Source: Neotamlana nanhaiensis (GTDB lineage Bacteria > Bacteroidota > Bacteroidia > Flavobacteriales > Flavobacteriaceae). From it: a DNA stretch of 64,000 bases. The position numbers and the translations under genes were made by a program. The notes under the pieces were generated by a model. The model had not been told where the DNA came from. It made no database searches and saw only the letters and a program-made list of their open reading frames with translations. The stretch is from assembly GCF_000943555.1 (NCBI RefSeq), contig NZ_JTDV01000005.1, forward strand, positions 124,001 to 188,000, read 5' to 3'. Positions 1 to 64,000 of the stretch are shown one piece after another; position 1 is the first letter of the stretch, and every line of letters starts with the position of its first letter.

Positions 1-4
1 AGCA

Positions 5-544
5 TTGAACACCAAACGAATTGTAATTACCGGTGGCCCAGGAACTGGTAAATCTAGCATTATAAACGACCTTATTAAAAGAGATTTTATTTGCCTTGAA
101 GAAATTTCGAGACAAGTTACTATTGAAGCTAAAAAAGACGGCATAGACCAACTGTTTTTAACCAATCCGCTTTTGTTTAGCGAACTGCTTTTAAAAGGAC
201 GCCAAAAACAATTTACTGAAGCTAATAATTTTGAAAATAAAACCGTTTTTTTCGATCGAGGTATTCCAGATATTTTGGCTTACATGGATTATATTGGTGA
301 CACATACCCACAAAGTTTTATTGATGCTTGTAACGATGCTGTTTACGATGCTGTTTTTATTTTAAAACCTTGGAAAGAAATTTACACAAGCGACAGCGAG
401 CGTTACGAAAATTTTGACCAAGCCTTACAAATACACGATAACTTAGTAAACACCTACAAACAGTACAACTACACATTAATTGACGTCCCTTTTGATACGG
501 TTGAAAACCGCACTAATTTTATACTAAAAGTATTAGGCGTGTAA
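5..544 (+). CDS. AAA-type P-loop ATPase (AAA_28-like), start uncertain
   Basis: A 179-residue P-loop NTPase. The Walker A motif GGPGTGKS lies at residues 10-17, and a DR-type segment FFDRGIPDI at 82-90 resembles the Walker B/DRxD region of nucleoside-kinase-like ATPases. This matches the small AAA_28 family, whose cellular role is not well established; hydrolysis or phosphoryl transfer is only inferred. The start used here is TTG at base 5, because no ATG is visible before the P-loop and the reading frame begins at the window edge. The N-terminus nonetheless looks complete for the family. The stop codon abuts the recQ start codon at 545, so the two are probably co-transcribed. Confidence 0.75.
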   Translation: MNTKRIVITGGPGTGKSSIINDLIKRDFICLEEISRQVTIEAKKDGIDQLFLTNPLLFSELLLKGRQKQFTEANNFENKTVFFDRGIPDILAYMDYIGDTYPQSFIDACNDAVYDAVFILKPWKEIYTSDSERYENFDQALQIHDNLVNTYKQYNYTLIDVPFDTVENRTNFILKVLGV

Positions 545-2449
545 ATGAATCACCCCATTAACATACTTGAGCGTTATTGGAAATTCACCTCGTTTAGAGG
601 TCAACAAGAAGCCATAATTAATGCTGTTTTAGAAGGTGAAGATACTTTTGCTCTTATGCCCACTGGTGGCGGAAAATCTATTTGTTTTCAAGTGCCTGCT
701 TTGGCTAAAGATGGTATTTGCATTGTTATTTCGCCTTTAATTGCTTTAATGAAAGACCAAGTTAAAGCCTTAAACGACAAAGGCATTAAAGCCATGGCTT
801 TAACTAGTGGTATTAGTTATAGCGACCTCGATACCATGCTCGACAATTGTGTTTATGGTAATTACAAATTTTTATATTTATCGCCCGAGCGTTTACAGCA
901 AGAAATTGTGCAAAACCGCATAAAGCAAATGCATGTAAACTTAATTGCGGTTGATGAAGCACACTGTATTTCGCAATGGGGAAACGATTTTCGTCCGGCA
1001 TATAAAAACATTGCTGTTTTAAGACAAATTCAGCCCACAGTAAATGTGGTGGCTTTAACAGCATCGGCAACCCCAGAAGTTGTTAATGATATTGTTAAGG
1101 AACTCGATTTTATTAATCCGAAACTATTTAAACAATCGTTTTTTCGAAGCAATTTGGCATATATGGTTTTTCATGAAGATGACAAACTTTACAAACTCGA
1201 AGCCATTTTAAAAAAACACACAGCACCGTCAATTATTTACGTTAGAAACCGTAAGCTAACCAACGAAATTAGCACGTTTTTAAACGCTAAAAACATTAAA
1301 GCAACCACTTATCATGGCGGACTAACAAACGATGCAAAAAATAATAACATGTTGGCTTGGTTAAATAACCAAAGTCAGGTTATGGTGGCCACAAATGCTT
1401 TTGGAATGGGTATTGACAAGCCCGATGTTAAAACCGTAATACATATAAATTTACCCGAAAGTATTGAAAGCTATTTTCAAGAAGCAGGTCGTGCTGGTAG
1501 AAATGGTAACAAAGCTTTTGCGGTTATTTTAAAAAATAATAGCGACGAGGTTTTAATAAAAAATCAGTTTTTAAAAGTGTTGCCTCCTATTGATTTTATA
1601 AAGCTAGTATACCGAAAACTGTGTAACTATTTTCAAATTTCGTACGGCGAAGGCGAGTATTTAACCTTCGATTTCGATTTTTACACCTTTAGTAAAACTT
1701 ATAATTTTAGCTCAACACTTTGTTATAATGCGCTATTGTTACTCGACAGGAACAGCATAATTTCGCTTTCAAGGCAGTTTAAAAACAAAGTTACGCTTCA
1801 GTTTATCACCTCAAATAATGCGCTTTTTAACTATTTAAAGCATCATAGTAGTTTCGATATTATCGTAAAATCTATTTTACGCATGTATGGCGGTGTGTTT
1901 GATAACGAAACCGCCATCGATTTAAATAAAGTTGTTAATAAATCGTCAGCTTCCGCCGAAAACATAATAACTGTTTTAAAAGAATTAGAGCGTGATGAAA
2001 TCATCACCTTAAATTTAAGCAAAACCGATGCTCAAATTACATTTATTGAGCCGCGTGAGGATGATAAAACTATCAACAGAATTGCAAAAACTATTACAAA
2101 ACAAAATAAGCAAAAAGAAAAACAAGTTTCTGCAATGCTTAGCTATATTGAAAACGAAACCACTTGTAAAAGCGAACAGCTTCTCTCCTATTTTGGAGAA
2201 CAAAACACAGAACCTTGTGGCATTTGCTCGGTGTGTTTAAATCTAAACAAAACATCTAAAAACAAAGATCTTAAACCGATTAAAAATAGCATTATTGAAT
2301 TGCTACAAACAAAAAATTTATCGTCTAGAGCATTAATTGAAACTTTAAAATGTAACGAAACCGATTTAAAAGCAGCCTTAAAACAGCTTTTAGAACAACA
2401 AATTATAACTATAACCGCAACAAATACTTATAAACTAAGTCATTTATAA
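545..2449 (+). CDS. recQ: RecQ-family ATP-dependent DNA helicase
   Basis: A 634-residue superfamily 2 helicase for DNA repair and recombination. Visible motifs are Walker A MPTGGGKSI (38-46), DEAH at 137-140 followed by the RecQ-typical CISQWGNDFRPAY, motif III LTASAT, and motifs V-VI including FGMGIDKPDV and QEAGRAGRNG. The zinc-binding module is present as C541, C558, C561 and C564. I do not recognise an HRDC domain after the winged-helix region; the C-terminal 70 residues look like a short helical extension. Many Bacteroidota carry more than one RecQ paralogue, so the symbol marks the family rather than a unique orthologue. It starts immediately after the ATPase stop codon and is followed 13 bp later by fmt. 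Confidence 0.95.
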   Translation: MNHPINILERYWKFTSFRGQQEAIINAVLEGEDTFALMPTGGGKSICFQVPALAKDGICIVISPLIALMKDQVKALNDKGIKAMALTSGISYSDLDTMLDNCVYGNYKFLYLSPERLQQEIVQNRIKQMHVNLIAVDEAHCISQWGNDFRPAYKNIAVLRQIQPTVNVVALTASATPEVVNDIVKELDFINPKLFKQSFFRSNLAYMVFHEDDKLYKLEAILKKHTAPSIIYVRNRKLTNEISTFLNAKNIKATTYHGGLTNDAKNNNMLAWLNNQSQVMVATNAFGMGIDKPDVKTVIHINLPESIESYFQEAGRAGRNGNKAFAVILKNNSDEVLIKNQFLKVLPPIDFIKLVYRKLCNYFQISYGEGEYLTFDFDFYTFSKTYNFSSTLCYNALLLLDRNSIISLSRQFKNKVTLQFITSNNALFNYLKHHSSFDIIVKSILRMYGGVFDNETAIDLNKVVNKSSASAENIITVLKELERDEIITLNLSKTDAQITFIEPREDDKTINRIAKTITKQNKQKEKQVSAMLSYIENETTCKSEQLLSYFGEQNTEPCGICSVCLNLNKTSKNKDLKPIKNSIIELLQTKNLSSRALIETLKCNETDLKAALKQLLEQQIITITATNTYKLSHL

Positions 2450-2462
2450 AAAACAGCAAACA

Positions 2463-3410
2463 ATGAGGAATTTAAGAATTGTATTTATGGGCACGCCAGA
2501 TTTTGCTGTGGCCACTTTAAAAACACTTATCGAACATAATTATAATGTCGTTGGCGTAATTACAGCTCCCGATAAGCCAGCAGGTCGCGGACGAAAATTA
2601 AACGAAAGCGCCGTAAAACAATATGCAAAATCGCAAAATTTAAACATTTTACAACCTACCAATTTAAAAAGCGACAATTTTATTGAAGAACTAAAAGCAT
2701 TAAACGCCAACTTACAAATAGTAGTAGCTTTTAGAATGTTACCAAAAGTGGTTTGGCAAATGCCCGAATATGGTACATTTAATTTACATGCATCTTTATT
2801 ACCTAACTACCGCGGTGCCGCGCCTATAAATTGGGCCATAATTAATGGAGAAACAAAAACTGGGGTTTCAACCTTTTTTATAGATGAAAAAATTGATACA
2901 GGTGATATGATTTTACAAGAAGAAATTAATATAGAACCTACCGAAAACGCAGGAAGCTTACACGATAAACTCATGCACTTAGGAAGCAATTTAGTATTAA
3001 CAACCGTTGCAGCCATAGAAAAAGGACCTGTAAAAACCCAAAAACAAAAAGAAAACGTAGATATAAAAACAGCATACAAGTTAAATCGAGATAATTGTAA
3101 AATTAATTGGAATAATAGCATTGATGCCATTTATAACCAAGTAAGAGGTTTAAGTCCTTATCCTGCTGCTTGGAGCGAGCTTGTAAATGGCAACGAAACA
3201 CTTGACGTTAAACTTTATGCTGTAAATAAAGAAATTGAAGACCATAATTATAAAATTGGCCGTATAATAGCTACCAAAAAAGAATTAAAAGTAGCCGTAA
3301 AAAACGGATTTATTATAATTGACACAATAAAGCTTCCAGGAAAACGATTAATGGATATAAAATCGTTACTTAACGGATATGCTTTTAATGATGACGCTAA
3401 AATGCTGTAA
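2463..3410 (+). CDS. fmt: Methionyl-tRNA formyltransferase
   Basis: A 315-residue enzyme that formylates initiator Met-tRNA using 10-formyl-tetrahydrofolate, in the cytoplasm. The catalytic residues correspond to N107, H109 and D145 within NLHASLLP and IDTGD, matching the N-H-D triad of the E. coli enzyme. The flexible KPAGRGRK loop (38-45) that contacts the acceptor stem is also present. Length and N-terminal Rossmann start IVFMGTPDFA are typical. The ATG is 13 bp after the recQ stop, suggesting transcription from upstream. def is not in the window. Confidence 0.97.
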   Translation: MRNLRIVFMGTPDFAVATLKTLIEHNYNVVGVITAPDKPAGRGRKLNESAVKQYAKSQNLNILQPTNLKSDNFIEELKALNANLQIVVAFRMLPKVVWQMPEYGTFNLHASLLPNYRGAAPINWAIINGETKTGVSTFFIDEKIDTGDMILQEEINIEPTENAGSLHDKLMHLGSNLVLTTVAAIEKGPVKTQKQKENVDIKTAYKLNRDNCKINWNNSIDAIYNQVRGLSPYPAAWSELVNGNETLDVKLYAVNKEIEDHNYKIGRIIATKKELKVAVKNGFIIIDTIKLPGKRLMDIKSLLNGYAFNDDAKML

Positions 3411-3493
3411 GCCCTTATATTTACTATATATTAACGTAAAAACCGATGAAATACACAGGCTTTATCAACAAATCAAGCAAGTTATTAACAAAA

Positions 3494-3546
3494 ATACGGA
3501 TTTCCCTTGCTATTACTTGCCTGATTGCATAATCCGTATAAATTTG
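3494..3546 (+). promoter_or_regulatory. Predicted HU promoter with flanking inverted repeat
   Basis: A Bacteroidota-type -7 box TAAATTTG is at 3539-3546 and a TTG (-33) at 3517-3519. A perfect 9-bp inverted repeat surrounds the -33 box: ATACGGATT at 3494-3502 and AATCCGTAT at 3531-3539, whose last base is the first base of the -7 box. The 28-bp spacing suits a regulator dimer, but the repeat could equally be an RNA or DNA structure without a ligand. The HU start codon is 55 bp downstream. Confidence 0.5.
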
Positions 3547-3600
3547 TAAGGGATTTAACGAAATGTTTAACCACTTTATTAATAATTAAATATTCACATT

Positions 3601-3873
3601 ATGAACAAAACAGATTTAATCGACGCGATGGCAGAACACGCTGGAATTACTAAAGCAGCTGCAAAAAAAGCTTTAGAATGCGCTTTAATTGAAATTGAAG
3701 GAGCTTTACAAAAAGGAAACAGAGTTTCTTTAGTAGGTTTTGGTTCTTGGTCAGTTTCTAAAAGAGCGGCTAGAGAAGGAAGAAACCCACAAACTGGAGA
3801 GACAATCAAAATTAAAGCTAAAAACGTTGTAAAGTTTAAAGCTGGATCTGATTTATCTGACGCAGTAAACTAA
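3601..3873 (+). CDS. hup: HU family DNA-binding protein
   Basis: A 90-residue nucleoid protein of the HU/IHF family. It opens with the dimerisation helices (MNKTDLIDAMAEHAGITKAA) and carries the beta-arm signature GRNPQTGETI around residues 60-70, with the proline that intercalates into DNA. Length and charge distribution are standard for HU. It stands alone, between a predicted promoter with an inverted repeat (3494-3546) and a strong hairpin terminator (3898-3926), so it is probably monocistronic. Codon use is biased to A/T-ending codons as expected for a highly expressed gene. Confidence 0.97.
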   Translation: MNKTDLIDAMAEHAGITKAAAKKALECALIEIEGALQKGNRVSLVGFGSWSVSKRAAREGRNPQTGETIKIKAKNVVKFKAGSDLSDAVN

Positions 3874-3897
3874 TTTATTACAAAATAAATGATTGAG

Positions 3898-3926
3898 ATG
3901 CCTTCTATTTAAGAAGGCATTTTTTA
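3898..3926 (+). terminator. Rho-independent terminator of HU gene
   Basis: ATGCCTTCT and AGAAGGCAT form a 9-bp stem with a 4-nt loop, followed by a run of T. It lies 25 bp after the HU stop codon. Confidence 0.9.
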
Positions 3927-3993
3927 TTTATATTATTAAAGAGTTGCTTTTTTGGTAAATATATATTAGCTTTAGTTATTAATACCTTAAAAT

Positions 3994-4554
3994 ATGGTAA
4001 CATCAAACCCTCAAAAAGGTAATTTATTAATAGCCGAACCTGCAATTATTGGCGATGTTTCATTTAACCGTTCAATTGTTCTTTTAGCAGACCATACCCA
4101 CGAAGGCTCCATTGGTTTTATTCTTAATAAACCTCTAGATTTTACTATAAATGATTTAATTCCCGATTTAGACGCCAATTTTAAAGTCTACAATGGCGGG
4201 CCAGTAGAACAAGATAATTTATATTTTATTCACAAAGTCCCGCACTTAATACCTAATAGTATTGAAATATCATTGGGCATTTACTGGGGTGGCGATTTTA
4301 CTAAAGTTGCCGAACTTATTAAAAACAACATCATAAAAGAAACGGATATCCGTTTTTTTCTTGGATATTCGGGTTGGGGCGAGCATCAATTAGAAAAAGA
4401 ATTAAAAGCTAGTAGCTGGGTAGTCACCGAAAATATTTACAAAAAAAATATTATTGAAAAAGACTACGAAACCTTTTGGAAAGAAAAAATGATTGAACTT
4501 GGTGGCGAATATAGTATTTGGTCTAACGCACCAGAACACCCAAGCTACAATTAA
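3994..4554 (+). CDS. YqgE/AlgH family protein (DUF179)
   Basis: A 186-residue cytoplasmic protein of the YqgE/AlgH family. Recognisable conserved stretches are the N-terminal KGNLLIAEPAI, the HTHEGSIGFILNKPL-like region near residues 30-45, GGPVEQDNLYFIH around 67-80, and FLGYSGWGEHQLEKEL near 126-140. The biochemical role of the family is not settled; AlgH was first named in Pseudomonas as an alginate regulator. The stop codon overlaps by four bases the end of the convergent class IV aminotransferase gene, leaving no room for a separate terminator. Confidence 0.93.
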   Translation: MVTSNPQKGNLLIAEPAIIGDVSFNRSIVLLADHTHEGSIGFILNKPLDFTINDLIPDLDANFKVYNGGPVEQDNLYFIHKVPHLIPNSIEISLGIYWGGDFTKVAELIKNNIIKETDIRFFLGYSGWGEHQLEKELKASSWVVTENIYKKNIIEKDYETFWKEKMIELGGEYSIWSNAPEHPSYN

Positions 4555-5393
4555 CCTAACCTTACTTTTACATTTAATTTTTGAAGCAGTGATTTTGCGA
4601 CTTCATTTTTGTACTGTTTCTTTCGGTATTTCGTGATGGGTTGAATTCCAGTAATAACATTAGTTATAAATAATTCATCGGCTTTTTGAAGCTCGAATGG
4701 CGAAATTGACGCTTCCTCAAAAGTAAACTCTGGTAAATCTTTTAAAATATTTAAAATTTGGGTGCGCAACACTCCTTTTAAACAACCATCGGCTAAAGGA
4801 GGTGTTTTAATGGTGCTTCCTTTTATTAAAAACAAGTTCCCGTTTAATGCTTCAATCACCTGTTTATTTGTATTTAAAAGTAAACAATTTGCAAACCCGT
4901 TTTCGTTGGCAAAAATACTTCCAACCACATTAATTGCTTTATTGTTTGTTTTTAAAGTAGATAATAAACTTGGTGCCACATAATAATCCTTAAACAACTC
5001 TACTTCGTATGCTTTTTCATTTAAAGTATAAAAATCGGTTGGTAAAGCTTTGGCTGTAATAATGTAATCTATATCATTATTGTTTGGCAAATACAAACCT
5101 CCAGCTACTCTATTAACCAATAATTTTACACGCGCAGTGCTGCTTTTTAAATTTTGAGCTTCAAGCGTTTTTAAAATTTCGGTTTCTAAAAACTCCATTG
5201 TAAAACGCATAGGAATTTCCATGCGCAAAATACGCATTGAGGCCATTAACCTAAAGTAATGATCTTCCCAAAATAAAATTTTCCCATGACTTACTTTAAT
5301 GGTTTCAAAAAGCGCATCGCCATAGGCATACCCCCTATTTTCGGGTGTTAAAATATTGTTTTCGTTTTGTAGCGTACCGTTAAAATTAATCAT
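4551..5393 (-). CDS. Class IV PLP-dependent aminotransferase (PabC/IlvE-like)
   Basis: A 280-residue fold-type IV PLP enzyme, the family of branched-chain aminotransferases, D-amino-acid aminotransferases and 4-amino-4-deoxychorismate lyase. The opening GYAYGDALFETIKV (21-34) and the lysine in LKTNNKA (K148), the expected Schiff-base residue, are diagnostic. The C-terminal half carries NGNLFLIKG and DGCLKGVLR, as in PabC-like members. The size suits aminodeoxychorismate lyase better than IlvE, which is usually longer, but substrate cannot be fixed from sequence. The ATG sits directly after the T-run of the preceding gene's terminator (see 5394-5428). Confidence 0.88.
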   Translation of the reverse strand: MINFNGTLQNENNILTPENRGYAYGDALFETIKVSHGKILFWEDHYFRLMASMRILRMEIPMRFTMEFLETEILKTLEAQNLKSSTARVKLLVNRVAGGLYLPNNNDIDYIITAKALPTDFYTLNEKAYEVELFKDYYVAPSLLSTLKTNNKAINVVGSIFANENGFANCLLLNTNKQVIEALNGNLFLIKGSTIKTPPLADGCLKGVLRTQILNILKDLPEFTFEEASISPFELQKADELFITNVITGIQPITKYRKKQYKNEVAKSLLQKLNVKVRLG

Positions 5394-5419
5394 AAAAAAT
5401 CCCGCTGTTTTTTAGCGGG
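5394..5419 (-). terminator. Terminator whose U-tract abuts the next start codon
   Basis: Read on the minus strand, CCCGCT (5419-5414) and AGCGGG (5406-5401) form a stem, followed by A and six T, and then directly the ATG of the aminotransferase at 5393. It ends transcription of the START-like gene upstream. Confidence 0.8.
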
Positions 5420-5420
5420 A

Positions 5421-5428
5421 CAAATATA
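5421..5428 (-). promoter_or_regulatory. Predicted -7 box for the class IV aminotransferase gene
   Basis: TATATTTG on the minus strand, a perfect TAnnTTTG element. Transcription would start about 5-7 nt downstream, inside the left arm of the terminator hairpin, so the new transcript would lack a complete stem. No clear -33 TTG is visible. Confidence 0.55.
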
Positions 5429-5450
5429 CTTTAATTAAACTTTTTTTTGG

Positions 5451-5843
5451 TTATACCGAACCTAAAACGTGCTTTAAACTCGAAATTTGATTATCCCAAA
5501 GCATTTTAGCTTCATCTACCTCGTCTTCTTCAGCAAAATCGGTAATAATTAGCGATACATCTTTGGTAATTTCATCTACCTGAATTCGAATTTCAAAATA
5601 ACACGATTGTCCGTCCTCTTCATCTTCCAGCCATCTAAACTTAACACGTTCGCCACTTTTTTTATTTAATAATTTTGCTTGTTCTTCGCTGTCGTCCCAA
5701 ATAAAGGTAAATAACTCACCACGAGAGTTTACATTATCTGAAAACCATTCGGATAAACCCGAAGGTGTTGAGATATACTGGTATAATAACTGCGGAGAAG
5801 CGTGTATTGGAAATTCAATGTTAAATTTAATTTTGTCGTCCAT
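5451..5843 (-). CDS. START-like/SRPBCC domain protein
   Basis: A 130-residue single-domain protein of the START/Bet v1/AHSA1-like superfamily, with the characteristic opening in which a hydrophobic strand (IKFNIEFPIHASPQLLYQYI) leads into SGLSEWFSDNV, as in AHSA1 relatives. The fold binds hydrophobic ligands or partner proteins; no specific ligand is known to me for this flavobacterial group. The protein is acidic, has no signal peptide and is probably cytoplasmic. It has its own terminator at 5394-5419 and lies upstream of the aminotransferase on the same strand. Confidence 0.85.
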   Translation of the reverse strand: MDDKIKFNIEFPIHASPQLLYQYISTPSGLSEWFSDNVNSRGELFTFIWDDSEEQAKLLNKKSGERVKFRWLEDEEDGQSCYFEIRIQVDEITKDVSLIITDFAEEDEVDEAKMLWDNQISSLKHVLGSV

Positions 5844-5930
5844 AGGATTGTTTAAGGATTATGCTGCCTAATATATAAATTTGTTAATTAGTATAATAAT
5901 AAATTTTATAAATTTTTTCTGAAATAAGTA

Positions 5931-5961
5931 TTTGCAAACCTAATAAATGTTATTATATTTG
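5931..5961 (+). promoter_or_regulatory. Promoter of the tRNA gene
   Basis: TTTG at 5931-5934, a 19-bp spacer and TATATTTG at 5954-5961 match the Bacteroidota housekeeping consensus exactly. The tRNA begins about 60 bp downstream. Confidence 0.8.
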
Positions 5962-6024
5962 CACCCGCAATACAGCAATGTAGCTAGTGTTTAAACTTGT
6001 TACCGTATTGCTAAATATAAAAAT

Positions 6025-6098
6025 GGCGAGGTAGCTCAGTTGGTTAGAGCGTTGGATTCATAACCCAGAGGTCTCGAGTTCAAATCTCGATCTCGCTA
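6025..6098 (+). tRNA. tRNA with CAT anticodon (elongator Met, or lysidine-type Ile2)
   Basis: A complete cloverleaf can be drawn: 7-bp acceptor stem, D-arm GCTC/GAGC with the AGTTGGTTA loop, anticodon CAT at 6059-6061 in the loop TTCATAA, and T-arm TCGAG/CTCGA with loop TTCAAAT. The acceptor contains two G-U pairs, including the terminal G1-U72, and the last anticodon-stem position is an A-C mismatch. The anticodon stem lacks the three consecutive G-C pairs of initiator tRNA, so it is not fMet. CCA is not encoded. Sequence alone does not separate elongator Met from Ile2. Confidence 0.95.
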
Positions 6099-6107
6099 CA
6101 ACAGTAA

Positions 6108-6139
6108 AAGTCTAATACGAATGTATTAGGCTTTTTTTT
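6108..6139 (+). terminator. Rho-independent terminator of the tRNA
   Basis: GTCTAATAC and GTATTAGGC pair (one G-U) around a short loop and are followed by eight T residues, 10 bp after the tRNA. Confidence 0.88.
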
Positions 6140-6597
6140 ATGTGTTTTGCCAAAGGTTGCTCTATAGCGAAACGCATAAAAAAAGGCGAATCATAGATCA
6201 TGCTCAAAAGTTGCAGTTTAAACAAAAATCTTTATTAATCTACATATGAAGAGTTCAGTATTCTTCAGTCCTCTAAATTGACTTCTAAAGGCTTTGATTT
6301 TAGAATTGTAGGAGAAATTGAAATAATTTAGCTAAGAGTACTAGTTTGTCATTCTAAAATTTTTTAACGTAATATTCGTCTCTTATTATAAATTACTTGA
6401 ACGCTTCTTAATCGATAAGATATCTCGCTAATTTTTCAGAAAGTATACCTACTTTAGTTAGTGAAGCACTCGGGTCTTGAAAACCTTTTTTTCCAGAAAA
6501 AATGCTAACCCAAAAAATTGATATACAAAGATTTTAAAAAGTTGAAGTTTGATAGAATCATTTTCGATTTATAAATTTAGAAGAAATTATAGAATAT
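6140..6597. other. 458-bp gene-free, AT-rich stretch
   Basis: Between the tRNA terminator and the end of the YwqK-repeat gene I find no open reading frame longer than about 25 codons that looks coding, no RNA gene, no clean inverted repeat and no copy of the tRNA 3' end. It may be decayed sequence. The adjoining minus-strand gene shows no obvious terminator in it. Confidence 0.6.
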
Positions 6598-8817
6598 TTA
6601 TTCTTTTAATACTCCATCTTTATATTTTTCTTTTTTCAACTTTAAACCATCTCTATTGAAATAGGTTGTAAAACCATTTCTATATCCATTTTTAATTCGT
6701 CTAATTTGATAATCACCTGTTTTATTATTGCGATAAATAAAATCTCCACTAAAAAATTTATTGGTTTGTAAATTATAATAAAACTCAGATAAAATTAAAC
6801 CCTTTCTAGACTTGTAGTTTGTAATAACTTTAACGTTTTGTTTTGGGTAATTATTTTCCCATTTACCCGTTTTTTCTCCCTTAAACATATTACCTTTAGT
6901 TTCCAAACTACCATCAGGAAAAAACGTTAAAAAAATACCGTTTTTATAGCTTTTTCCAACTTCTTGCAATTGCTGATTAAATAAATCAATAAAGTCGAAA
7001 TGAGAAATTTCTTTTTGTGGTTTATATACATAATAATCAACCTGCTTTTTACCGCCATTTTCAAGATTTATAGTGTATCGAACCGAGTAATTACTATAGG
7101 TTTCTTTTAATACTTCATACTCTTTGTTTATTTTTGTGCCCAAAGAATCAAACACTTTGACACTTTCAAGGTTACCTTTTATAAATTTTTTTATATATTT
7201 TTTAGTACCATTTAAGTTATATGAAATATAATTTCCATTTAAAGAATTATTAACATAATTCATCTCTAAAAGTGGTAAATCCTCATTTACATATTCAATC
7301 CATTTTCCTTGTTTTACGCCATTTTCGTAATTTCCTTTTCTAAACACATACATTGGGGCTTTCACCGTTTCAATGGTATAAGATTCTATCCATTCACCGT
7401 CCTCTTTACCTTTATTATATTTACCCTTGTACCTTAAAATTCCTAAACTGTCATGCATTACATAAGCTCCATGCAGCTCATTGTTCATATAGTTAGCCAA
7501 TAAATGTATTTTTTTATATTCACGTTTACTACAAGAATCTTTAGATTTACTTCTATTATCATGCTCTTCACATTTATAAGTAGTATAATTTATTTGAGAA
7601 AAATACTCTACTTCTCCGTTTCTCATACCATTGCTATAATTTTCTGTAAGAAAAAGTTCTTGCGAATAAGAAGCTTCAATATCACCATTCAAAAACTTTG
7701 GATGATAAAATTTCCAAAGCCCAGATTTTAGATCCTTTTTATAGTTACCTTCACTTAATGCACCTGAAAGACTATAATGCTTCCAAAATCCAGTTTTCAA
7801 ATTATCTTCGTAAGAACCACTATCTGTTAGCAAAAGTTTTGTAGAGTCTGTTTTAATAATGCCTCCCAATAATAATTTATTTAAATCTCTATATATTTTA
7901 TAAGAACCATTAAGTTTATCATCTCTATAATTCGAAAAAATCAAAGAATCACTAGCGATTTCTTGTGCTGGACCTTGCCTTAAATTATTTTCATAATAAA
8001 CTTTTGATAATATATGTTCCTTATTTTTATTATCTAAAAAAATTATTTTTGTATACCCTTCAATAGCACCATTAACATAACTCGTTATTAATTTCACATT
8101 TACATTACCTGTTTCATTATCATACAAATAATTAACCTCTTCTCCATGGCGTTTATCATTTATATATGGGGTTACGGTTTTTAGTGTTCCATTTCTGTTA
8201 AATTCTTTTGCAACTCCCTCGATTTTACCATCTACAATATTATATTGTGTCTCAATTTGATCAGAATCTTCAAAATAAAATGTTTTGAAACCGTTGTTAG
8301 GGTCATAAATTCCGGATTTTTTAATTAAATCAAAATGATATGCAGTAAAACTTTTTTCCAAACTAGAATACTCGTCTTTTTTTCTTTTTTCGGTACTAAT
8401 AGTTAGGAGAAATTTTTTATTCGAATAATTAGAAATAAGTTCATCATCTCTAATTTCATTATTTTTTAATTTATACCCCTTTGATCGTAAGGTACTTTGA
8501 ATTGATGTGTATTCTGTTGTATTAAATACAGAATACCCGACTTTATTGGGAAATCCTTCGTACGTATATAAATAAAACCATCCTGATGCCTTATCGTTAT
8601 ATTTTGATTTGTTAAAAGACCATGTAATTGTATTATAGCGATCAGAATCTCCTTTTGAAGACTCATAATATTCCCAGCCGTTAGAAATTAAAATTTGGTT
8701 TACGTCCTCCCAATTTTCTTTATTACAAATATTTTCTAGTTTACTCAAAGACATTTTTTGAGCACATAAGTTAATAGCAAAAAAAAATAACAGAATATTT
8801 AAAAATATAAATTTCAT
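6598..8817 (-). CDS. Secreted YwqK/MORN-type repeat protein
   Basis: A large exported protein of about 739 residues from the ATG at 8817. I choose this start because it opens directly with a signal peptide (MKFIFLNILLFFFAINLCAQ); in-frame ATGs at 8832 and 8856 would add 5 or 13 residues. After an N-terminal globular part of roughly 190 residues come about eleven YwqK-type repeats with the pattern NGxxxGxWxxYxxxGxL, for example DLKSGLWKFYH, KGKEDGEWIES and NGVKQGKWIEY. YwqK proteins are called antitoxins in Bacillus, but in Bacteroidota such repeats are widespread in secreted proteins of unknown role, and an antitoxin function should not be assumed. The coding sequence is very AT-rich. No partner gene is adjacent. 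Confidence 0.8.
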   Translation of the reverse strand: MKFIFLNILLFFFAINLCAQKMSLSKLENICNKENWEDVNQILISNGWEYYESSKGDSDRYNTITWSFNKSKYNDKASGWFYLYTYEGFPNKVGYSVFNTTEYTSIQSTLRSKGYKLKNNEIRDDELISNYSNKKFLLTISTEKRKKDEYSSLEKSFTAYHFDLIKKSGIYDPNNGFKTFYFEDSDQIETQYNIVDGKIEGVAKEFNRNGTLKTVTPYINDKRHGEEVNYLYDNETGNVNVKLITSYVNGAIEGYTKIIFLDNKNKEHILSKVYYENNLRQGPAQEIASDSLIFSNYRDDKLNGSYKIYRDLNKLLLGGIIKTDSTKLLLTDSGSYEDNLKTGFWKHYSLSGALSEGNYKKDLKSGLWKFYHPKFLNGDIEASYSQELFLTENYSNGMRNGEVEYFSQINYTTYKCEEHDNRSKSKDSCSKREYKKIHLLANYMNNELHGAYVMHDSLGILRYKGKYNKGKEDGEWIESYTIETVKAPMYVFRKGNYENGVKQGKWIEYVNEDLPLLEMNYVNNSLNGNYISYNLNGTKKYIKKFIKGNLESVKVFDSLGTKINKEYEVLKETYSNYSVRYTINLENGGKKQVDYYVYKPQKEISHFDFIDLFNQQLQEVGKSYKNGIFLTFFPDGSLETKGNMFKGEKTGKWENNYPKQNVKVITNYKSRKGLILSEFYYNLQTNKFFSGDFIYRNNKTGDYQIRRIKNGYRNGFTTYFNRDGLKLKKEKYKDGVLKE

Positions 8818-8941
8818 AGATTTATAGTTCATAGCGTTTTTAATTATTATAGTCACGATAAAGAAATTATTCTTCTTGACCTATAATTTAATTCAAAATA
8901 AATATATAAAAACTAATTAAATTATTTTTTGCTTCTAATAA

Positions 8942-9319
8942 TTACATCACTTTACCAGCGAAATACTTTTGCACTTCGTAAACATGGATACTTTTATTAA
9001 ATTTTTTGCTTACAGATGGTAAGTTTTCACTCGAAATCCAGATTTTTAGTTCGGCATCTAAATCGAAGGTCCCTGAAGTTTCTAACGGAAACCTCGATAT
9101 GCTTTTGTATGGCAACGATTTATATTCTACTTTACTTCCTGTTAAACCTTGCACATCGATAAGGATTAAGCGTTTATTTGTAAACATAAACACATCGCGA
9201 AGTAATTTAAAGCCTAATTCTATTTGCTCGTTGCTCGTTAATAATCGCCCATATTTTTCGCTTAGTTTTTCGGCTGAAACTTCGCTCGCGTTTCCTAAAA
9301 TTTTATTGAATAAGCCCAT
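8942..9319 (-). CDS. Bacterial PH-domain protein (bPH, DUF1696 type)
   Basis: A 125-residue cytoplasmic protein composed of a single bacterial pleckstrin-homology-like domain. Characteristic features are the N-terminal helix, LTSNEQIELGFKLLRD, the strand-turn MFTNKRLILIDVQG, and the YKSLPYKSISRFPLET segment with DLDAELKIWI near residue 90. This family was described from structural genomics and forms oligomeric rings; no function is firmly assigned. It lies 24 bp after the end of the endonuclease-like gene on the same strand, so it may be the last cistron of that transcript. Confidence 0.88.
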   Translation of the reverse strand: MGLFNKILGNASEVSAEKLSEKYGRLLTSNEQIELGFKLLRDVFMFTNKRLILIDVQGLTGSKVEYKSLPYKSISRFPLETSGTFDLDAELKIWISSENLPSVSKKFNKSIHVYEVQKYFAGKVM

Positions 9320-9343
9320 ACGTTTATTTCATTTTTATTTATA

Positions 9344-10264
9344 TCAATCTTTAATTGAAAAACTTAAAAACACTGGTAAATGGTCGGAAATGGAACGTGC
9401 GGTTAGTAAATTTTGACAGGATTTTACAAAATCGACCGCATTGGCATTTACAAATGTAATTTTGTTACTATAAAATATATTATCGATGCTATGATTGCGA
9501 TAAACACCATTACTGCATTTGCGTTTTAGGGTGGTTTTTGTGTTTTTTACAGCCGATGCAAACCCTTGATTATACAAGCTATGCCAGACATTATGGGTTT
9601 CGTTTAGGTTAAAATCGCCAGCAATTAACAAATGCGCTGTGTTAAATCGTTTTAAATAATTTTTAAAATGAATAATCTCTAGCTCTGGATGATCGCTGTG
9701 TTTTCTGGAATGAAAATTAACTACAGTAAATGTTTTTTGAGTCGTTTTAGCCTTAAACCGTGCAATAAATGGTTCGCGAACTATTTGTGAAGCTACTTCA
9801 GCATCTAAAAACGGCTTGCCTAAAAGTTGTACTTTACTGGTTTTAAAAATAAATGCATAACGCTCACTCATATACACCGACGGACTTTTTGTTGGATTAC
9901 TAATGCTATAATCCCATTTGGCACCTTTTCGGTTTAATTCGTCTGCCAATTGCGCTACTTTTTGCGCACCTGCGGGGTGTTTAGCAACTACTTCTTGTAT
10001 CGCAATAATATCGTAATCTTTTAAAAGGTTGGCCATAATTGCAATTTCGTTGTCGTCTTTGGTTTGGCCAAAATCTTGAATATTCCAACTAATAAGCTTA
10101 ATGACCTCATTTTTTATTGGTTTTTGAAGTTTAAAAACGCTATCGATGTTTGCTTTTACAATACACGACACCGAACTAGCATGTAATTGCGTATGTATTC
10201 CTAATTGAATAAAAAGGATAAATAAAAAAGATTTTAAACAGGTTAAGGTTTGGGTTTTACACAT
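9344..10264 (-). CDS. Exported endonuclease/exonuclease/phosphatase (EEP) family protein
   Basis: A 306-residue DNase I-like metallohydrolase. The catalytic and metal-binding motifs are all visible: SWNIQDFG (N61), IIAIQEVV (E91), VNFHSRKHSDH, GDFNLNE, and SISDHLPVF with D294 and H295. A hydrophobic N-terminal segment ending in LHAS (about residues 1-30) is a signal peptide, so the enzyme probably acts in the periplasm or outside the cell. Substrate could be DNA, RNA or a phosphoester; secreted members are often nucleases used for phosphate or nucleotide scavenging. It follows the flippase gene with a 50-bp gap. Confidence 0.9.
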   Translation of the reverse strand: MCKTQTLTCLKSFLFILFIQLGIHTQLHASSVSCIVKANIDSVFKLQKPIKNEVIKLISWNIQDFGQTKDDNEIAIMANLLKDYDIIAIQEVVAKHPAGAQKVAQLADELNRKGAKWDYSISNPTKSPSVYMSERYAFIFKTSKVQLLGKPFLDAEVASQIVREPFIARFKAKTTQKTFTVVNFHSRKHSDHPELEIIHFKNYLKRFNTAHLLIAGDFNLNETHNVWHSLYNQGFASAVKNTKTTLKRKCSNGVYRNHSIDNIFYSNKITFVNANAVDFVKSCQNLLTARSISDHLPVFLSFSIKD

Positions 10265-10314
10265 TTATTCTTGTTGTTAATATTCTGTTTTTAAGTAGAT
10301 TGTTTATGATTCTA

Positions 10315-11781
10315 TTATTTTACAAATCTTAAATACCGCTTTAAAACCTCGGTTATATCCTTAGAAAAATTAAATCGGTATACCACAAAAACATATAAAA
10401 CAGTTACAATAAACGACTTACAAGTCATCGCAAGTATTGGGTGAAAAGGAAATTCCCAAAAATAAAATAACACAGAAAAAACAACAATTAAGCCCAAGGT
10501 TTTAGCTGTAGCTTTCGAAAAAGGCAACATTTTAAACTTTTTATACACGAAGCTAATTTTAACGGTATTGTATAAAAACACCGCAATAAACGTAGCCATG
10601 GCGGCTCCATTAATACCTAACATGGGGATAAAAACCATATTTAACACCACCATAACTAGCACTAAAATAACACCTAAAATCAATACCACGCGGTAATAAT
10701 CGCTATTAAACAAAATGGCATTATTACTCCCCAAAAGCGCATCGTAAAGTTTAACCACACTAATAATAATCAGTACAAAAAGTCCTGAACTATACGCATT
10801 AGAGTTTGGCATAAGCAAATACAACTGATTGATATTTAGCACAATTAATAAAAATATTAAACCACTAACAATAACTAAATTAAGTGAACTTTTTTGGTAT
10901 AATTCTTTTAATGAACCGTAATCCTTATCGTTTAAATATTTAGCAGAAAGTGGCATTAAAATTTGATGCATAGCACGTTGCGGAACCGCAATTACTGCCG
11001 CAATATAAACCGCCACACTGTAATAGGCTATTTTTTCGATGTTTATGTAACTACCCATCATTACCTTATCGACATCCAACAACACCGTTGCTATCGAGCC
11101 CGCAATAATAATTAACATTGAGTATTTTAAAATCGCACTTATATTATTTAAGCGCTTAAAAGTAAGCACTGGCCATTTAACACTAAAAGCATACACCTTC
11201 ATTACCAGCATTTTTAGTGTATAAACCGCTACTAAACCATTCATAAATAGGTCTAAATCTATCAGTTTAAAATACAGCAAAATAAGTAACACCATAGCTC
11301 CTGCCCTATGAAAAACCTCTTTCATAAACGTGCCAAAAACGGTTTTCATCTGTACTTTTATCCAAGCAAAAAACACTTCAAAATACCCTAAAGCCACGGC
11401 TATAATACAAGTATGCCAAATGTAATTTTTAATAATTTCGTTTTTAATAGCTAAAAAATCACTAATACTTTCATTAAAAACATAAGTAGCGCCAACAACC
11501 GGAATTACAGCAATAAGTGGCAAAAATAGCATTAAGGTTAAAAAACTATTTAATGATACACGTGTTTTAAACACCGAATAAAATTTCACTAAGGTATTAT
11601 GCACACCAAAAGCCATTAGCGGTGTTAAAACTGTTGCCAAAGACAACATATAATTTACCATGCCATATTGTTGCGTGCTTAAAAACTTGGTATATAAAAA
11701 CAAGGTATTTATACCGCCTATTAGGAAACCCAAATAGGTTAAAATAATGTTTTTAAAGGATTGATTTGCAACAATACCCAT
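10315..11781 (-). CDS. Polysaccharide flippase (Wzx/MATE-like, MVF superfamily)
   Basis: A 488-residue integral membrane protein with about 14 predicted transmembrane helices and the MOP-flippase start NIILTYLGFLIGGINTLFLY. It belongs to the polysaccharide-biosynthesis flippases that move undecaprenyl-linked sugars across the inner membrane. The ATG overlaps the stop of the glycosyltransferase gene by one base, implying translational coupling. Together with the glycosyltransferase and YfhO protein upstream it suggests a role in O-antigen-like or capsular glycan export. The donor lipid and sugar are not deducible. Confidence 0.88.
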   Translation of the reverse strand: MGIVANQSFKNIILTYLGFLIGGINTLFLYTKFLSTQQYGMVNYMLSLATVLTPLMAFGVHNTLVKFYSVFKTRVSLNSFLTLMLFLPLIAVIPVVGATYVFNESISDFLAIKNEIIKNYIWHTCIIAVALGYFEVFFAWIKVQMKTVFGTFMKEVFHRAGAMVLLILLYFKLIDLDLFMNGLVAVYTLKMLVMKVYAFSVKWPVLTFKRLNNISAILKYSMLIIIAGSIATVLLDVDKVMMGSYINIEKIAYYSVAVYIAAVIAVPQRAMHQILMPLSAKYLNDKDYGSLKELYQKSSLNLVIVSGLIFLLIVLNINQLYLLMPNSNAYSSGLFVLIIISVVKLYDALLGSNNAILFNSDYYRVVLILGVILVLVMVVLNMVFIPMLGINGAAMATFIAVFLYNTVKISFVYKKFKMLPFSKATAKTLGLIVVFSVLFYFWEFPFHPILAMTCKSFIVTVLYVFVVYRFNFSKDITEVLKRYLRFVK

Positions 11782-13061
11782 TATAGTAACTTCGCTAATT
11801 GTTCGGTTAGTGCTTTTCTATGATATTTTTGAAATCCAATTGGATTCACATGTAACGTATTGTTTTTATACGCTTTATAATGTTGTAATATAGTTGTTTT
11901 AAGCGCATCGTAATCGCTATAAGTAAAATATTTTCCTGTGTTAGTTTCGGTAATTATAGTTTCAACATCCCAACCTTTTGGACCAATAGCTATAATAGGC
12001 CGATGGGCGACCATGTACTCAAACAGTTTTCCTGGAATGATGCACTTTGTATCTTCGGAGTCAATTTCAATAAGCAACAGTAATTGTGATTTTTTTTGAA
12101 ATTTAATAGATTCATTATGCGAAACATAACCTACATTATTTATACAATCACTTAAATTATAATTTTTTAAAAATTCTAACACATTTTCACTTAAAAGTCC
12201 AACAAAATTGAGTTGTAAATCCTTTGAAAAAGCGTCGTTTTCTTTAAGCAAATCACTCAAAACACGCCATAACACTTCTGGATTCCGTTTTGATAATAAC
12301 GAGCCGATATGCGAAATGGTAAACTTAAAATCTAACGTCGTGCTTTCCACTTTTTCGTCGTCGTAACCATTTGTAATGACTTCAATTGGCTTTTTAGTTA
12401 TATTCTGAAACTCTTTTTTGGTAGTAAAACTGGTGACTAATATTTTATCGGCTTCATTTAAAACTTCATGTTCTAATTGTTTATGTTTTTCTGCTGAAGA
12501 TTTTAAAAGTTTTAACTGTTTATGGTAACCGATGGTTGTCCACGGGTCCCGAAAATCAGCAATCCAATGCACACCTAATTCTTGCTTCAATTTTAAGCCA
12601 ATTAAATGCAAACTATGTGGTGGCCCAGTAGTAATAATCGATTTAATTTTTACTTTAGATAAATAATTCTTAATAAATACAAATGAAGGGTTTACCCAAT
12701 TTTTTCGTGCATCTGGAATAAAAAAATTACCTCGAACAAAAAGCATTAACTTTTCAATAAAACTTTGGTTTTCTTTTTCGGTAATAATGCCCTTACTAAT
12801 GGTTTTCGATTTGTTTTTAGAGAACAACCCAGCTAGTTTATAAGGTTCTTTAATAGGCTGTTTTAAAACGGTAATGTTTTTAGGAATTTCCGCCAACAAA
12901 CTTTCATCAATTATGGGATAGTTGGGGTTTTCTGGCACATAAACAATAGGTTCGATATTAAATTCTGGCAGGTATTTTACAAATTTTAACCAACGTTGCA
13001 CTCCTGGACCACCCGCAGGCGGCCAATAATATGCAATTATTAAAACTTTTTTTTTACTCAT
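11781..13061 (-). CDS. Glycosyltransferase family 4-like protein
   Basis: A 426-residue GT-B-fold glycosyltransferase. The N-terminal part starts with KKKVLIIAYYWPPAGGPGVQRW, the loop of many flavobacterial GT4-like enzymes that bind acceptor. The C-terminal donor-binding domain includes FTISHIGSLLSKRNP and the late segment IIPGKLFEYMVAHRPIIAIG, equivalent to the E-x7-E region. The acceptor and sugar nucleotide are unknown. The gene overlaps the YfhO gene by eight bases at its start and the flippase gene by one base at its end, which makes a tightly coupled trio. Confidence 0.9.
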   Translation of the reverse strand: MSKKKVLIIAYYWPPAGGPGVQRWLKFVKYLPEFNIEPIVYVPENPNYPIIDESLLAEIPKNITVLKQPIKEPYKLAGLFSKNKSKTISKGIITEKENQSFIEKLMLFVRGNFFIPDARKNWVNPSFVFIKNYLSKVKIKSIITTGPPHSLHLIGLKLKQELGVHWIADFRDPWTTIGYHKQLKLLKSSAEKHKQLEHEVLNEADKILVTSFTTKKEFQNITKKPIEVITNGYDDEKVESTTLDFKFTISHIGSLLSKRNPEVLWRVLSDLLKENDAFSKDLQLNFVGLLSENVLEFLKNYNLSDCINNVGYVSHNESIKFQKKSQLLLLIEIDSEDTKCIIPGKLFEYMVAHRPIIAIGPKGWDVETIITETNTGKYFTYSDYDALKTTILQHYKAYKNNTLHVNPIGFQKYHRKALTEQLAKLL

Positions 13062-15489
13062 TGGTTTCGAGCAAATTTCTGGTTTTAAATTGATAGAATA
13101 ATCCGCCTAAAAGTAAAACCGCCAATAAAATAGAGCTCGCCAAAGTAATGTTACTTCCTGTTTTCACAACATCTGGATCAAATTTAAACTCAATAGTATG
13201 AGTTCCCGCAGGAATAGCCAAACCACGTAATACATAATCTACACGCATATGTTCAACTTGCTTGCCATCGATAAAGGTTTTCCAACCATGCGGATAATAC
13301 ACTTCCGAAAACACTGCAAAACCATCATTTGTATTAGTGCTTTCGTATTTTAAATAATTTGGAGTAACTTGTTTAATTTCTATTTTAGCTAAAGAATCAA
13401 CCACATAATTCGCTTTAATATTGGTTAACGCATTTTTAGCAGTGTAAACCGCTTCCTTTTTATTACTTAAGCTATCTAGTAGTTTAATTTCTTCGTTAGC
13501 CGAATCAACTTTGATTAATGTTTCAACAAACCAAGCATTACCGTTAGCTTCATCATTTTTATAAGGAAACATTTTGCCTTCTTGGTCTTGTGCAATAATA
13601 TACTTGGTATTAAGCATATTTAGCACATTCATATTGTTTTTAGATACATACCACTCGAATACTTCACTGTAACGGCGTAACTCGGCAGCGTTATAACCGT
13701 TTAGCGAATTATGGAAATAAGAAGGTTTTGATGGCCCTGAAACTAAATCGAACACTCTAAAATGCGATTTATCCTTTAAAATTTCATTATCAATAGGATT
13801 TGCATTAAAAGGTTTACTCATAGCGATGCTCGACACAAAATCGTCGTTGTTAACATAACGTCTGTCCACACCTACCAAATCAAACAAAATTAAAACTGCA
13901 AAAACCGCAATTAACCACCGCTCTTTTAATTTGTTTTTTAAATAGTAAAAAATACCTGCAGCCGCCAGTAAAACCAATATAAAGCTGCGAAGCGTATCTT
14001 GAGTAAATAATGATTTTCTATCTGTTTTTAATGCATCAACAAAGACTGGTCCATAATTTTGACGATAATACCCATCGTTAACTCCAACAAAATCAAACAA
14101 CGTCGATTTTAACAGTAAAAACAACAACGCTAAACCACCTGTAATAGCTGTAGCGTATTTTAATGCCTTTAGCTTTTCTTCATCTTTTTCAAAATTATTA
14201 AACAATCGCACCAAACCAAATATGGCCAATGCAGGCACACATAACTCTAAAATAACTTGTATTGAAGTCACAGCTCTAAACTTATTATAAAGCGGCACAT
14301 AATCGATAAAGAAATCGGTTAAAAACCCTAAGTTTTTCCCATAGGATAAGAGTAATGAGAAAATTGCACCACCAACAAGCCACCATTTTAAGCGGCCTTT
14401 TACTAAAAATAAAGCAAAAACAAATAAAAAGACAACTACTGCACCAATGTAAGCTGGTGCTTCAACAATGGGTTGATCGCCCCAATACATAGGTGCGCTT
14501 AGTGCAAATTCGGCAGCTTCGGTAGTTGAAGCACCTAATTTTCTAACAGCTTCATAAGTCGCAGAATCTTTACCAACATTTTCGCCGTTACCACCCCCCA
14601 TAAAACGCGGAATAAACAAATTAAATGTTTCAGCAATACCATAACTAAATTGCGTTATGTAATCTTTACTTAAACCAGATGTTACTGCTTTTGGAGAGCC
14701 ATCACCATTTATTGTTAATTCACTTTTACCACGTTTACTTTCTTTTACGTACTCTTGCGTCGCTAAAATATTGGTTGCGTTTAAAGCTACCGACAACACC
14801 ACGGCGCCAACCAAAATAGCAACCGATTTAAAGAAATGCGGTAATATTTTCTTTTTTACAGCATCAATTAAATAGGCAACACCAAGAATAACCACCAAAA
14901 ACATGAGATAATAAGTCATTTGGAAATGGTTTGAAACCAACTCTAACCCCATAGCTATGGTAGTAAGTAAAAAGCCTCCAATATATTTCTTTTGAAAAAC
15001 AAGTAAAATACCTGCCAAAACCAATGGCATATAAGCAATAGCATGCGCCTTACTGTTGTGGCCAACGCCTAAAATAATAATTAAATAGGTTGAAAATCCA
15101 AAGGCTAAAGCGCCTAAAGCGGCAAGTTTAAAATCGACTTTTAACACCAATAACAGCGCATAAAAACTAATTAAATATAAAAACAGATAATCGGCTGGTC
15201 GTGGTAGAAATCGTAGTGCTAAATCGAGTTTTTTAATATAATTATGAGGGTATCGTGCTCCTAATTGATAGGTTGGCATACCGCCAAAAGCACTGTTTGT
15301 CCAATAGGTTTCTTCGCCAGTAGTTGCCTTAAAATCGGTTTGCTGCTTACTCATACCAATATACTGCACAATATCGTTTTGGTAAATCGCTTTACCTTGT
15401 AAAACCGGACTAAAATAAGCTAACGAAACAATTACAAATCCAATTAAAACTAATACATGAGGAAGGATTTTTTTAAAAGAAAAGGTCAT
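13054..15489 (-). CDS. YfhO-family multi-pass membrane protein
   Basis: An 811-residue protein with about a dozen transmembrane helices in the first two thirds, an extracytoplasmic domain around residues 540-770 and a final helix near 780-800. The pattern matches the YfhO family of GT-C-like membrane proteins; in Bacillus, YfhO is implicated in glycosylation of lipoteichoic acid. The first loop (about residues 30-70) carries acidic residues as expected for GT-C catalytic sites, but I did not identify the catalytic Asp with certainty. It is the first gene of the overlapping YfhO-glycosyltransferase-flippase set and is preceded 28 bp upstream by DUF4834. Confidence 0.88.
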   Translation of the reverse strand: MTFSFKKILPHVLVLIGFVIVSLAYFSPVLQGKAIYQNDIVQYIGMSKQQTDFKATTGEETYWTNSAFGGMPTYQLGARYPHNYIKKLDLALRFLPRPADYLFLYLISFYALLLVLKVDFKLAALGALAFGFSTYLIIILGVGHNSKAHAIAYMPLVLAGILLVFQKKYIGGFLLTTIAMGLELVSNHFQMTYYLMFLVVILGVAYLIDAVKKKILPHFFKSVAILVGAVVLSVALNATNILATQEYVKESKRGKSELTINGDGSPKAVTSGLSKDYITQFSYGIAETFNLFIPRFMGGGNGENVGKDSATYEAVRKLGASTTEAAEFALSAPMYWGDQPIVEAPAYIGAVVVFLFVFALFLVKGRLKWWLVGGAIFSLLLSYGKNLGFLTDFFIDYVPLYNKFRAVTSIQVILELCVPALAIFGLVRLFNNFEKDEEKLKALKYATAITGGLALLFLLLKSTLFDFVGVNDGYYRQNYGPVFVDALKTDRKSLFTQDTLRSFILVLLAAAGIFYYLKNKLKERWLIAVFAVLILFDLVGVDRRYVNNDDFVSSIAMSKPFNANPIDNEILKDKSHFRVFDLVSGPSKPSYFHNSLNGYNAAELRRYSEVFEWYVSKNNMNVLNMLNTKYIIAQDQEGKMFPYKNDEANGNAWFVETLIKVDSANEEIKLLDSLSNKKEAVYTAKNALTNIKANYVVDSLAKIEIKQVTPNYLKYESTNTNDGFAVFSEVYYPHGWKTFIDGKQVEHMRVDYVLRGLAIPAGTHTIEFKFDPDVVKTGSNITLASSILLAVLLLGGLFYQFKTRNLLETNE

Positions 15490-15517
15490 TTAGATAAATT
15501 GTATATGGATTTGAAAA

Positions 15518-15802
15518 TTAATCAATTTCCTCGAAATCTACATATTCTCCAACATCTTTATTCGAAGCTTTAGTATTTGGTATTTTATCGATAATTACTT
15601 CACCTTCTTTTGTTGTTTTTTGTTGATTTCGTTGTTGTTGCTGATACTGCGAAAATTGTCCACCAAAACGAGCTTCGGCTTTTTTTGCTACAAATTTCAG
15701 AAAAAACGGCATAAATAAACGCGCTAATATTTTTATTCCAAAGTATACCAATAGAATAATTAATAACGTTCTTACTAAACCAACTACAGATGCGTATTGC
15801 AT
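15518..15802 (-). CDS. DUF4834 family small membrane protein
   Basis: A 94-residue protein with one N-terminal transmembrane helix (about residues 7-26: VGLVRTLLIILLVYFGIKIL), a second short hydrophobic stretch, then a polar Gln-rich segment and an acidic tail. This arrangement is the DUF4834 family found in Flavobacteriia, of unknown function. It is first in the minus-strand run leading to the YfhO protein, and a divergent promoter region separates it from the plus-strand gene at 15936. Confidence 0.8.
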   Translation of the reverse strand: MQYASVVGLVRTLLIILLVYFGIKILARLFMPFFLKFVAKKAEARFGGQFSQYQQQQRNQQKTTKEGEVIIDKIPNTKASNKDVGEYVDFEEID

Positions 15803-15880
15803 AAAACTAATTTTTTAACAAAAATACAATTCTAAATATTTAAAAAACGGTGAAAAATGATAAAAAATTTATAAAATCTC

Positions 15881-15888
15881 TATATTTG
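15881..15888 (+). promoter_or_regulatory. Predicted -7 box upstream of the outer-membrane protein gene
   Basis: TATATTTG matches TAnnTTTG and lies 48 bp before the ATG at 15936. No clear -33 TTG is present. Confidence 0.5.
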
Positions 15889-15935
15889 AAGCACCTATAA
15901 AGAACACAACCAATAATTACACCTTTTTATTAATT

Positions 15936-16934
15936 ATGAGCCCAAATAAATCTATCTTATTTTTTTTACTGGTTTGCTGTTGTAGTTTAAGCTATAGCCA
16001 GTACACCGATGTTATAAACTCTAACCGCCCAGGTGTTTCGAGAAGTGCCTTTTCGGTAGGCACCAACGTGGCACAACTTGAGGTTGGCCCGTATATGGTT
16101 AACGAAAAACGCACACCTTCGCCTGCCTATAAAGTCTCGGGGTTTGGAGTTGATTTTGCTGCGCGTTATGGTTTGCTTTGGGAAGAATTAGAATTAAATA
16201 TTGAAGGTACTTTTCAACGCGATACCAAAAAATTTGAATCGCAATTTGCAACCGATGATAAACGAGGTAATTTTAAATTTTTAGCGGTTGGTGCAAAATA
16301 TTTGGTTTACGACCCATATAAAAATGCTGAAGACAAGAAGCCTAATTTATACAGTTGGAAAGCCAACCAACGTTTCGATTGGAAATCGCTAATCCCAGCA
16401 GTATCGGTGTATGTAGGAGCTAATTACGACACAGAAGACAATCCTTATATTACAGCTGGTGTTGAAGGTTTTAGCCCTAAAATAATGATTGCTACCCAAC
16501 ATAATTTTACTAGCGGCTTTGTTTTTGTAATGAATTTAATTAAAGATAGAATTGGCACAGATCAATCCGATTTTCAATACATTTTAACTTTAACTCGTTC
16601 ATTTAGCCCTAAATGGGTTGCTTTTATTGAAACCCAAGGCATTAAAAGCGATTTTTACGCCGATAATTTATTTAGATCTGGTGGCGCTTACCTGTTAAGT
16701 AAAAATTTTCAGTTAGACACAGCGGTAACATTAAATATGAAAGACACACCATCGGTTTTTAATGCCACCATAGGAGCATCGTATCGATTAGATTTTCATC
16801 GTGATAAAGAGATAAATAATGGAAATAGCAAAAAAGATATTATGAAAAGACGCGGTGGCAAATCAAAAAACAAAAAAAGTAAAACCAACGATACAGCACC
16901 AAAACGTAGACAAAAACAATCTATAGATTTCTAA
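15936..16934 (+). CDS. Outer-membrane transporter-like beta-barrel protein
   Basis: A 332-residue exported protein with a signal peptide (about residues 1-21, ending SLSYSQ) and alternating hydrophobic strands typical of an outer-membrane barrel. The opening NSNRPGVSRSAFSVGTNVAQ resembles transporter proteins of the MetA/phenol-degradation type (PF13557-like), whose substrate is generally unknown. An odd feature is the last 45 residues, a highly basic Lys/Arg tail (MKRRGGKSKNKKSK) that cannot be part of the barrel and would probably be periplasmic. The GNAT-like gene starts 25 bp downstream. Confidence 0.7.
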   Translation: MSPNKSILFFLLVCCCSLSYSQYTDVINSNRPGVSRSAFSVGTNVAQLEVGPYMVNEKRTPSPAYKVSGFGVDFAARYGLLWEELELNIEGTFQRDTKKFESQFATDDKRGNFKFLAVGAKYLVYDPYKNAEDKKPNLYSWKANQRFDWKSLIPAVSVYVGANYDTEDNPYITAGVEGFSPKIMIATQHNFTSGFVFVMNLIKDRIGTDQSDFQYILTLTRSFSPKWVAFIETQGIKSDFYADNLFRSGGAYLLSKNFQLDTAVTLNMKDTPSVFNATIGASYRLDFHRDKEINNGNSKKDIMKRRGGKSKNKKSKTNDTAPKRRQKQSIDF

Positions 16935-16959
16935 ATAAGCCTTTTTGCTTAACAATTAT

Positions 16960-18084
16960 ATGAATACAACTATACTTAAAGAAGTTCGCACTAAAACAGA
17001 TTTAAAAACATTTGTAAAATTTCCGTTTAAACTATACAAAGACTCGCCATATTGGGTACCGCCTATAATTAAACAAGAAATGAAATCGTTCGACACCAAA
17101 GAAAACCCTGTTTTTCTTGATGCCGAAGCAAAATTATTTCTAGCCTATAAAAACAACCAACTTGTAGGACGCGTTGCTACCATTGTAAATTGGAAAGAAG
17201 TAAAAGAGCTAAACCAGAAAAAAATGCGTTTTGGTTGGTTCGATTTTATTGATGATTTAGAGGTGTCGCAAACACTATTAAATAAAGTTGAAGAAATTGG
17301 GAGAGCACACAATTTAGAATATACTGAAGGACCTGTTGGCTTTTCTAATTTAGATAAAGTTGGTGTAATGAGCGAAGGTTTTAATACCATTTCGAGCATG
17401 ATAACTTGGTACAACCATCCATATTATATTAAACATTACGAAGCCGCAAAATATAGCACCGAAAAAAAATATATTGAAAGTGTATTTTCTTTTAAAGATG
17501 TAGATCCAGATAATTTCACTAAAATTCAATCCCTAATAAAACGCCGCTATAAACTAGAGGCTTTAAATTTTACGAAAACTGAAGATTTGATGCCTCATGT
17601 CGATAAAATGTTCGATTTATTTAATGAAACTTACGCTAAGTTATCGTCGTTTGTAGCTATAAATGATGTACAAAAGAATTATTTTAAGAAAAAATTTATC
17701 AGCTTTATAAACCCAGAATATATAAAGTTTGTAGTTGATAAAAATAAAGATTTAGTAGGTTTTTCTATTGTTATGCCTTCTTTTTCCGAAGCACTTCAAA
17801 AAACAAACGGTAAGTTATTTCCATTTGGATTTAGGCATTTATTACACGCCAAAAAGCACAGTAAAGATGTTATTTTCTATTTAATTGGTATTCGTGAAGA
17901 TTTTCAAGGAAAAGGCGTTCATGCCATTTTATTTAACGATTACTACCCTATTTTTAAAGCGAGAGGCGTTGAAAATTGCCACAGAACTCCAGAATTAGAA
18001 GACAATAAAGCCATCCAAAATATTTGGAAAAACTTTAATCCTAAGATTATTAAACGCCGACGTACTTATAAAAAGATGTTATAA
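16960..18084 (+). CDS. GNAT-like acetyltransferase family protein
   Basis: A 374-residue protein starting at the ATG 16960, chosen over an in-frame TTG at 16945. The N-terminal half opens with a YKDSPYWVPPI stretch followed by FLAYKNNQLVGRVATIVN, the strand-turn-strand of GNAT folds, and the C-terminal half again shows a GNAT-like segment, VGFSIVMPSF through IREDFQGKGVHAILF with the acetyl-CoA loop QGKGVH. This looks like a double-GNAT architecture. The acceptor is unknown. It is convergent with the PLP enzyme at 18178, sharing a bidirectional hairpin. Confidence 0.72.
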   Translation: MNTTILKEVRTKTDLKTFVKFPFKLYKDSPYWVPPIIKQEMKSFDTKENPVFLDAEAKLFLAYKNNQLVGRVATIVNWKEVKELNQKKMRFGWFDFIDDLEVSQTLLNKVEEIGRAHNLEYTEGPVGFSNLDKVGVMSEGFNTISSMITWYNHPYYIKHYEAAKYSTEKKYIESVFSFKDVDPDNFTKIQSLIKRRYKLEALNFTKTEDLMPHVDKMFDLFNETYAKLSSFVAINDVQKNYFKKKFISFINPEYIKFVVDKNKDLVGFSIVMPSFSEALQKTNGKLFPFGFRHLLHAKKHSKDVIFYLIGIREDFQGKGVHAILFNDYYPIFKARGVENCHRTPELEDNKAIQNIWKNFNPKIIKRRRTYKKML

Positions 18085-18089
18085 AAAAA

Positions 18090-18152
18090 CTGTTTGATTT
18101 TTATTTGTCAACCCGAAATTGTTTCGGAATGACAACTAAAAAAATCAAACAG
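18090..18152. terminator. Long bidirectional hairpin between convergent genes
   Basis: CTGTTTGATTTTT and AAAAATCAAACAG form the outer stem, and a nested TTGTCA...TGACAA / CCGAAA...TTTCGG core pairs inside. It lies between the convergent genes ending at 18084 and 18178 and should stop transcription both ways. The inner core resembles the dispersed flavobacterial GTCATTCTGAA-type palindrome. Confidence 0.75.
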
Positions 18153-18177
18153 GAAATTATATATTTTATTTTTAAAA

Positions 18178-19440
18178 CTATTTATCTTCCATAGCGGCCA
18201 TAACAGCTGCCGATAAACGTTTGTAAGTACCATTATCTAAACGCTCTCTAATAGCATCGAAAGCATTAAGTGTATCTTCAACATCTTGTAATGTATGTGT
18301 TGCCGTAGGAATCATTCTCAATAAAATTAATCCTTTAGGAATTACAGGATACACCACAATAGAACAAAATACACCATAGTTTTCACGTAAATCCTTCACC
18401 AATGCCATAGCTTCTGGAATACTTCCTTTTAAATATACTGGTGTTACACAACTTTGTGTAGTTCCAATATCGAAACCGCGTGCTTTTAATCCAGATTGTA
18501 ACGCATCAACAATTGTCCATAAATTTTGCTTTAATTCAGGCATAGTACGAAGCATATCTAAACGCTTTAATGCCCCAACTACTAATTGCATTTGTAGCGA
18601 TTTAGCAAACATTTGCGAACGTAAGTTGTATTTTAAATAATCGATAATTTCTTGATCAGCGGCAATAAATGCACCTGTGCTTGCCATAGATTTAGCAAAA
18701 GTTGCAAAGTACACATCAATATCGTCTTGCACACCTTGCTCCTCACCTGCACCTGCGCCAGTTGCGCCAAGTGTACCAAAACCGTGAGCATCATCAACAA
18801 ATAATCTAAACTTAAATTTCTTTTTAAGGGCTACTATTTCTTTTAAACGACCTTGCTCACCACGCATACCAAACACACCTTCAGAAATTACAAGAATTCC
18901 TCCTCCAGTTTGTTCTGCCATTTTAGTAGCACGCTCTAAGTTTTTTTCTAAACTTTCAACGTCGTTATGCTTATAAGTAAAACGCTTACCGTGATGTAAA
19001 CGAACACCATCTATAATACAGGCATGTGCATCGACATCGTAAACAATAATATCGTTTTTTGATACTAAGGCATCAATGGTAGACACCATACCTTGGTAAC
19101 CAAAATTTAATAGATAAGCAGCTTCTTTATTAACGAAAGCTGCTAGTTCGTTTTGAAGCTGCTCGTGTAAATCGGTATGACCAGACATCATTCTAGCTCC
19201 CATTGGGTAAGCCGAACCGTATTTTGCACCAGCTTCAGCATCAACCTTTCTAACCTCTGGGTGGTTAGCTAACCCTAAGTAATCATTAATACTCCATGTT
19301 ATAACTTCTTTACCTTGAAACTTCATTCTATTTGAAATTTCTCCTTCTAATTTAGGAAACACAAAATATCCTTCAGCATGAGAAGCCCACTTTCCTAAAG
19401 GCCCTTTATCTCTGTAAATTTTATCAAATAAATCTTTCAT
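18178..19440 (-). CDS. Alpha-oxoamine synthase; probable cysteate fatty-acyl transferase
   Basis: A 420-residue PLP enzyme of the alpha-oxoamine synthase family (KBL, AONS, ALAS, serine palmitoyltransferase). The Schiff-base lysine is K240 in TFAKSMAS, the cofactor aspartate lies in VDDAHG (205-210), and H139 in DVDAHACIIDG fits the stacking histidine. Such a protein in Flavobacteriia is either serine palmitoyltransferase or the cysteate fatty-acyl transferase (CFAT) that makes 3-ketocapnine for sulfonolipids. The neighbouring cysteine-synthase-like gene (19650) points to CFAT; sequence alone does not prove it. The product would be an inner-membrane-associated cytoplasmic enzyme, and sulfonolipids are linked to gliding motility. 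Confidence 0.75.
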   Translation of the reverse strand: MKDLFDKIYRDKGPLGKWASHAEGYFVFPKLEGEISNRMKFQGKEVITWSINDYLGLANHPEVRKVDAEAGAKYGSAYPMGARMMSGHTDLHEQLQNELAAFVNKEAAYLLNFGYQGMVSTIDALVSKNDIIVYDVDAHACIIDGVRLHHGKRFTYKHNDVESLEKNLERATKMAEQTGGGILVISEGVFGMRGEQGRLKEIVALKKKFKFRLFVDDAHGFGTLGATGAGAGEEQGVQDDIDVYFATFAKSMASTGAFIAADQEIIDYLKYNLRSQMFAKSLQMQLVVGALKRLDMLRTMPELKQNLWTIVDALQSGLKARGFDIGTTQSCVTPVYLKGSIPEAMALVKDLRENYGVFCSIVVYPVIPKGLILLRMIPTATHTLQDVEDTLNAFDAIRERLDNGTYKRLSAAVMAAMEDK

Positions 19441-19591
19441 TAATTAATTCTTATGGCTATTAAAGTTATAACTAAAACAATTCAAATTTTACGACATAAA
19501 ATATTGAAATCGTTTTTATTTAGTGGACGCAAAATTACATATTTTAAAGTATTGAACATAATTTTTAAGGTTCAATTATTCTTAAAATAAA

Positions 19592-19630
19592 CAAAAAATG
19601 GTGCTCTACTTTTAGGTAAAACACCATTTA
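19592..19630 (-). terminator. Terminator of the cysteate synthase-like gene
   Basis: On the minus strand AAATGGTG (19629-19622) pairs with CACCATTT (19603-19596), with extra pairing inside, followed by a T-rich tail. It lies 20 bp after the gene end at 19650. Confidence 0.8.
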
Positions 19631-19649
19631 TGCAATAAAATGCATCTTT

Positions 19650-20690
19650 TTATTTTATATACTCAATTTTTTGAGTAGACGCTTCGTTAACGCTATCGAA
19701 AAATCCTTGATCGCTCATCCATTTTTCGCTGTAAACTTTACTCATATATCGCGAGCCGTGGTCTGGAAAAATAACGACTACTTTATCACCTTTTTTAAAC
19801 CTACCTGCTTCACCTAATTGCTTAATTGCCTGCATTACAGCACCTGATGTATAGCCTGCAAAGATTCCTTCGGTTTTTGCAATCTGTCTTGCTGTATGCG
19901 CACTTTCTTCGTCGGTTACTTTTATAAATTCATCTATGGCATCAAAATCTGTAGCTGAAGGAATTAAGTTTTTTCCTAAACCTTCAATGCGATAAGGATA
20001 AATTTCTTTGGCATCGAACTCTCTAGTTTCGTGATATTTTTTAATTACCGAACCAAATGCATCAACACCAATAACTTTAATATTAGGGTTTTGCTCTTTT
20101 AAATATCGCGCTGTTCCAGATATTGTTCCACCAGTACCGCTACAAGCTACCAAATGTGTAATTTCTCCACCTGTTTGATTCCATATTTCAGGTCCGGTAG
20201 AATGGTAATGTGCTTCTATATTTAGTTCGTTAAAATACTGATTGATATAAACCGAACCTTTACGCTCTTCGTGTAAACGTTTTGCAACTTGGTAGTACGA
20301 TCTTGGGTCGTCGGCACTTACATGTGCTGGACACACATACACCTTAGCACCCATGGTTTTTAACATATCTATTTTATCGGCAGATGATTTTGAACTAACC
20401 GCTAAAATACACTCATAACCTTTAATAATACTTACCATAGCTATGCTAAAGCCTGTATTTCCTGAGGTTGTTTCAATTATAGTGTCGCCTGGAGTAAGAA
20501 TACCTTTTCTTTCGGCTTCTTCAATAATATAAAGTGCTATTCTGTCTTTTGATGATTGACCTGGATTAAAAGATTCTATTTTTGCAAAAAAATCTCCTTC
20601 AAAATCCGAAGTAATTTTATTTAGTCTTACAAGTGGTGTATTACCGACTAAATCTAATACATTATCAAATACTTGATTTCTGTTTTTCAT
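19650..20690 (-). CDS. Cysteine-synthase-family PLP enzyme, probable cysteate synthase
   Basis: A 346-residue fold-type II PLP enzyme. The cofactor lysine is K48 in NPGQSSKDR and the phosphate-binding loop appears as TTSGNTGFS near residue 79, with a second glycine loop SGTGGTISG. Normal cysteine synthases read SVKDR; the Ser before the lysine is a variation. Given the adjacent alpha-oxoamine synthase, the most attractive role is condensation of O-phosphoserine or another activated serine with sulfite to give cysteate, the substrate of CFAT in sulfonolipid synthesis. The alternative is ordinary cysteine or cystathionine synthesis. It has its own terminator, so the pair need not be one operon. 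Confidence 0.75.
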
Positions 20691-20746
20691 AAAAGTTATT
20701 TTTAAGCTACTTTTAATAAGTGTAAAAAAAGCAGCTTATAACCCGA

Positions 20747-20754
20747 CAAAAGTA
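20747..20754 (-). promoter_or_regulatory. Predicted -7 box of the cysteate synthase-like gene
   Basis: TACTTTTG on the minus strand fits TAnnTTTG, with a TTG 16 bp further upstream (20773-20771). It lies 57 bp before the start at 20690, giving this gene its own promoter. Confidence 0.45.
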
Positions 20755-20769
20755 TAACTTTTTTTTTTA

Positions 20770-22830
20770 TCAACCATAAATTCCCTCTAAATCTAACAAA
20801 AAGGCATATTCCAAAGCCACTTCTTTAAGGCTTTCAAAACGTCCTGAAGCACCGCCATGACCAGAATCCATATCGGTATGCAGTAATAATTTATTATTGT
20901 CTGTTTTCAACTCTCGAAGTTTAGCCACCCATTTTGCGGGTTCCCAATATTGCACCTGCGAATCATGTAAGCCAGTAGTAACTAACATATTAGGATAAGC
21001 TTTAGCTTCAACATTATCATAAGGTGAGTATGACTTCATATAATGGTAATACTCCTTATTGTTGGGGTTTCCCCACTCGTCGTATTCTCCTGTGGTTAAA
21101 GGAATTGTATCGTCTAACATGGTTGTAACCACATCTACAAAAGGTACAGCTGCCAATACTCCATTGTACAATTCAGGGTTCATATTAATGACTGCTCCCA
21201 TTAATAATCCGCCAGCAGAACCTCCATAAGCGTATAAATGTTTAGCTGATGTATAATTTTGTTGAATAAGATGTTTTGAGCAATCTATAAAATCGGTAAA
21301 CGTGTTCTTTTTGGTTAATAATTTTCCGTTTTCATACCAATCGCGCCCTAGATATTCTCCACCTCGAATATGTGTAATGGCATAAATAAATCCGCGATCG
21401 AGCAAACTTAAACGAATGGTTGAAAACGACGGGTCTATAGTCGAACCATAAGATCCGTAAGCGTACTGTAACAACGGATTACTTCCATCTAGCTTCACAC
21501 CTTTTTTGTAAACCAACGAAATAGGTACTTTTACACCATCGCGTGCCGTGGCCCAGATACGTTTAGACTCGTAATTTTCTTTTTTAAATTTACCGCCTAA
21601 AACCTCTTGCTCCTTTTTAATTTCGCTCGTTTTAGTCTTGAAATTATAATCGATTACCGAGCTTGGTGACGTTAACGAATTGTACCCGTAGCGTAACTCA
21701 TTACTATTAAAATCAGGGTTATTACCAATATATGTGGTATAGGTTTCTGAGTTGAATGGTAAATAATAATCTTCGTCACCATTCCAGCTCATTATTCGTA
21801 ATTTGTTCAATCCGTTTTCACGCTCATTAATGACTAAATAATCTTTAAAAATCTCTAAATCTTCAATTAAAACCGCTTTACGATGTGGAATTACATCTTC
21901 CCAATACTTTAATTCCGTATTAAGCTCACTAGTTTTAGAAACTTTAAAATTTTGAGCGCCATCTGCATTAGAAATGATGTAAAAGCTATCTTTATAATGC
22001 GCAATAGAATATTCTAATTCTTGCGTACGCTCTTGAAAAATTTTAAACTCGCCATCGGGTGTATCTGCATTTAATATACGATACTCTGTAGTTAGCGTAC
22101 TAGATGAACCTATGATAATGTACTTTTTCGATTTTGTTTTGTAAACAAACGTATTGTAGGTTTCATCGGTTTCGTAAAACACCTCTTGATCATCTGCTAC
22201 ATTTTCACCTAATTTATGCTTATAAATTTTATGCGACCGTAAGGTTACCTCGTCTTTTCTGGTATAAAACAAAGTTTTATTATTGTTCGCCCATGTGGCA
22301 CGACCTGTGGTGTTTAAAATTTTATCATCAAGAATTTCGCCTGTTACTAAATTCTTTATTTGAATGTTATATTGTCGGCGGCTTACCGTATCGGTTGAAA
22401 AAGCTGCCATGGTATTATCTGGACTAATCGAAATACTACCTAAGTTAAAATAGGCATGATCTTTTGCCAAAACATTACAATCGAAAAGTATTTCTTCTGG
22501 AGCATCAAGCGTTTCCTTTTTACGTAAATAAATTGGGTAATCTTTACCTGTTTCAAAACGTGTAATATACCAATAACCATTAAGTTTATAAGGTACTGTA
22601 GCATCATCTTCTTTAATCCTACCTTTCATTTCCTCAAATAATTGTTTTTGAAAATCTTCGGTATGCGCCATCATACTTTTAGTATAATCATTTTCAGCAT
22701 TTAAATAATTGATTACCTCTGGGTTTTCTCTTTCATTTAACCAATAATAATTATCGATTCTAACATCGTTATGAATTTGTAAGGACTTCGCTATTTTTTT
22801 AGCTACAGGAGCTTGAATATCTTTTTTCAA
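20770..22830 (-). CDS. S9-family prolyl oligopeptidase (oligopeptidase B-like)
   Basis: A 686-residue cytoplasmic serine peptidase of clan SC. The catalytic triad is S538 in YGGSAGG, D623 in GLHDSQV and H658 in DSGHGG. The N-terminal 400 residues form the seven-bladed propeller. The sequence opens with DNYYWLNERENPEVINYL, typical of oligopeptidase B/PtrB-type enzymes that cleave short peptides after basic residues. No signal peptide is visible in the first 25 residues, so it probably acts in the cytoplasm. It diverges from the YbaB gene across an 82-bp region. Confidence 0.93.
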   Translation of the reverse strand: MKKDIQAPVAKKIAKSLQIHNDVRIDNYYWLNERENPEVINYLNAENDYTKSMMAHTEDFQKQLFEEMKGRIKEDDATVPYKLNGYWYITRFETGKDYPIYLRKKETLDAPEEILFDCNVLAKDHAYFNLGSISISPDNTMAAFSTDTVSRRQYNIQIKNLVTGEILDDKILNTTGRATWANNNKTLFYTRKDEVTLRSHKIYKHKLGENVADDQEVFYETDETYNTFVYKTKSKKYIIIGSSSTLTTEYRILNADTPDGEFKIFQERTQELEYSIAHYKDSFYIISNADGAQNFKVSKTSELNTELKYWEDVIPHRKAVLIEDLEIFKDYLVINERENGLNKLRIMSWNGDEDYYLPFNSETYTTYIGNNPDFNSNELRYGYNSLTSPSSVIDYNFKTKTSEIKKEQEVLGGKFKKENYESKRIWATARDGVKVPISLVYKKGVKLDGSNPLLQYAYGSYGSTIDPSFSTIRLSLLDRGFIYAITHIRGGEYLGRDWYENGKLLTKKNTFTDFIDCSKHLIQQNYTSAKHLYAYGGSAGGLLMGAVINMNPELYNGVLAAVPFVDVVTTMLDDTIPLTTGEYDEWGNPNNKEYYHYMKSYSPYDNVEAKAYPNMLVTTGLHDSQVQYWEPAKWVAKLRELKTDNNKLLLHTDMDSGHGGASGRFESLKEVALEYAFLLDLEGIYG

Positions 22831-22878
22831 AAGGAAATAAATCTTAGAATTTTAGCCCTCAAAAATAGAAAAATTAAA

Positions 22879-22886
22879 TAGTTTTG
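22879..22886 (+). promoter_or_regulatory. Predicted -7 box of the ybaB gene
   Basis: TAGTTTTG matches TAnnTTTG and lies 27 bp before the YbaB start. A divergent TATTTTTG on the minus strand (22867-22860) would serve the S9 peptidase. Confidence 0.45.
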
Positions 22887-22912
22887 TAACCGAAATATAA
22901 AATTTAAATGAC

Positions 22913-23236
22913 ATGTTTGGAGATATGATGAATATGATGGGAAAACTTAAAGAAACCCAACAAAAAGTAGAAGACACGAAAAAACGACTTGATACGGTTT
23001 TAGTTGATGAAAGTAGTAGCGATAATAAATTAAAAATCACTTTAACCGCGAACAGAACGATAAAATCTATTGAAATTGCAGATGAATTACTGCAAGATAA
23101 AGAAGAACTTGAAGATTATTTAATCATTACCTTAAATAAGGCCATTGAAAAAGCTACAAAAATAAATGAAGCAGAACTCGCTGCTGTAGCTAAAGAAGGG
23201 ATGCCAAATATTCCTGGAATGGATTTGTTTAAATAG
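22913..23236 (+). CDS. ybaB: YbaB/EbfC-family nucleoid-associated protein
   Basis: A 107-residue DNA-binding protein of the YbaB/EbfC family. It has the typical N-terminal methionine-rich helix ([18 protein letters not shown]), the central strands with [14 protein letters not shown], and [17 protein letters not shown]. Members bind DNA as tweezer-like dimers and influence nucleoid structure. In other bacteria the gene follows dnaX, but here it stands alone, with its own promoter and a strong terminator. Confidence 0.93.
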
Positions 23237-23242
23237 AATATA

Positions 23243-23276
23243 AAAAGAGCATTTATTTTTGAATGCTCTTTTTTTT
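23243..23276. terminator. Bidirectional rho-independent terminator
   Basis: AGAGCATT and AATGCTCT form an 8-bp stem with A-rich and T-rich flanks on both sides. It serves the convergent ybaB and threonine aldolase genes. Confidence 0.88.
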
Positions 23277-23283
23277 GATTTCA

Positions 23284-24300
23284 TTATAATTGGCTAAGTA
23301 CTTGTATTACTTCCTCATGCATTGTATCGGTATAATCTAAATGTGTTACCATTCGTAGTTTATTACCGCCCATACTTATAATGTGAATGTTATTGCTGGC
23401 TAATTTCTTAACAAACTCCGTTTCGTTTACATCATCATTCAACTCAAAAATCACAATGTTTGTCTCTATAGGTTCAACCGATTTAATAACTGTCAATTTA
23501 GTTAAAACGTCCCCTATTTCCTTGGCTCTTCTATGATCATCAGCTAACCGTTCTATGTTATTATCTAAAGCATAAATAGCGGCTGCAGCTAAATAACCAG
23601 CTTGTCGCATATTACCACCAAAAACCTTTCGAATCCTAAGCGCATCCTTCATAATATGGGCATCGCCAACTAAAACCGAGCCTACAGGACACCCTAAACC
23701 TTTACTTAAGCACACCGAAATGGTGTCGAAAACTTCTCCGTATTGGGCTGTGGTTTCGTTTTTAGCCACCAAGGCATTCCACAAACGTGCTCCATCAAGA
23801 TGAAAACCTAAATTATGGTTTTTACAAACAGTTTTAATTTTTTCAATTTCGTTAAAGTCCCAACACGATCCTCCTCGTCTATTTGCTGTATTTTCAATTT
23901 CAACTAAGCTTGTTTTACTGTAATAATAGGCATCGGGGTTAATAGCTTTTTCCACATCTTCAGCCTTAAAAAAACCATTATTCACATCCAACAAATTACA
24001 GGACACACCACTATTAAATGATGCACCACCAGATTCGTAATTAAAAATATGCGCATATTTATCACAAATAACTTGCTCACCAGGGTTTGTATGCAATTTC
24101 ATAGCTGTTTGATTCGCCATAGTGCCACTTGGAAAAAACAAGGCCACATCTTTACCAAATAGGTAAGCTACTTTTTGCTCTAATTTATTTACAGTAACAT
24201 CTTCACGAAAAACGTCGTCGCCTACTTGCGCTTGCAGCATAGCTTCTAGCATTGGTTTAGATGGCTTTGTAACCGTATCGCTTCTTAAATCTATAATCAT
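23284..24300 (-). CDS. ltaE: Low-specificity threonine aldolase family PLP enzyme
   Basis: A 338-residue fold-type I PLP enzyme that cleaves threonine to glycine and acetaldehyde. It opens with the family signature IDLRSDTVTKPSKPM, has FPSGTMANQTA near residue 57, HLDGARLWNA around 167-176 with the cofactor aspartate, and the PLP lysine K200 in CLSKGLGCPVGSVLVG. The length matches LtaE/GntG-type aldolases. It is convergent with ybaB and divergent from the ATP-grasp operon. Whether the preference is L-threonine, L-allo-threonine or another hydroxy-amino acid is not visible. Confidence 0.92.
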   Translation of the reverse strand: MIIDLRSDTVTKPSKPMLEAMLQAQVGDDVFREDVTVNKLEQKVAYLFGKDVALFFPSGTMANQTAMKLHTNPGEQVICDKYAHIFNYESGGASFNSGVSCNLLDVNNGFFKAEDVEKAINPDAYYYSKTSLVEIENTANRRGGSCWDFNEIEKIKTVCKNHNLGFHLDGARLWNALVAKNETTAQYGEVFDTISVCLSKGLGCPVGSVLVGDAHIMKDALRIRKVFGGNMRQAGYLAAAAIYALDNNIERLADDHRRAKEIGDVLTKLTVIKSVEPIETNIVIFELNDDVNETEFVKKLASNNIHIISMGGNKLRMVTHLDYTDTMHEEVIQVLSQL

Positions 24301-24507
24301 AAAAAACTGTTTATTAAGACTTTAAAACTTAAGTTTATTAAAACCTCGTCAATAATTCACCTATAATTTTACTACAAATTAAAATTATGACAATTTTGAA
24401 TACAAAAAAATAATATTTTAATAACAAAATAATCATATTAATAAGTAATTATCATCTCTAAAAATGTAATAATTATGTAATTTGGTAAAAATAAATTAGA
24501 TAGCGTA
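24301..24507. other. Divergent intergenic region with no distinct site
   Basis: About 200 bp of strongly AT-rich sequence separate the threonine aldolase gene from the ATP-grasp operon. I find no exact TAnnTTTG element paired with TTG on either strand and no clear palindrome, although both flanking genes must be transcribed from here. Confidence 0.5.
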
Positions 24508-25965
24508 ATGATTACAAATCCTATATTTTCTTCCTATCAAAATAATACGGCATTATTTGATGAAATTTTTGATAAAAATCATAAAGTAAGGCCTACTTAT
24601 CAAAAAATTCTAGATTTATATAAGGATCATTCAATTCAAGATTTTGCTGCATTAAACGAAAAAGCTAAGGCTTCTTTTTTCAATCAAGGCATTACTTTTC
24701 AAGTATATAGCGACGAAAAAGCGCAAGAAAAAATATTCCCATTCGATTTATTCCCAAGAATAATTGAAGCCAAAGAGTGGGAAACTATCGAATCTGGGGT
24801 ATTACAACGGTGTAGAGCTCTAAATAAGTTTTTATGGGATATTTATCATAATCGTAATATTATTAGAGACGGTGTTGTGCCTATTGAGCTTATAAATTCT
24901 TCAGGGAATTACCTTAAAGATATGATGAATTTTACACCGCCAAATAAAATTTATAACCATATATCTGGAACCGATTTAATTAAACATTCCGATGGAAAAT
25001 ACTATGTTTTAGAAGATAATATTCGCTGCCCATCGGGTGTGAGTTATGTGGTTGGAAATAGAAATGCTTTAAAACGTGCATTATTTGGTGTTTTTAATCA
25101 TTATGAAATACATAACGTTACAGATTACTCTGAAAACTTACTAGAAATGCTCGAATCTGTAAAACCACAAAACGTAGATTCGCCTACTTGTGTTATTTTA
25201 ACACCTGGTGTTTACAATTCTGCGTATTACGAGCATCAATTTTTAGCAAAAACAAGTGGCATTGAACTTGTTGAAGGGCGTGATTTATTTGTAGAAAACG
25301 ATTTTGTTTACATGAAAACAATTTACGGCCCAAAGCGTGTTGATGTTATATACAGAAGAATTGATGATGATTTTATAGATCCTGATGTTTTTAATAAAGA
25401 TTCTGTTTTAGGTGTAAAAGGTTTATTTTCAGCCTATATAAATGGTAATGTAACTTTAGCAAATGCTCCAGGAACTGGTGTTGCAGACGATAAGGCCATA
25501 TATACATACATGCCTGAAATTATAAGGTATTACTTAAAAGAAGAACCTATTTTAAACAATGTACACACCTATCATTGTAGCAAGCCAGACGATTTAAAAT
25601 ATATTCTAGAAAATATTGATAAACTCGTAATAAAACCTGTTGATGAAGCTGGAGGCTATGGCATTTCTATAGGAAGTAAACTTACTAAAGACGAAATAGA
25701 AAAAGTAAAAATTGTAATTAAAGAAAACCCAAGAAAATATATAGCACAACCTATTATGTCGCTTTCTGTGCATGCCACTTATATTGAAGACTCCTCTTCT
25801 TTCGAGCAACGCCATGTAGATTTAAGAACATATACCTTGTTAGGGCAAGATCAAGAATTTGTGCTAAAAGGAGGCTTAACTAGAGTAGCGCTAAAAAAAG
25901 GAAATTTAATAGTGAATTCGTCTCAAGGTGGCGGATCTAAAGATACTTGGGTACTAAAAAAATAA
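24508..25965 (+). CDS. Circularly permuted type 2 ATP-grasp protein (DUF404/DUF407)
   Basis: A 485-residue protein of the circularly permuted ATP-grasp family. The conserved central portion VLEDNIRCPSGVSYVVGNR (about 167-185) and the late block KPVDEAGGYGISIG with PIMSLSVHATY are diagnostic. Comparative studies of ATP-grasp amidoligases found this family next to alpha-E and transglutaminase-like genes and predicted that it ligates amino acids or peptides; the product is unknown. It starts the three-gene operon, with a 10-bp gap to the alpha-E gene. The organisation is the same here. Confidence 0.9.
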   Translation: MITNPIFSSYQNNTALFDEIFDKNHKVRPTYQKILDLYKDHSIQDFAALNEKAKASFFNQGITFQVYSDEKAQEKIFPFDLFPRIIEAKEWETIESGVLQRCRALNKFLWDIYHNRNIIRDGVVPIELINSSGNYLKDMMNFTPPNKIYNHISGTDLIKHSDGKYYVLEDNIRCPSGVSYVVGNRNALKRALFGVFNHYEIHNVTDYSENLLEMLESVKPQNVDSPTCVILTPGVYNSAYYEHQFLAKTSGIELVEGRDLFVENDFVYMKTIYGPKRVDVIYRRIDDDFIDPDVFNKDSVLGVKGLFSAYINGNVTLANAPGTGVADDKAIYTYMPEIIRYYLKEEPILNNVHTYHCSKPDDLKYILENIDKLVIKPVDEAGGYGISIGSKLTKDEIEKVKIVIKENPRKYIAQPIMSLSVHATYIEDSSSFEQRHVDLRTYTLLGQDQEFVLKGGLTRVALKKGNLIVNSSQGGGSKDTWVLKK

Positions 25966-25975
25966 ACAAAATTAT

Positions 25976-26920
25976 ATGCTAGCAAGAGTTGCAAACGATT
26001 TGTTCTGGATGGGACGCTATATTGAACGTGCCGAACATACGGCACGATTTTTAAATGTTAACTATTTTTCTTCGCTCGATGCGCCCAATATTTTATCGCA
26101 GTCTAGACCATTTGTACTAAATTCTATTTACGGAATGGTAGACGATCGTGTTGAAGACGAAAGCACATTAGTTGAAGAAGAAGTACTTTACAATGTAGGC
26201 CTAAATCCAGATAAATTGTATTCCATTTTAAGCTGTATAAAAATAGCTCGACAAAATGCCAGTAACGCACGCGATTTAATTTCAACAGAGTTTTACGAAG
26301 CCATCAATAAATTCTATCATTTTGTAATGAATTATCCTAAGGATAGATTTGTTAAAAATGGACTTTACGACTTTACTACCAGCGTTACCGAAAACACGGC
26401 TATTTTACGTGGTAAAATACGAGGCACATTATTGCATAACGATATTTTTGCTTTAATCATGTTAGGTATTAATATAGAACGCGCTACACAAATAACTAGA
26501 ATTATTCAAACAAAATTATTTGATGCCAAAAAAGCTATAAGTAGCTATTCTAAACCTATTAGAAACAGTTACGAATGGACTACTTTACTTAAATGTGCAG
26601 AGTCTTATGATATGATGCGTAGTTTATATAGAAAATCTCCTGCACAGTTAAATACGCTAAACTTTTTAATATTAAATCCTAATTGCCCACGATCGGTAAT
26701 GAATAGTTTAAACCAAACTTACTTTCATATATGCAATATAGATGCAAGCAAAGTTAAAACCGTTAATTCTGCTGCATTTTTAATAGGTAAAATGCGCGCA
26801 GACTACGAGTTTAAAACTATTAATGAAATACAAAGTAACGTAGGTAAATTTATAGATGATACGCTAAAATGCTTAATGAATATAAGCTCTAAATTAGAAG
26901 AAGAATACTTTAACTACTAA
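25976..26920 (+). CDS. Alpha-E domain protein (DUF403)
   Basis: A 314-residue all-helical protein of the alpha-E family. It begins with MLARVANDLFWMGRYIERAEHTAR, the hallmark of the family, and has conserved helices containing ARDLIS and LRGKIRGTLLHND. Its biochemical function is unknown; it always travels with circularly permuted ATP-grasp proteins and is thought to act with them. It lies 10 bp after the ATP-grasp gene and 12 bp before the transglutaminase-like gene, so all three are very probably co-transcribed. Confidence 0.9.
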   Translation: MLARVANDLFWMGRYIERAEHTARFLNVNYFSSLDAPNILSQSRPFVLNSIYGMVDDRVEDESTLVEEEVLYNVGLNPDKLYSILSCIKIARQNASNARDLISTEFYEAINKFYHFVMNYPKDRFVKNGLYDFTTSVTENTAILRGKIRGTLLHNDIFALIMLGINIERATQITRIIQTKLFDAKKAISSYSKPIRNSYEWTTLLKCAESYDMMRSLYRKSPAQLNTLNFLILNPNCPRSVMNSLNQTYFHICNIDASKVKTVNSAAFLIGKMRADYEFKTINEIQSNVGKFIDDTLKCLMNISSKLEEEYFNY

Positions 26921-26932
26921 AACCAATTAGGT

Positions 26933-27703
26933 GTGAAAACAATTTACACCATAACATACGCTTATGCCAAAACTTTCAAGCAGCCCGTTTCTGGAGCTGC
27001 TTGGTCGTTTTTAGTAACACCTGAAAATAACAACACACAAAAATTAATTTCGAGTCATTTTAAAGTAATTATTAATAAAAATTTAATAGAAGACTTTAAT
27101 AATTCAAAACATAAAACAATAACTATAAAACCTAATAAAATGGTGAGTTATTTAAATTTTGAAGCTGAATTTAAAGTTGAAATAAAGAATAAATTATCAC
27201 ATAATTTTGAATTTACAACTAAACAAATAGCTTTAAATTACAAAACCATTTCATCGGAAGCTTTTAAGCAAAAATTCAAACTTTTTTTAAATTTAAATCC
27301 TGAAGAATCTTTAAATAATGAGACTTATAGCTTCAACCAAGACATATCTATTTTTAAAAATTTAGAAAGCTTAATGCACGCAACAAATCTCTCTAAAGCA
27401 TTAAAATCTTCAGAAGAAAAACTCAAACAATTCTGTTATCTATCAAAATTAAACCATATCCCAACACGGTTTGTTTCTGGCTATTTTCATCAAAACAACT
27501 CTTTTAAAATTCATTTTTGGGCAACCTGTTACTTACCTAGTTTTGGTTGGATTGGTTTCGATGTTATTAACAAATCAGGTATTAACAGCAATTATATTAA
27601 AATTTCTCATGGCGCAACTTTTAACGATTGTCTTCCTGTAAAAACATTAATTTCTTCAAATAATTATCATTCTAAAAGTCATCAAAATTCCCAACAACAA
27701 TAA
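26933..27703 (+). CDS. Transglutaminase-like protein with the catalytic Cys replaced
   Basis: A 256-residue protein starting with GTG, 12 bp after the alpha-E stop. It aligns with the bacterial transglutaminase-like proteins of this operon type: an N-terminal beta domain opening with a YTITYAYAKTFKQPV-type strand, then a papain-like core. In the core HIPTRFVSGYFH matches GIPARYVSGY, HFWATCYLPSFGW matches the catalytic HAW region, and GFDVIN matches GFDPTN, so His and Asp are kept. Counting back 15 residues from the position equivalent to the Gly of GIP, the residue where the family has the nucleophilic Cys of GVCQDFAH is Ser. It may be a non-peptidase binding subunit. It is shorter than active relatives, which are usually near 270-300 residues. 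Confidence 0.75.
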   Translation: MKTIYTITYAYAKTFKQPVSGAAWSFLVTPENNNTQKLISSHFKVIINKNLIEDFNNSKHKTITIKPNKMVSYLNFEAEFKVEIKNKLSHNFEFTTKQIALNYKTISSEAFKQKFKLFLNLNPEESLNNETYSFNQDISIFKNLESLMHATNLSKALKSSEEKLKQFCYLSKLNHIPTRFVSGYFHQNNSFKIHFWATCYLPSFGWIGFDVINKSGINSNYIKISHGATFNDCLPVKTLISSNNYHSKSHQNSQQQ

Positions 27704-27759
27704 AAGGTAAATCATAGCTTTTTTTATAAAAAGTATAGTATTTTTATAGCAAATTTTAA

Positions 27760-28876
27760 ATGATTATGATTACACTCGATCAAGTAAAAGATCTAAACAC
27801 CCGCCTTGACAAACTAAGGCACTATCTTTGACATAGAAGCTAAACTTATAGAAATACAAAACGAAGAAGAACAAACCTTCGACCCCAATTTTTGGAACGA
27901 CTCTAAACAAGCCGAATTGGTAATGAAATCGCTTCGTGAAAAGAAAAGTTGGGTTAAAGACTACGACACTTCAAAAACTTTAGCTGAAGACTTAGAAGTA
28001 ATTTACGAGTTTTATAAAGAAGACGAAGCCACTGCCGAAGATGTTGAAAGTCGCTACCAAAAAGCACTTGAAGCCATAGAAAAACTGGAGTTTAAAAACA
28101 TGCTTTCCGACGAGGGCGATAGCCTAAGTGCCGTATTGCAAATTACAGCTGGAGCTGGTGGCACCGAAAGTTGCGACTGGGCAAGCATGCTTATGCGCAT
28201 GTATTTAATGTATGCCGAAAAAAGCGGATTTAAAGTAAAAGAACTTAACTTCCAGGAAGGCGATGTTGCTGGTATAAAAACTGTTACTCTAGAAATTGAA
28301 GGCGATTTTGCTTTTGGTTGGCTTAAAGGTGAAAATGGCGTGCATCGATTGGTACGCATCTCCCCTTTTGATAGCAATGCCAAACGCCATACAAGTTTTG
28401 CTTCGGTGTATGTTTACCCGCTAGTTGATGACACTATTGAAATTGAAATAAACCCCGCCGATATTGAAATTACAACAGCACGATCTAGTGGAGCTGGTGG
28501 ACAAAATGTAAACAAAGTTGAAACCAAAGTACAGCTTACGCATAAACCAACAGGTATTCAAATTTCATGTTCCGAAACCCGATCTCAACACGATAACCGC
28601 GCCAGAGCTATGCAAATGCTTAAATCGCAGTTATATGAAATAGAACTACAAAAGCAATTAGCCCAACGTGAAGATATTGAAGCTGGTAAAATGAAAATTG
28701 AATGGGGAAGCCAAATTCGAAATTATGTAATGCACCCTTATAAATTGGTAAAAGATGTGCGTACTAGTTACGAAACCGGAAATGTTGATGCCGTAATGGA
28801 TGGTAATATTGATGCCTTTTTAAAATCGTATTTAATGTTAATGGGGCAAAAAACCGAAGACAACAATCAATTATGA
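27760..28876 (+). CDS. prfB: Peptide chain release factor 2, with programmed +1 frameshift
   Basis: The gene is read in two frames. An ATG at 27760 (or 27766) opens a 23-codon frame that meets TGA at 27829-27831 within the slippery stretch CTTTGAC (27826-27832), preceded by AGG seven bases upstream. After a +1 slip at 27829 translation continues at GAC 27830 to the stop at 28876, giving about 371 residues (369 from 27766), as usual for RF2. The stop-recognition tripeptide SPF (about residues 201-203) and the catalytic GGQ (about 246-248, in [15 protein letters not shown]) are present. This is the known autoregulation by RF2 abundance. The last four bases overlap the next start. Confidence 0.95.
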
Positions 28877-29493
28877 AACAAATAAATACTATAATATTCG
28901 ATCTTGGAGGCGTTTTAATTGGCTGGAGCCCCGAACACGTTTTTACTAAAGTTTTTAATGGCGATGCCGAAAAAGCCAAGTGGTTTATTCAAAATATTTG
29001 CACACTCGATTGGAACGAAGCTCAAGATGCCGGACGAACCATTGAAGAAGCCAATAAAGTTTTAACGGCCAAATATCCTGAGTACAAAACTGAAATTTTA
29101 CAGTATTACGGGCGTTGGGAAGAAATGCTTCTTGGGCCAATTGAAGGTACAGTAAAAATCTTAGAATATTTTGTAAAAAACGAAAATTACAAAGTAGTTG
29201 CTTTAACCAATTGGAGTTCCGAATTATTCCCTATTGCTTTACAACGTTATGAATTTTTACAATGGTTTGAAGGCATTGTGGTTTCTGGTGATGAAAAAAC
29301 ACGTAAACCGTTTGATGATATTTACAATATTTGTTTAGAGCGTTACAACATTACAGCAGAAAATGCCATTTTTATTGACGACAACCATAGAAATATAAAT
29401 GCTGCGAATAATTTAGGTATTAATGGGATTCATTTTGAATCGCCCGAAAAATTAATTGAGCAACTAAAACCGTTTAACATAAACATAATATGA
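28873..29493 (+). CDS. HAD-family phosphatase
   Basis: A 206-residue HAD-superfamily hydrolase with the motif [13 protein letters not shown] (nucleophile D10; the DxG form of YihX-like, subfamily IA variant 3), motif II LTNWSS, motif III lysine in EKTRKPFDD, and motif [11 protein letters not shown]. Such enzymes dephosphorylate small sugar phosphates such as glucose 1-phosphate; the substrate here is not known. The ATG overlaps the prfB stop by four bases and its stop overlaps the ArsC-like start by four bases, forming a translationally coupled set with prfB. Confidence 0.9.
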
Positions 29494-29831
29494 TAACCAT
29501 TTACCACAATAATCGCTGCAGAAAATCGCGTGAAGGTTTAGAAATACTTGAAAAATCGGGGAAAGAATTTAAAATTGTTAAATATCTTGAAAACACCCCA
29601 ACTGAAGAAGAACTACTTGAAATTATTCAGCTTTTAAATATTACACCAATTGATTTAGTTAGAAAAAATGAAGCCATTTGGAAAGATAATTTTAAAGGTA
29701 AAACGTTATCAAATTCCCAAATAATTTCAGCTTTGGTTCAAAATCCTAAACTCATTGAACGGCCAATAGTTATTAACAACAAAAAAGCAGTAGTTGGCAG
29801 ACCGCCCGAGCTTATAAAAGACATCATTTAA
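29490..29831 (+). CDS. ArsC/Spx-family thioredoxin-fold protein (arsenate reductase-like)
   Basis: A 113-residue thioredoxin-fold protein. The active-site motif NNRCRKSREGLEIL (C11) and the later KTLSNSQIISALVQNPKLIERPIVI are typical of the glutaredoxin-coupled arsenate reductase family. The usual third arginine segment is present as IERPIV. Arsenate reduction is the usual annotation, but without ars neighbours it may be a Spx-like or general disulfide protein. The start overlaps the HAD gene. Confidence 0.88.
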   Translation: MITIYHNNRCRKSREGLEILEKSGKEFKIVKYLENTPTEEELLEIIQLLNITPIDLVRKNEAIWKDNFKGKTLSNSQIISALVQNPKLIERPIVINNKKAVVGRPPELIKDII

Positions 29832-29885
29832 CGTAATAAAATTTCTATTAACACAATTTTAACCAATAAAGGCTAAACCAAACTA

Positions 29886-29893
29886 TATTTTTG
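29886..29893 (+). promoter_or_regulatory. Predicted -7 box of the TonB-family receptor gene
   Basis: TATTTTTG matches TAnnTTTG, 36 bp before the ATG at 29929. No TTG is clearly placed for -33. Confidence 0.45.
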
Positions 29894-29928
29894 CGGTCTA
29901 AACATCAAATCAACTCAAAAATATTTTA

Positions 29929-32445
29929 ATGAATAAATCAAACCTTTCATTAGCCTTTTTATTGCTATTTTCAATATTAGTTTACGCCCAACCTGCATCG
30001 CAACCAGCTGTTTTGGTTTCAGGAAAAGTTATAGATAGCGAAACGCAAGACCCTTTAGAATACGCCACAATTTCATTTTTTAGTAAAACTGAAAATAAAA
30101 TAGTTGAAGGCGGTATTACCGATACTAATGGTAACTTTAATATCTCTGTAAGTAAGGGAGTTTACAACATTTCAATTGAATATATCTCGTATAAAACCAT
30201 TACGTATAATGATCGTAAAATTGATGGCAACGAAAATTTAGGAACCATTGCGTTAGCAATAGATATGGCTACCCTAGACGCCGTACAAGTTATTGCCGAA
30301 AAAACTACAGTTGAAATTAAACTCGACAAAAAAGTTTACAACATAGGTAAAGACTTAACAACTGCTGGCGGTACGGTAAGCGATGCTTTAAACAATGTAC
30401 CATCGGTTTCGGTTGATGTTGAAGGCGCTATTAGCTTACGTGGAAACGAAAATGTTAGAATTTTAATTAACGGAAAACCATCGGCTATGGCTGGTTTTGG
30501 CGACACCAATGTGTTAAGTCAGTTACCTGCCGAGGCCATTGAACGTGTTGAAGTTATTACATCTCCATCGGCACGCTATGATGCCGAAGGAACTGCCGGA
30601 ATATTAAATATTATTTTACGCCAACAAGAAACATTAGGTTTTAACGGCTCTATAAATGCAACGGTTGGAAATCCCGATAACTTAGGGCTCTCGACAAATT
30701 TAAACTACCGCACCGAAAAATTTAATCTCTTTTCAAATTTAGGATTTCGTTATTTTAACTCTCCAAGAAACAGCTTTAGTGACACGAAGTATTTTGATAC
30801 TGAACCTGATGAAGTTAATAGAGTGCGCGAAGATGCCGAAGTAGAACGTTTAAACAGAAATTATAACGCTAGTTTGGGTATGGAGTATTTCCTTTCGGAA
30901 AAAACCTCGTTAACAGGAACCGTTTTTTATCGTTACGGACAAGACAGAGATTCTGGTTTAAATATTAGTGATCGCTACATTGATGCCGATCATGTAGAGC
31001 AAACCCAGCGTATTGAAAAACAAAATGAAGATGGTGGAAACTTTCAATTTGCATTAAATTATATTACAAAATTCGATGATAATGGTCATGAACTTACTGC
31101 CGACATTCAAATAGAAACAGGAAGTGAAGAACAGTTTACCTACTATAATGAAGATTATAATTTTACCAATCAAGTTGATCCCGACCCTTTTCAAATTGAA
31201 AACATTACGCAAAATGATGATGAAAACGAATCATTATTCCAAATAGATTATGTGCTTCCTATTGGTGAGAATGCAAGGTTTGAAGCTGGATATAGAGGAA
31301 ATTTTGAAAATTCTATTACCGATTATTTATTAGAGCAAGAAAACCTTGATAATGGAAATTTAGAAGTAAATGATGCCTTATCAAATATTTTTGATTATAC
31401 CGAAAATGTTAATGCATTATATTCTCAATATGGTACTAAATTTGGCCAATTTTCATTTTTATTAGGACTTCGCTTAGAAAACACTCAATTAAAAGGAAAC
31501 ATAGAATCGAGATTAACTCCTGAAGAATTAGAGGAATTTTATGGTTTCCCAATTGATACCGATTTCGATAATAATTACTTCGGTATATTCCCTACTGTAA
31601 ACGTAATTTACAATTTATCGGGTGATGATGAAGATTCTGAAGAAAGTATTACTTTTGGTTACAATCGTAGAATAAATCGTCCTAGAGGTTGGTTTATTAA
31701 TCCGTTTCCATCGCGTTCAAGTCGTACAAATGTATTTCAAGGAAACCCTAATTTACAACCTGCTTTTGCCAGCGCTTTCGATTTGGGTTATTTAAAACGT
31801 TGGGACGAACTTACGTTAACAACATCTGTTTATTATCAACATGAAACCGATTCTTTTGAGCGAATTCAAGAAAATACTGGCGGACAAACATCGGATGGTA
31901 TCGATATTATTAGAACCGTTCCTGTAAACTTATCTACAAACGAGCGTACTGGTGCAGAACTAGGCGTACTTTATAATCCAGTAAAATGGTTACGCTTAAA
32001 TTCTAGTTTTAACTTTTTTCAATTTAACACTAATGGAGAATTTAATGGTGTTGACTATAGTGCTAAAAACACCAGTTGGTTTGCTCGTTTAAGTAGTAAA
32101 GTAACCTTACCATCGAAAATCGATTGGCAAACAAATACTTTTTATAGAGGAGCAAGACAGAACGCTCAAGGTGAAGACAATGGCATTTTTTCGTTAGATT
32201 TAGCTTTTAGTAAAGAATTGTTTAATAATAATGCAACCATTTCGTTAAATGTTAGAGACTTACTTAACTCGCGAAAACGTAAATCGACAACATTTACAGA
32301 TAGTTACGAAACCTATGGCGAATTTCAATGGAGACAACGCCAAATTAACCTGTCTTTACGTTACAGATTTAATCAGCATCACAAAAAACAAAACGAACGC
32401 GAAAATCAAGGTGGTGGTGACGACGATTTTGAGTTTGAAGGCTAA
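29929..32445 (+). CDS. TonB-dependent receptor / outer-membrane beta-barrel family protein
   Basis: An 838-residue outer-membrane protein. A signal peptide (residues 1-21, ending VYAQ) is followed by a CarboxypepD_reg-like domain (about 30-115: VSGKVIDSETQDPLEYATIS), a plug domain with RGNENVRILINGKPS and LPAEAIERVEVITSPSARYD (about 120-225), and a C-terminal barrel of the OMP_b-brl_3 type. Unlike SusC this group lacks a paired SusD gene here. The ligand is unknown. The barrel ends with the basic-acidic tail NERENQGGGDDDFEFEG rather than a terminal aromatic strand; that tail is unusual but frequent in this subfamily. A terminator follows at 32469-32508. Confidence 0.9.
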   Translation: MNKSNLSLAFLLLFSILVYAQPASQPAVLVSGKVIDSETQDPLEYATISFFSKTENKIVEGGITDTNGNFNISVSKGVYNISIEYISYKTITYNDRKIDGNENLGTIALAIDMATLDAVQVIAEKTTVEIKLDKKVYNIGKDLTTAGGTVSDALNNVPSVSVDVEGAISLRGNENVRILINGKPSAMAGFGDTNVLSQLPAEAIERVEVITSPSARYDAEGTAGILNIILRQQETLGFNGSINATVGNPDNLGLSTNLNYRTEKFNLFSNLGFRYFNSPRNSFSDTKYFDTEPDEVNRVREDAEVERLNRNYNASLGMEYFLSEKTSLTGTVFYRYGQDRDSGLNISDRYIDADHVEQTQRIEKQNEDGGNFQFALNYITKFDDNGHELTADIQIETGSEEQFTYYNEDYNFTNQVDPDPFQIENITQNDDENESLFQIDYVLPIGENARFEAGYRGNFENSITDYLLEQENLDNGNLEVNDALSNIFDYTENVNALYSQYGTKFGQFSFLLGLRLENTQLKGNIESRLTPEELEEFYGFPIDTDFDNNYFGIFPTVNVIYNLSGDDEDSEESITFGYNRRINRPRGWFINPFPSRSSRTNVFQGNPNLQPAFASAFDLGYLKRWDELTLTTSVYYQHETDSFERIQENTGGQTSDGIDIIRTVPVNLSTNERTGAELGVLYNPVKWLRLNSSFNFFQFNTNGEFNGVDYSAKNTSWFARLSSKVTLPSKIDWQTNTFYRGARQNAQGEDNGIFSLDLAFSKELFNNNATISLNVRDLLNSRKRKSTTFTDSYETYGEFQWRQRQINLSLRYRFNQHHKKQNERENQGGGDDDFEFEG

Positions 32446-32468
32446 TACACTTGTTTAATAAAAATTTA

Positions 32469-32508
32469 AAGCTGTTTAAAGTTTAACCTCTTTAAGCAGC
32501 TTTTTTTA
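32469..32508 (+). terminator. Rho-independent terminator of the TonB receptor gene
   Basis: AAGCTGTTTAAAG and CTTTAAGCAGCTT form an imperfect 13-bp stem followed by a T-run, 24 bp after the stop. Confidence 0.85.
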
Positions 32509-32539
32509 TTTTTAAATTATCAAATTAAAAATAAAACAC

Positions 32540-32582
32540 AAAAAAAAGGGAAGCTATATTATAGTTTCCCTTTTTTTTGTTT
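32540..32582. terminator. Bidirectional hairpin with A and T runs on both sides
   Basis: GGGAAGCTA and TAGTTTCCC pair (one G-U) between an eight-base A-run and an eight-base T-run. It would end the small gene at 32598 on the minus strand and back up the receptor terminator. Confidence 0.75.
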
Positions 32583-32597
32583 TTAAATTAAGCTTGA

Positions 32598-32774
32598 TTA
32601 GCTGGCGTTACGCTTTGCTTTTTTCTCTTCTTTAATTTCTTTTAATCTTTCAATTAAAGCACCTCCAATCCAGTAAGGAATAACGAAGGTTAATAAAAAT
32701 ATCATTAACCAAAACCCAATGGTTAAAATGGTTAAAAATGCTAAAAAGCCTAAATACTGGTCAAAATCAAACAT
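32598..32774 (-). CDS. Small membrane protein (58 aa)
   Basis: A short open reading frame, ATG at 32774, that ends just before a strong terminator. The product begins MFDFDQYLGFLAFLTILTIG, has two close hydrophobic segments (about residues 8-21 and 23-37), a WIGGALIERLKEIKEEKK amphipathic stretch, and a basic C-terminus. This pattern and the terminator at 32540-32582 argue for a real gene. I recognise no family. It would be an inner-membrane protein with a cytoplasmic tail. Confidence 0.6.
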   Translation of the reverse strand: MFDFDQYLGFLAFLTILTIGFWLMIFLLTFVIPYWIGGALIERLKEIKEEKKAKRNAS

Positions 32775-32871
32775 AATTTATATGTGTCTTCTATTAATAA
32801 CTGTTCGCAAAGATAATGTAAAGAGACTTTTTAAACAATATCAAATTAAAAATTATTAACAGAGTTTTTAA

Positions 32872-33513
32872 CTAATTTAAATTAGGTTGTGGTGTTAATC
32901 TTAAATAAGGTTTCACCTCTTCTACACCTTTTGTAAAAATGTTTTTAGCATCAGCTGTGGAAATTGCTGGACTAACAACTACATGTTCTCCGTTTTTCCA
33001 ATTAGCTGGTGTTGCTACTTTATGATATGCTGTAAGTTGTAACGAATCGATAACACGTAACAACTCATCAAAATTTCTTCCGGTTGATGCTGGATACGTA
33101 ATTATTAGCTTCACTTTTTTATCATCACCTATAACAAAAACCGAACGTACTGTAAGCTTACTATCTGCATTTGGGTGAATCATGTCATATAATTCTGAAA
33201 CTTTACGATCTTCATCTGCAATAATTGGGAAATTTACTGTAGTATTTTGAGTTTCGTTTATATCGTTAATCCATCCTTTATGAGATTCTAACCCATCAAC
33301 ACTTAAAGCGACTACCTTAACGTTACGTTTTTCAAATTCACTTTTATATTTTGCCACCGTACCTAATTCTGTTGTACAAACTGGTGTGTAATCAGCTGGA
33401 TGCGAAAATAAAATCCCCCAGCTATCACCCAACCAATCGTGAAAATTTATAGTTCCTTCGGTGGAATTTGCGTTGAAATTTGGAGCTTCATCTCCTAATC
33501 TTATTGTTGCCAT
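32872..33513 (-). CDS. 1-Cys peroxiredoxin (Prx6-type)
   Basis: A 213-residue peroxiredoxin with the peroxidatic cysteine C46 in HPADYTPVCTTELG. It has no other cysteine, so it is a 1-Cys enzyme and needs an external thiol reductant. The C-terminal extension of the Prx6 group is present (ATPANWKNGEHVVVSPAIS, about 165-185). It reduces hydrogen peroxide or alkyl hydroperoxides in the cytoplasm. The gene stands alone between a small membrane-protein gene and the divergent fumarase gene. Confidence 0.95.
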   Translation of the reverse strand: MATIRLGDEAPNFNANSTEGTINFHDWLGDSWGILFSHPADYTPVCTTELGTVAKYKSEFEKRNVKVVALSVDGLESHKGWINDINETQNTTVNFPIIADEDRKVSELYDMIHPNADSKLTVRSVFVIGDDKKVKLIITYPASTGRNFDELLRVIDSLQLTAYHKVATPANWKNGEHVVVSPAISTADAKNIFTKGVEEVKPYLRLTPQPNLN

Positions 33514-33642
33514 AATATATATTTATCTTAGTTATTTTTACCCCTACTAAATTAATAGATTTAATAGGTTTTAAAAAATATTTATTGTTATTTATCTGTT
33601 AAAAAAGTCAACAAAATAATAGATAGAAAAAAGAGTAAACAG

Positions 33643-33650
33643 TAACTTTG
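33643..33650 (+). promoter_or_regulatory. Predicted -7 box of fumC
   Basis: TAACTTTG matches TAnnTTTG and lies 28 bp before the fumC ATG. No clear -33 TTG is seen. Confidence 0.45.
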
Positions 33651-33677
33651 TTGTATTACAATTAAAATGCATTAAAC

Positions 33678-35075
33678 ATGAGTTTTAGAATAGAAAAAGA
33701 TACTATGGGCGAGGTAAAAGTACCTGCCGATAAGCTATGGGGCGCGCAAACGGAACGCTCTAGAAATAACTTTAAAATTGGAGCACCAGCCTCTATGCCA
33801 TTAGAAATTGTTTATGGCTTTGCTTATTTAAAAAAGGCAGCGGCTTACACAAATTGCGAATTAGGTGTATTACCAATTGAAAAACGCGATTTAATAGCCA
33901 ATGTTTGTAACGAAATATTAGAAGGCAAACACGACGACCAATTTCCATTAGTGATTTGGCAAACAGGCTCGGGTACGCAAAGTAATATGAATGTAAACGA
34001 GGTGGTTGCAAACCGTGCACATCAATTGGCTGGAAAAGTAATTGGTGAAGGCGAAAAAACTATTCAACCTAACGACGATGTTAACAAATCGCAATCATCG
34101 AACGATACCTTCCCTACTGGTATGCACATTGCAGCGTACAAAAAAATAGTTGAAGTTACTATTCCAGGCGTAAAGCAATTACGCGATACACTTAACAAAA
34201 AAGCCGAAGCTTTTAAAAATGTGGTAAAAATAGGACGAACGCACCTTATGGATGCAACACCTTTAACTTTAGGGCAAGAATTATCGGGTTATGTGGCTCA
34301 ATTAGATCATGGTTTACGTGCTTTAGAAAACACTTTACCTCATTTAAGCGAATTAGCTTTAGGAGGAACAGCTGTTGGTACTGGATTAAACACCCCAAAA
34401 GGTTATAGCAAACGCGTTGCGGAATATATTGCTGAGTTTACAAAATTACCTTTTGTTACGGCTCCAAATAAATTTGAGGCTTTGGCGTCGCATGATGCCG
34501 TAGTTGAAACTCACGGTGCATTAAAACAGCTTGCCGTGTCGTTAAATAAAATTGCTAATGATATTCGTTTAATGGCTTCTGGCCCACGAAGTGGTATTGG
34601 TGAAATTATTATTCCTGCAAACGAACCAGGAAGTTCTATTATGCCTGGTAAAGTAAACCCAACGCAATGTGAAGCTTTAACTATGGTTTGTGCCCAAGTT
34701 ATTGGTAACGATGTAGCCGTTTCTGTTGGAGGGTTACAAGGACATTATGAACTTAACGTTTTTAAACCTGTAATGGCCGCAAACATATTACAATCGGCAC
34801 AGTTAATTGGTGACGCTTGTGTGAGCTTTGAAGTAAATTGTGCTGCTGGAATTGAGCCTAACCAAGAAGTAATTACCAAGTTACTTAATAACTCATTAAT
34901 GCTAGTAACCGCTTTAAACACTAAAATTGGTTATTACAAAGCTGCTGAAATAGCAAATACAGCTCATAAAAATGGCACGACATTAAAAGAAGAAGCTATA
35001 AATTTAGGTTATGTTACTGCCGAAGAGTACGACGAATGGGTTAAACCTGAAGACATGGTAGGAAGCCTAAAATAG
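33678..35075 (+). CDS. fumC: Class II fumarate hydratase
   Basis: A 465-residue fumarase that interconverts fumarate and malate in the TCA cycle. The family motifs are clear: [13 protein letters not shown] (about 97-109), [13 protein letters not shown] (about 139-151), the catalytic [16 protein letters not shown] loop near residue 318, and the [11 protein letters not shown] segment. The length is exactly that of FumC. Aspartase and argininosuccinate lyase share motifs, but the [12 protein letters not shown] pattern and overall length favour fumarase. A hairpin terminator follows at 35106-35138. Confidence 0.95.
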
Positions 35076-35105
35076 TTAGAATAATTACTTACTATAAGTA
35101 AATAA

Positions 35106-35138
35106 AAAGGCAGGTAAATAAATACCTGCTTTTTTTAG
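35106..35138 (+). terminator. Rho-independent terminator of fumC
   Basis: GCAGGTA (35110-35116) and TACCTGC (35123-35129) form a 7-bp stem followed by seven T residues. Confidence 0.9.
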
Positions 35139-35269
35139 TTAGTTAGTTTCTATTCTTTATTTGTATAGAGTTAGAATCCAAATATACGATTTAACATTTA
35201 ATTAACAAATAAACTTAAATGCTTCTTTAATTTCTTCTTATTTAATTGAAGAAAAACAATCCTTAAAAC

Positions 35270-35297
35270 AAAAAAACCTTACTAAATAGTAAGGTTT
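35270..35297 (-). terminator. Terminator of the coiled-coil protein gene
   Basis: AACCTTACT (35276-35284) and AGTAAGGTT (35288-35296) form a 9-bp stem; on the minus strand it is followed by seven T residues. It lies 27 bp after the gene end. Confidence 0.85.
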
Positions 35298-35323
35298 AAA
35301 AAGTTTTATAGTTCTAAAAAAAA

Positions 35324-36205
35324 TTATCTTAAACTAAATTCTGAAGTAGATACCAAGTCCTTTTCGTTAAAAACATTTACGATATAACTACCTTTTTCAA
35401 AATCTACATCTTCGGCAGCATTTACAAACTCACAAATATTTAAGTTGGCGTTTTCGTAGTTAAATTTACTTATTAAACTATATCCGATGGTTTTCTCATC
35501 AAAAGTTACTTGTTCATTTAAACCTAATGTATTTCCTTTAGGATCTATAACTTGAACATATAATTCTTGTTCACCTGCCTGTATTAATTTGTTTTTTGCA
35601 ACAATAAAGCATACTCTAATTTTATCGCTACGTCCTGCACGCTCTGTTGGAATAACTTTACCCGAGGTTCTAACAATAACTCCTGAAGCTTTTAAATCTA
35701 CCGCACTTAATACAGATGCGTCAGATACTACTTCGGCTAAAGCATTGTTTTGTACTAATAAAGAATCGGTAAACATAGCACGCTCTTCTAAACGGATTCG
35801 AGTACTGTCTAATGACGTTGCTAAATATGAGTTTTCAATACGTAAAGAATCGTTTTGAGCTAGTAAAACATCCATTTCTTTCTGTAAAGAAGCATATTTT
35901 TGCTTGTAACGCCATAAACTTTTTACGTTTGTTTCAGAAATTTTAAGCGAATCTATTAAACCTTGAATTCGCGCTCTTGCTTCAATTAAATTGTTGTTTT
36001 TAATTTCGTTTTCACCAATGGCTTCATCATATTGTTTGGCCATCGCGTTTAAATCGTTCATAACTAACTGCTTTTGCTCAGTTAATTCCTTTTTTTCGTC
36101 GCTGGCTTTTTTATGAAGATTCATGGCATAAAAACCAGTTGCTAGAAATAACACAACGGCTAAGCCTAATGCTATTTTAAGTCCTTTGCTACTTTTGTTT
36201 TCCAT
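35324..36205 (-). CDS. Membrane-anchored coiled-coil protein of unknown function
   Basis: A 293-residue protein with an N-terminal membrane anchor (about residues 9-27) and a long coiled coil (about 30-165) rich in Lys, Glu and Leu. The C-terminal third is a beta-rich globular domain with AGRSDKIRVCFIVAKNKLIQAG and NLNICEFVNAAEDVDFEKGSYIVNVFNEKDLV. Similar proteins in Flavobacteriaceae are sometimes labelled as chromosome-partitioning, which this sequence does not support. It is probably anchored in the inner membrane with its bulk in the periplasm. It sits next to the uncharacterised AAA cluster (36.2-45.5 kb) on the same strand, but has its own terminator and a likely promoter (TATTTTTG at 36274-36267). 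Confidence 0.6.
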   Translation of the reverse strand: MENKSSKGLKIALGLAVVLFLATGFYAMNLHKKASDEKKELTEQKQLVMNDLNAMAKQYDEAIGENEIKNNNLIEARARIQGLIDSLKISETNVKSLWRYKQKYASLQKEMDVLLAQNDSLRIENSYLATSLDSTRIRLEERAMFTDSLLVQNNALAEVVSDASVLSAVDLKASGVIVRTSGKVIPTERAGRSDKIRVCFIVAKNKLIQAGEQELYVQVIDPKGNTLGLNEQVTFDEKTIGYSLISKFNYENANLNICEFVNAAEDVDFEKGSYIVNVFNEKDLVSTSEFSLR

Positions 36206-36525
36206 AATTAATTCTATTAATCCGTTTTAATAATTTGATTTGATGCTAAATACATTTTATAAGTCACAAAAATATAAGAAGTTCAATAATAACCTTAATT
36301 TATTTGAAAAAAGTTAAAAAAGTTACCAAAAACCATCTTTTTATCTACATTTTTGCAACAAATTTTATATTTAAGCATTTACAACATATACGTCAACTTA
36401 AAATAATTAGATGTTACAATTAATTATATCGATGTTTAAAAAGACTACTATTTCTCCTCAAACCCATAAATATCAATAATTTACAGGTTGATTAAAATTT
36501 TGTTAAATTTCAATTTTTAATTAAA
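36206..36525. other. 320-bp intergenic region with one predicted promoter
   Basis: AT-rich DNA between the coiled-coil gene and the end of the 565-aa membrane-protein gene. A minus-strand -7 box TATTTTTG is at 36274-36267, 62 bp before the coiled-coil gene start. I see no open reading frame of merit and no clean hairpin. Confidence 0.5.
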
Positions 36526-38223
36526 TTAATTTGATATTGCCTTTAATGAATCAATTTGCTTTTGAAGCTTTTCTAGAAGTGCCGCTTTATCATCCTGCAC
36601 AGGAATTAATTTACTTATGGAATCTTTTACCGCCTCGGCAATATCGATTTCCTTTTTCTCTTCAGCATAATAGTAACCAATGCCTTCGCTAGCGCGCCAC
36701 GCTTCGTTTAATTGATCATAGACGGTTCTATCCCATTGACTTGGATGTTTTACATCTATCCAAATAACATCGCGATATTCGCTATCTATTAAAACTAAAT
36801 CTGGTGTTGCCGAACCATCAAATTGTTTAGAATTGGTATCACTTATAGAGGATACCGTACCCATGAAAAACATACGCTTTTTTCCTGCTATATTTTTTAT
36901 ATACGGACGAAACTCCACCGGTGTATTTGCAGACCAATCGTACTCTTTGCGCGATTCTTGCACTTTTAAAGGCATTGCCGAAACACCTGCGTAACCTTGT
37001 TTTTTTGCGGCATGATTGTAATAGTATAACTTATCGGTACCATCGGCAGGTACAAACACACTAAAACTTAAGCTGGTACGCTCCTCGCCTACGGGTTCTA
37101 AACCAAACCAATGGTATAAACCACTGTAAGCTCCTGTTTCAGTTTCAGTGAAATCGAAATCTGTAACGTAGGGTTGCTGATTTTGATCTTTTGGCATTTC
37201 TGGAATTTTAACCGCGGTTTCCATATTCCATGGCAACGGATCGCTAAATCCGCCTAAAAATTTTAATGATTCTGCTTGTAAACGAGACACCGATTCTGCC
37301 AATGTATTTTGGCGTGTTAAATACTCATGATTTTTCATTTCTTCGGGACTCACGTACGTACCTTTTCCTATTAAAATACGTTCGATATAATCATTCACGT
37401 CATGCTCGCCGCTATCAATAACCATTACACCACCAAAGGTTGGATACGGAAATAAAAAGCCTTTCCATTTAATTAAACTTACCACTTCTACCCATTTTCC
37501 AGCGTCGTTTTTCATGTAATAGGTGTCGCTAGGTTCCATGGTAAACAGTTGAAAAATATTGAAACGTTGCACTACGGCATTGTAGGTGTTTCTGCTGAAT
37601 TTTAAAGATTCTCCAATAGAAAATGTTACCGAAATTCGGTTTTCGTTGGAAAATCTCGGGAATGGTGTGGTACTTGAAACTGCGAAAACTTCTTCGGTAT
37701 TATCAGTCATACCTTGCCACATGTATTTTTCGGTTGGCTGGATGGCCATCGTCCATTTATTTTCATCTCCAATACGCACTAAATGCGGTAACGAAACATC
37801 TTTGGTTTCGCCTACACTTTCATTAGCCATTGAAAACACATTTCGTAACGGTTGAATACGTTCATTTTGCGTAAGTGGTAATTCGTGGATTTCTACTTTA
37901 TTTAAATGATTAAATACATTGTACGTTTTCATGTAATCGTACATTTTAAAATGCCAACCTACAACGTAAAGCAATCCGAAGAAAACAATTGATAATGCTA
38001 AAATACCTAAACGACTACCTGTACTGGCGCTGTTTCTAAATTTTCGCAAGCCTAAAAATAATACGATAACACTTAATAGAATTACAAAAATATATTTGCG
38101 AACAAACAACAACGCAGGTTGATAATCGTCTCGTAATACAAACAAAACAATAAGTAAGATTAAAGCAATAATTATGGTAATTACTTTTTGTTTGGTTCCT
38201 TTTTTCCAGTAGTTTTTTATCAT
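36526..38223 (-). CDS. Membrane protein of unknown function (last gene of AAA cluster)
   Basis: A 565-residue protein, taking ATG 38223 as the start. An in-frame ATG at 38256 would add eleven residues encoded by a dispersed palindrome (38233-38253), which I regard as non-native. Three transmembrane helices lie in the first about 110 residues (IITIIIALILLIVLFVL-like, IFVILLSVIVLFLGL, ILALSIVFFGLLYVVGW). The large remainder is soluble and ends in a short coiled coil (DDKAALLEKLQKQIDSLK). Motifs such as FPYPTFGGVMVIDSG are unfamiliar. I recognise no family. It is the final cistron of the seven-gene run. Confidence 0.6.
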   Translation of the reverse strand: MIKNYWKKGTKQKVITIIIALILLIVLFVLRDDYQPALLFVRKYIFVILLSVIVLFLGLRKFRNSASTGSRLGILALSIVFFGLLYVVGWHFKMYDYMKTYNVFNHLNKVEIHELPLTQNERIQPLRNVFSMANESVGETKDVSLPHLVRIGDENKWTMAIQPTEKYMWQGMTDNTEEVFAVSSTTPFPRFSNENRISVTFSIGESLKFSRNTYNAVVQRFNIFQLFTMEPSDTYYMKNDAGKWVEVVSLIKWKGFLFPYPTFGGVMVIDSGEHDVNDYIERILIGKGTYVSPEEMKNHEYLTRQNTLAESVSRLQAESLKFLGGFSDPLPWNMETAVKIPEMPKDQNQQPYVTDFDFTETETGAYSGLYHWFGLEPVGEERTSLSFSVFVPADGTDKLYYYNHAAKKQGYAGVSAMPLKVQESRKEYDWSANTPVEFRPYIKNIAGKKRMFFMGTVSSISDTNSKQFDGSATPDLVLIDSEYRDVIWIDVKHPSQWDRTVYDQLNEAWRASEGIGYYYAEEKKEIDIAEAVKDSISKLIPVQDDKAALLEKLQKQIDSLKAISN

Positions 38224-38232
38224 GTTTTTATT

Positions 38233-38253
38233 ATTCCTGAGAAGACCAGGAAT
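38233..38253. repeat. Short dispersed palindrome (ATTCCTG/CAGGAAT type)
   Basis: ATTCCTG (38233-38239) and CAGGAAT (38247-38253) with a 7-bp loop. A relative is at 40176-40195. It lies just before the 38223 start. Confidence 0.6.
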
Positions 38254-38275
38254 CATTTTAAATTAATTTTCATTT

Positions 38276-38306
38276 TCAAGACACTTCGACTGCGCTCAGT
38301 GTGACA
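38276..38306. repeat. Dispersed palindromic repeat with TCGACTGCGCTCA core
   Basis: ACACT and AGTGT flank the core TTCGACTGCGCTC, a repeat type known to me from flavobacterial genomes. It lies in the gap between the 170-aa and 565-aa genes. A partial relative, TTTCGGCTGCGCTCAACCC, is at 53690-53708. Confidence 0.55.
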
Positions 38307-38309
38307 ATA

Positions 38310-38822
38310 TTAAAGCAACCCCTTATCCTTTAAGCGTTCTCTTGCGCTTTTTTCGTTAGTTTTTGGTGCTTCTTTTATTTCTTCAGTAGCTTCTGTGTCT
38401 TTGGTTTTTAGATCCTCGATAAAGTCTTTACCTTTTTCGATGGTATCCTGAACCATATCTTCGAGCGAGTCGCTTTTTTCTTCAATAACTTCGGAAGATT
38501 TAAAGATAAAATTCGCCAAATACGTTCCAGCTAAAGTTCCTACTAACATGGATGCAAATAACGAAATGGTAGCTAAATTTATAGGAATTAAAAAACGAAC
38601 AATTACAATACCTACCAAGAATAAAAATCCTAAGAACAACAAACGGACAATAAATTTTTGCTGATACACAAAGCCCTTTTTATCGGAAGCTTTCATTTGT
38701 AAATCTTTTGAATACATGATTTTATTAAAAAATCGGTACACTTTATTACTATGCGATTCGCGCCAGTAAATTAAAGCTCCAAATAAAATGGAAGCAATGA
38801 AAATTATTAATTCTAGTGTCAT
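38310..38822 (-). CDS. Small membrane protein of the AAA cluster
   Basis: A 170-residue protein with a first hydrophobic helix at about residues 2-20 and two further spans at about 63-83 and 85-110. The C-terminal 60 residues are charged and possibly coiled (SDSLEDMVQDTIEKGKDFIEDL) and end with the Lys-rich NEKSARERLKDKGLL. I recognise no family. Its position between two cluster genes, and the hydrophilic tail, suggest it anchors a cytoplasmic complex to the inner membrane; this is inference only. Confidence 0.6.
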   Translation of the reverse strand: MTLELIIFIASILFGALIYWRESHSNKVYRFFNKIMYSKDLQMKASDKKGFVYQQKFIVRLLFLGFLFLVGIVIVRFLIPINLATISLFASMLVGTLAGTYLANFIFKSSEVIEEKSDSLEDMVQDTIEKGKDFIEDLKTKDTEATEEIKEAPKTNEKSARERLKDKGLL

Positions 38823-38869
38823 GGTTTTAAAGTTTAACGTTTGTTAAATTACCTTGCGCTTTATGGTTT

Positions 38870-38899
38870 GTCATCCTGAACTCGTTTCAAGATCTCAAA
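38870..38899. repeat. Dispersed repeat with GTCATCCTGAACTCGTTTC core
   Basis: This stretch resembles the abundant flavobacterial repeat GTCATCCTGAACTYGTTTCAGGATCTC. It lies in the 107-bp gap between the 412-aa and 170-aa genes. Its right half is degenerate (AAGATCTC). Confidence 0.6.
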
Positions 38900-38929
38900 A
38901 TTTATTATACTTTACTTATTTGTCTCCAA

Positions 38930-40168
38930 TTATTCAATATTGTTACTAATCACTTCAATCACCCAATCTTTAAAAGACTCATCCCAAGTCTCGAAAACTT
39001 TGTAAAATGCCGGTTTATCATACCAATACCAAAACAACACATCTTTTGGTGCTACATTAACCAGTAATTGCCATATTAAATCTTGATGCGCAGCTTCCAG
39101 TGAGGAATGTGGTTTGTGTAGGGCTTCAAAAAGAGCATCATCAACCACATCAGCACGTTTAAATTGGTTACTTACTTCCAATTTTTCAAGGTAGCGCTCT
39201 ACGCTCATTAAACGCTTTCTATCTTCAATATTTAGCTTATTTAAATAGCTTTTTGTTAAAATAGAATCGGTTAGAATATCTTTTATAGGGTGTTGTGTTT
39301 CCTTTAAAAGTTGCGCCATTTCAAACTTTTTTATGCGGTCGTAACGCTTGGTTTTTACAACATCTTCTAAATGACATTCAATTATCATGTGGTCGCGCAA
39401 TTTATCCATTAATTCTGGCTGTTTTATATGATAAATTAACACATCGTAATTGGTATCTTTTATGCCTTCTTTGTGCCATTTTTCATCCTCAAATACCACA
39501 ATTGGCGATATAAAATCGCGTAACACATAAACACCTCCAAATGCCCTGGTATAAAACGAATTAGTTTGATATTCTAATGGTGGTAAGTTTAAATTTCTAT
39601 GTCTTAAATCGCCATACGCTTTCGCGGAATCGAGCAACTTCTTATGAATAGACTCATCGATAAAATTATTACCACGATTAAAAACCTCGATGAGTTCAAG
39701 TTGTTCTTGTTGAACGCTCTTAAGATTATCTATTAAATGAAAATGGACTTGCAATTTACTGTATCGCAGCACATCCAAAGGTTCATAAAACGCGTCGATA
39801 CCTTGATCGAAATCCAGACACAGCGCAGAATCGCGAGTAATATCTTTAATTTGTTCGCCATAGATTTTAAAAACTTGTTTCATAATATCCTTATCGAAGG
39901 TATGAAACGGTAAATACACAGGCTTCCCTTTTTGTTGTGGTGAAATTAAAATACCATGCGGATTTGCTTCACCATTATTCAAGTAATTTAGATCGTTTTT
40001 TTCTTCGGCTATTTCTGGACTCCAGCCTACACCATCAATACTAAAAGTTTTGAGTTTAGTTTCGGTAAACCCAAGTTTAATCAAGCATTTATTGTAACGC
40101 TCAACTAACTTACCGCTTACCGGAATAAGTTCACTTCTGTATAAATTGGCTGTTTTTAGTTTGTTCAT
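38930..40168 (-). CDS. Conserved hypothetical protein (412 aa) of the AAA cluster
   Basis: A 412-residue soluble protein with no signal peptide or membrane span. It begins MNKLKTANLYRSELIPVSG and contains the segments DGVGWSPEIAEEKNDLNYLN and YQTNSFYTRAFGGVYVLRDF. The last third is helical (YLEKLEVSNQFKRADVVDD) and ends with aromatic-rich PKDVLFWYWYDKPAFYKVFE. I recognise no family and no catalytic motif. The start is 15 bp after the Nudix stop codon, within the same transcription unit. Confidence 0.65.
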   Translation of the reverse strand: MNKLKTANLYRSELIPVSGKLVERYNKCLIKLGFTETKLKTFSIDGVGWSPEIAEEKNDLNYLNNGEANPHGILISPQQKGKPVYLPFHTFDKDIMKQVFKIYGEQIKDITRDSALCLDFDQGIDAFYEPLDVLRYSKLQVHFHLIDNLKSVQQEQLELIEVFNRGNNFIDESIHKKLLDSAKAYGDLRHRNLNLPPLEYQTNSFYTRAFGGVYVLRDFISPIVVFEDEKWHKEGIKDTNYDVLIYHIKQPELMDKLRDHMIIECHLEDVVKTKRYDRIKKFEMAQLLKETQHPIKDILTDSILTKSYLNKLNIEDRKRLMSVERYLEKLEVSNQFKRADVVDDALFEALHKPHSSLEAAHQDLIWQLLVNVAPKDVLFWYWYDKPAFYKVFETWDESFKDWVIEVISNNIE

Positions 40169-40175
40169 TTTTCTT

Positions 40176-40195
40176 ATTCCTTCCTACGCAGGAAT
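40176..40195. repeat. Short dispersed palindrome overlapping the Nudix 3' end
   Basis: ATTCCT (40176-40181) and AGGAAT (40190-40195) flank TCCTACGC. The sequence includes the last codons and stop of the Nudix gene, so its C-terminal residues LIPA are repeat-encoded. Confidence 0.6.
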
Positions 40196-40771
40196 TAATT
40201 TATTTATCTCTGCGTACTGCAATAACATAATTGTTTTTGCATCAATAATTTCGAAATTATGCATCATCTCCATAGCTTTATCAAATGGAAGTTCTAACAC
40301 TTCGATCTCTTCATTTTCAATTTCTAATCCGCCTCCATCATTTATTTTCATGCTATCATCATATTCGGCAATAAACAAAAACATTTTTTCGGTTACTGCT
40401 CCAGGCGATGTGTAACATTCTAGCACTTTTTTAGCACTTTCAATTTTATAGCCTACTTCCTCTTCTGCCTCACGAATAATACAAACTTCGGGTGCTTCAT
40501 CTTTATCTAATGCGCCCGCACAAACTTCAATAGACATACCATCGGCAGGTGTATTTACATAAGCAGGCATGCGGAATTGCTTGGTTAAAATTACCGTTTT
40601 TTTCGATTTATTATACAACAAAATTCCTGTGCCATTACCACGATCGTAACTTTCGCGCGATAAGGTACGCCAATCGCCATTTTCGAATTTATAATCGTAA
40701 TCTACGCGATATAAGGTTGCCCATTCGTTTGCTAATATGTTTTTTTGTATGTTTCTTAATTTATCTTCCAT
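40184..40771 (-). CDS. Nudix hydrolase (NudK/ADP-ribose pyrophosphatase-like)
   Basis: A 195-residue Nudix enzyme. The box GX5EX7REUXEEXGU is complete: G86, E92, R100, E101, E104, E105 and G107. The preceding strand-loop TKQFRMPAYVNTP and the segment CYTSPGAVTEKMFLFIAEY, with the SPG turn after the box, match GDP-mannose or ADP-sugar pyrophosphatases (NudK/NudF group). It hydrolyses a nucleoside diphosphate linked to another moiety; the true substrate is unknown. It is the fourth gene of the AAA cluster, an unusual neighbour for such an enzyme. Confidence 0.88.
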   Translation of the reverse strand: MEDKLRNIQKNILANEWATLYRVDYDYKFENGDWRTLSRESYDRGNGTGILLYNKSKKTVILTKQFRMPAYVNTPADGMSIEVCAGALDKDEAPEVCIIREAEEEVGYKIESAKKVLECYTSPGAVTEKMFLFIAEYDDSMKINDGGGLEIENEEIEVLELPFDKAMEMMHNFEIIDAKTIMLLQYAEINKLIPA

Positions 40772-40848
40772 GTTAATCTCATTTCCTTTTTACAAGAAAC
40801 TTCTATTTTAAATTTTAAAATTTACACGTTAAATTTACTCTATTTGAT

Positions 40849-42807
40849 TTACAAACCTTCAAAAGTTTTTCTAGCAGCGGTTTCAATGTTTAATTGATTT
40901 ACTCGTGCATCAACTTTACGTTTAAAATCGGTATCGGCAATAGTGGCCACATTATCTAAATAGCGTACCACTTCTTGACGGCGAATTTCGGAAAAATCTA
41001 AACCTTTCATATTGGCTCGCATCAATTCTTGCAACATATTAAATTTGGTGTCGTAATCCTTTTTAAAATAAATTTCGGGATTACTAAACCAATCTTCTTC
41101 CAAATCAAAATCGGTTAAACGCAACGAAATAGCACTTTGTATGTTTCTTACATCACGCGACGAGAAAAACGGAAAAGCATCTTGCATCGCCTTGTATAAA
41201 TTCGCAAAGAATAAATGCTGATTAGTGCTGAAATTTTTTTCAACTTCATCATAAATCGCATGAACACGAGCTTCAGAAGGCTTTTCTACCTGATTTAAAA
41301 TTTCGCCCATATTTTTAGCCAATCCTTGATTTTGAAGATAGCTGTAATTTTCTGGCCCTTGCATATTTACAAAATCGGGCATGGTATCGTCTAATTTGCG
41401 CCACCACAGATGATCTTGATCTAAAAAATCGTGCTCTGTTCTTGCACCATCAATTTTGAAGCGCCCTTGCACACGCGAAATCACAGCTTTATCAAGCATT
41501 TCGGGTAAATTGGTAAATAAACCAATAGAACTGTTACCATAATTTACCGCATAAGCACCTTCGGTATAGCGCAAAAACACGCCAATAACCTCTTTCACAC
41601 CTGCCGAAACACCTTGCGCTGTACGCTCTTGTAGATTATTTTCAGCATCATCAATAGGGGCAAAAATGAGCTTTGTTGGATCTTGCATAGGCTTCATCCA
41701 TTCTACCATTTTTTCGGCAGAACCACCTTGAAACGTGCTAATTAACGTATCTGGCATCGGGTGAAACAAAAATGGAATATCCAAGGTATCACAATGCTCT
41801 TTGAGTCGCGTAGCAATGGCCGCAATAAGCATACTTTTACCTGTTCCTGGAATGCCGTAGCCCATAAACACAGGCATAAACCCGCCTAATTCTTGAAACG
41901 GATTCTTTTTAGCTTCAAAATCGTAGCTTAACATACGTTCGGTTAATCGACGTGCAAAGTGCTTCGCATCGCGGTTACCAACAATTTGCTCAAACTGAAT
42001 TTTATTAAACTCAACGCTCTTCGCTGTACCTTGAAACATATTGTTCCAACCTGAAACTGCAAATTCTGAGTTTTCTAGTTTATAGGTTCTGTCTTCAATG
42101 GTTTCGGTATATTCTAGAGTGCTTTTTCGTAACTGAATTTCATCAATCAACGCCTCGAAATACACCACCGAAAAATCAATAACATCCTTATCGGTTTTTA
42201 CAATTTCTGGATGACCTAAATATTTATCAAAATAAAATAAAGCACAAGAAATACCTTTTATAGGCGACAATAAAGACACTTCTGGAATGCCTGCAAACTT
42301 TTGCTTCATAACACTTAAATCGTCTGAAGCAAGTGGTTTTAAATCGTTTAAAATTTTATAGGCAGTCGCAAAAAGCATATAAGCTGTGGCCGTGTGCATT
42401 TTGCTTTCGTACTCGCGTTTTCCGTTGGCATCTAAAGCGGATTTATTCTGATTTAAACTGGTTAATCCAGAAGAATCGTAGTAGCTATCTTTAATCCAAA
42501 TCCCAAGCGTTAAACCTTCTTGAACCGCATAAAGCGTCTGATTTAAATACATAGGAATAGCTACCGAATCGGGCAATAATCGTTTTTTTAAAGCTAAAAT
42601 AGTTTTAGAAACCGATGTAATTTCTACATTACTACCGTTATTTGCTCGTGATAAATACAGTAAAATAGACTCGTCTTTACCATCTTTATCTCTATTTTTT
42701 GCTCTAGCGCTTTGCTCCCATTGTACACTTTTTAAATACGATGATGCTTCATCACGCAATACATCGAGTTCACTTTGTTTTATAGGGAATGTTGTGTTGT
42801 GTTCCAT
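40849..42807 (-). CDS. AAA+ ATPase with a large N-terminal domain
   Basis: A 652-residue protein whose C-terminal half is a classical AAA module. Walker A GIPGTGKS is at 318-325, the Walker B region IFAPIDDA has D386 D387 (Asp where most AAA proteins have the catalytic Glu), sensor 1 reads LFTNLPEML, and arginines R445 and R449 in SRVQGRF fit the arginine finger. The N-terminal 310 residues are helical and unfamiliar. A substrate-remodelling role in a complex with the neighbouring coiled-coil and unknown proteins is plausible but not shown. Gaps of 60 and 77 bp separate it from its neighbours. Confidence 0.82.
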   Translation of the reverse strand: MEHNTTFPIKQSELDVLRDEASSYLKSVQWEQSARAKNRDKDGKDESILLYLSRANNGSNVEITSVSKTILALKKRLLPDSVAIPMYLNQTLYAVQEGLTLGIWIKDSYYDSSGLTSLNQNKSALDANGKREYESKMHTATAYMLFATAYKILNDLKPLASDDLSVMKQKFAGIPEVSLLSPIKGISCALFYFDKYLGHPEIVKTDKDVIDFSVVYFEALIDEIQLRKSTLEYTETIEDRTYKLENSEFAVSGWNNMFQGTAKSVEFNKIQFEQIVGNRDAKHFARRLTERMLSYDFEAKKNPFQELGGFMPVFMGYGIPGTGKSMLIAAIATRLKEHCDTLDIPFLFHPMPDTLISTFQGGSAEKMVEWMKPMQDPTKLIFAPIDDAENNLQERTAQGVSAGVKEVIGVFLRYTEGAYAVNYGNSSIGLFTNLPEMLDKAVISRVQGRFKIDGARTEHDFLDQDHLWWRKLDDTMPDFVNMQGPENYSYLQNQGLAKNMGEILNQVEKPSEARVHAIYDEVEKNFSTNQHLFFANLYKAMQDAFPFFSSRDVRNIQSAISLRLTDFDLEEDWFSNPEIYFKKDYDTKFNMLQELMRANMKGLDFSEIRRQEVVRYLDNVATIADTDFKRKVDARVNQLNIETAARKTFEGL

Positions 42808-42820
42808 TTTTTTTAGTTTT

Positions 42821-42866
42821 CAGTCGCAGTCTCAGTAAGCAGTACTGAAAACCGTGACTGCGACTG
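42821..42866. repeat. Perfect 11-bp inverted repeat between cluster genes
   Basis: CAGTCGCAGTC (42821-42831) and GACTGCGACTG (42856-42866) flank a 24-bp loop that contains a nested TCAGT/ACTGA pair. It fills most of the gap between the AAA gene and the 354-aa gene and may act as an mRNA hairpin. Confidence 0.7.
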
Positions 42867-42867
42867 T

Positions 42868-43932
42868 TTACTTTTTTATGTCAATTTTAAACTCCGCTAC
42901 CTCAATAGGCGCTTTTTCTAATTTATGTAAAACTTCGGGGGTTTTGTTATGCAATAACTGAATGATTCTATGCGGAGCAAAAACGTAACGTTTTTTATAA
43001 ACATCTCCCCATTTTTGAAGGGTTTGCTTGCTGAAAAATCCGCCTTCTTTAAATTCATTTTCCGATTGTACTTCGTCTATTTTCAAAGAAATAGCGTAAG
43101 CCTCTAAAGCGATTTCCTTTTTACCAATACCTTGTAAAATGGCGTGTGTAATTTGATTTTCATCCTTTGCAAAAACGTTGTGAATTGGTCCTAAATCGAT
43201 ACGTTTTATAAGCTTTGGTAATACTTTTGGCAATTTTCTGTCTATAGTATGCGACATCATATCTAGACTCATATCACGATCAGCAACGGTTTTTAAAACC
43301 TCATAAATCTCGGTTTTATAATCGTTAGCATCGTTTCCATCATAATTAAAATACATGAAACAGATAAACGGACGGTTATGCGACACATCGTAAAAACTCC
43401 AACTGGTTACATAATTAGCTTGAGCATCACCTTCATTTTTAATAATTTTCCCTTGAACAAAACGATTAAAAATGAACTGTTTTTTAACCGACGAGTAATA
43501 CACAATCGACGCCGCTTGAAATAACTTACTCTGTTTTACAGCCTGCTTTTTGTGCATGAGCGTATGTAAAAACTCAGCTTTTAAATCGTCAATAGGCGTT
43601 AATTTATCCAAATACTCACCACGCAGCTCCAAATCGTTAAACAAATAGCGAAACTCCAAATAATTCGGAAAACCAGAATCGGTTAAATCTACCTTCATAT
43701 TATCTTCCTCGTCATACTTGTACTTTATACGCATCGCATCAATAGAGTACAACAACAAATCGCAATATTGCTTAAAAAGCAACACTTCTTGCTTGTTGCA
43801 AATCGCTTGCCTTTGCACAGCCACAATAAGCTGTTTAAAAGCAAAATCTATCATGTTATGGTAAAATTCGTATTGCTCTTTAGAATCTAAAGTTGCCGAA
43901 TCTAAAGGGGTTACAATTTGGTTTAAAGCCAT
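42868..43932 (-). CDS. Conserved hypothetical protein (354 aa) of the AAA cluster
   Basis: A 354-residue soluble protein. The first 150 residues are helical (DFAFKQLIVAVQRQAICNK) and the middle shows SFYDVSHNRPFICFMYFNYDGND. The C-terminal portion has a hydrophobic RYVFAPHRIIQLLHNK segment. There is no signal peptide and no transmembrane helix. I recognise no domain. It is second in the cluster, 224 bp downstream of the 446-aa coiled-coil gene across an intergenic repeat block, and immediately upstream of the AAA gene. Confidence 0.65.
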   Translation of the reverse strand: MALNQIVTPLDSATLDSKEQYEFYHNMIDFAFKQLIVAVQRQAICNKQEVLLFKQYCDLLLYSIDAMRIKYKYDEEDNMKVDLTDSGFPNYLEFRYLFNDLELRGEYLDKLTPIDDLKAEFLHTLMHKKQAVKQSKLFQAASIVYYSSVKKQFIFNRFVQGKIIKNEGDAQANYVTSWSFYDVSHNRPFICFMYFNYDGNDANDYKTEIYEVLKTVADRDMSLDMMSHTIDRKLPKVLPKLIKRIDLGPIHNVFAKDENQITHAILQGIGKKEIALEAYAISLKIDEVQSENEFKEGGFFSKQTLQKWGDVYKKRYVFAPHRIIQLLHNKTPEVLHKLEKAPIEVAEFKIDIKK

Positions 43933-43969
43933 TAAAAAGTATTCCTTTTAATTTTTATTTAATGCATAT

Positions 43970-44087
43970 TTTGGGCGTTACCCTAAAGGGTCGGGCTTTT
44001 CGCTATATCTTTTTATGTGTTCTCGATATAATGCTACGCATCACTCGAACAAACATAAAAAGGATGCCGCTTCAATCCCTAACGCAA
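43970..44087. repeat. Large dispersed flavobacterial palindrome
   Basis: The block begins TTGGGCGTTACCCTAAAGGG and ends GGATGCCGCTTCAATCCC with TAACGCAA. Inside, TCTTTTTATGTGTTCTCGA pairs imperfectly with its inverse TCGAACAAACATAAAAAGGA. I recognise this sequence type from many flavobacterial chromosomes, usually between genes. It sits in the gap between cluster genes. Confidence 0.7.
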
Positions 44088-44119
44088 AGACAAGTTAATT
44101 TAAACGTGGCAATAAATAA

Positions 44120-44158
44120 TTAAGAGATTGCCAAGTCGTACCTCCTCGCAATGACGTT
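44120..44158. repeat. Dispersed repeat with ATTGCCAAGTCGTACCTCC core
   Basis: This is the common GAGATTGCCAAGTCGTACCTCCTCGCAATGACG type of repeat, reading inverted as GTCATTGCGAGG. It overlaps the last bases of the 446-aa gene at 44157. The short pair ATTGC/GCAAT is visible at its ends. Confidence 0.65.
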
Positions 44159-45497
44159 AACTTAATAAATCATCGTCGGTTGCAGTTGGTTTTGGTTTTC
44201 CAACGGGTTCGCTATCGCCAGAAGGTTTTGTAGCATCCGCTTTATAGTAATCTTCAAAAATTTCTTTCATATCGATACCGTAGCGCTCAGCAAAATTCTT
44301 TTGTATTTCGCCATCTTTAGCACGAATTTCTTGTAACGCTTCAGCATAACTGCTGTAAACACCATTCATCACTTTTTCGTGTACTGGAATGTTGTCCATC
44401 ATTTCCTGACGCGCTTTAGCACTTGCCGTATGCATTGATGCTAAAGTTTGACCAATGTGCTCATCGGTTTTCACACCTAAATGCTCTAAAATAGCAGCAA
44501 ACTCTTGGTCGGTTCTCGCCTTTAAAGCTACCACATAACCATCGTAATATTTCAAACGCTCTTCGGTATCACTTTTTAATTTCGCACGATGCGTTTGTAA
44601 ATTACTACGTAACGAGGTTAATACTTTAATTGTTAAATTATGTTTGTGTACAAAGCTATCTTTACTGGCAGCTAACGTGGTGTAGGCATTTTTTAAACCT
44701 TCAAGCTCTTCAACTTTTTGCTCAAGTTCTGTAACTTTACCAATGGCTTGCGCATAATCGGCCGATTGTTTATCGGCTATATCTTCAAGTTCTTGACGCG
44801 CTTGTTTTAACAATGCATATTGCTCTTCAAGCTTCACTTCAACTTCTTTTTTCTTCTCTAAAGCCTTTGTGTGATTTTTAGTCGCTTCAACAATGGCATC
44901 TTGCAGCTTATCTTCTACTTCTTTAATTTCAACCTCACGATCTTTCAAGCGTTTTACAGCAGCTTGCGATTTGTATGATAACTCGCTTAACAAGGTTTGT
45001 ACATCGGCACTTTCAATACGCTCTTGAAACATCGCTTTTGCTTTATTATCGGCAGCAGCACGTGTTTTTTCGGCAACAGATAAGGCTTCTTGCGCTTTTG
45101 CTATTTTACTTTTTCTTCCCCAAAGGTTATTCCACCACGTGTCTGGTTTCGCTTCGGCATCTTCAAGTTCAATTTTAGCACGCTCTAGGGCTTTTTGCGC
45201 ATCGTCTATAACTTTTTGCTCGGTAGCATTTAATGATGAAAATTTTTCGAAAATAATACCTACTTCATCCTGATAATCGGTTAAATCCTTTATCGCATCA
45301 AGAAGCGTAGTTCTATCCTTTTCGGCCATATGTACCACATCATCAAGCGTGGCATTTAGTATTTTTTGGCGTACTTCTGGATCGTCTTCTTGCGATAGTT
45401 TAGATTTCATAGTGTCAATGGCTTTTCCCCAATTAACATCTACTTTTTCGGTTTTTTCGTTGGAAGAGGTCTCTAATAAATCAAAATCATCAGACAT
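44157..45497 (-). CDS. Acidic coiled-coil protein (446 aa), first gene of AAA cluster
   Basis: A 446-residue soluble protein dominated by coiled coils (about 110-290 and 300-340) rich in Ala, Glu, Lys and Leu. A tryptophan-rich insert, TWWNNLWGRKSKIAKAQ, lies near residue 125. The C-terminal tail is Pro/Asp-rich (GKPKPTATDDDLLS). It begins MSDDFDLLETSSNEKTEK. I recognise no family. Being first in the run and highly coiled, it might be a scaffold or adaptor for the AAA ATPase two genes downstream. Confidence 0.65.
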   Translation of the reverse strand: MSDDFDLLETSSNEKTEKVDVNWGKAIDTMKSKLSQEDDPEVRQKILNATLDDVVHMAEKDRTTLLDAIKDLTDYQDEVGIIFEKFSSLNATEQKVIDDAQKALERAKIELEDAEAKPDTWWNNLWGRKSKIAKAQEALSVAEKTRAAADNKAKAMFQERIESADVQTLLSELSYKSQAAVKRLKDREVEIKEVEDKLQDAIVEATKNHTKALEKKKEVEVKLEEQYALLKQARQELEDIADKQSADYAQAIGKVTELEQKVEELEGLKNAYTTLAASKDSFVHKHNLTIKVLTSLRSNLQTHRAKLKSDTEERLKYYDGYVVALKARTDQEFAAILEHLGVKTDEHIGQTLASMHTASAKARQEMMDNIPVHEKVMNGVYSSYAEALQEIRAKDGEIQKNFAERYGIDMKEIFEDYYKADATKPSGDSEPVGKPKPTATDDDLLS

Positions 45498-45709
45498 AGT
45501 AATGGTTAGTGTTTAAGTTGAACAATTTTACTGACAAGCAATTTCGATAAAAAAAATGGTTTCTAAAAGTAAAAGAAAGTTAAGTTTTTGTGTTTTCGAT
45601 TATTGCTTACACTTGTTAGTATATCAAATTTTAAAAATGTTACATTTAACAAAAAGATAGGTGTTTTATAATTAGGTATTTCTACTTTTACCTTAACAAT
45701 TTAGTTTTA

Positions 45710-46390
45710 ATGAATTTACAAGCCCACTACCTTTCCCTTTATAACCATGCCATTTCAGTATATAAAAATGACACCTACGAGGTTGACAATAATATTGATT
45801 CTGAATTAGATAATCGTTACGGTATTACTTTACTAATTAGGCCTCCAAAAGAAATTAAGGCACAAATTTCTAGCTTCTTAAACGACCTAAAACGCATTGA
45901 ATCAAACCAGTATTTTTATCCTGAAACCGATATTCATATTACCGTAATGTCAATAATTTCGTGCTATAATGACTTTAATCTTTCTAATATAAATTTAGAA
46001 GAATACATTGCCATAATTGAAAAAAGCTTAGTTGACATCGCTTCTTTTAATATTCAATTTAAAGGGCTTACCGCGTCTCCTTCCTGCTTAATGATTCAAG
46101 GTTTTTTAGACGATAACACACTAAAACTTATAAGAAACAACTTAAGAAATCATTTCAAAAACAGCAATTTAGAACACTCTATTGATAAACGATATGCCAT
46201 ACAAACAGCGCACTCAACAATTTTTAGACTAAGACATAATTTTAACAATAAAACCGATTTTATTAACAAAATTGAAACTTATAAAACTCACAATTTTGGT
46301 AAATTTACTGTAAATCAACTAGAATTAGTGTATAACGATTGGTATCAACGCGATGCTAAAGTGAAAACCTTACACTGTTTTAAACTCTAA
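45710..46390 (+). CDS. 2H phosphoesterase (2'-5' RNA ligase-like)
   Basis: A 226-residue protein of the 2H phosphoesterase superfamily. The two signature H-x-T/S motifs are H76-T78 in DIHITVM and H168-T170 in AHSTIFR. Family members cleave or form 2',5'-linked or cyclic phosphates, including tRNA intermediates and cyclic nucleotides; no substrate is assigned here. It is soluble. The gene precedes the MBL-fold lipoprotein gene by 22 bp, so the two are possibly one unit. Confidence 0.82.
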   Translation: MNLQAHYLSLYNHAISVYKNDTYEVDNNIDSELDNRYGITLLIRPPKEIKAQISSFLNDLKRIESNQYFYPETDIHITVMSIISCYNDFNLSNINLEEYIAIIEKSLVDIASFNIQFKGLTASPSCLMIQGFLDDNTLKLIRNNLRNHFKNSNLEHSIDKRYAIQTAHSTIFRLRHNFNNKTDFINKIETYKTHNFGKFTVNQLELVYNDWYQRDAKVKTLHCFKL

Positions 46391-46412
46391 TTTTATAAAT
46401 TCATTGAATAAT

Positions 46413-47180
46413 ATGAAGGCAAAAATTACCTTAATTTTACTAACCGCTTTATTTTTAAGTTGTAAACAGTCGAAAAAAACACCATTAATTTCTGAAGTAA
46501 GAACAGAAACTCCAGTAACTCCTGAATTAAAAATTACACCCATAGAACATGCGAGTACTGTTATTGTTTATGGCGATACATCAATATTTCTTGATCCAAC
46601 GGGTGATGCATTGAAATATCAATCTTTTAAATCTCCAGATTTTATTGTTATTACAGATATTCATGGCGATCATTTAAGTTTAGAAACTTTAAAAGCGCTC
46701 GATTTATCAGAAACCACCATAATTGCACCTTTAGCTGTTGCTGAAAAACTTCCAAAAGGATTACAGGTTAAAACAATAAACAATGGCGAAATACAAGATT
46801 TTGAAACGTTTAAAATTGAAGCTATCCCGATGTATAATTTACGCGAAGAGGCTTTAAAATTTCATAGTAAAGGTCGCGGTAATGGTTATGTATTTACTTT
46901 TGGTGACGAACGTGTTTATTTTTCGGGTGATACAGAAGATATCCCAGAAATGCGTGCTTTAAAAAATATAGATAAAGCTTTTGTTTGTATGAACTTACCA
47001 TACACTATGACAGTTGAAAGTGCAGCAAGCGCTGTTTTAGAATTTAAGCCTAAGGAGGTGTTCCCATATCATTTTAGAGGCTCTAATGGTTTTAGCGATG
47101 TTGAAAAATTTAAAACCATTGTTACCGAAGATAATACTAATATTAAAGTAACTATTTTAGATTGGTACCCAAAACCATAA
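46413..47180 (+). CDS. MBL-fold metallohydrolase lipoprotein (UlaG-like)
   Basis: A 255-residue protein from ATG 46413 (an in-frame TTG at 46404 is less likely). The N-terminus is a lipoprotein signal with lipobox LFLSC (C17), so it is probably anchored in the outer or inner membrane. The core is a metallo-beta-lactamase fold: HASTVIVYGDTSIFLDP, the metal motif DIHGDHLS and SGDTEDIPEM, and YHFRGS near the end, which is the UlaG/RomA-like hydrolase pattern. It may hydrolyse a phosphodiester or lactone; the substrate is unknown. Confidence 0.88.
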   Translation: MKAKITLILLTALFLSCKQSKKTPLISEVRTETPVTPELKITPIEHASTVIVYGDTSIFLDPTGDALKYQSFKSPDFIVITDIHGDHLSLETLKALDLSETTIIAPLAVAEKLPKGLQVKTINNGEIQDFETFKIEAIPMYNLREEALKFHSKGRGNGYVFTFGDERVYFSGDTEDIPEMRALKNIDKAFVCMNLPYTMTVESAASAVLEFKPKEVFPYHFRGSNGFSDVEKFKTIVTEDNTNIKVTILDWYPKP

Positions 47181-47208
47181 AATATTTTTTAACCATAAGA
47201 ATTTATAT

Positions 47209-47216
47209 TATATTTG
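47209..47216 (+). promoter_or_regulatory. Predicted -7 box of the small membrane-protein cluster
   Basis: TATATTTG matches TAnnTTTG and lies 33 bp before the ATG at 47249. It lies outside the MBL gene. Confidence 0.55.
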
Positions 47217-47248
47217 TGTAGCTACAATCCCAAATAGCAACCTACTTT

Positions 47249-47515
47249 ATGCTAATTAACACTATGTTTACGCTAGTTTTTCCTCTTTTTTTTGATAACC
47301 AAATGAGTTTTCTATCAGTTACGCTAATTGTAGTTGGACTTTTTTTTGCAACTCTATTGGTTTTAGGTGTATTAAAATCGTATAAATTAAAGAAGGAAAA
47401 CGACCGACTAGAAGCGCTAAACAATGCTGCTGAAGAAGAAAGTGAAAAACCTTACCGAGATTTTACAGAAGGTCATTTGTATGGTGGTAACCATCAAGAA
47501 CCTAAAAAAGGTTGA
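47249..47515 (+). CDS. Small single-span membrane protein (88 aa)
   Basis: An 88-residue protein with one transmembrane helix (about residues 22-44: LSVTLIVVGLFFATLLVLGVL), followed by the motif LKSYKLKKENDRLEALN and an acidic soluble tail (EEESEKPYRDFTEGHLYGG). A start at 47264 (M6) is possible. It shares the LKxYKLKK motif with the protein at 47739, suggesting duplication. The following gene overlaps its end by 35 bp in another frame. Confidence 0.6.
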   Translation: MLINTMFTLVFPLFFDNQMSFLSVTLIVVGLFFATLLVLGVLKSYKLKKENDRLEALNNAAEEESEKPYRDFTEGHLYGGNHQEPKKG

Positions 47516-47717
47516 TCTATGGATACAATTAGCATTTTTAATATTCTTTCTAATTTTTATTCCCTGTGTCGTTAAAAGCAAACGTTTTATATATATACAC
47601 GAGCACGACGCGGCTATTAGAAAAAAACTTGATAACTTTGAAGAAAACTTAGAAAAAATTGAAGACATTATCTCAAAAAATAATTTTGAACTAAGTAATA
47701 ATCATCTCTATTCCTAA
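47481..47717 (+). CDS. Small single-span membrane protein (78 aa), overlapping start
   Basis: A 78-residue protein whose best start is ATG 47481 (MVVTIKNLKK), because the longer version beginning at 47424 would lie far inside the previous gene. One transmembrane helix (about residues 14-32) is followed by a charged helix ending LENIEDIISKNN-like. It overlaps the end of the 88-aa gene by 35 bp. No family is recognised. Confidence 0.45.
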   Translation: MVVTIKNLKKVDLWIQLAFLIFFLIFIPCVVKSKRFIYIHEHDAAIRKKLDNFEENLEKIEDIISKNNFELSNNHLYS

Positions 47718-47738
47718 AAAATATAAAAGCATTTAGAC

Positions 47739-47948
47739 ATGACAATAATTTTATCTTTACTTCAGGATTTGAATACACTTGAAAAATTGAACACTTTAAA
47801 TCACACCAATAATTTAGGAACTATTATTAGCATTTTATCTGTAGTAACCGTTACTTTAATAGCCTTACTTGTTATAAACTTATTAAAAGTTTACAAACTT
47901 AAAAAACAATTAAAAGTATTAAAATTAAAACTTGAAATAAACAAATAA
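47739..47948 (+). CDS. Small single-span membrane protein (69 aa), paralogue of 47249
   Basis: A 69-residue protein with a transmembrane helix at about residues 28-50 (IISILSVVTVTLIALLVINLL) and the tail VYKLKKQLKVLKLKLEINK. The LLKVYKLKKQ junction resembles LKSYKLKK of the 88-aa protein. It ends close to a large inverted repeat at 47957-48082. Confidence 0.55.
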   Translation: MTIILSLLQDLNTLEKLNTLNHTNNLGTIISILSVVTVTLIALLVINLLKVYKLKKQLKVLKLKLEINK

Positions 47949-47956
47949 AAAAAGAA

Positions 47957-48082
47957 CCTGTCTAAAAAGTGTAAAATCTGTCATTCTGAATTTATTTCAG
48001 AATCTTAAAAAATAGATTTTCAAAACACATTAGAATCTGAAACAAGTTCAGATTGACAACAATGTGACTTTTTAGACAGGCT
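47957..48082. repeat. Large inverted repeat between convergent genes (MITE/terminator-like)
   Basis: Outer arms AACCTGTCTAAAAAGT and ACTTTTTAGACAGG-type (inverse complements) flank a core of GTCATTCTGAATTTATTTCAGAATC and its partner GAATCTGAAACAAGTTCAGATTGACAA. The 126-bp element has no coding capacity. It sits between the small membrane-protein gene and ettA and may terminate transcription from both sides. Confidence 0.75.
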
Positions 48083-48090
48083 TTATTTAT

Positions 48091-49782
48091 TTATCGCACT
48101 AATTTTTTATACTTTATTCTTTTAGGCATTACATCGCCTCCAAGACGTTTCTTTTTATTTTCTTCGTAATCACTAAAACTCCCCTCGAAGAAATACACTT
48201 GACTATCGCCTTCAAACGCTAAAATATGCGTACAAATTCTATCTAAAAACCAACGGTCGTGGGAGATCACAACTGCACAACCCGCAAAGTTTTCTAAACC
48301 TTCTTCTAGGGCTCTTAAAGTATTAACATCAAGGTCATTTGTTGGCTCATCAAGTAATAATACGTTACCTTCTTCTTTTAATGTCATAGCCAAATGCAAA
48401 CGGTTACGCTCACCACCTGAAAGCAGGCTAACCTTTTTGTTTTGCTCACTCCCAGAGAAATTAAATCGGCTTAAATATGCTCTTGAATTTACTTGTCGGC
48501 CACCCATCATAACCAATTCTTGTTCATCACTAAAGTTTTGCCAGATGGTTTTCTCGGGATCGATGTTAGAGTGACTTTGGTCTACGTAAGCTATTTTTGC
48601 AGTTTCCCCCACTTCAAAAGCACCTTTATCTGGTGTTTCTTCACCCATAATCATTCTAAAAATAGTGGTTTTACCGGCACCGTTTGGTCCAATAATACCA
48701 ACTATTCCTGCTTGAGGCAGGTTAAAGTTTAAATCTTCGTACAACAATTTATCACCATACCCTTTACTTACGCCTTTAGCTTCAATAACGTTAGTTCCTA
48801 AACGTGGGCCGTTAGGAATATAAATTTCCAGCTTTTCGTCAAGTTGTTTTTGGTCTTGGCTTAATAATTTATCGTAATTCTTTAAACGTGCTTTTTGTTT
48901 AGTTTGACGTCCTTTTGCACCTTGACGTACCCATTCTAGCTCCCGCTCCAATGTTTTTTGACGCTTAGAGGCACTTTTATTTTCTTGTGCTAATCGTTTT
49001 GATTTTTGATCTAACCAAGAAGAATAGTTTCCTTTCCATGGGATACCTTCTCCTCTATCTAACTCTAAAATCCAACCGGCAATATTATCTAAAAAGTAAC
49101 GGTCGTGCGTTACTGCAATTACGGTACCTTTATACTGCGCCAAATGATGCTCTAACCAATGTACCGATTCGGCATCTAAGTGGTTAGTAGGCTCATCTAA
49201 AAGCAATACATCTGGTTCTTTTAAAAGTAAACGACAAAGTGCTACACGGCGGCGCTCTCCACCAGATAAAACCCCTATTTTTTTATCACCATCAGGTGTT
49301 CTTAACGCATCCATGGCAATTTCTAACTTGGTATCGAGTTCCCAAGCATTAGCAGCATCAATTTGATCTTGAAGTTCGGCTTGTCTGTTCATAAGCTTTT
49401 CCATTTTATCTGGATCGCTATACACTTCTTCTAAACCAAACATATCGTTTATTTTATTGTATTCATCAAGGATTGCTACGGTTTCGGCGGCGCCTTCTTT
49501 TACAACTTCTAAAACTGTTTTTTCTTCATCTAATTGTGGTTCTTGCTCTAAATATCCTACCGAATAATCAGAAGAAAATACCACATCGCCTTGGTAATTT
49601 TTATCGACCCCTGCAATAATTTTAAGTAACGTAGATTTACCCGAACCGTTTAAACCTAAAATACCGATTTTAGCTCCATAAAAGAAACTTAAATAAATGT
49701 TTTTAAGAACTGGTGTATTGGCGCTTTGAAACGTTTTTGTAACACCAGACATTGAGAAGATTATTTTTTTATCGTCGCTCAT
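48091..49782 (-). CDS. ettA: ABC-F translational throttle protein EttA
   Basis: A 563-residue ABC-F protein with two ABC cassettes and no membrane spans. Walker A motifs are GLNGSGKST (near residue 40) and GPNGAGKTT, with signature LLSGGERRRVAL in the first and LLSGGERNRLHL in the second, and the linker KSKRLAQENKSASKRQKTLERELEW between them that contacts the ribosome. The length and arm insertion match EttA, which gates ribosomes in response to the ATP/ADP ratio. It begins 71 bp from the CAL67264 gene end. Confidence 0.95.
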   Translation of the reverse strand: MSDDKKIIFSMSGVTKTFQSANTPVLKNIYLSFFYGAKIGILGLNGSGKSTLLKIIAGVDKNYQGDVVFSSDYSVGYLEQEPQLDEEKTVLEVVKEGAAETVAILDEYNKINDMFGLEEVYSDPDKMEKLMNRQAELQDQIDAANAWELDTKLEIAMDALRTPDGDKKIGVLSGGERRRVALCRLLLKEPDVLLLDEPTNHLDAESVHWLEHHLAQYKGTVIAVTHDRYFLDNIAGWILELDRGEGIPWKGNYSSWLDQKSKRLAQENKSASKRQKTLERELEWVRQGAKGRQTKQKARLKNYDKLLSQDQKQLDEKLEIYIPNGPRLGTNVIEAKGVSKGYGDKLLYEDLNFNLPQAGIVGIIGPNGAGKTTIFRMIMGEETPDKGAFEVGETAKIAYVDQSHSNIDPEKTIWQNFSDEQELVMMGGRQVNSRAYLSRFNFSGSEQNKKVSLLSGGERNRLHLAMTLKEEGNVLLLDEPTNDLDVNTLRALEEGLENFAGCAVVISHDRWFLDRICTHILAFEGDSQVYFFEGSFSDYEENKKKRLGGDVMPKRIKYKKLVR

Positions 49783-49853
49783 ATTTTAAATAATGAAAAA
49801 ATTAATGGTGAGTTTTGAGTTTTAAACTCATTTGATGGTTTTAAATAATAATT

Positions 49854-50036
49854 TTAAACGCGTCCTTTTAAAGCGTTAAAGACCCAAGCTATAGCTAAAA
49901 ATCCTATTCCAACAGATGCAAATCCCCATCCGGCAATCTCATCGTACCTAAAAGCGCCAAGTGCAATTAATGTTAACCCTTCAAAAATCATAATCCATGT
50001 AGCCCATGCTAACACGGTATTTTTATTCATCGCCAT
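49854..50036 (-). CDS. CAL67264 family membrane protein
   Basis: A 60-residue protein with two close transmembrane helices (about residues 9-25 and 35-55) and the family sequence KNTVLAWATWIMIFEGLTLI together with DEIAGWGFASVGIGF and a C-terminal NALKGRV. This short membrane protein family is conserved in Flavobacteriaceae and has no known function. It is upstream of ettA on the same strand. Confidence 0.9.
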   Translation of the reverse strand: MAMNKNTVLAWATWIMIFEGLTLIALGAFRYDEIAGWGFASVGIGFLAIAWVFNALKGRV

Positions 50037-50337
50037 TTTGTGTTAATTATTTAGTTAAGAATACAAATATCGCTTTTTAAGTAAAAAATTCAATTAAAAA
50101 CCGCTGTTTTTTAAGAATTGCTTCCATTAGCCATATTGTATTTCAACTAAAACAGCTTCAATTCTCCACGTATCTTTATTTTTAATCACATAAAAAACAA
50201 CCTGACATTTTATGTATTTAATAAACATTTAAAGCTTTATTCGTAATATTTCAAATTAACTTTTTATTAGCAATTTTAATTCTTAAAAACACCTTTTTAG
50301 AGCTAATTTTGTCGTTTAATTTTTTTCAAGTTAAACT
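50037..50337. other. 301-bp divergent region with MFS promoter and a small ORF
   Basis: The plus strand carries TAATTTTG at 50304-50311, a -7 box for the MFS gene. On the minus strand a 33-codon reading frame (50228-50127) encodes a peptide ending DTWRIEAVLVEIQYG; its composition looks coding, but it is short and has no known relative here. Otherwise the stretch is AT-rich and blank. Confidence 0.4.
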
Positions 50338-51525
50338 ATGAACAAAGCATTATTAACCTTAGCTATTGGCGGATTTGGAATTGGCCTCACCGAGTTTGTA
50401 ATCATGGGTATTTTACCCGATGTAGCCACGGCATTTAACATTAGTATTCCTATTGCAGGACATTTTATTTCGGCTTATGCTTTGGGTGTTGTTGTAGGTG
50501 CTCCCATTTTAACTGGTTTAGGAAGTAAATGGCCATCGAATAAAGTTTTAATTGGATTAATGATTTGGTTTACCGTATTTAATACTTTATCTGCTTTTGC
50601 CACAGGTTATTATTCCTTTTTAGTATTGCGATTTTTATCGGGACTGCCACATGGTGCTTTTTTTGGAATTGGCGCCGTTGTTGCTGGAAAATTGGCAAAA
50701 AATGGAAAGGAGGCTCAGGCCATTGCTATTATGTTTAGTGGTTTAACCGTTGCTAACTTGTTAGGTGTTCCTTTAGGTACTTATTTAGGAAAACATTTTA
50801 GTTGGAGTATCTCATTTTTAATGGTTGGCGTTGTAGGTATTTTAACGGTTTTAAGCTTAAAATTTTGGATGCCAGAATTAAAACGTGGATCGGAAGAAGG
50901 TAATTTCTTTAAAGAATTTAGAATTTTTAAACGTTTAGAACTTTGGCTTGTAATTTTACTAACCACTATTGGAACAGGTGGCTTTTTTGCTTGGTACAGT
51001 TACATTGCGCCTTTAATTACCGAAGTTGCTGGCTACGATAATAGTGTGGTGCCGTATGCTATGATTTTAGCTGGATTAGGAATGGTAATTGGAAATTTTA
51101 TAGGAGCAAAATTAACTGAAAAGTTTTCGTTATTAAATACTGTAACCTTGGTATTATTTGTAATGATGTTAGCTTTAGGTTTGAATACTTTTTTAGCCGC
51201 AAATAAAGTTCTTATTTTAATTATGACCTTTATTATTGGTGCGATTTCGTTTGCTGTTTCTACACCTATACAAATGCTAATTATTAAAACTGCAAAAGGC
51301 TCCGAACGATTAGGATCATCGTTAAACCAAAGTGCATTTAATATTGGTAATGCTTGTGGTGCTTATTTTGCTGGTTTACCTATTGCAATGGGCTATGGCT
51401 TTACTTCGGCCGATTGGGTTGGTGCGGCTATGGCATTAAGTGGTATTTTTGTTGCTTTGGCTATTTTTACTTTAAGAAAATCGAAATCTGTAAATAAAAA
51501 AGAAGCTATTATTTGTAATTCATAA
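50338..51525 (+). CDS. MFS transporter (AraJ/efflux-type)
   Basis: A 395-residue transporter with twelve transmembrane helices. The motif-A-like loop LTGLGSKWPSNKVL lies between helices 2 and 3 and the opening ALLTLAIGGFGIGLTEFVIM is typical of the DHA1 family around AraJ and chloramphenicol/arabinose efflux pumps. The transport substrate is unknown. It runs divergently from the CAL67264 gene, and its stop codon lies inside a strong hairpin terminator. It would export small molecules by proton antiport. Confidence 0.9.
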   Translation: MNKALLTLAIGGFGIGLTEFVIMGILPDVATAFNISIPIAGHFISAYALGVVVGAPILTGLGSKWPSNKVLIGLMIWFTVFNTLSAFATGYYSFLVLRFLSGLPHGAFFGIGAVVAGKLAKNGKEAQAIAIMFSGLTVANLLGVPLGTYLGKHFSWSISFLMVGVVGILTVLSLKFWMPELKRGSEEGNFFKEFRIFKRLELWLVILLTTIGTGGFFAWYSYIAPLITEVAGYDNSVVPYAMILAGLGMVIGNFIGAKLTEKFSLLNTVTLVLFVMMLALGLNTFLAANKVLILIMTFIIGAISFAVSTPIQMLIIKTAKGSERLGSSLNQSAFNIGNACGAYFAGLPIAMGYGFTSADWVGAAMALSGIFVALAIFTLRKSKSVNKKEAIICNS

Positions 51526-51534
51526 TAGCTTCTT
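51500..51534 (+). terminator. Hairpin overlapping the MFS stop codon
   Basis: AAGAAGCTATTAT (51500-51512) and ATAATAGCTTCTT (51522-51534) form a 13-bp stem with a 9-nt loop. The left arm encodes the last residues of the MFS protein; no long T-run follows on the plus strand, so termination may be weak or structure-based. Confidence 0.6.
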
Positions 51535-51561
51535 GATGTTTGTTGAGGGATATATTTGCAC

Positions 51562-52728
51562 TTAATATTTTAGTACTTTAAATTCCGAACGTCTATTTTC
51601 CAAATGTTTTTCTTCTGTACATTTAGTGTTATCATCGCATTCGTTAAGTAGTTTTTCTTCACCAAAGGCTTTTCCAACGATATTATTAGGATTTACATCA
51701 AAGGTTAATAAATAATCTATCGTAGATTTTAAACGTTTTTCTGAGAGTTTTTGATTGAACGCTTTCGATCCTCTAGAATCGGTATGCGAACTTATTTCTA
51801 TTACCAAATTAGGATGTTGTTCTAAAATTTTAGCCAGTTTTAAAATAGTATTTTTTGATGCCGTTTTAACCACCGCCGAACTAAAATTAAAATTCACTTT
51901 ATCTAATAATTTTATAGCATCTTCAATAGATTTAAGTTCTTCAGCCTTGGCTTGTTCCTTTTCTTTTTCAATTTGGGCTAATCGAGCTTGCTCTTTTTCT
52001 TTAGCTAATTTTTCTTGTAATGCCTTTTCCTGTTCTTGAGCAAAAGCGATAGAATCGTTAACACGTTCTTGATAAAGTTGTTCTATTATTGAAATTTTTT
52101 CTTCTCCTTCTTCCGTTAGTTTCTTTTTAGTTCCAAATCTATAAACCACTCCTGCTGCATATTGCTTATAATTTGTAGTTTCAGGTGTAAAATTCATAGC
52201 CCATTTCCCCGATGCATTAAAATCTAAACCTATTCGCTCTGTAAACCATGTTCTAAAACCAAGAACAGCATTATACGTACCACGAGTAGCATTATTCGCA
52301 TCCGTATAGCCAATACCAGCCCCAATGTAAGGATCGAACCAACCAGTTTCTCCTATTAGTTTATTTAAATCGTAACTTAATCTTGTATCTAGCGATAAAA
52401 AATTGGTAGTACTTTCCATATTTTGTAAATCAACTCGATTTCCAAAATTGTATCTTAAATAAGCGCCTATTACTTCTAAACCAAGTCCGTTTTCAAAATA
52501 CTTACCAATGCTCACTCTAGAAGGATAAGCTACAGCATTCCATGTAGAATCAAAGTTTAATAAATTATCGAAAACATCGCCAGAATCATCAACAAAATGG
52601 TAGCCTAAGCCAACAATCCAAGAGCTTTTAATAATAGAATCGTTTTTTGTTAACACAGGAGTTTGAGAAAATCCTGAATACAAATTAACCACAAGTACGA
52701 CTAACAGTAGTCTGTTTTTAAGTTTCAT
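51562..52728 (-). CDS. OmpA family protein with beta-barrel and coiled linker
   Basis: A 388-residue outer-membrane protein. A signal peptide (about residues 1-21) precedes an outer-membrane barrel domain (about 25-200). A charged coiled linker rich in Glu, Lys and Gln (about 205-270) follows, then an OmpA peptidoglycan-binding domain (about 275-388) with LVIEISSHTDSRGSKAFNQ and KAFGEEKLLNECDDN. It anchors the outer membrane to the cell wall. The coiled linker is longer than in typical OmpA. It is convergent with the MFS gene and downstream of the pirin operon's terminator. Confidence 0.9.
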   Translation of the reverse strand: MKLKNRLLLVVLVVNLYSGFSQTPVLTKNDSIIKSSWIVGLGYHFVDDSGDVFDNLLNFDSTWNAVAYPSRVSIGKYFENGLGLEVIGAYLRYNFGNRVDLQNMESTTNFLSLDTRLSYDLNKLIGETGWFDPYIGAGIGYTDANNATRGTYNAVLGFRTWFTERIGLDFNASGKWAMNFTPETTNYKQYAAGVVYRFGTKKKLTEEGEEKISIIEQLYQERVNDSIAFAQEQEKALQEKLAKEKEQARLAQIEKEKEQAKAEELKSIEDAIKLLDKVNFNFSSAVVKTASKNTILKLAKILEQHPNLVIEISSHTDSRGSKAFNQKLSEKRLKSTIDYLLTFDVNPNNIVGKAFGEEKLLNECDDNTKCTEEKHLENRRSEFKVLKY

Positions 52729-52879
52729 TTTTTAGTAAGATTTGAGGGTTGTTTGCAGCAAATTTTGTCTAATAATAAACGACCAAGAAATAAAAACTTT
52801 AAAAATATTGATTTTACCGTTAAACGGATTTTTAACAATTGTTAATCGGAACTTTTATTGTTTTCATCGTTGGCAAAAA

Positions 52880-52908
52880 CAACAAAAGCACCGCGGTGGC
52901 GATGCTTT
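52880..52908 (-). terminator. Terminator of the reductase-MarR-pirin operon
   Basis: On the minus strand AAAGCATCGC and GCGGTGCTTT pair (one mismatch) around CACC, followed by TTGTTGTTTTT. It lies 34 bp after the pirin gene end. Confidence 0.82.
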
Positions 52909-52941
52909 CTCTGCTATTAATAGGGCCTTGGGATTAAGACA

Positions 52942-53667
52942 TTAAAGTACTATCATAGGAACTTCTATAAATAATAACTGGCTGTCATTTTTGGCCTTTA
53001 TGGTAACACGCTTCGTTTCTGAAACACCTATAGCATCTCTAGATTCAAGTGTGTGATCTTCTATTTGTAAATTGCCCGCAATGTTCATTATATAAACTCC
53101 ATGCGATTCACTTTTAAGTTCGTAAGTAAACTCGGTATCTTCTGCTAAATCTATTCGCGATAATTTAGCATCTTGATGAATTTTTAAACTTTCTGCGTGT
53201 TCGTCATCAAACGATGTTACTAAAGTTTGTAGTTTACCTTGTCTATCTTCAGCTTTAAATGTTTTTTGGTCGTACCTTGGTGAAACACCTTGTTTTTCAG
53301 GAATTATCCAAATTTGAAATAAACTTAAATATTCATCATTCGAACCATTAATTTCAGAATGCTGTACACCTGTACCTGCACTCATAACTTGTACTTCGCT
53401 TGGAACTACTGGAATCCATTCATCCCCCATATTATCGCGATGTTTTAATACACCTTTTAATGGAATGGTGATAATTTCCATATCGTTATGCGGATGTGTT
53501 CCAAAACCCATTTTTGGTGCAATTGTATCATCGTTTAACACGCGTAACGCCCCAAAATGAATACGCTCTGGATTAAACCATCCTGCAAAACTGAATGAAT
53601 GATTGGCTTGTAACCAACCATGATTGGCAAAACCCCTTGTTCCTGCTTTATGAATAACTGTTTTCAT
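52942..53667 (-). CDS. Pirin family protein
   Basis: A 241-residue bicupin of the pirin family. The N-terminal cupin has the metal residues H58 and H60 in GTHPHNDMEI and H103, E105 in GVQHSEIN, with the opening KAGTRGFANHGWLQANHSFSF. Bacterial pirins such as YhhW have quercetinase activity or control of metabolic partners; here the exact role is unknown. It is the third gene of the FMN reductase-MarR operon, 48 bp after the MarR stop, which fits redox or quinone stress. Confidence 0.9.
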   Translation of the reverse strand: MKTVIHKAGTRGFANHGWLQANHSFSFAGWFNPERIHFGALRVLNDDTIAPKMGFGTHPHNDMEIITIPLKGVLKHRDNMGDEWIPVVPSEVQVMSAGTGVQHSEINGSNDEYLSLFQIWIIPEKQGVSPRYDQKTFKAEDRQGKLQTLVTSFDDEHAESLKIHQDAKLSRIDLAEDTEFTYELKSESHGVYIMNIAGNLQIEDHTLESRDAIGVSETKRVTIKAKNDSQLLFIEVPMIVL

Positions 53668-53715
53668 TTTCTTTTTCTTTTTTTTATTTGATTTCGGCTG
53701 CGCTCAACCCAAAAC

Positions 53716-54153
53716 TCATCTAATTTTATCAAGCAAATCGCTTAATTGAGATGCTTCTTCTTCGGTTAAATTAGCCAGTAAATCGTCGTTAAAATCTAAA
53801 TCAATAGCACTTAAAAGTTCTAAACCTTTTTTAGTAATAGCAATGTGAACCACACGTCTATCTCCGGGACACGGCAAACGCTCAATTAAAGCTTTATCAC
53901 ACAATTTATCCATTAAACGAGTGGCATTGGGTGCTCGCTCAATCATACGTTCCTTTATGATTTGTACTTTTAACGGCTCTCCTGCACCACGTAAAATTCT
54001 AAGGATATTAAATTGCTGTGGTGATATTCCAAAAGTTTTAAAATACTCGTTTTGGTGACTATTAATCCAATTAGCCGTGTAAATAATATTAATTAAAGCC
54101 TTAACCTTATTATTTATAAACTTCGATTTTATGTCTTTTGAAATGTCTCCCAT
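53716..54153 (-). CDS. MarR family transcriptional regulator
   Basis: A 145-residue winged-helix dimer of the MarR family. The recognition region GISPQQFNILRILRGAGEPLK and the wing DKLCDKALIERLPCPGDRRVVHIAITKKG are clear. It has cysteines at the base of and within the wing (C in LCDK and LPCPG), which could sense oxidants or electrophiles. Gap to the FMN reductase gene is 3 bp and to pirin is 48 bp. A perfect 18-bp palindrome overlapping the operon promoter (54729-54746) is a good candidate for its binding site, giving autoregulation. Confidence 0.93.
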   Translation of the reverse strand: MGDISKDIKSKFINNKVKALINIIYTANWINSHQNEYFKTFGISPQQFNILRILRGAGEPLKVQIIKERMIERAPNATRLMDKLCDKALIERLPCPGDRRVVHIAITKKGLELLSAIDLDFNDDLLANLTEEEASQLSDLLDKIR

Positions 54154-54156
54154 TGT

Positions 54157-54687
54157 TTAAAGACTTTTTTGAAACTGTTTCACAGAGTTTTTTAACTGTG
54201 TATCTAAATCTTCATTCGTAATTTTTCCGTCTTTAAAATTGTCACCGAAAAATGGTAATGAAAATGTTTCAATAATGTTGCCATCATGGAATGGAAAACG
54301 ACCTTTTGCAATTTCTAAAGCGGTTAAACCTCCTCTACCACCTGGCGATGTTGCCATAAGAAGCATTGGTTTATCAAAAAACATTTTACCTTCAATACGC
54401 GTTAACCAATCGAATAAATTTTTAAAAACTGTAGCATATGTGCCGTTGTGTTCTGCTAACGACAACACAATACCATCGGTGTTTTTTAAAATATCTAAAA
54501 ACTTGTGAGCATCGTCTGGAATACCTTTTTCATTCTCTAAATCAATACCATAAAGTGGTAAATCGTAATCGTTTAAATCTAAAACATCAACGTTTACATC
54601 TTCAACTAAACTTGAAGCGTAAATGGCTAATTGTTTATTTATTGAGGTTTTACTGTTGCTTCCTGCAAAGGCTATTATATTTTTCAT
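54157..54687 (-). CDS. NAD(P)H-dependent FMN reductase
   Basis: A 176-residue flavodoxin-fold reductase of the NADPH-dependent FMN reductase family. I take the start at ATG 54687 (MKNIIAFAGSNSK), because a -7 box is 21 bp upstream; the longer frame from 54753 would begin before the promoter and encode an unnatural N-terminus. Motifs are the FMN-phosphate loop AGSNSKTSINKQ and the GTYATVFKNLFDWL segment, with MLLMATSPGGRGG. It reduces FMN, quinones or nitro-compounds. It is the first gene of an operon with MarR and pirin. Confidence 0.88.
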   Translation of the reverse strand: MKNIIAFAGSNSKTSINKQLAIYASSLVEDVNVDVLDLNDYDLPLYGIDLENEKGIPDDAHKFLDILKNTDGIVLSLAEHNGTYATVFKNLFDWLTRIEGKMFFDKPMLLMATSPGGRGGLTALEIAKGRFPFHDGNIIETFSLPFFGDNFKDGKITNEDLDTQLKNSVKQFQKSL

Positions 54688-54707
54688 TTTATCTGTTTTA
54701 TTTGATA

Positions 54708-54746
54708 CAAAATTACGTGAAATAAATTTATATTCCAAGGAATATA
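54708..54746 (-). promoter_or_regulatory. Promoter and MarR-type operator of the reductase-marR-pirin operon
   Basis: On the minus strand a -7 box TAATTTTG is at 54715-54708 and a TTG (-33) at 54738-54736, spaced 20 bp. The perfect palindrome TATATTCC-AA-GGAATATA (54729-54746) covers the -33 box. This is the layout of an autorepressed MarR promoter. Confidence 0.75.
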
Positions 54747-54834
54747 TTTCCATGTTATCATTTTTAATATTTCGTTAACAATTGCTAGTAACATTCGTGT
54801 AATATTTTATAATTTAGCACAAACTGAAATTGCA

Positions 54835-56463
54835 ATGGACATTAACTTCAATAAGAACGAAGATCACAACAAACTTTTAGTATCAGAATTAAAAAAACGA
54901 CTTACCAAAGTGAAATTAGGTGGTGGTAAATCGAGAATTGAAAAGCATCATGCAAAAGGCAAATTAACCGCTAGAGAACGTATAGATTATTTGTTGGACG
55001 ACAATAAAAAATCGATTGAAATAGCTGCATTTGCTGGAGAAGATATGTATGCCGAACATGGTGGTTGTCCTTCGGGAGGCGTTGTTGTAAAAATAGGTTA
55101 TGTAAAAGGTAAACAGTGTATTGTAGTGGCGAACGATGCTACGGTAAAAGCGGGTGCATGGTTTCCTATTACGGGAAAAAAGAACTTACGCGCTCAAGAA
55201 ATTGCTATAGAAAATAAGTTACCCATTATATACTTAGTCGATTCTGCAGGCGTTTATTTACCCATGCAAGACGAGATTTTTCCAGATAAAGAGCATTTTG
55301 GTCGTATTTTTAGAAATAACGCCATAATGAGCAGTATGGGAATCACCCAAATTGCGGCCGTAATGGGCAGTTGCGTTGCAGGTGGTGCCTATTTACCTAT
55401 TATGAGCGATGAAGCTTTAATTGTTGACAAAACAGGAAGCATTTTTCTGGCAGGAAGCTACTTGGTAAAAGCGGCTATTGGTGAAAGTATCGACAACGAA
55501 ACCCTTGGCGGAGCGACTACGCATTGCGAAATTAGCGGTGTTACCGATTATAAAGCCAAAAATGATAAAGATGCGCTTGATAAAATAAAAAACATCATTG
55601 ATAAAATTGGTGATTACGACAAAGCGGGTTTCAACCGCGTTGATGCTAAAAAACCTCTTGAAAACCCAGACGATATTTATGGTATTCTTCCAAAAAGTCG
55701 TGCCGATCAATACGATATGTATGAGATTATTAAGCGTTTGGTTGATAATTCGGAATTTGAAGAATATAAAGCAGGCTACGGACAATCCATTATTACTTGC
55801 TACGCCAGAATAGATGGTTGGGCTGTTGGCATTGTAGCTAACCAACGAAAACTAGTAAAAACTAAGAAAGGTGAAATGCAATTTGGTGGTGTTATTTATA
55901 ACGATAGCGCCGATAAAGCCACTCGGTTTATAGCAAATTGTAACCAAAAGAAAATTCCGTTAGTGTTTTTACAAGATGTTACTGGTTTTATGGTTGGTAG
56001 CAAAAGTGAGCATTCTGGTATTATTAAAGATGGCGCTAAAATGGTAAATGCGGTGAGCAACTCGGTAGTGCCAAAATTTACTGTAGTTATCGGTAACAGT
56101 TACGGCGCAGGCAATTATGCCATGTGTGGTAAAGCTTACGATCCGCGTTTAATTGTAGCATGGCCAAGTGCAGAACTTGCGGTAATGAGTGGTAATTCGG
56201 CTGCGAAAGTATTAATGCAAATTGAAAAAGCGTCACTTGAAAAACAAGGCGAAACCTTTACACCCGAAAAAGAAGAAGCACTTTACAATAAAATTAAAAA
56301 TAAATACGATAACCAAGTTTCACCTTATTATGCTGCCGCCAGAATATGGACTGACGCGATTATAAATCCGTTAGACACCAGAACATGGATTAGCATGGGT
56401 ATTGAAGCCGCCAACCACACTCCTATTGAAAAACCTTTTAATTTGGGTGTTTTGCAAGTATAA
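54835..56463 (+). CDS. Acyl-CoA carboxylase beta subunit (MCC-type carboxyltransferase)
   Basis: A 542-residue biotin-dependent carboxyltransferase. It opens with GGGKSRIEKHHAKGKLTARERI and carries the carboxyltransferase blocks VANDATVKAGAWFPITGKK, PIIYLVDSAGVYLPMQ, AAVMGSCVAGGAYLPIMSDE and VVIGNSYGAGNYAMCGKAYD. The YLPMQDEIFPDKEHFGR stretch is close to the 3-methylcrotonyl-CoA carboxylase beta subunit of leucine breakdown, but propionyl-CoA carboxylase beta is possible. No biotin carboxylase or biotin-carrier gene is adjacent, so the partner lies outside the window or elsewhere. Confidence 0.9.
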   Translation: MDINFNKNEDHNKLLVSELKKRLTKVKLGGGKSRIEKHHAKGKLTARERIDYLLDDNKKSIEIAAFAGEDMYAEHGGCPSGGVVVKIGYVKGKQCIVVANDATVKAGAWFPITGKKNLRAQEIAIENKLPIIYLVDSAGVYLPMQDEIFPDKEHFGRIFRNNAIMSSMGITQIAAVMGSCVAGGAYLPIMSDEALIVDKTGSIFLAGSYLVKAAIGESIDNETLGGATTHCEISGVTDYKAKNDKDALDKIKNIIDKIGDYDKAGFNRVDAKKPLENPDDIYGILPKSRADQYDMYEIIKRLVDNSEFEEYKAGYGQSIITCYARIDGWAVGIVANQRKLVKTKKGEMQFGGVIYNDSADKATRFIANCNQKKIPLVFLQDVTGFMVGSKSEHSGIIKDGAKMVNAVSNSVVPKFTVVIGNSYGAGNYAMCGKAYDPRLIVAWPSAELAVMSGNSAAKVLMQIEKASLEKQGETFTPEKEEALYNKIKNKYDNQVSPYYAAARIWTDAIINPLDTRTWISMGIEAANHTPIEKPFNLGVLQV

Positions 56464-56466
56464 ATT

Positions 56467-58458
56467 ATGAAAAAAAAGCATCTTTTAGCTTCTATTGTCT
56501 TTTTAATGGTTGCTGTTATTTTTTATCTTATTTACTTGTTTTATATAGATAATAACGACAATATTAAATCCATTTATCTTATTCCTGAAGATGCTGTATA
56601 CATTATTGAAACCCAAAAACCGCTGGACGATTGGAATACTATAAGCGAAAGTCCCATTTGGAAACACCTAAACACCAATAATTATTTTAACGCGTTATCG
56701 GAGAATTTAAATGCGCTTGACACCATTTTTAAACAAGAGCAAAAGATTTTAAACTACATTGGTAATCGGGAAATTTTAATATCAGCTCATATGTATGCTC
56801 CCAAAAAATATAGCTTTTTATACGCCATAGATTTACAAAAAATAGCCAAACTAAATGTTGTTAAAAGTCATTTAAACACTTTTATAAATGATGATTTTAA
56901 GGTGAGTAAGCGGATTTATCATCAGCATGAAATTATTGAAGTTTACAGTAATAACTCCCGAGAAACACTGTACATAAGTTTTATTAAAAACCAGATGATT
57001 TTATCTTATGTGCACACCATCATTGAAGCTTCAATAGACCAATATAACGAACCTAAAATTGGTAGAGATTTGCAATTTATTGAAGTTAATAAAGCGGTAG
57101 ATGATGGTAATTTGTTTCGATTATTCTTCAACTTTAAATATCTCAATGCATTTACGAGCGTGTTTTCTAATGAAGAAACTGAATATGTAAAAACATTAAA
57201 CAATAGCTTAAACTGGAGTGGTTTTAGTTTTAACATCGATAAAAACAACAATATTGTGGCCAATGGTGTTACAAAAACCAATACCAATGCTTCAATTTAC
57301 TTGAAAGCTTTACAACAATCTGGCACCTCGAAACGCAGTGTTTTTAATATTGCACCTAAACAAACCGCTTTATACACCAGTTTTACGTTTAGTAGTTTTT
57401 CGGAGTTTTACCAAAATTTTGAAACCATTCAGCAGGAAAATCCCGAGCAATTTAAAAGTTATTTAGATGGCACCGAACAGATTGAAAACTTTTTAAACAT
57501 TAATTTAAAAGAACATTTTTTTAGCTGGATTGATGATGAAATGGCACTGCTTCAAATGCAATCTACTGTAAGCCATTCGACTAAAGATGTGGCTCTTGTT
57601 TTAAAAACTAAAGATGTTGATGATGCCAAATACCGTTTAAACTTCATATTAAATCAAATAAAAAAACGCAGTCCCGTAAAGTTTAAAACGGTTAATTATT
57701 TAGGACACGACATAAATTATTTATCTATAAAGAGCTTTTTTAAAATTATTCTTGGAAATTTATTTAACACCATTGAAAAACCGTATTACACCTTAATCGA
57801 CGATTTTGTTGTTTTTAGTAATAACCCTAACACTTTAAAAACCATAATTAAAAGCTACACCGAAAGGGAAACCTTGGCATTTTCTGATGATTTTACCGAT
57901 TTCAGCGACCATTTTAACAGCAGAACATCGGTATTTACGTATGCGAATACGCCATATTTATACAACAACCTTTATCATTTTGCTGATGCTTCAACGAAAC
58001 AAAAACTAAAAGAAAATAAAGATTATTTTATTTGTTTCCCGCAATTTGGTTTCCAACTATCGCCTGAAGATGACTTTTTTGAAAGCCGCATCGCCATTAG
58101 TTATCAAGACGTTGATTTGGTTAAAGAAAAGTACCAAATTTTAAGTAACACGACAAAAAACCAAACCAAAGCAAAAGTTGAAAAAGAGCTAACTAACGCC
58201 ATGCCTGTTGATGCGGTTTTTAGCATTCCTGAAATTTATCCAACCGATTTAACCGCCGACTCATTTAGTAGAAAACACAGCAACGGCAATACCCGTTTTA
58301 CAGTTGAATTAAAAGATGGTAAACCACATGGCAAATACCAAAGTTATTACAAAAATGGTGCTTTAAAATTATCGGGGAAATATAAAAATGGTGCACAAAG
58401 TGGTACTTGGCGCGCCTATAATTTTAACAAGGATGTGGTTTTAAAGAAACGGTTTTAA
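56467..58458 (+). CDS. Membrane-anchored protein with C-terminal YwqK-type repeats
   Basis: A 663-residue protein, 3 bp after the carboxyltransferase stop. One N-terminal transmembrane anchor (about residues 5-27) is followed by a large extracytoplasmic part that includes IPEDAVYIIETQKPLDDWNT (about 36-55), loosely like DUF3352. The last 50 residues carry two YwqK-type units (KDGKPHGKYQSYYKNGALKLSGKY and NGAQSGTWRAY). The function is unknown. Its 3' end overlaps the end of the convergent VIT-domain gene by four bases. Confidence 0.7.
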   Translation: MKKKHLLASIVFLMVAVIFYLIYLFYIDNNDNIKSIYLIPEDAVYIIETQKPLDDWNTISESPIWKHLNTNNYFNALSENLNALDTIFKQEQKILNYIGNREILISAHMYAPKKYSFLYAIDLQKIAKLNVVKSHLNTFINDDFKVSKRIYHQHEIIEVYSNNSRETLYISFIKNQMILSYVHTIIEASIDQYNEPKIGRDLQFIEVNKAVDDGNLFRLFFNFKYLNAFTSVFSNEETEYVKTLNNSLNWSGFSFNIDKNNNIVANGVTKTNTNASIYLKALQQSGTSKRSVFNIAPKQTALYTSFTFSSFSEFYQNFETIQQENPEQFKSYLDGTEQIENFLNINLKEHFFSWIDDEMALLQMQSTVSHSTKDVALVLKTKDVDDAKYRLNFILNQIKKRSPVKFKTVNYLGHDINYLSIKSFFKIILGNLFNTIEKPYYTLIDDFVVFSNNPNTLKTIIKSYTERETLAFSDDFTDFSDHFNSRTSVFTYANTPYLYNNLYHFADASTKQKLKENKDYFICFPQFGFQLSPEDDFFESRIAISYQDVDLVKEKYQILSNTTKNQTKAKVEKELTNAMPVDAVFSIPEIYPTDLTADSFSRKHSNGNTRFTVELKDGKPHGKYQSYYKNGALKLSGKYKNGAQSGTWRAYNFNKDVVLKKRF

Positions 58459-61400
58459 ATTTCAAGTTTTGCCACTATTTGTTTATCTCTTGGTTTTGTT
58501 AACCTAATAATTTTTATATTTTTTGTTTCATTGGGTTTATTATAGTTTTTAAACATAGTGACTTTCATAAACGTTGGATTTTCCAATTTTTGGTATCTAT
58601 CTCCATAATAATTTACTTTTATAAAGTAAGCACCTTTTTTGGCTTCTTTTAAAGTATATTCTTCGGGTCCGAAACCTTGTGTCATGTCTTGAGATAATCG
58701 TCCGCCCAATTTAGTCTTATTATTACTAAAGTAGCATTCTTCTAAATCTGGATCTATAACATGTAAATCGATATCTGTGTCGTTATGATTCCAGTCAATA
58801 ACAATTCTAACATCAAAAGTAGTTTTAGTTTCAAACTTCTTTTTAAAATTACTATTATCAATATTTGGGAAATGTTGCAATACATTATTCAATTCATTTT
58901 TAGCTATAGTTTGCATACCGCTAAACTTTCTTCTATTGCTATTGCTTTTGTATACGTTTTCGTTAACGATATTCTGTAATAGTTTAAAAGCTTGTTGCTC
59001 TAAACCTATTTCTTTATAAACCAAAGCTAAGTCTCTGTAAGATTGCGTGTCTTCAGGTCTTAATTTTAAAACTTGGGCATACACAAAACTTGCTAAACCA
59101 TAATTATTTCTTTCTTCAAGCTTATACCCCAAAACGCGCATTAATTCGTAATTATCATAATCTACTTCGGCTATATTAGTTAAGATTTTTAATTCGTAAT
59201 CTCGATTATTCCATTTTTTAAAATAATCATGAACATCAATATAAAACGCTGGTAAGCGTCCGTAAGTTTCTCTCTGAATTAAATAAATTTGATATGCATC
59301 GTTTACAGAAGTAGCTTTTTCAAGAGCTTTTATATATGGTTCATTGTTTATAACCGTTTTTACTTTTAGTTTACCTCTATATTTGTTAACGGTATTGGTA
59401 TTACTTGAACTTTCTTCATGATTACTAGATGGACTGAAATTACTCCATTTTGTTGAAATAACAACTACTCCATTTGCTGCTCTACTGCCATAAATTGCAG
59501 CCGCAGAGATATCTTTAATAACTGTAACACTTTCAATATCATTGATATTAACAAAGTCATCAATATTACCATTTACAGGCATACCATCTACTACAAACAA
59601 GGGTTGACCTCCATTACTCAAAGAAGCTGAACCACGAATTATTATATTAGGACTTTGCCCCGGCATTCCTGAAGTATTTGTTATTTGAACTCCTGCAACT
59701 TTACCTTGGATAGCTTGAGCTACATTTGTAAAACCATTACTACTCAACGATTCGTTTTTTATAACAGTTACCGAACCAGTTACAGAGCTCTTGCGTTGAG
59801 TGCCATAGCCCATTACCACCACTTCATCCAATGCTGCAGAATCCTCTTTCATGGAAATATTTATTGTATAGCCATCTTGCACAGTTGTTTCTAAAGTTTG
59901 ATAACCAATGTAACTAAAAACCAAAGTAGAACCTGGAATTGCATCTATAGCGTATTTTCCATCAAAATCTGTCGCAACACCAATACTAGTTCCTCTTATT
60001 ATAACGTTAACACCTGGCAGTGGTAAACCAGATTCATCTGAGACAACACCAGAAATATTCCCGCCTGAACTGTTAGATCTATTTACTTGCTCTTCACGTG
60101 TTACAATATTTTTATGCTGTTTTCTATTTACAATACTATTGTATTCTTCAAGTAATTCTTCTGGTGGCGTAATATTATATTTTATATAATCCCAGACTGT
60201 TTCAAGCACAATTAAAGAGGTAAAATCGCTAACCAAATTATAAGATTTATTGTGCTTAATTATTTCATCTTTATTCAAAGTGTTATCTTCTTCGAGAGCT
60301 TTTAACTTCTTCTGAGCCCAAATTCGTTTAACCAAATTGTTATTGACTTCTGGAGTAATCTGAAATTGAATTTTTTGAATAGTATCATTGCCGTAACCAA
60401 ATTTTAGAACAACAGAATCGTTTACTTTAAAGTTTTTTGCAGTAAAAGAAAAGTCGTTGTCTACTGAAAAAGGTTTATTTGGGTAAGCTTCTAAATGTTT
60501 ATTAGATGATTGAAAACCTAAAAACTTGAACGATTGGTATTTTACCTTTTCTAGAGCTTCATTAACTGTAGTGGTTTTAAGGTTAATGTATTTTCCTTTG
60601 GTTGATTCGGAAATATTATTCAATTCGGAATGATTTGCCTTTAAAATAGAGTTTACAACAAAAACAGGTGCTATGGTATTAACAATTAAATCACTTAAAT
60701 TTTTCATTCCATCTGAAAACATTAATATTTCATCTGAAGAATTTTGCAGAAATAAACTTGCGTAAGATGTTCCGCCATCGTAAATAATATGAGTTAGCTC
60801 GCTTTTTAAAGCTTCCCATTTACCACTTTTAATGTGATACGTTTTATCAAGTAAAATACTGTTACTAAAGGTAATTAACTTAACATTTACTTCATTTAAA
60901 TAATTTAGGTATGCGTTTAAAAACTTAAGTTCATTTTCTAAGTCTCTAGATTTCATTGAGAGTGAAGCATCCCAATATATTGTGATAGATTTCGGCTTTT
61001 CTCTTTTTCTTTTTTCTGTTTTTAAAGTTTTGTAGAAATAAAAATAGTCTTCATCTGCAATTAATTTAGTGCTCTTATAATTTTGAGGTATTTTTATTAA
61101 CAACGATGTTTCTGGAGTGTAATTATTACTCTCAAATTCGGCAGAATAATTACTGTTTATTGTATTGAATTTAAAATTACTTAAACGGCCTTTAGTTAAC
61201 TCTGGCTTTAACTTTTGATTTAAAATGTCCATCTTAAAGGCAAAGTGATCTAACTTCTTTTTAAACTCCAAAGGCAAATGAAAATAATGCGCGCCTTCAC
61301 TTAAAATAAGCTCTTGTTCGTAAGCTAAAACCACACGTTTATGGCCGTTCGCAGGAATAGGATAAATTCTTGCTTTGTAGTTATTACCAGTACCTTTTTC

Positions 61401-61748
61401 TAATAAAACAGGATCAACACCTCTCCTAACAACAGCCTCGAAAGCAACTCTACCTTGTTCCTTTTCAACAACTACAGCTTCTCGTAATTTATTGTTGACT
61501 TCGAGTGCCAACCGAGATACATGCTGATTTTCTCCTAAAGGAAATGCCAATTCGCCTTCTAAAACAGCATTTGTGGGGTTGTAGAACAGCATATCGTAAG
61601 TTGTTGTTGCTATGTTTCCTACTACCTCGACTTCTATATCTAGTGATGAAATGCCTAACTTATCCTCTCCGACATTTATAGTTGGTATACTTTGCGAAAA
61701 TGCAATTGCAGATATAAACACAAATGTTAATTTTAAAAACGTTTTCAT
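58455..61748 (-). CDS. VIT-vWA protein fused to SusC-like plug, TPR and DUF2135
   Basis: A 1097-residue exported protein with an exceptional domain order. Signal peptide about 1-18, ending AFSQ; VIT domain about 20-150 (YDMLFYNPTNAVLEGELAFPL); vWA domain about 255-400 with ITIYWDASLSMKSRD, which resembles the MIDAS motif DxSxS (D, S and S are present). A CarboxypepD_reg-like domain spans about 563-640 (SGVVSDESGLPLPGVNVI). A SusC-type plug spans about 644-766 (VVMGYGTQRKSSVTGS, FVVDGMPVNG, AAIYGSRAANGVVVIST). TPR-like repeats follow at about 860-960, and DUF2135/YfaP-like about 983-1097 (VIDWNHNDTDIDLHVIDPD). No TonB barrel is present. It is probably surface-exposed or periplasmic; the ligand is unknown. 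Confidence 0.85.
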   Translation of the reverse strand: MKTFLKLTFVFISAIAFSQSIPTINVGEDKLGISSLDIEVEVVGNIATTTYDMLFYNPTNAVLEGELAFPLGENQHVSRLALEVNNKLREAVVVEKEQGRVAFEAVVRRGVDPVLLEKGTGNNYKARIYPIPANGHKRVVLAYEQELILSEGAHYFHLPLEFKKKLDHFAFKMDILNQKLKPELTKGRLSNFKFNTINSNYSAEFESNNYTPETSLLIKIPQNYKSTKLIADEDYFYFYKTLKTEKRKREKPKSITIYWDASLSMKSRDLENELKFLNAYLNYLNEVNVKLITFSNSILLDKTYHIKSGKWEALKSELTHIIYDGGTSYASLFLQNSSDEILMFSDGMKNLSDLIVNTIAPVFVVNSILKANHSELNNISESTKGKYINLKTTTVNEALEKVKYQSFKFLGFQSSNKHLEAYPNKPFSVDNDFSFTAKNFKVNDSVVLKFGYGNDTIQKIQFQITPEVNNNLVKRIWAQKKLKALEEDNTLNKDEIIKHNKSYNLVSDFTSLIVLETVWDYIKYNITPPEELLEEYNSIVNRKQHKNIVTREEQVNRSNSSGGNISGVVSDESGLPLPGVNVIIRGTSIGVATDFDGKYAIDAIPGSTLVFSYIGYQTLETTVQDGYTINISMKEDSAALDEVVVMGYGTQRKSSVTGSVTVIKNESLSSNGFTNVAQAIQGKVAGVQITNTSGMPGQSPNIIIRGSASLSNGGQPLFVVDGMPVNGNIDDFVNINDIESVTVIKDISAAAIYGSRAANGVVVISTKWSNFSPSSNHEESSSNTNTVNKYRGKLKVKTVINNEPYIKALEKATSVNDAYQIYLIQRETYGRLPAFYIDVHDYFKKWNNRDYELKILTNIAEVDYDNYELMRVLGYKLEERNNYGLASFVYAQVLKLRPEDTQSYRDLALVYKEIGLEQQAFKLLQNIVNENVYKSNSNRRKFSGMQTIAKNELNNVLQHFPNIDNSNFKKKFETKTTFDVRIVIDWNHNDTDIDLHVIDPDLEECYFSNNKTKLGGRLSQDMTQGFGPEEYTLKEAKKGAYFIKVNYYGDRYQKLENPTFMKVTMFKNYNKPNETKNIKIIRLTKPRDKQIVAKLEI

Positions 61749-61853
61749 AATAGTTGATTTTTAAGTTTACCTTAAAACTATTACGTAAATACATTTTTTA
61801 AAACCAAGAATGAGGGAACGAGTGGTTTGGGTTAGGGAAAAATTGTTTAAATA
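61749..61853. other. Short gap with no recognisable site
   Basis: About 105 bp upstream of the VIT-domain gene start. The sequence is AT-rich and has no exact TAnnTTTG element or clean hairpin. Confidence 0.4.
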
Positions 61854-62303
61854 CTAATCTTTATCTAAATTTAAATAATATAGCTTCGCTGCTTCCTGGA
61901 TTTCATCATCTAAACTATCATCTAATGCATATGAATATAAAACCCATTTATCATTAGGTTTATAAAACTTAAATATAAACCTAATAGGTTGTCGGTCATA
62001 TTTTACAAGATATGAGTACAATACAAAACTTTCTGAAAATTTCTTTATTGTTATTAATTCTTGTCCATAATATTTCCCCATATAACTTTCAGTAAATCCA
62101 TTTACTGTACCAACAACTTTATCAATATCATCTTTTACTCTTTCGGTCCATTTATTTGTTCCATAAAGTTCTTTTACTGCTTTTCCTGCATCTACTTTGT
62201 ATGTATTAAAAAATGTATCAATCAAGCCTTGTGGATTAGACTGAGCAAATAAATTCATTGAAAGTAAAATAAAAAATAAAATAAATGTGTTTCTCAAATT
62301 CAT
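61854..62303 (-). CDS. Small secreted protein of unknown family
   Basis: A 149-residue exported protein with a signal peptide (about residues 1-21, MNLRNTFILFFILLSMNLFAQ). The mature domain begins SNPQGLIDTFFNTYKVDAGKA and contains FTESYMGKYYGQELITIKKF, YDRQPIRFIFKFYKPNDKWVLYSY and a DDSLDDEIQEAAK tail. The pattern of a strand-rich domain following a helical start is reminiscent of NTF2-like folds, but I do not assign it. It lies 105 bp upstream of the VIT gene and on the same strand as sppA, downstream of which it may be co-transcribed. Confidence 0.65.
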   Translation of the reverse strand: MNLRNTFILFFILLSMNLFAQSNPQGLIDTFFNTYKVDAGKAVKELYGTNKWTERVKDDIDKVVGTVNGFTESYMGKYYGQELITIKKFSESFVLYSYLVKYDRQPIRFIFKFYKPNDKWVLYSYALDDSLDDEIQEAAKLYYLNLDKD

Positions 62304-62336
62304 AGTATTATAATATTTAGTTAAAAATTAATTAAA

Positions 62337-64000
62337 TTATTTAATCTCTGTATCAAAAGGAAACAACAATTGAATCCCTTTTTTCTGAGAAATGACTTTA
62401 ATTTTTTGGTACATTTTATATTGCTCCTCGCCTAGCTCTTCCATTAAAATTGTTTCTTTGGCTTTTACAAGTCCGAAACTTTCAAGCATTTTATCTAAAT
62501 CTTTTTCAAAAATTGGGTATTCTACTTTGCGATATTCGGCTAATTCTGCAGTTTCTGCCGCGTATTGTATGGCTGCATCCAATCCTCCTAATTCATCTAC
62601 TAAACCTATATTTAACGCATCGGCACCCGTCCATACACGACCTTGAGCAATAGCTTCAACATCATCTCTGGTTAGGTTTCTTCCGTCAGCAACACGCTTA
62701 GTAAACAGTTCGTAAATATCTAAAATACCTTCTTTAATAAATGCGCGTTGGGTATCGTTTAACGATTCAAAAAAGCTATATGTTACAGCATTTTCGTTGG
62801 TTTTTACTTGTTCGGCATTAATGCCAATATTATCGGCTAAAGCTTTTCCGTTAGGCAACATACCAAAAACACCAATACTACCAGTTATTGTTGTTGGTTC
62901 AGCAAAAATTCTATCGGCATTACACGCCATATAATAACCACCTGATGCCGCTAAATTACCCATAGAGACAATTACTGGTTTTACCTGTTTTGTAAGCTCA
63001 ATTTCGCGCCAAATCAATTCACTGGCCAAAGCACTTCCACCAGGAGAATTAATGCGCAAAACAACCGCTTTAATTCTACTATCACTTCTGGCTTTTTGTA
63101 AAGACTTAGTCATGGTACCTTGACCAATGGCATTCTCATCTCCTTCTCCATAAATAATATCGCCTTCGGCGTAAATTACAGCAATTTTATTGGCGCTATA
63201 ATTAACCGGTATTTTAGTTGAAGCATATAACGCATAATCTTCAATAGTAATGGTTTCTAATGGTTTTTTTTCGCTAATACCAATGGCTTGTTTCATAGCA
63301 TTCACATACTCATCGTGATAGGCTATTTTATCTACTAATTGGTTTTTAAGTGCCAAATTAGGGTTGCGACCTAAAAGGCTATCGGCGATGGTATTTAGAG
63401 TTTCAACAGGAATATTTCTACTTATTGAAATATCGTTTTTTATTTCTGTCCATAAAGACGATAAATAGACTGTAATTTGTTCGCGGTTATTGTCACTCAT
63501 CACATTATCAAGAAAAGGTTCCACCGCACTTTTGTATTTTCCTAAACGGATAACTTCCATTTTTAAACCCGTTTTCTCTTGAAAATCTTTAAAATACAAA
63601 TGCTCGCTGTACAATCCTTTAAATTCCATCATACCAGCGGGATTAATGTAAACTGTATCGGCGACCGAACTTAAATAGTAATCTTTTTGCGAATAAATAT
63701 CGGCATAGGCCACCACAAATTTCCCCGATTCTTTAAAATCTATCAAAGCTTTACGCAGTTCTTTAGTCTGTGTTATACCCGCATTTATAAAATTATTATC
63801 AATTGAAATTCCTTTTATATTATTATCGGTTTTGGCAAAATGAATGGCATCGATAATATTGAATAACCCGTTTTTCTCTTGTTCATCTAAAAATGGATAT
63901 TCAGGAAAAACAATTTTACCAGCATAATCTTTAATAGGAAAATCGAGCGTTAACTCTAAAACCGAATTGGCTTTGGGTTTAACAATAGTATCGTCGCCAG
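62337..64000 (-). CDS. sppA: Signal peptide peptidase SppA (67K type), N-terminus beyond the window
   Basis: The gene enters from the right edge; its reading frame is open to base 64000 and the N-terminus is outside. About 554 residues are visible. The double S49-type peptidase has the motifs ALRINSPGGSALASELI-like (VVLRINSPGGSALASE) and the nucleophile region MGNLAASGGYYMACNADRIFAEPTTITGSIGVFG in the second domain. It digests signal peptides left in the inner membrane after secretion. An internal ATG at 63746 lies mid-domain and is not the start. It ends 34 bp before the small secreted protein gene. Confidence 0.92.
   Translation of the reverse strand, partial: GDDTIVKPKANSVLELTLDFPIKDYAGKIVFPEYPFLDEQEKNGLFNIIDAIHFAKTDNNIKGISIDNNFINAGITQTKELRKALIDFKESGKFVVAYADIYSQKDYYLSSVADTVYINPAGMMEFKGLYSEHLYFKDFQEKTGLKMEVIRLGKYKSAVEPFLDNVMSDNNREQITVYLSSLWTEIKNDISISRNIPVETLNTIADSLLGRNPNLALKNQLVDKIAYHDEYVNAMKQAIGISEKKPLETITIEDYALYASTKIPVNYSANKIAVIYAEGDIIYGEGDENAIGQGTMTKSLQKARSDSRIKAVVLRINSPGGSALASELIWREIELTKQVKPVIVSMGNLAASGGYYMACNADRIFAEPTTITGSIGVFGMLPNGKALADNIGINAEQVKTNENAVTYSFFESLNDTQRAFIKEGILDIYELFTKRVADGRNLTRDDVEAIAQGRVWTGADALNIGLVDELGGLDAAIQYAAETAELAEYRKVEYPIFEKDLDKMLESFGLVKAKETILMEELGEEQYKMYQKIKVISQKKGIQLLFPFDTEIK

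Follow-up and report, generated by a model that had tools for sequence, protein, structure and literature searches.

TonB is commonly viewed as the servant of outer-membrane transporters, and both the Ton box and the TonB C-terminal domain (TonB_C) work in the periplasm. SusC/RagA transporters, such as Bt1763 and RagA, carry a CarboxypepD_reg-like domain (CPD, the NTE of SusC), a Ton box and a plug in that order, followed by a C-terminal beta-barrel. For SusC Bt1763, PMC7782687 gives DEVVV as the Ton box tested by genetics and PF13715 as the NTE; PMC12204202 implicates the CPD in TonB interaction. The vWA force transducers and PorE described in PMC12204202 embody the idea of vWA- or CPD-bearing periplasmic proteins that are worked by TonB/Tol-type motors and have TPR neighbours; the former are tethered by an inner-membrane helix with an SHLS motor motif, PorE combines a CPD with CpoB-, TolB- and Pal-like parts, and VIT is nowhere mentioned in that text.

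In the present study, the window, a stretch of 64,000 nucleotides of Neotamlana nanhaiensis DNA, was found to encode a VIT-vWA protein that has the CPD, Ton box and plug in the order of SusC/RagA transporters but lacks their C-terminal beta-barrel (Table 1). The ITIH1 fold of its residues 29-541 is shared with ITIH heavy chains and bacterial VIT-vWA proteins. It matched TIGR03788 (marine sortase target) only partially, with 62.7 bits against a cut-off of 551.65, and differs from the ITIH and TIGR03788 proteins in its additional CPD-plug, TPR and DUF2135 regions. The gene is a single copy in its own genome. The original prediction had placed these domains in one polypeptide, which was borne out by a single open frame at precisely the coordinates and strand stated; it had also named an assembly frameshift or fused ORFs as a possible source of the fusion and had called for a search for other VIT-plug fusions. 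The architecture recurred in many independent assemblies, so such an artefact was ruled out by orthologues of equal architecture.

Table 1. Features of the VIT-vWA-plug gene, with positions in the window
Feature	Position	Strand	Basis or remark
Whole ORF, 1097 aa, VIT-vWA-CPD-Ton box-plug-TPR-DUF2135	58455..61748	(-)	single uninterrupted frame
N-terminal signal peptide, residues 1-19 (helix 2-16, end AFSQ)	61692..61748	(-)	by eye
ITIH-heavy-chain-like half (VIT + vWA + linker), residues 29-541	60126..61664	(-)	fold match
VIT domain, residues 33-143	61320..61652	(-)	Pfam PF08487
vWA domain, residues about 250-406	60531..61001	(-)	fold and MIDAS residues
Variable slot, residues 536-805; here CPD, Ton box, plug and linkers	59334..60143	(-)	
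CarboxypepD_reg-like (SusC NTE) domain, residues 565-645	59814..60056	(-)	Pfam; fold
Ton box LDEVVV, residues 640-645	59814..59831	(-)	sequence; identity via PMC7782687
SusC-type plug, residues 653-761	59466..59792	(-)	Pfam; fold
TPR-like helical region, residues about 805-960	58869..59336	(-)	helices in model
DUF2135, residues 1036-1082	58503..58643	(-)	Pfam PF09906

Pfam scores exceeded the cut-offs for VIT (74.7 bits against 26.5), CarbopepD_reg_2 (71.7 against 32.2), the plug (69.6 against 23.9) and DUF2135 (38.1 against 22). VWA_2 (19.5 against 27) and TPR_11 (13.9 against 26.8) were below theirs; the TPR region is helical in the structure model, and TPR chains stand among the Foldseek matches listed. 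Moreover, the SusC signature TIGR04057 passed its NCBIfam cut-off (53.0 against 46.2), in agreement with the full SusC-type plug signature that had been claimed. The TIGR04056 match was confined to model positions 2-243 of 981 (280.9 bits against a cut-off of 368.25), which indicated a CPD, Ton box and plug without a barrel. TPR-like helices and then DUF2135 follow the plug instead of a C-terminal TonB-dependent beta-barrel, hence the earlier claim that the plug cannot gate a pore in cis also holds. The feature list of that prediction contained neither the Ton box nor the alternative TonB_C slot described below. By eye, the sole long hydrophobic stretch is the signal peptide, and neither a lipobox nor a T9SS sorting end nor a membrane anchor was seen. 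The protein is predicted to be secreted and is most likely periplasmic.

The ITIH-like half aligned with 6fpy (ITIH1) over 475 residues with a VIA-align Z of 22.5 and an rmsd of 7.0 (Foldseek E 2.3e-22). Its vWA fold was clear (Z 14.8 over 150 residues against a vWA domain), and the MIDAS residues are D260, S262, S264, T327 and D346. On a model of moderate confidence in that region, the CPD matched the SusC NTE 9hfj (Z 15.3) and the plug matched the Bt1763 plug 6z9a (Z 13.4, 44% identity). The pLDDT was below 50 at residues 637-658, the stretch holding the Ton box, which in this model would be fitting for an exposed, flexible box.

The slot lies between the vWA linker and the TPR region on a conserved backbone, and its content was surveyed in 58 members (56 loci, the window protein and the L037 paralogue). 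Seven of 63 loci were left out for a truncated frame (L031), a contig end (L047), a broken frame (L108) or as duplicates or near-duplicates (L039, L077, L079, L081). The slot held a Ton box in 42 members, a TonB C-terminal domain in nine, a near-variant box in one and neither in six; by Pfam (E up to 0.01), 39 members had CPD (38 when scored with the other CPD model), 33 had Plug and nine had TonB_C, and each remaining family listed was present in 1-8. The box pattern, which was set after the sequences had been seen, occurred in 43 of the 58 slots (42 in place and one off-place, in the TonB_C-type slot of L080), as against a mean of 1.0 and a maximum of 4 of 58 in 200 shuffles and two matches in 47,111 backbone residues. 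Apart from L080, TonB_C and the box were mutually exclusive, and all nine TonB_C members fell in a single 13-row group in the backbone trees, both of which omitted L109 and one of which also omitted L105, the L037 paralogue and L198 (no C-terminal model match). The identity of TonB_C is Pfam-based: when slot domains were scanned singly, four of five exceeded the cut-off and L043 fell below it, and TonB was absent from the best 50 structure matches listed for the L051 model. Five members (L035, L036, L091, L106, L110) retained the box without a full plug. The 42 boxes and nine TonB_C domains show, at the level of sequence, that the slot accepts either half of the TonB/Ton-box contact. Another 20 members were inspected, 17 of them from outside the family; about six at most had the box and none had TonB_C. 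Together with the six slots holding neither, this indicated that the backbone can do without either contact element. Counted from match rows, some of them partial or broken, 38 of 396 other family genomes contained a relative with E up to 1e-63, and the gene was absent from all three genomes of the same genus.

We propose, with about equal chances of being right and wrong, that this is a VIT-vWA-TPR-DUF2135 protein that uses the TonB-contact module of SusC as a docking handle. The TonB C-terminal domain would bind the exposed Ton box, the CPD and plug would be the neighbours of the box and the part pulled on, and the ExbBD-TonB motor would hold the VIT-vWA half in place, position it or do mechanical work on it, while the MIDAS site of that half would engage a ligand. 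In the sister clade with TonB_C in the slot, the contact would be reversed, the protein binding Ton boxes carried by other proteins. The Ton box and its TonB_C alternative indicate TonB, not a barrel, as the partner, and suggest that the motor of the cell may be wired to a non-transporter protein. The same contact modules were found on other non-transporter backbones, since YfbK-type vWA, alpha-2-macroglobulin (A2M) and M56 proteins in these bacteria bear CPD-Ton box-plug or TonB_C (the four CPD-bearing A2M proteins were selected among the matches and are not a sample). These proteins differ from the window protein in their backbones and in the barrel-like ORF encoded alongside in the A2M operon. 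A box without a plug was present in A2M proteins from the window genome (Plug absent by Pfam) and from genome G234 (by eye), and an MG2 protein of the window genome has a plug and, by pattern, no box, which indicated that plugs can persist without a box.

The explanation that survives best beside docking, though an unlikely one, is that the slot holds neutral or near-neutral filler, a disordered linker that recombines repeatedly with the numerous SusC genes present and carries their functionless N-termini. The slot is hypervariable and may be empty, and the window genome offers a large donor pool of 24 SusC matches above threshold (or 23, should contig C2 be a doubled replicon). Furthermore, the history of the module clashes with that of the backbone, a 12-row clade being rejected (p-AU 2.2e-5), and the module of genome G197 shared 70% identity with a SusC encoded in that genome and 55% with the module of its backbone sister. 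The L092 and L093 modules as a clade were not rejected (p-AU 0.73), so replacement in G197 rests on identities, and it may be partial. The module tree comprised 34 VIT modules with plug (without L084 and L109) and other modules of at least 150 aligned query residues; four long rows were removed for the AU clade tests. L136 and L141, frames of 571 and 663 aa that are not SusC and were the best SusC match of no module, were dropped from the clade tests and the conservation comparison. From these sequences, module exchange took place elsewhere in the VIT family, though not as a recent capture in the window gene. The window module was 67% identical to L026 and 54% to the best SusC in the set, and it grouped with Flaviramulus/Wocania orthologues in an 8-row group (SH-aLRT 100) that includes two L109 paralogues. 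A recent one-off capture of the plug was ruled out by this common module, and the recent transfer proposed in the original prediction was not upheld.

The strong selection offered there as the other cause of plug conservation stood in part, as the module is under constraint (dN/dS below 1) but mostly a weaker one than the backbone. In the same ten box-type pairs, with dS near saturation in most, dN/dS was 0.03-0.49 for box and plug and 0.00-0.06 for VIT, and the dN of box and plug exceeded that of VIT in nine. L094/L101, the pair with plug and unsaturated dS, gave 0.22 for the CPD and 0.27 for box and plug. In L088/L097, box and plug were slower than VIT, contrary to the trend; L038/L041 is of the TonB_C type, and its slot columns do not allow this comparison. 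Among ten segments of the 34 VIT modules with plug, the Ton box had the highest mean conservation (0.82 against 0.34-0.68), with E642 and V643 kept in 100% and L640 and V644 in 97%. Beyond this constraint, filler fits poorly with the CPD and plug folds seen in the moderate-confidence model, with a box that outlasts the plug in several members, with a similar pattern on the unrelated A2M backbone, and with TonB_C, which is rarer than SusC in the window genome (seven matches including one duplicated) yet represents the opposite side of the TonB/Ton-box contact.

It is distinctly unlikely that the plug enters a barrel from another gene, gating or sealing it, while the VIT-vWA half acts as periplasmic cargo or sensor. 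The plug itself would allow this, in that it retains most of the columns that SusC plugs conserve, and there is a related arrangement: in all 15 loci examined (14 full-length matches and L051; a partial match at a contig end in genome G105 was left out), an A2M gene with Ton box and plug lies directly 3' of a SusC-like ORF that has a CPD and no plug, with a spacing of -1 to +5 bp. This pair is an apparent split TonB transporter, and in Aureibaculum flavum (L051) a VIT protein with TonB_C is next in line. The plug and barrel of FhuA, when expressed separately, reportedly restored transport. With plug and barrel-like ORF on adjacent genes, a plug in trans is credible as a type of mechanism and conjectural for the window protein. 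However, the VIT gene was present in 3 of 14 split-pair genomes, a co-occurrence not beyond chance (Fisher p 0.14), and several VIT members have lost the plug and kept the box. The 24 SusC matches above threshold in the window genome span essentially the whole model, and, with scores for 56 of 70 candidates, none was limited to the barrel part in a frame lacking a plug of its own. In 26 genomes that have a box-type VIT gene, with no more than 28 candidates scored in each, a P0002-like match above 91 bits was seen only in G345 (232 bits, a 1063-aa frame). Neither a conserved SusC partner nor any dedicated partner was recognised among the recurrent neighbour clusters of the VIT gene, which contain sppA (Pfam S49 in the window) and, named by eye, menaquinone genes and an acyl-CoA carboxylase. 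The barrel in trans that had been suggested gained credibility from the A2M pair as a mechanism, while no orphan barrel appeared among the candidates scored and no conserved SusC among the recurrent neighbours.

A negative regulator or decoy, whose free Ton box would draw TonB away from genuine transporters by competition, draws on sequence data identical to those for docking, on the single copy and on the predicted exposure of the box, but it is very unlikely, as it leaves both the large conserved VIT-vWA-TPR-DUF2135 backbone and the TonB_C alternative unexplained. The adhesive or surface module raised as a second idea in the original prediction is hardly credible: the intact MIDAS and ITIH-like fold would suit it, but the protein lacks, by eye, every surface or membrane signal named above, the Ton box and TonB_C are periplasmic in action, and no evidence of adhesive use of the plug was found. 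For the docking handle, we counted in favour the retention of the box after plug loss, the TonB_C alternative, the constraint on the module, the conservation of the box and the low pLDDT. Counted against it were the six slots with neither element, the higher dN of box and plug, the patchy gene, the boxless MG2 plug, the lack of a recognised neighbour partner and the Pfam-based identity of TonB_C.

No report of VIT-plug fusions, plug-bearing A2M proteins or split TonB transporters was found among the titles and abstract openings listed in searches of open-licence PMC papers, and passages of PMC3387259 and PMC8459023 do not treat the VIT-plug family. In a wider and tentative reading, possible rather than probable, the TonB parts of Bacteroidota (Ton box and plug, barrel, TonB_C) would be spread over separate periplasmic or outer-membrane VIT-vWA and A2M polypeptides. 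Some of these would be split transporters (a plugless SusC-like barrel with an A2M-plug protein, and VIT-TonB_C beside them in Aureibaculum), others, such as the window protein, would be non-transport clients of TonB, and the slot would have been rebuilt repeatedly from SusC genes or TonB. A slot that takes either the Ton box or the TonB side would make non-transport work of TonB directly testable, and the A2M operon with its plugless SusC-like barrel would be a natural two-gene transporter in which plug movement could be studied in separable parts. Moreover, such a family would supply a motor for the functionally obscure VIT-vWA and A2M proteins of bacteria.

The original prediction, that one polypeptide joins a VIT domain and a vWA domain to a SusC-type plug that no barrel follows, stands in its observational part: positions 58455-61748 on the minus strand form a real, uninterrupted ORF, in which four domains exceed their Pfam cut-offs (see table) and the vWA and TPR regions fall below them. 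The protein also scores over the own cut-off of the NCBIfam SusC signature model, and covers only positions 2-243 of the 981 of the NCBIfam SusC model. In a structure predicted by AlphaFold from 25 sequences (mean pLDDT 78, pTM 0.71), residues 29-541 resembled inter-alpha-inhibitor heavy chain 1 (Z 22.5, 475 residues, rmsd 7.0; Foldseek E 2.3e-22). Structure alignment matched the CarboxypepD_reg-like domain (CPD) to a SusC NTE (Z 15.3) and the plug to that of Bt1763 (Z 13.4, 44% identity), with moderate-to-low model confidence in the CPD-plug region (block means 27-74). The MIDAS residues D260, S262, S264 and T327 of the vWA domain were invariant among 26 aligned members, and D346 was present in at least 90%. 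The VIT-vWA half has a single matching place in the window genome. A convergent gene for a DUF3352 protein (56467-58458, plus strand) shares 4 bases at its 3' end with the end of the VIT gene.

Features of the window protein and of the gene pair in Aureibaculum flavum (locus L051)
Feature	Coordinates	Remark
VIT	residues 33-143	Pfam, above cut-off
CPD	residues 565-645	Pfam, above cut-off
Plug	residues 653-761	Pfam, above cut-off
DUF2135	residues 1036-1082	Pfam, above cut-off
L051 gene pair	L051:420-7747	counterparts at L235-L248

Residues 1-560 found some match in 88 of 397 Flavobacteriaceae genomes; relatives with E up to 1e-63 occurred in 38 of the 396 other genomes (counted from rows, some of them partial or broken), and the gene was absent from all three same-genus genomes. 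Named records supplied 28 more loci, including those of Flaviramulus, Wocania, Lacinutrix, Bizionia, Aquimarina, Winogradskyella and Psychroserpens. Searched against the phylum genomes, the VIT-vWA alignment matched in 76 of 395, with more than 300 bits in 33 (own included). Alignment of 58 members (56 loci, the window protein and one paralogue) revealed a conserved backbone with a variable slot at residues 536-805, occupied by CPD in 39 members, Plug in 33 and the TonB C-terminal domain (TonB_C) in nine (Pfam, E up to 0.01); when TonB_C slots were scanned singly, four of five exceeded the curated cut-off and that of locus L043 fell under it. The Ton-box pattern was present in 43 of the 58 slots (42 in place and one, at L080, off-place); shuffled slots gave 1.0 on average, and the backbone yielded 2 matches in 47,111 residues. 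Neither box nor TonB_C was detected in six slots, and the L037 paralogue carried the near-variant LDEVLI. Moreover, the box was kept though the plug was gone in L035, L036 and L091, with CPD, and in L106 and L110, without it. Twenty more members were taken from the phylum genomes (17 lie outside the family, three belong to one genus within it); in these, Pfam at E up to 0.1 gave Plug in five (two over cut-off), CPD in five and TonB_C in none; a box was read by eye in six, one being a variant, and some slots, with at most weak Plug matches, hold pieces that look like another receptor-plug class.

PMC7782687 describes DEVVVTG as the Ton box of Bt1763, reports that deleting or replacing it impairs growth as a non-functional transporter does, and assigns the preceding NTE to PF13715. 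In the 34 VIT modules (CPD, Ton box and plug) that carry a plug, the box had the highest mean conservation of ten segments (0.82 vs 0.34-0.68), with E642 and V643 in 100% and L640 and V644 in 97%. The box sits in a low-confidence stretch (637-658) of the AlphaFold model. In the backbone trees all nine TonB_C members fell within one 13-row group, alongside two empty and two plug/box slots; with our choice of outgroup, the trees derive TonB_C from ancestors that carried a box. Within this group, L084 and L087 show a box-like LDEIVV after, not before, the plug or plug remnant; either the order is reversed there or the stretch is left over from the acidic linker that precedes TonB_C.

In the module tree, the window module grouped with the modules of its orthologues. 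Monophyly was rejected (p-AU 2.2e-5) for the modules found in the 12-row backbone clade of the window protein; hence, exchange of modules has taken place. The modules of L037, L053, L088 and L097 were 69-74% identical to a SusC of genome G268, and that of genome G197 showed 70% identity to a same-genome SusC vs 55% to the module of its backbone sister, yet a clade joining the two sister modules was not rejected. Related modules occur on other backbones in adjoining genes of Lacinutrix/Bizionia-type loci (a YfbK-type vWA protein and a short CPD-plug-TPR-DUF2135 protein), and the modules of such neighbours cluster together. In Bizionia and relatives (L035, L036 and L033), three consecutive CPD and Ton box genes encode the YfbK-type vWA, the VIT type and the short protein.

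For the plug-bearing pair L094/L101, in which dS is unsaturated, dN/dS was 0.02 for VIT, 0.22 for CPD and 0.27 for box plus plug. Across ten box-type pairs, box plus plug ranged from 0.03 to 0.49, and its dN exceeded that of VIT in nine. By these rates, purifying selection acts on the module, usually less strongly than on the backbone. That the slot holds neutral filler is considered unlikely.

A plug serving a barrel in trans was also weighed. In A. flavum, P0002, which joins CPD to a SusC-like barrel and lacks a plug, is encoded directly before an alpha-2-macroglobulin (A2M)/TED protein with Ton box and plug (P0003), the two genes sharing one base; a TonB_C-type VIT gene comes next. One SusC model was matched in complementary parts, 217-980 by P0002 (146 bits) and 59-262 by P0003 (134 bits), both below the cut-off of 368; P0002 also resembled SusC BT2264 over 499-897 (E 2.4e-13). 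Full-length relatives of this A2M were found in 14 of 397 family genomes (counted from rows), and in all 15 loci examined, L051 included, a CPD/SusC-like ORF precedes the A2M gene at a distance of -1 to +5 bp. By Pfam, all 15 of these ORFs contain CPD and none contains Plug; the general barrel model PF00593 was found in one, under cut-off, so they are taken as barrels from the matches of P0002 and from their resemblance to it, a weak one in L245 and L248. A plug model built in this analysis scored every one of the 15 A2M proteins at 69-145 bits and no barrel ORF above 4.1 bits, and Pfam Plug was found in the three A2M proteins checked. From sequence, the pair looks like a split TonB-dependent transporter, which makes a plug in trans a credible design. 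The P0002 search included three genomes that have a TonB_C-type VIT gene and found the pair in one of them (G183, elsewhere in the genome). In the window genome, however, 24 over-threshold SusC matches span essentially the whole model, the SusC-model search found no plugless barrel of the split-pair kind, and P0002 retrieved only CPD or weak barrel matches; for the window protein, a plug acting in trans is judged quite improbable. On contig C2 of this genome (377,790 bases), matches recur, always 188,895 bases apart, which is exactly half of its length; the contig is probably a circular replicon assembled twice, inflating gene counts.

Further backbones carry CPD, Ton box, plug or TonB_C. The window genome encodes a 2118-residue A2M (L113:2672-9028, contig C6) in which CPD and the Ton box LDEVVVVGYG precede the A2M domain and Pfam finds no plug; CPD, box and plug occur together in the A2M proteins of G197 and G220, and the one in G234 combines CPD with a box, the plug being absent by eye. 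The same genome encodes an M56 (BlaR1-type) protein with two tandem TonB_C stretches (L204:1936-4131, contig C12) and an 806-residue MG2 protein (L249:6333-8753, contig C10) with a plug barely over cut-off (24.5 vs 23.9) and no Ton box by pattern. Many family genomes contain frames of about 800-970 residues that match P0003. Of the readings considered, docking to TonB through the slot carries most weight, because the slot keeps or swaps one contact, from either side; we would give it about an even chance that the module of the VIT protein serves in this way.
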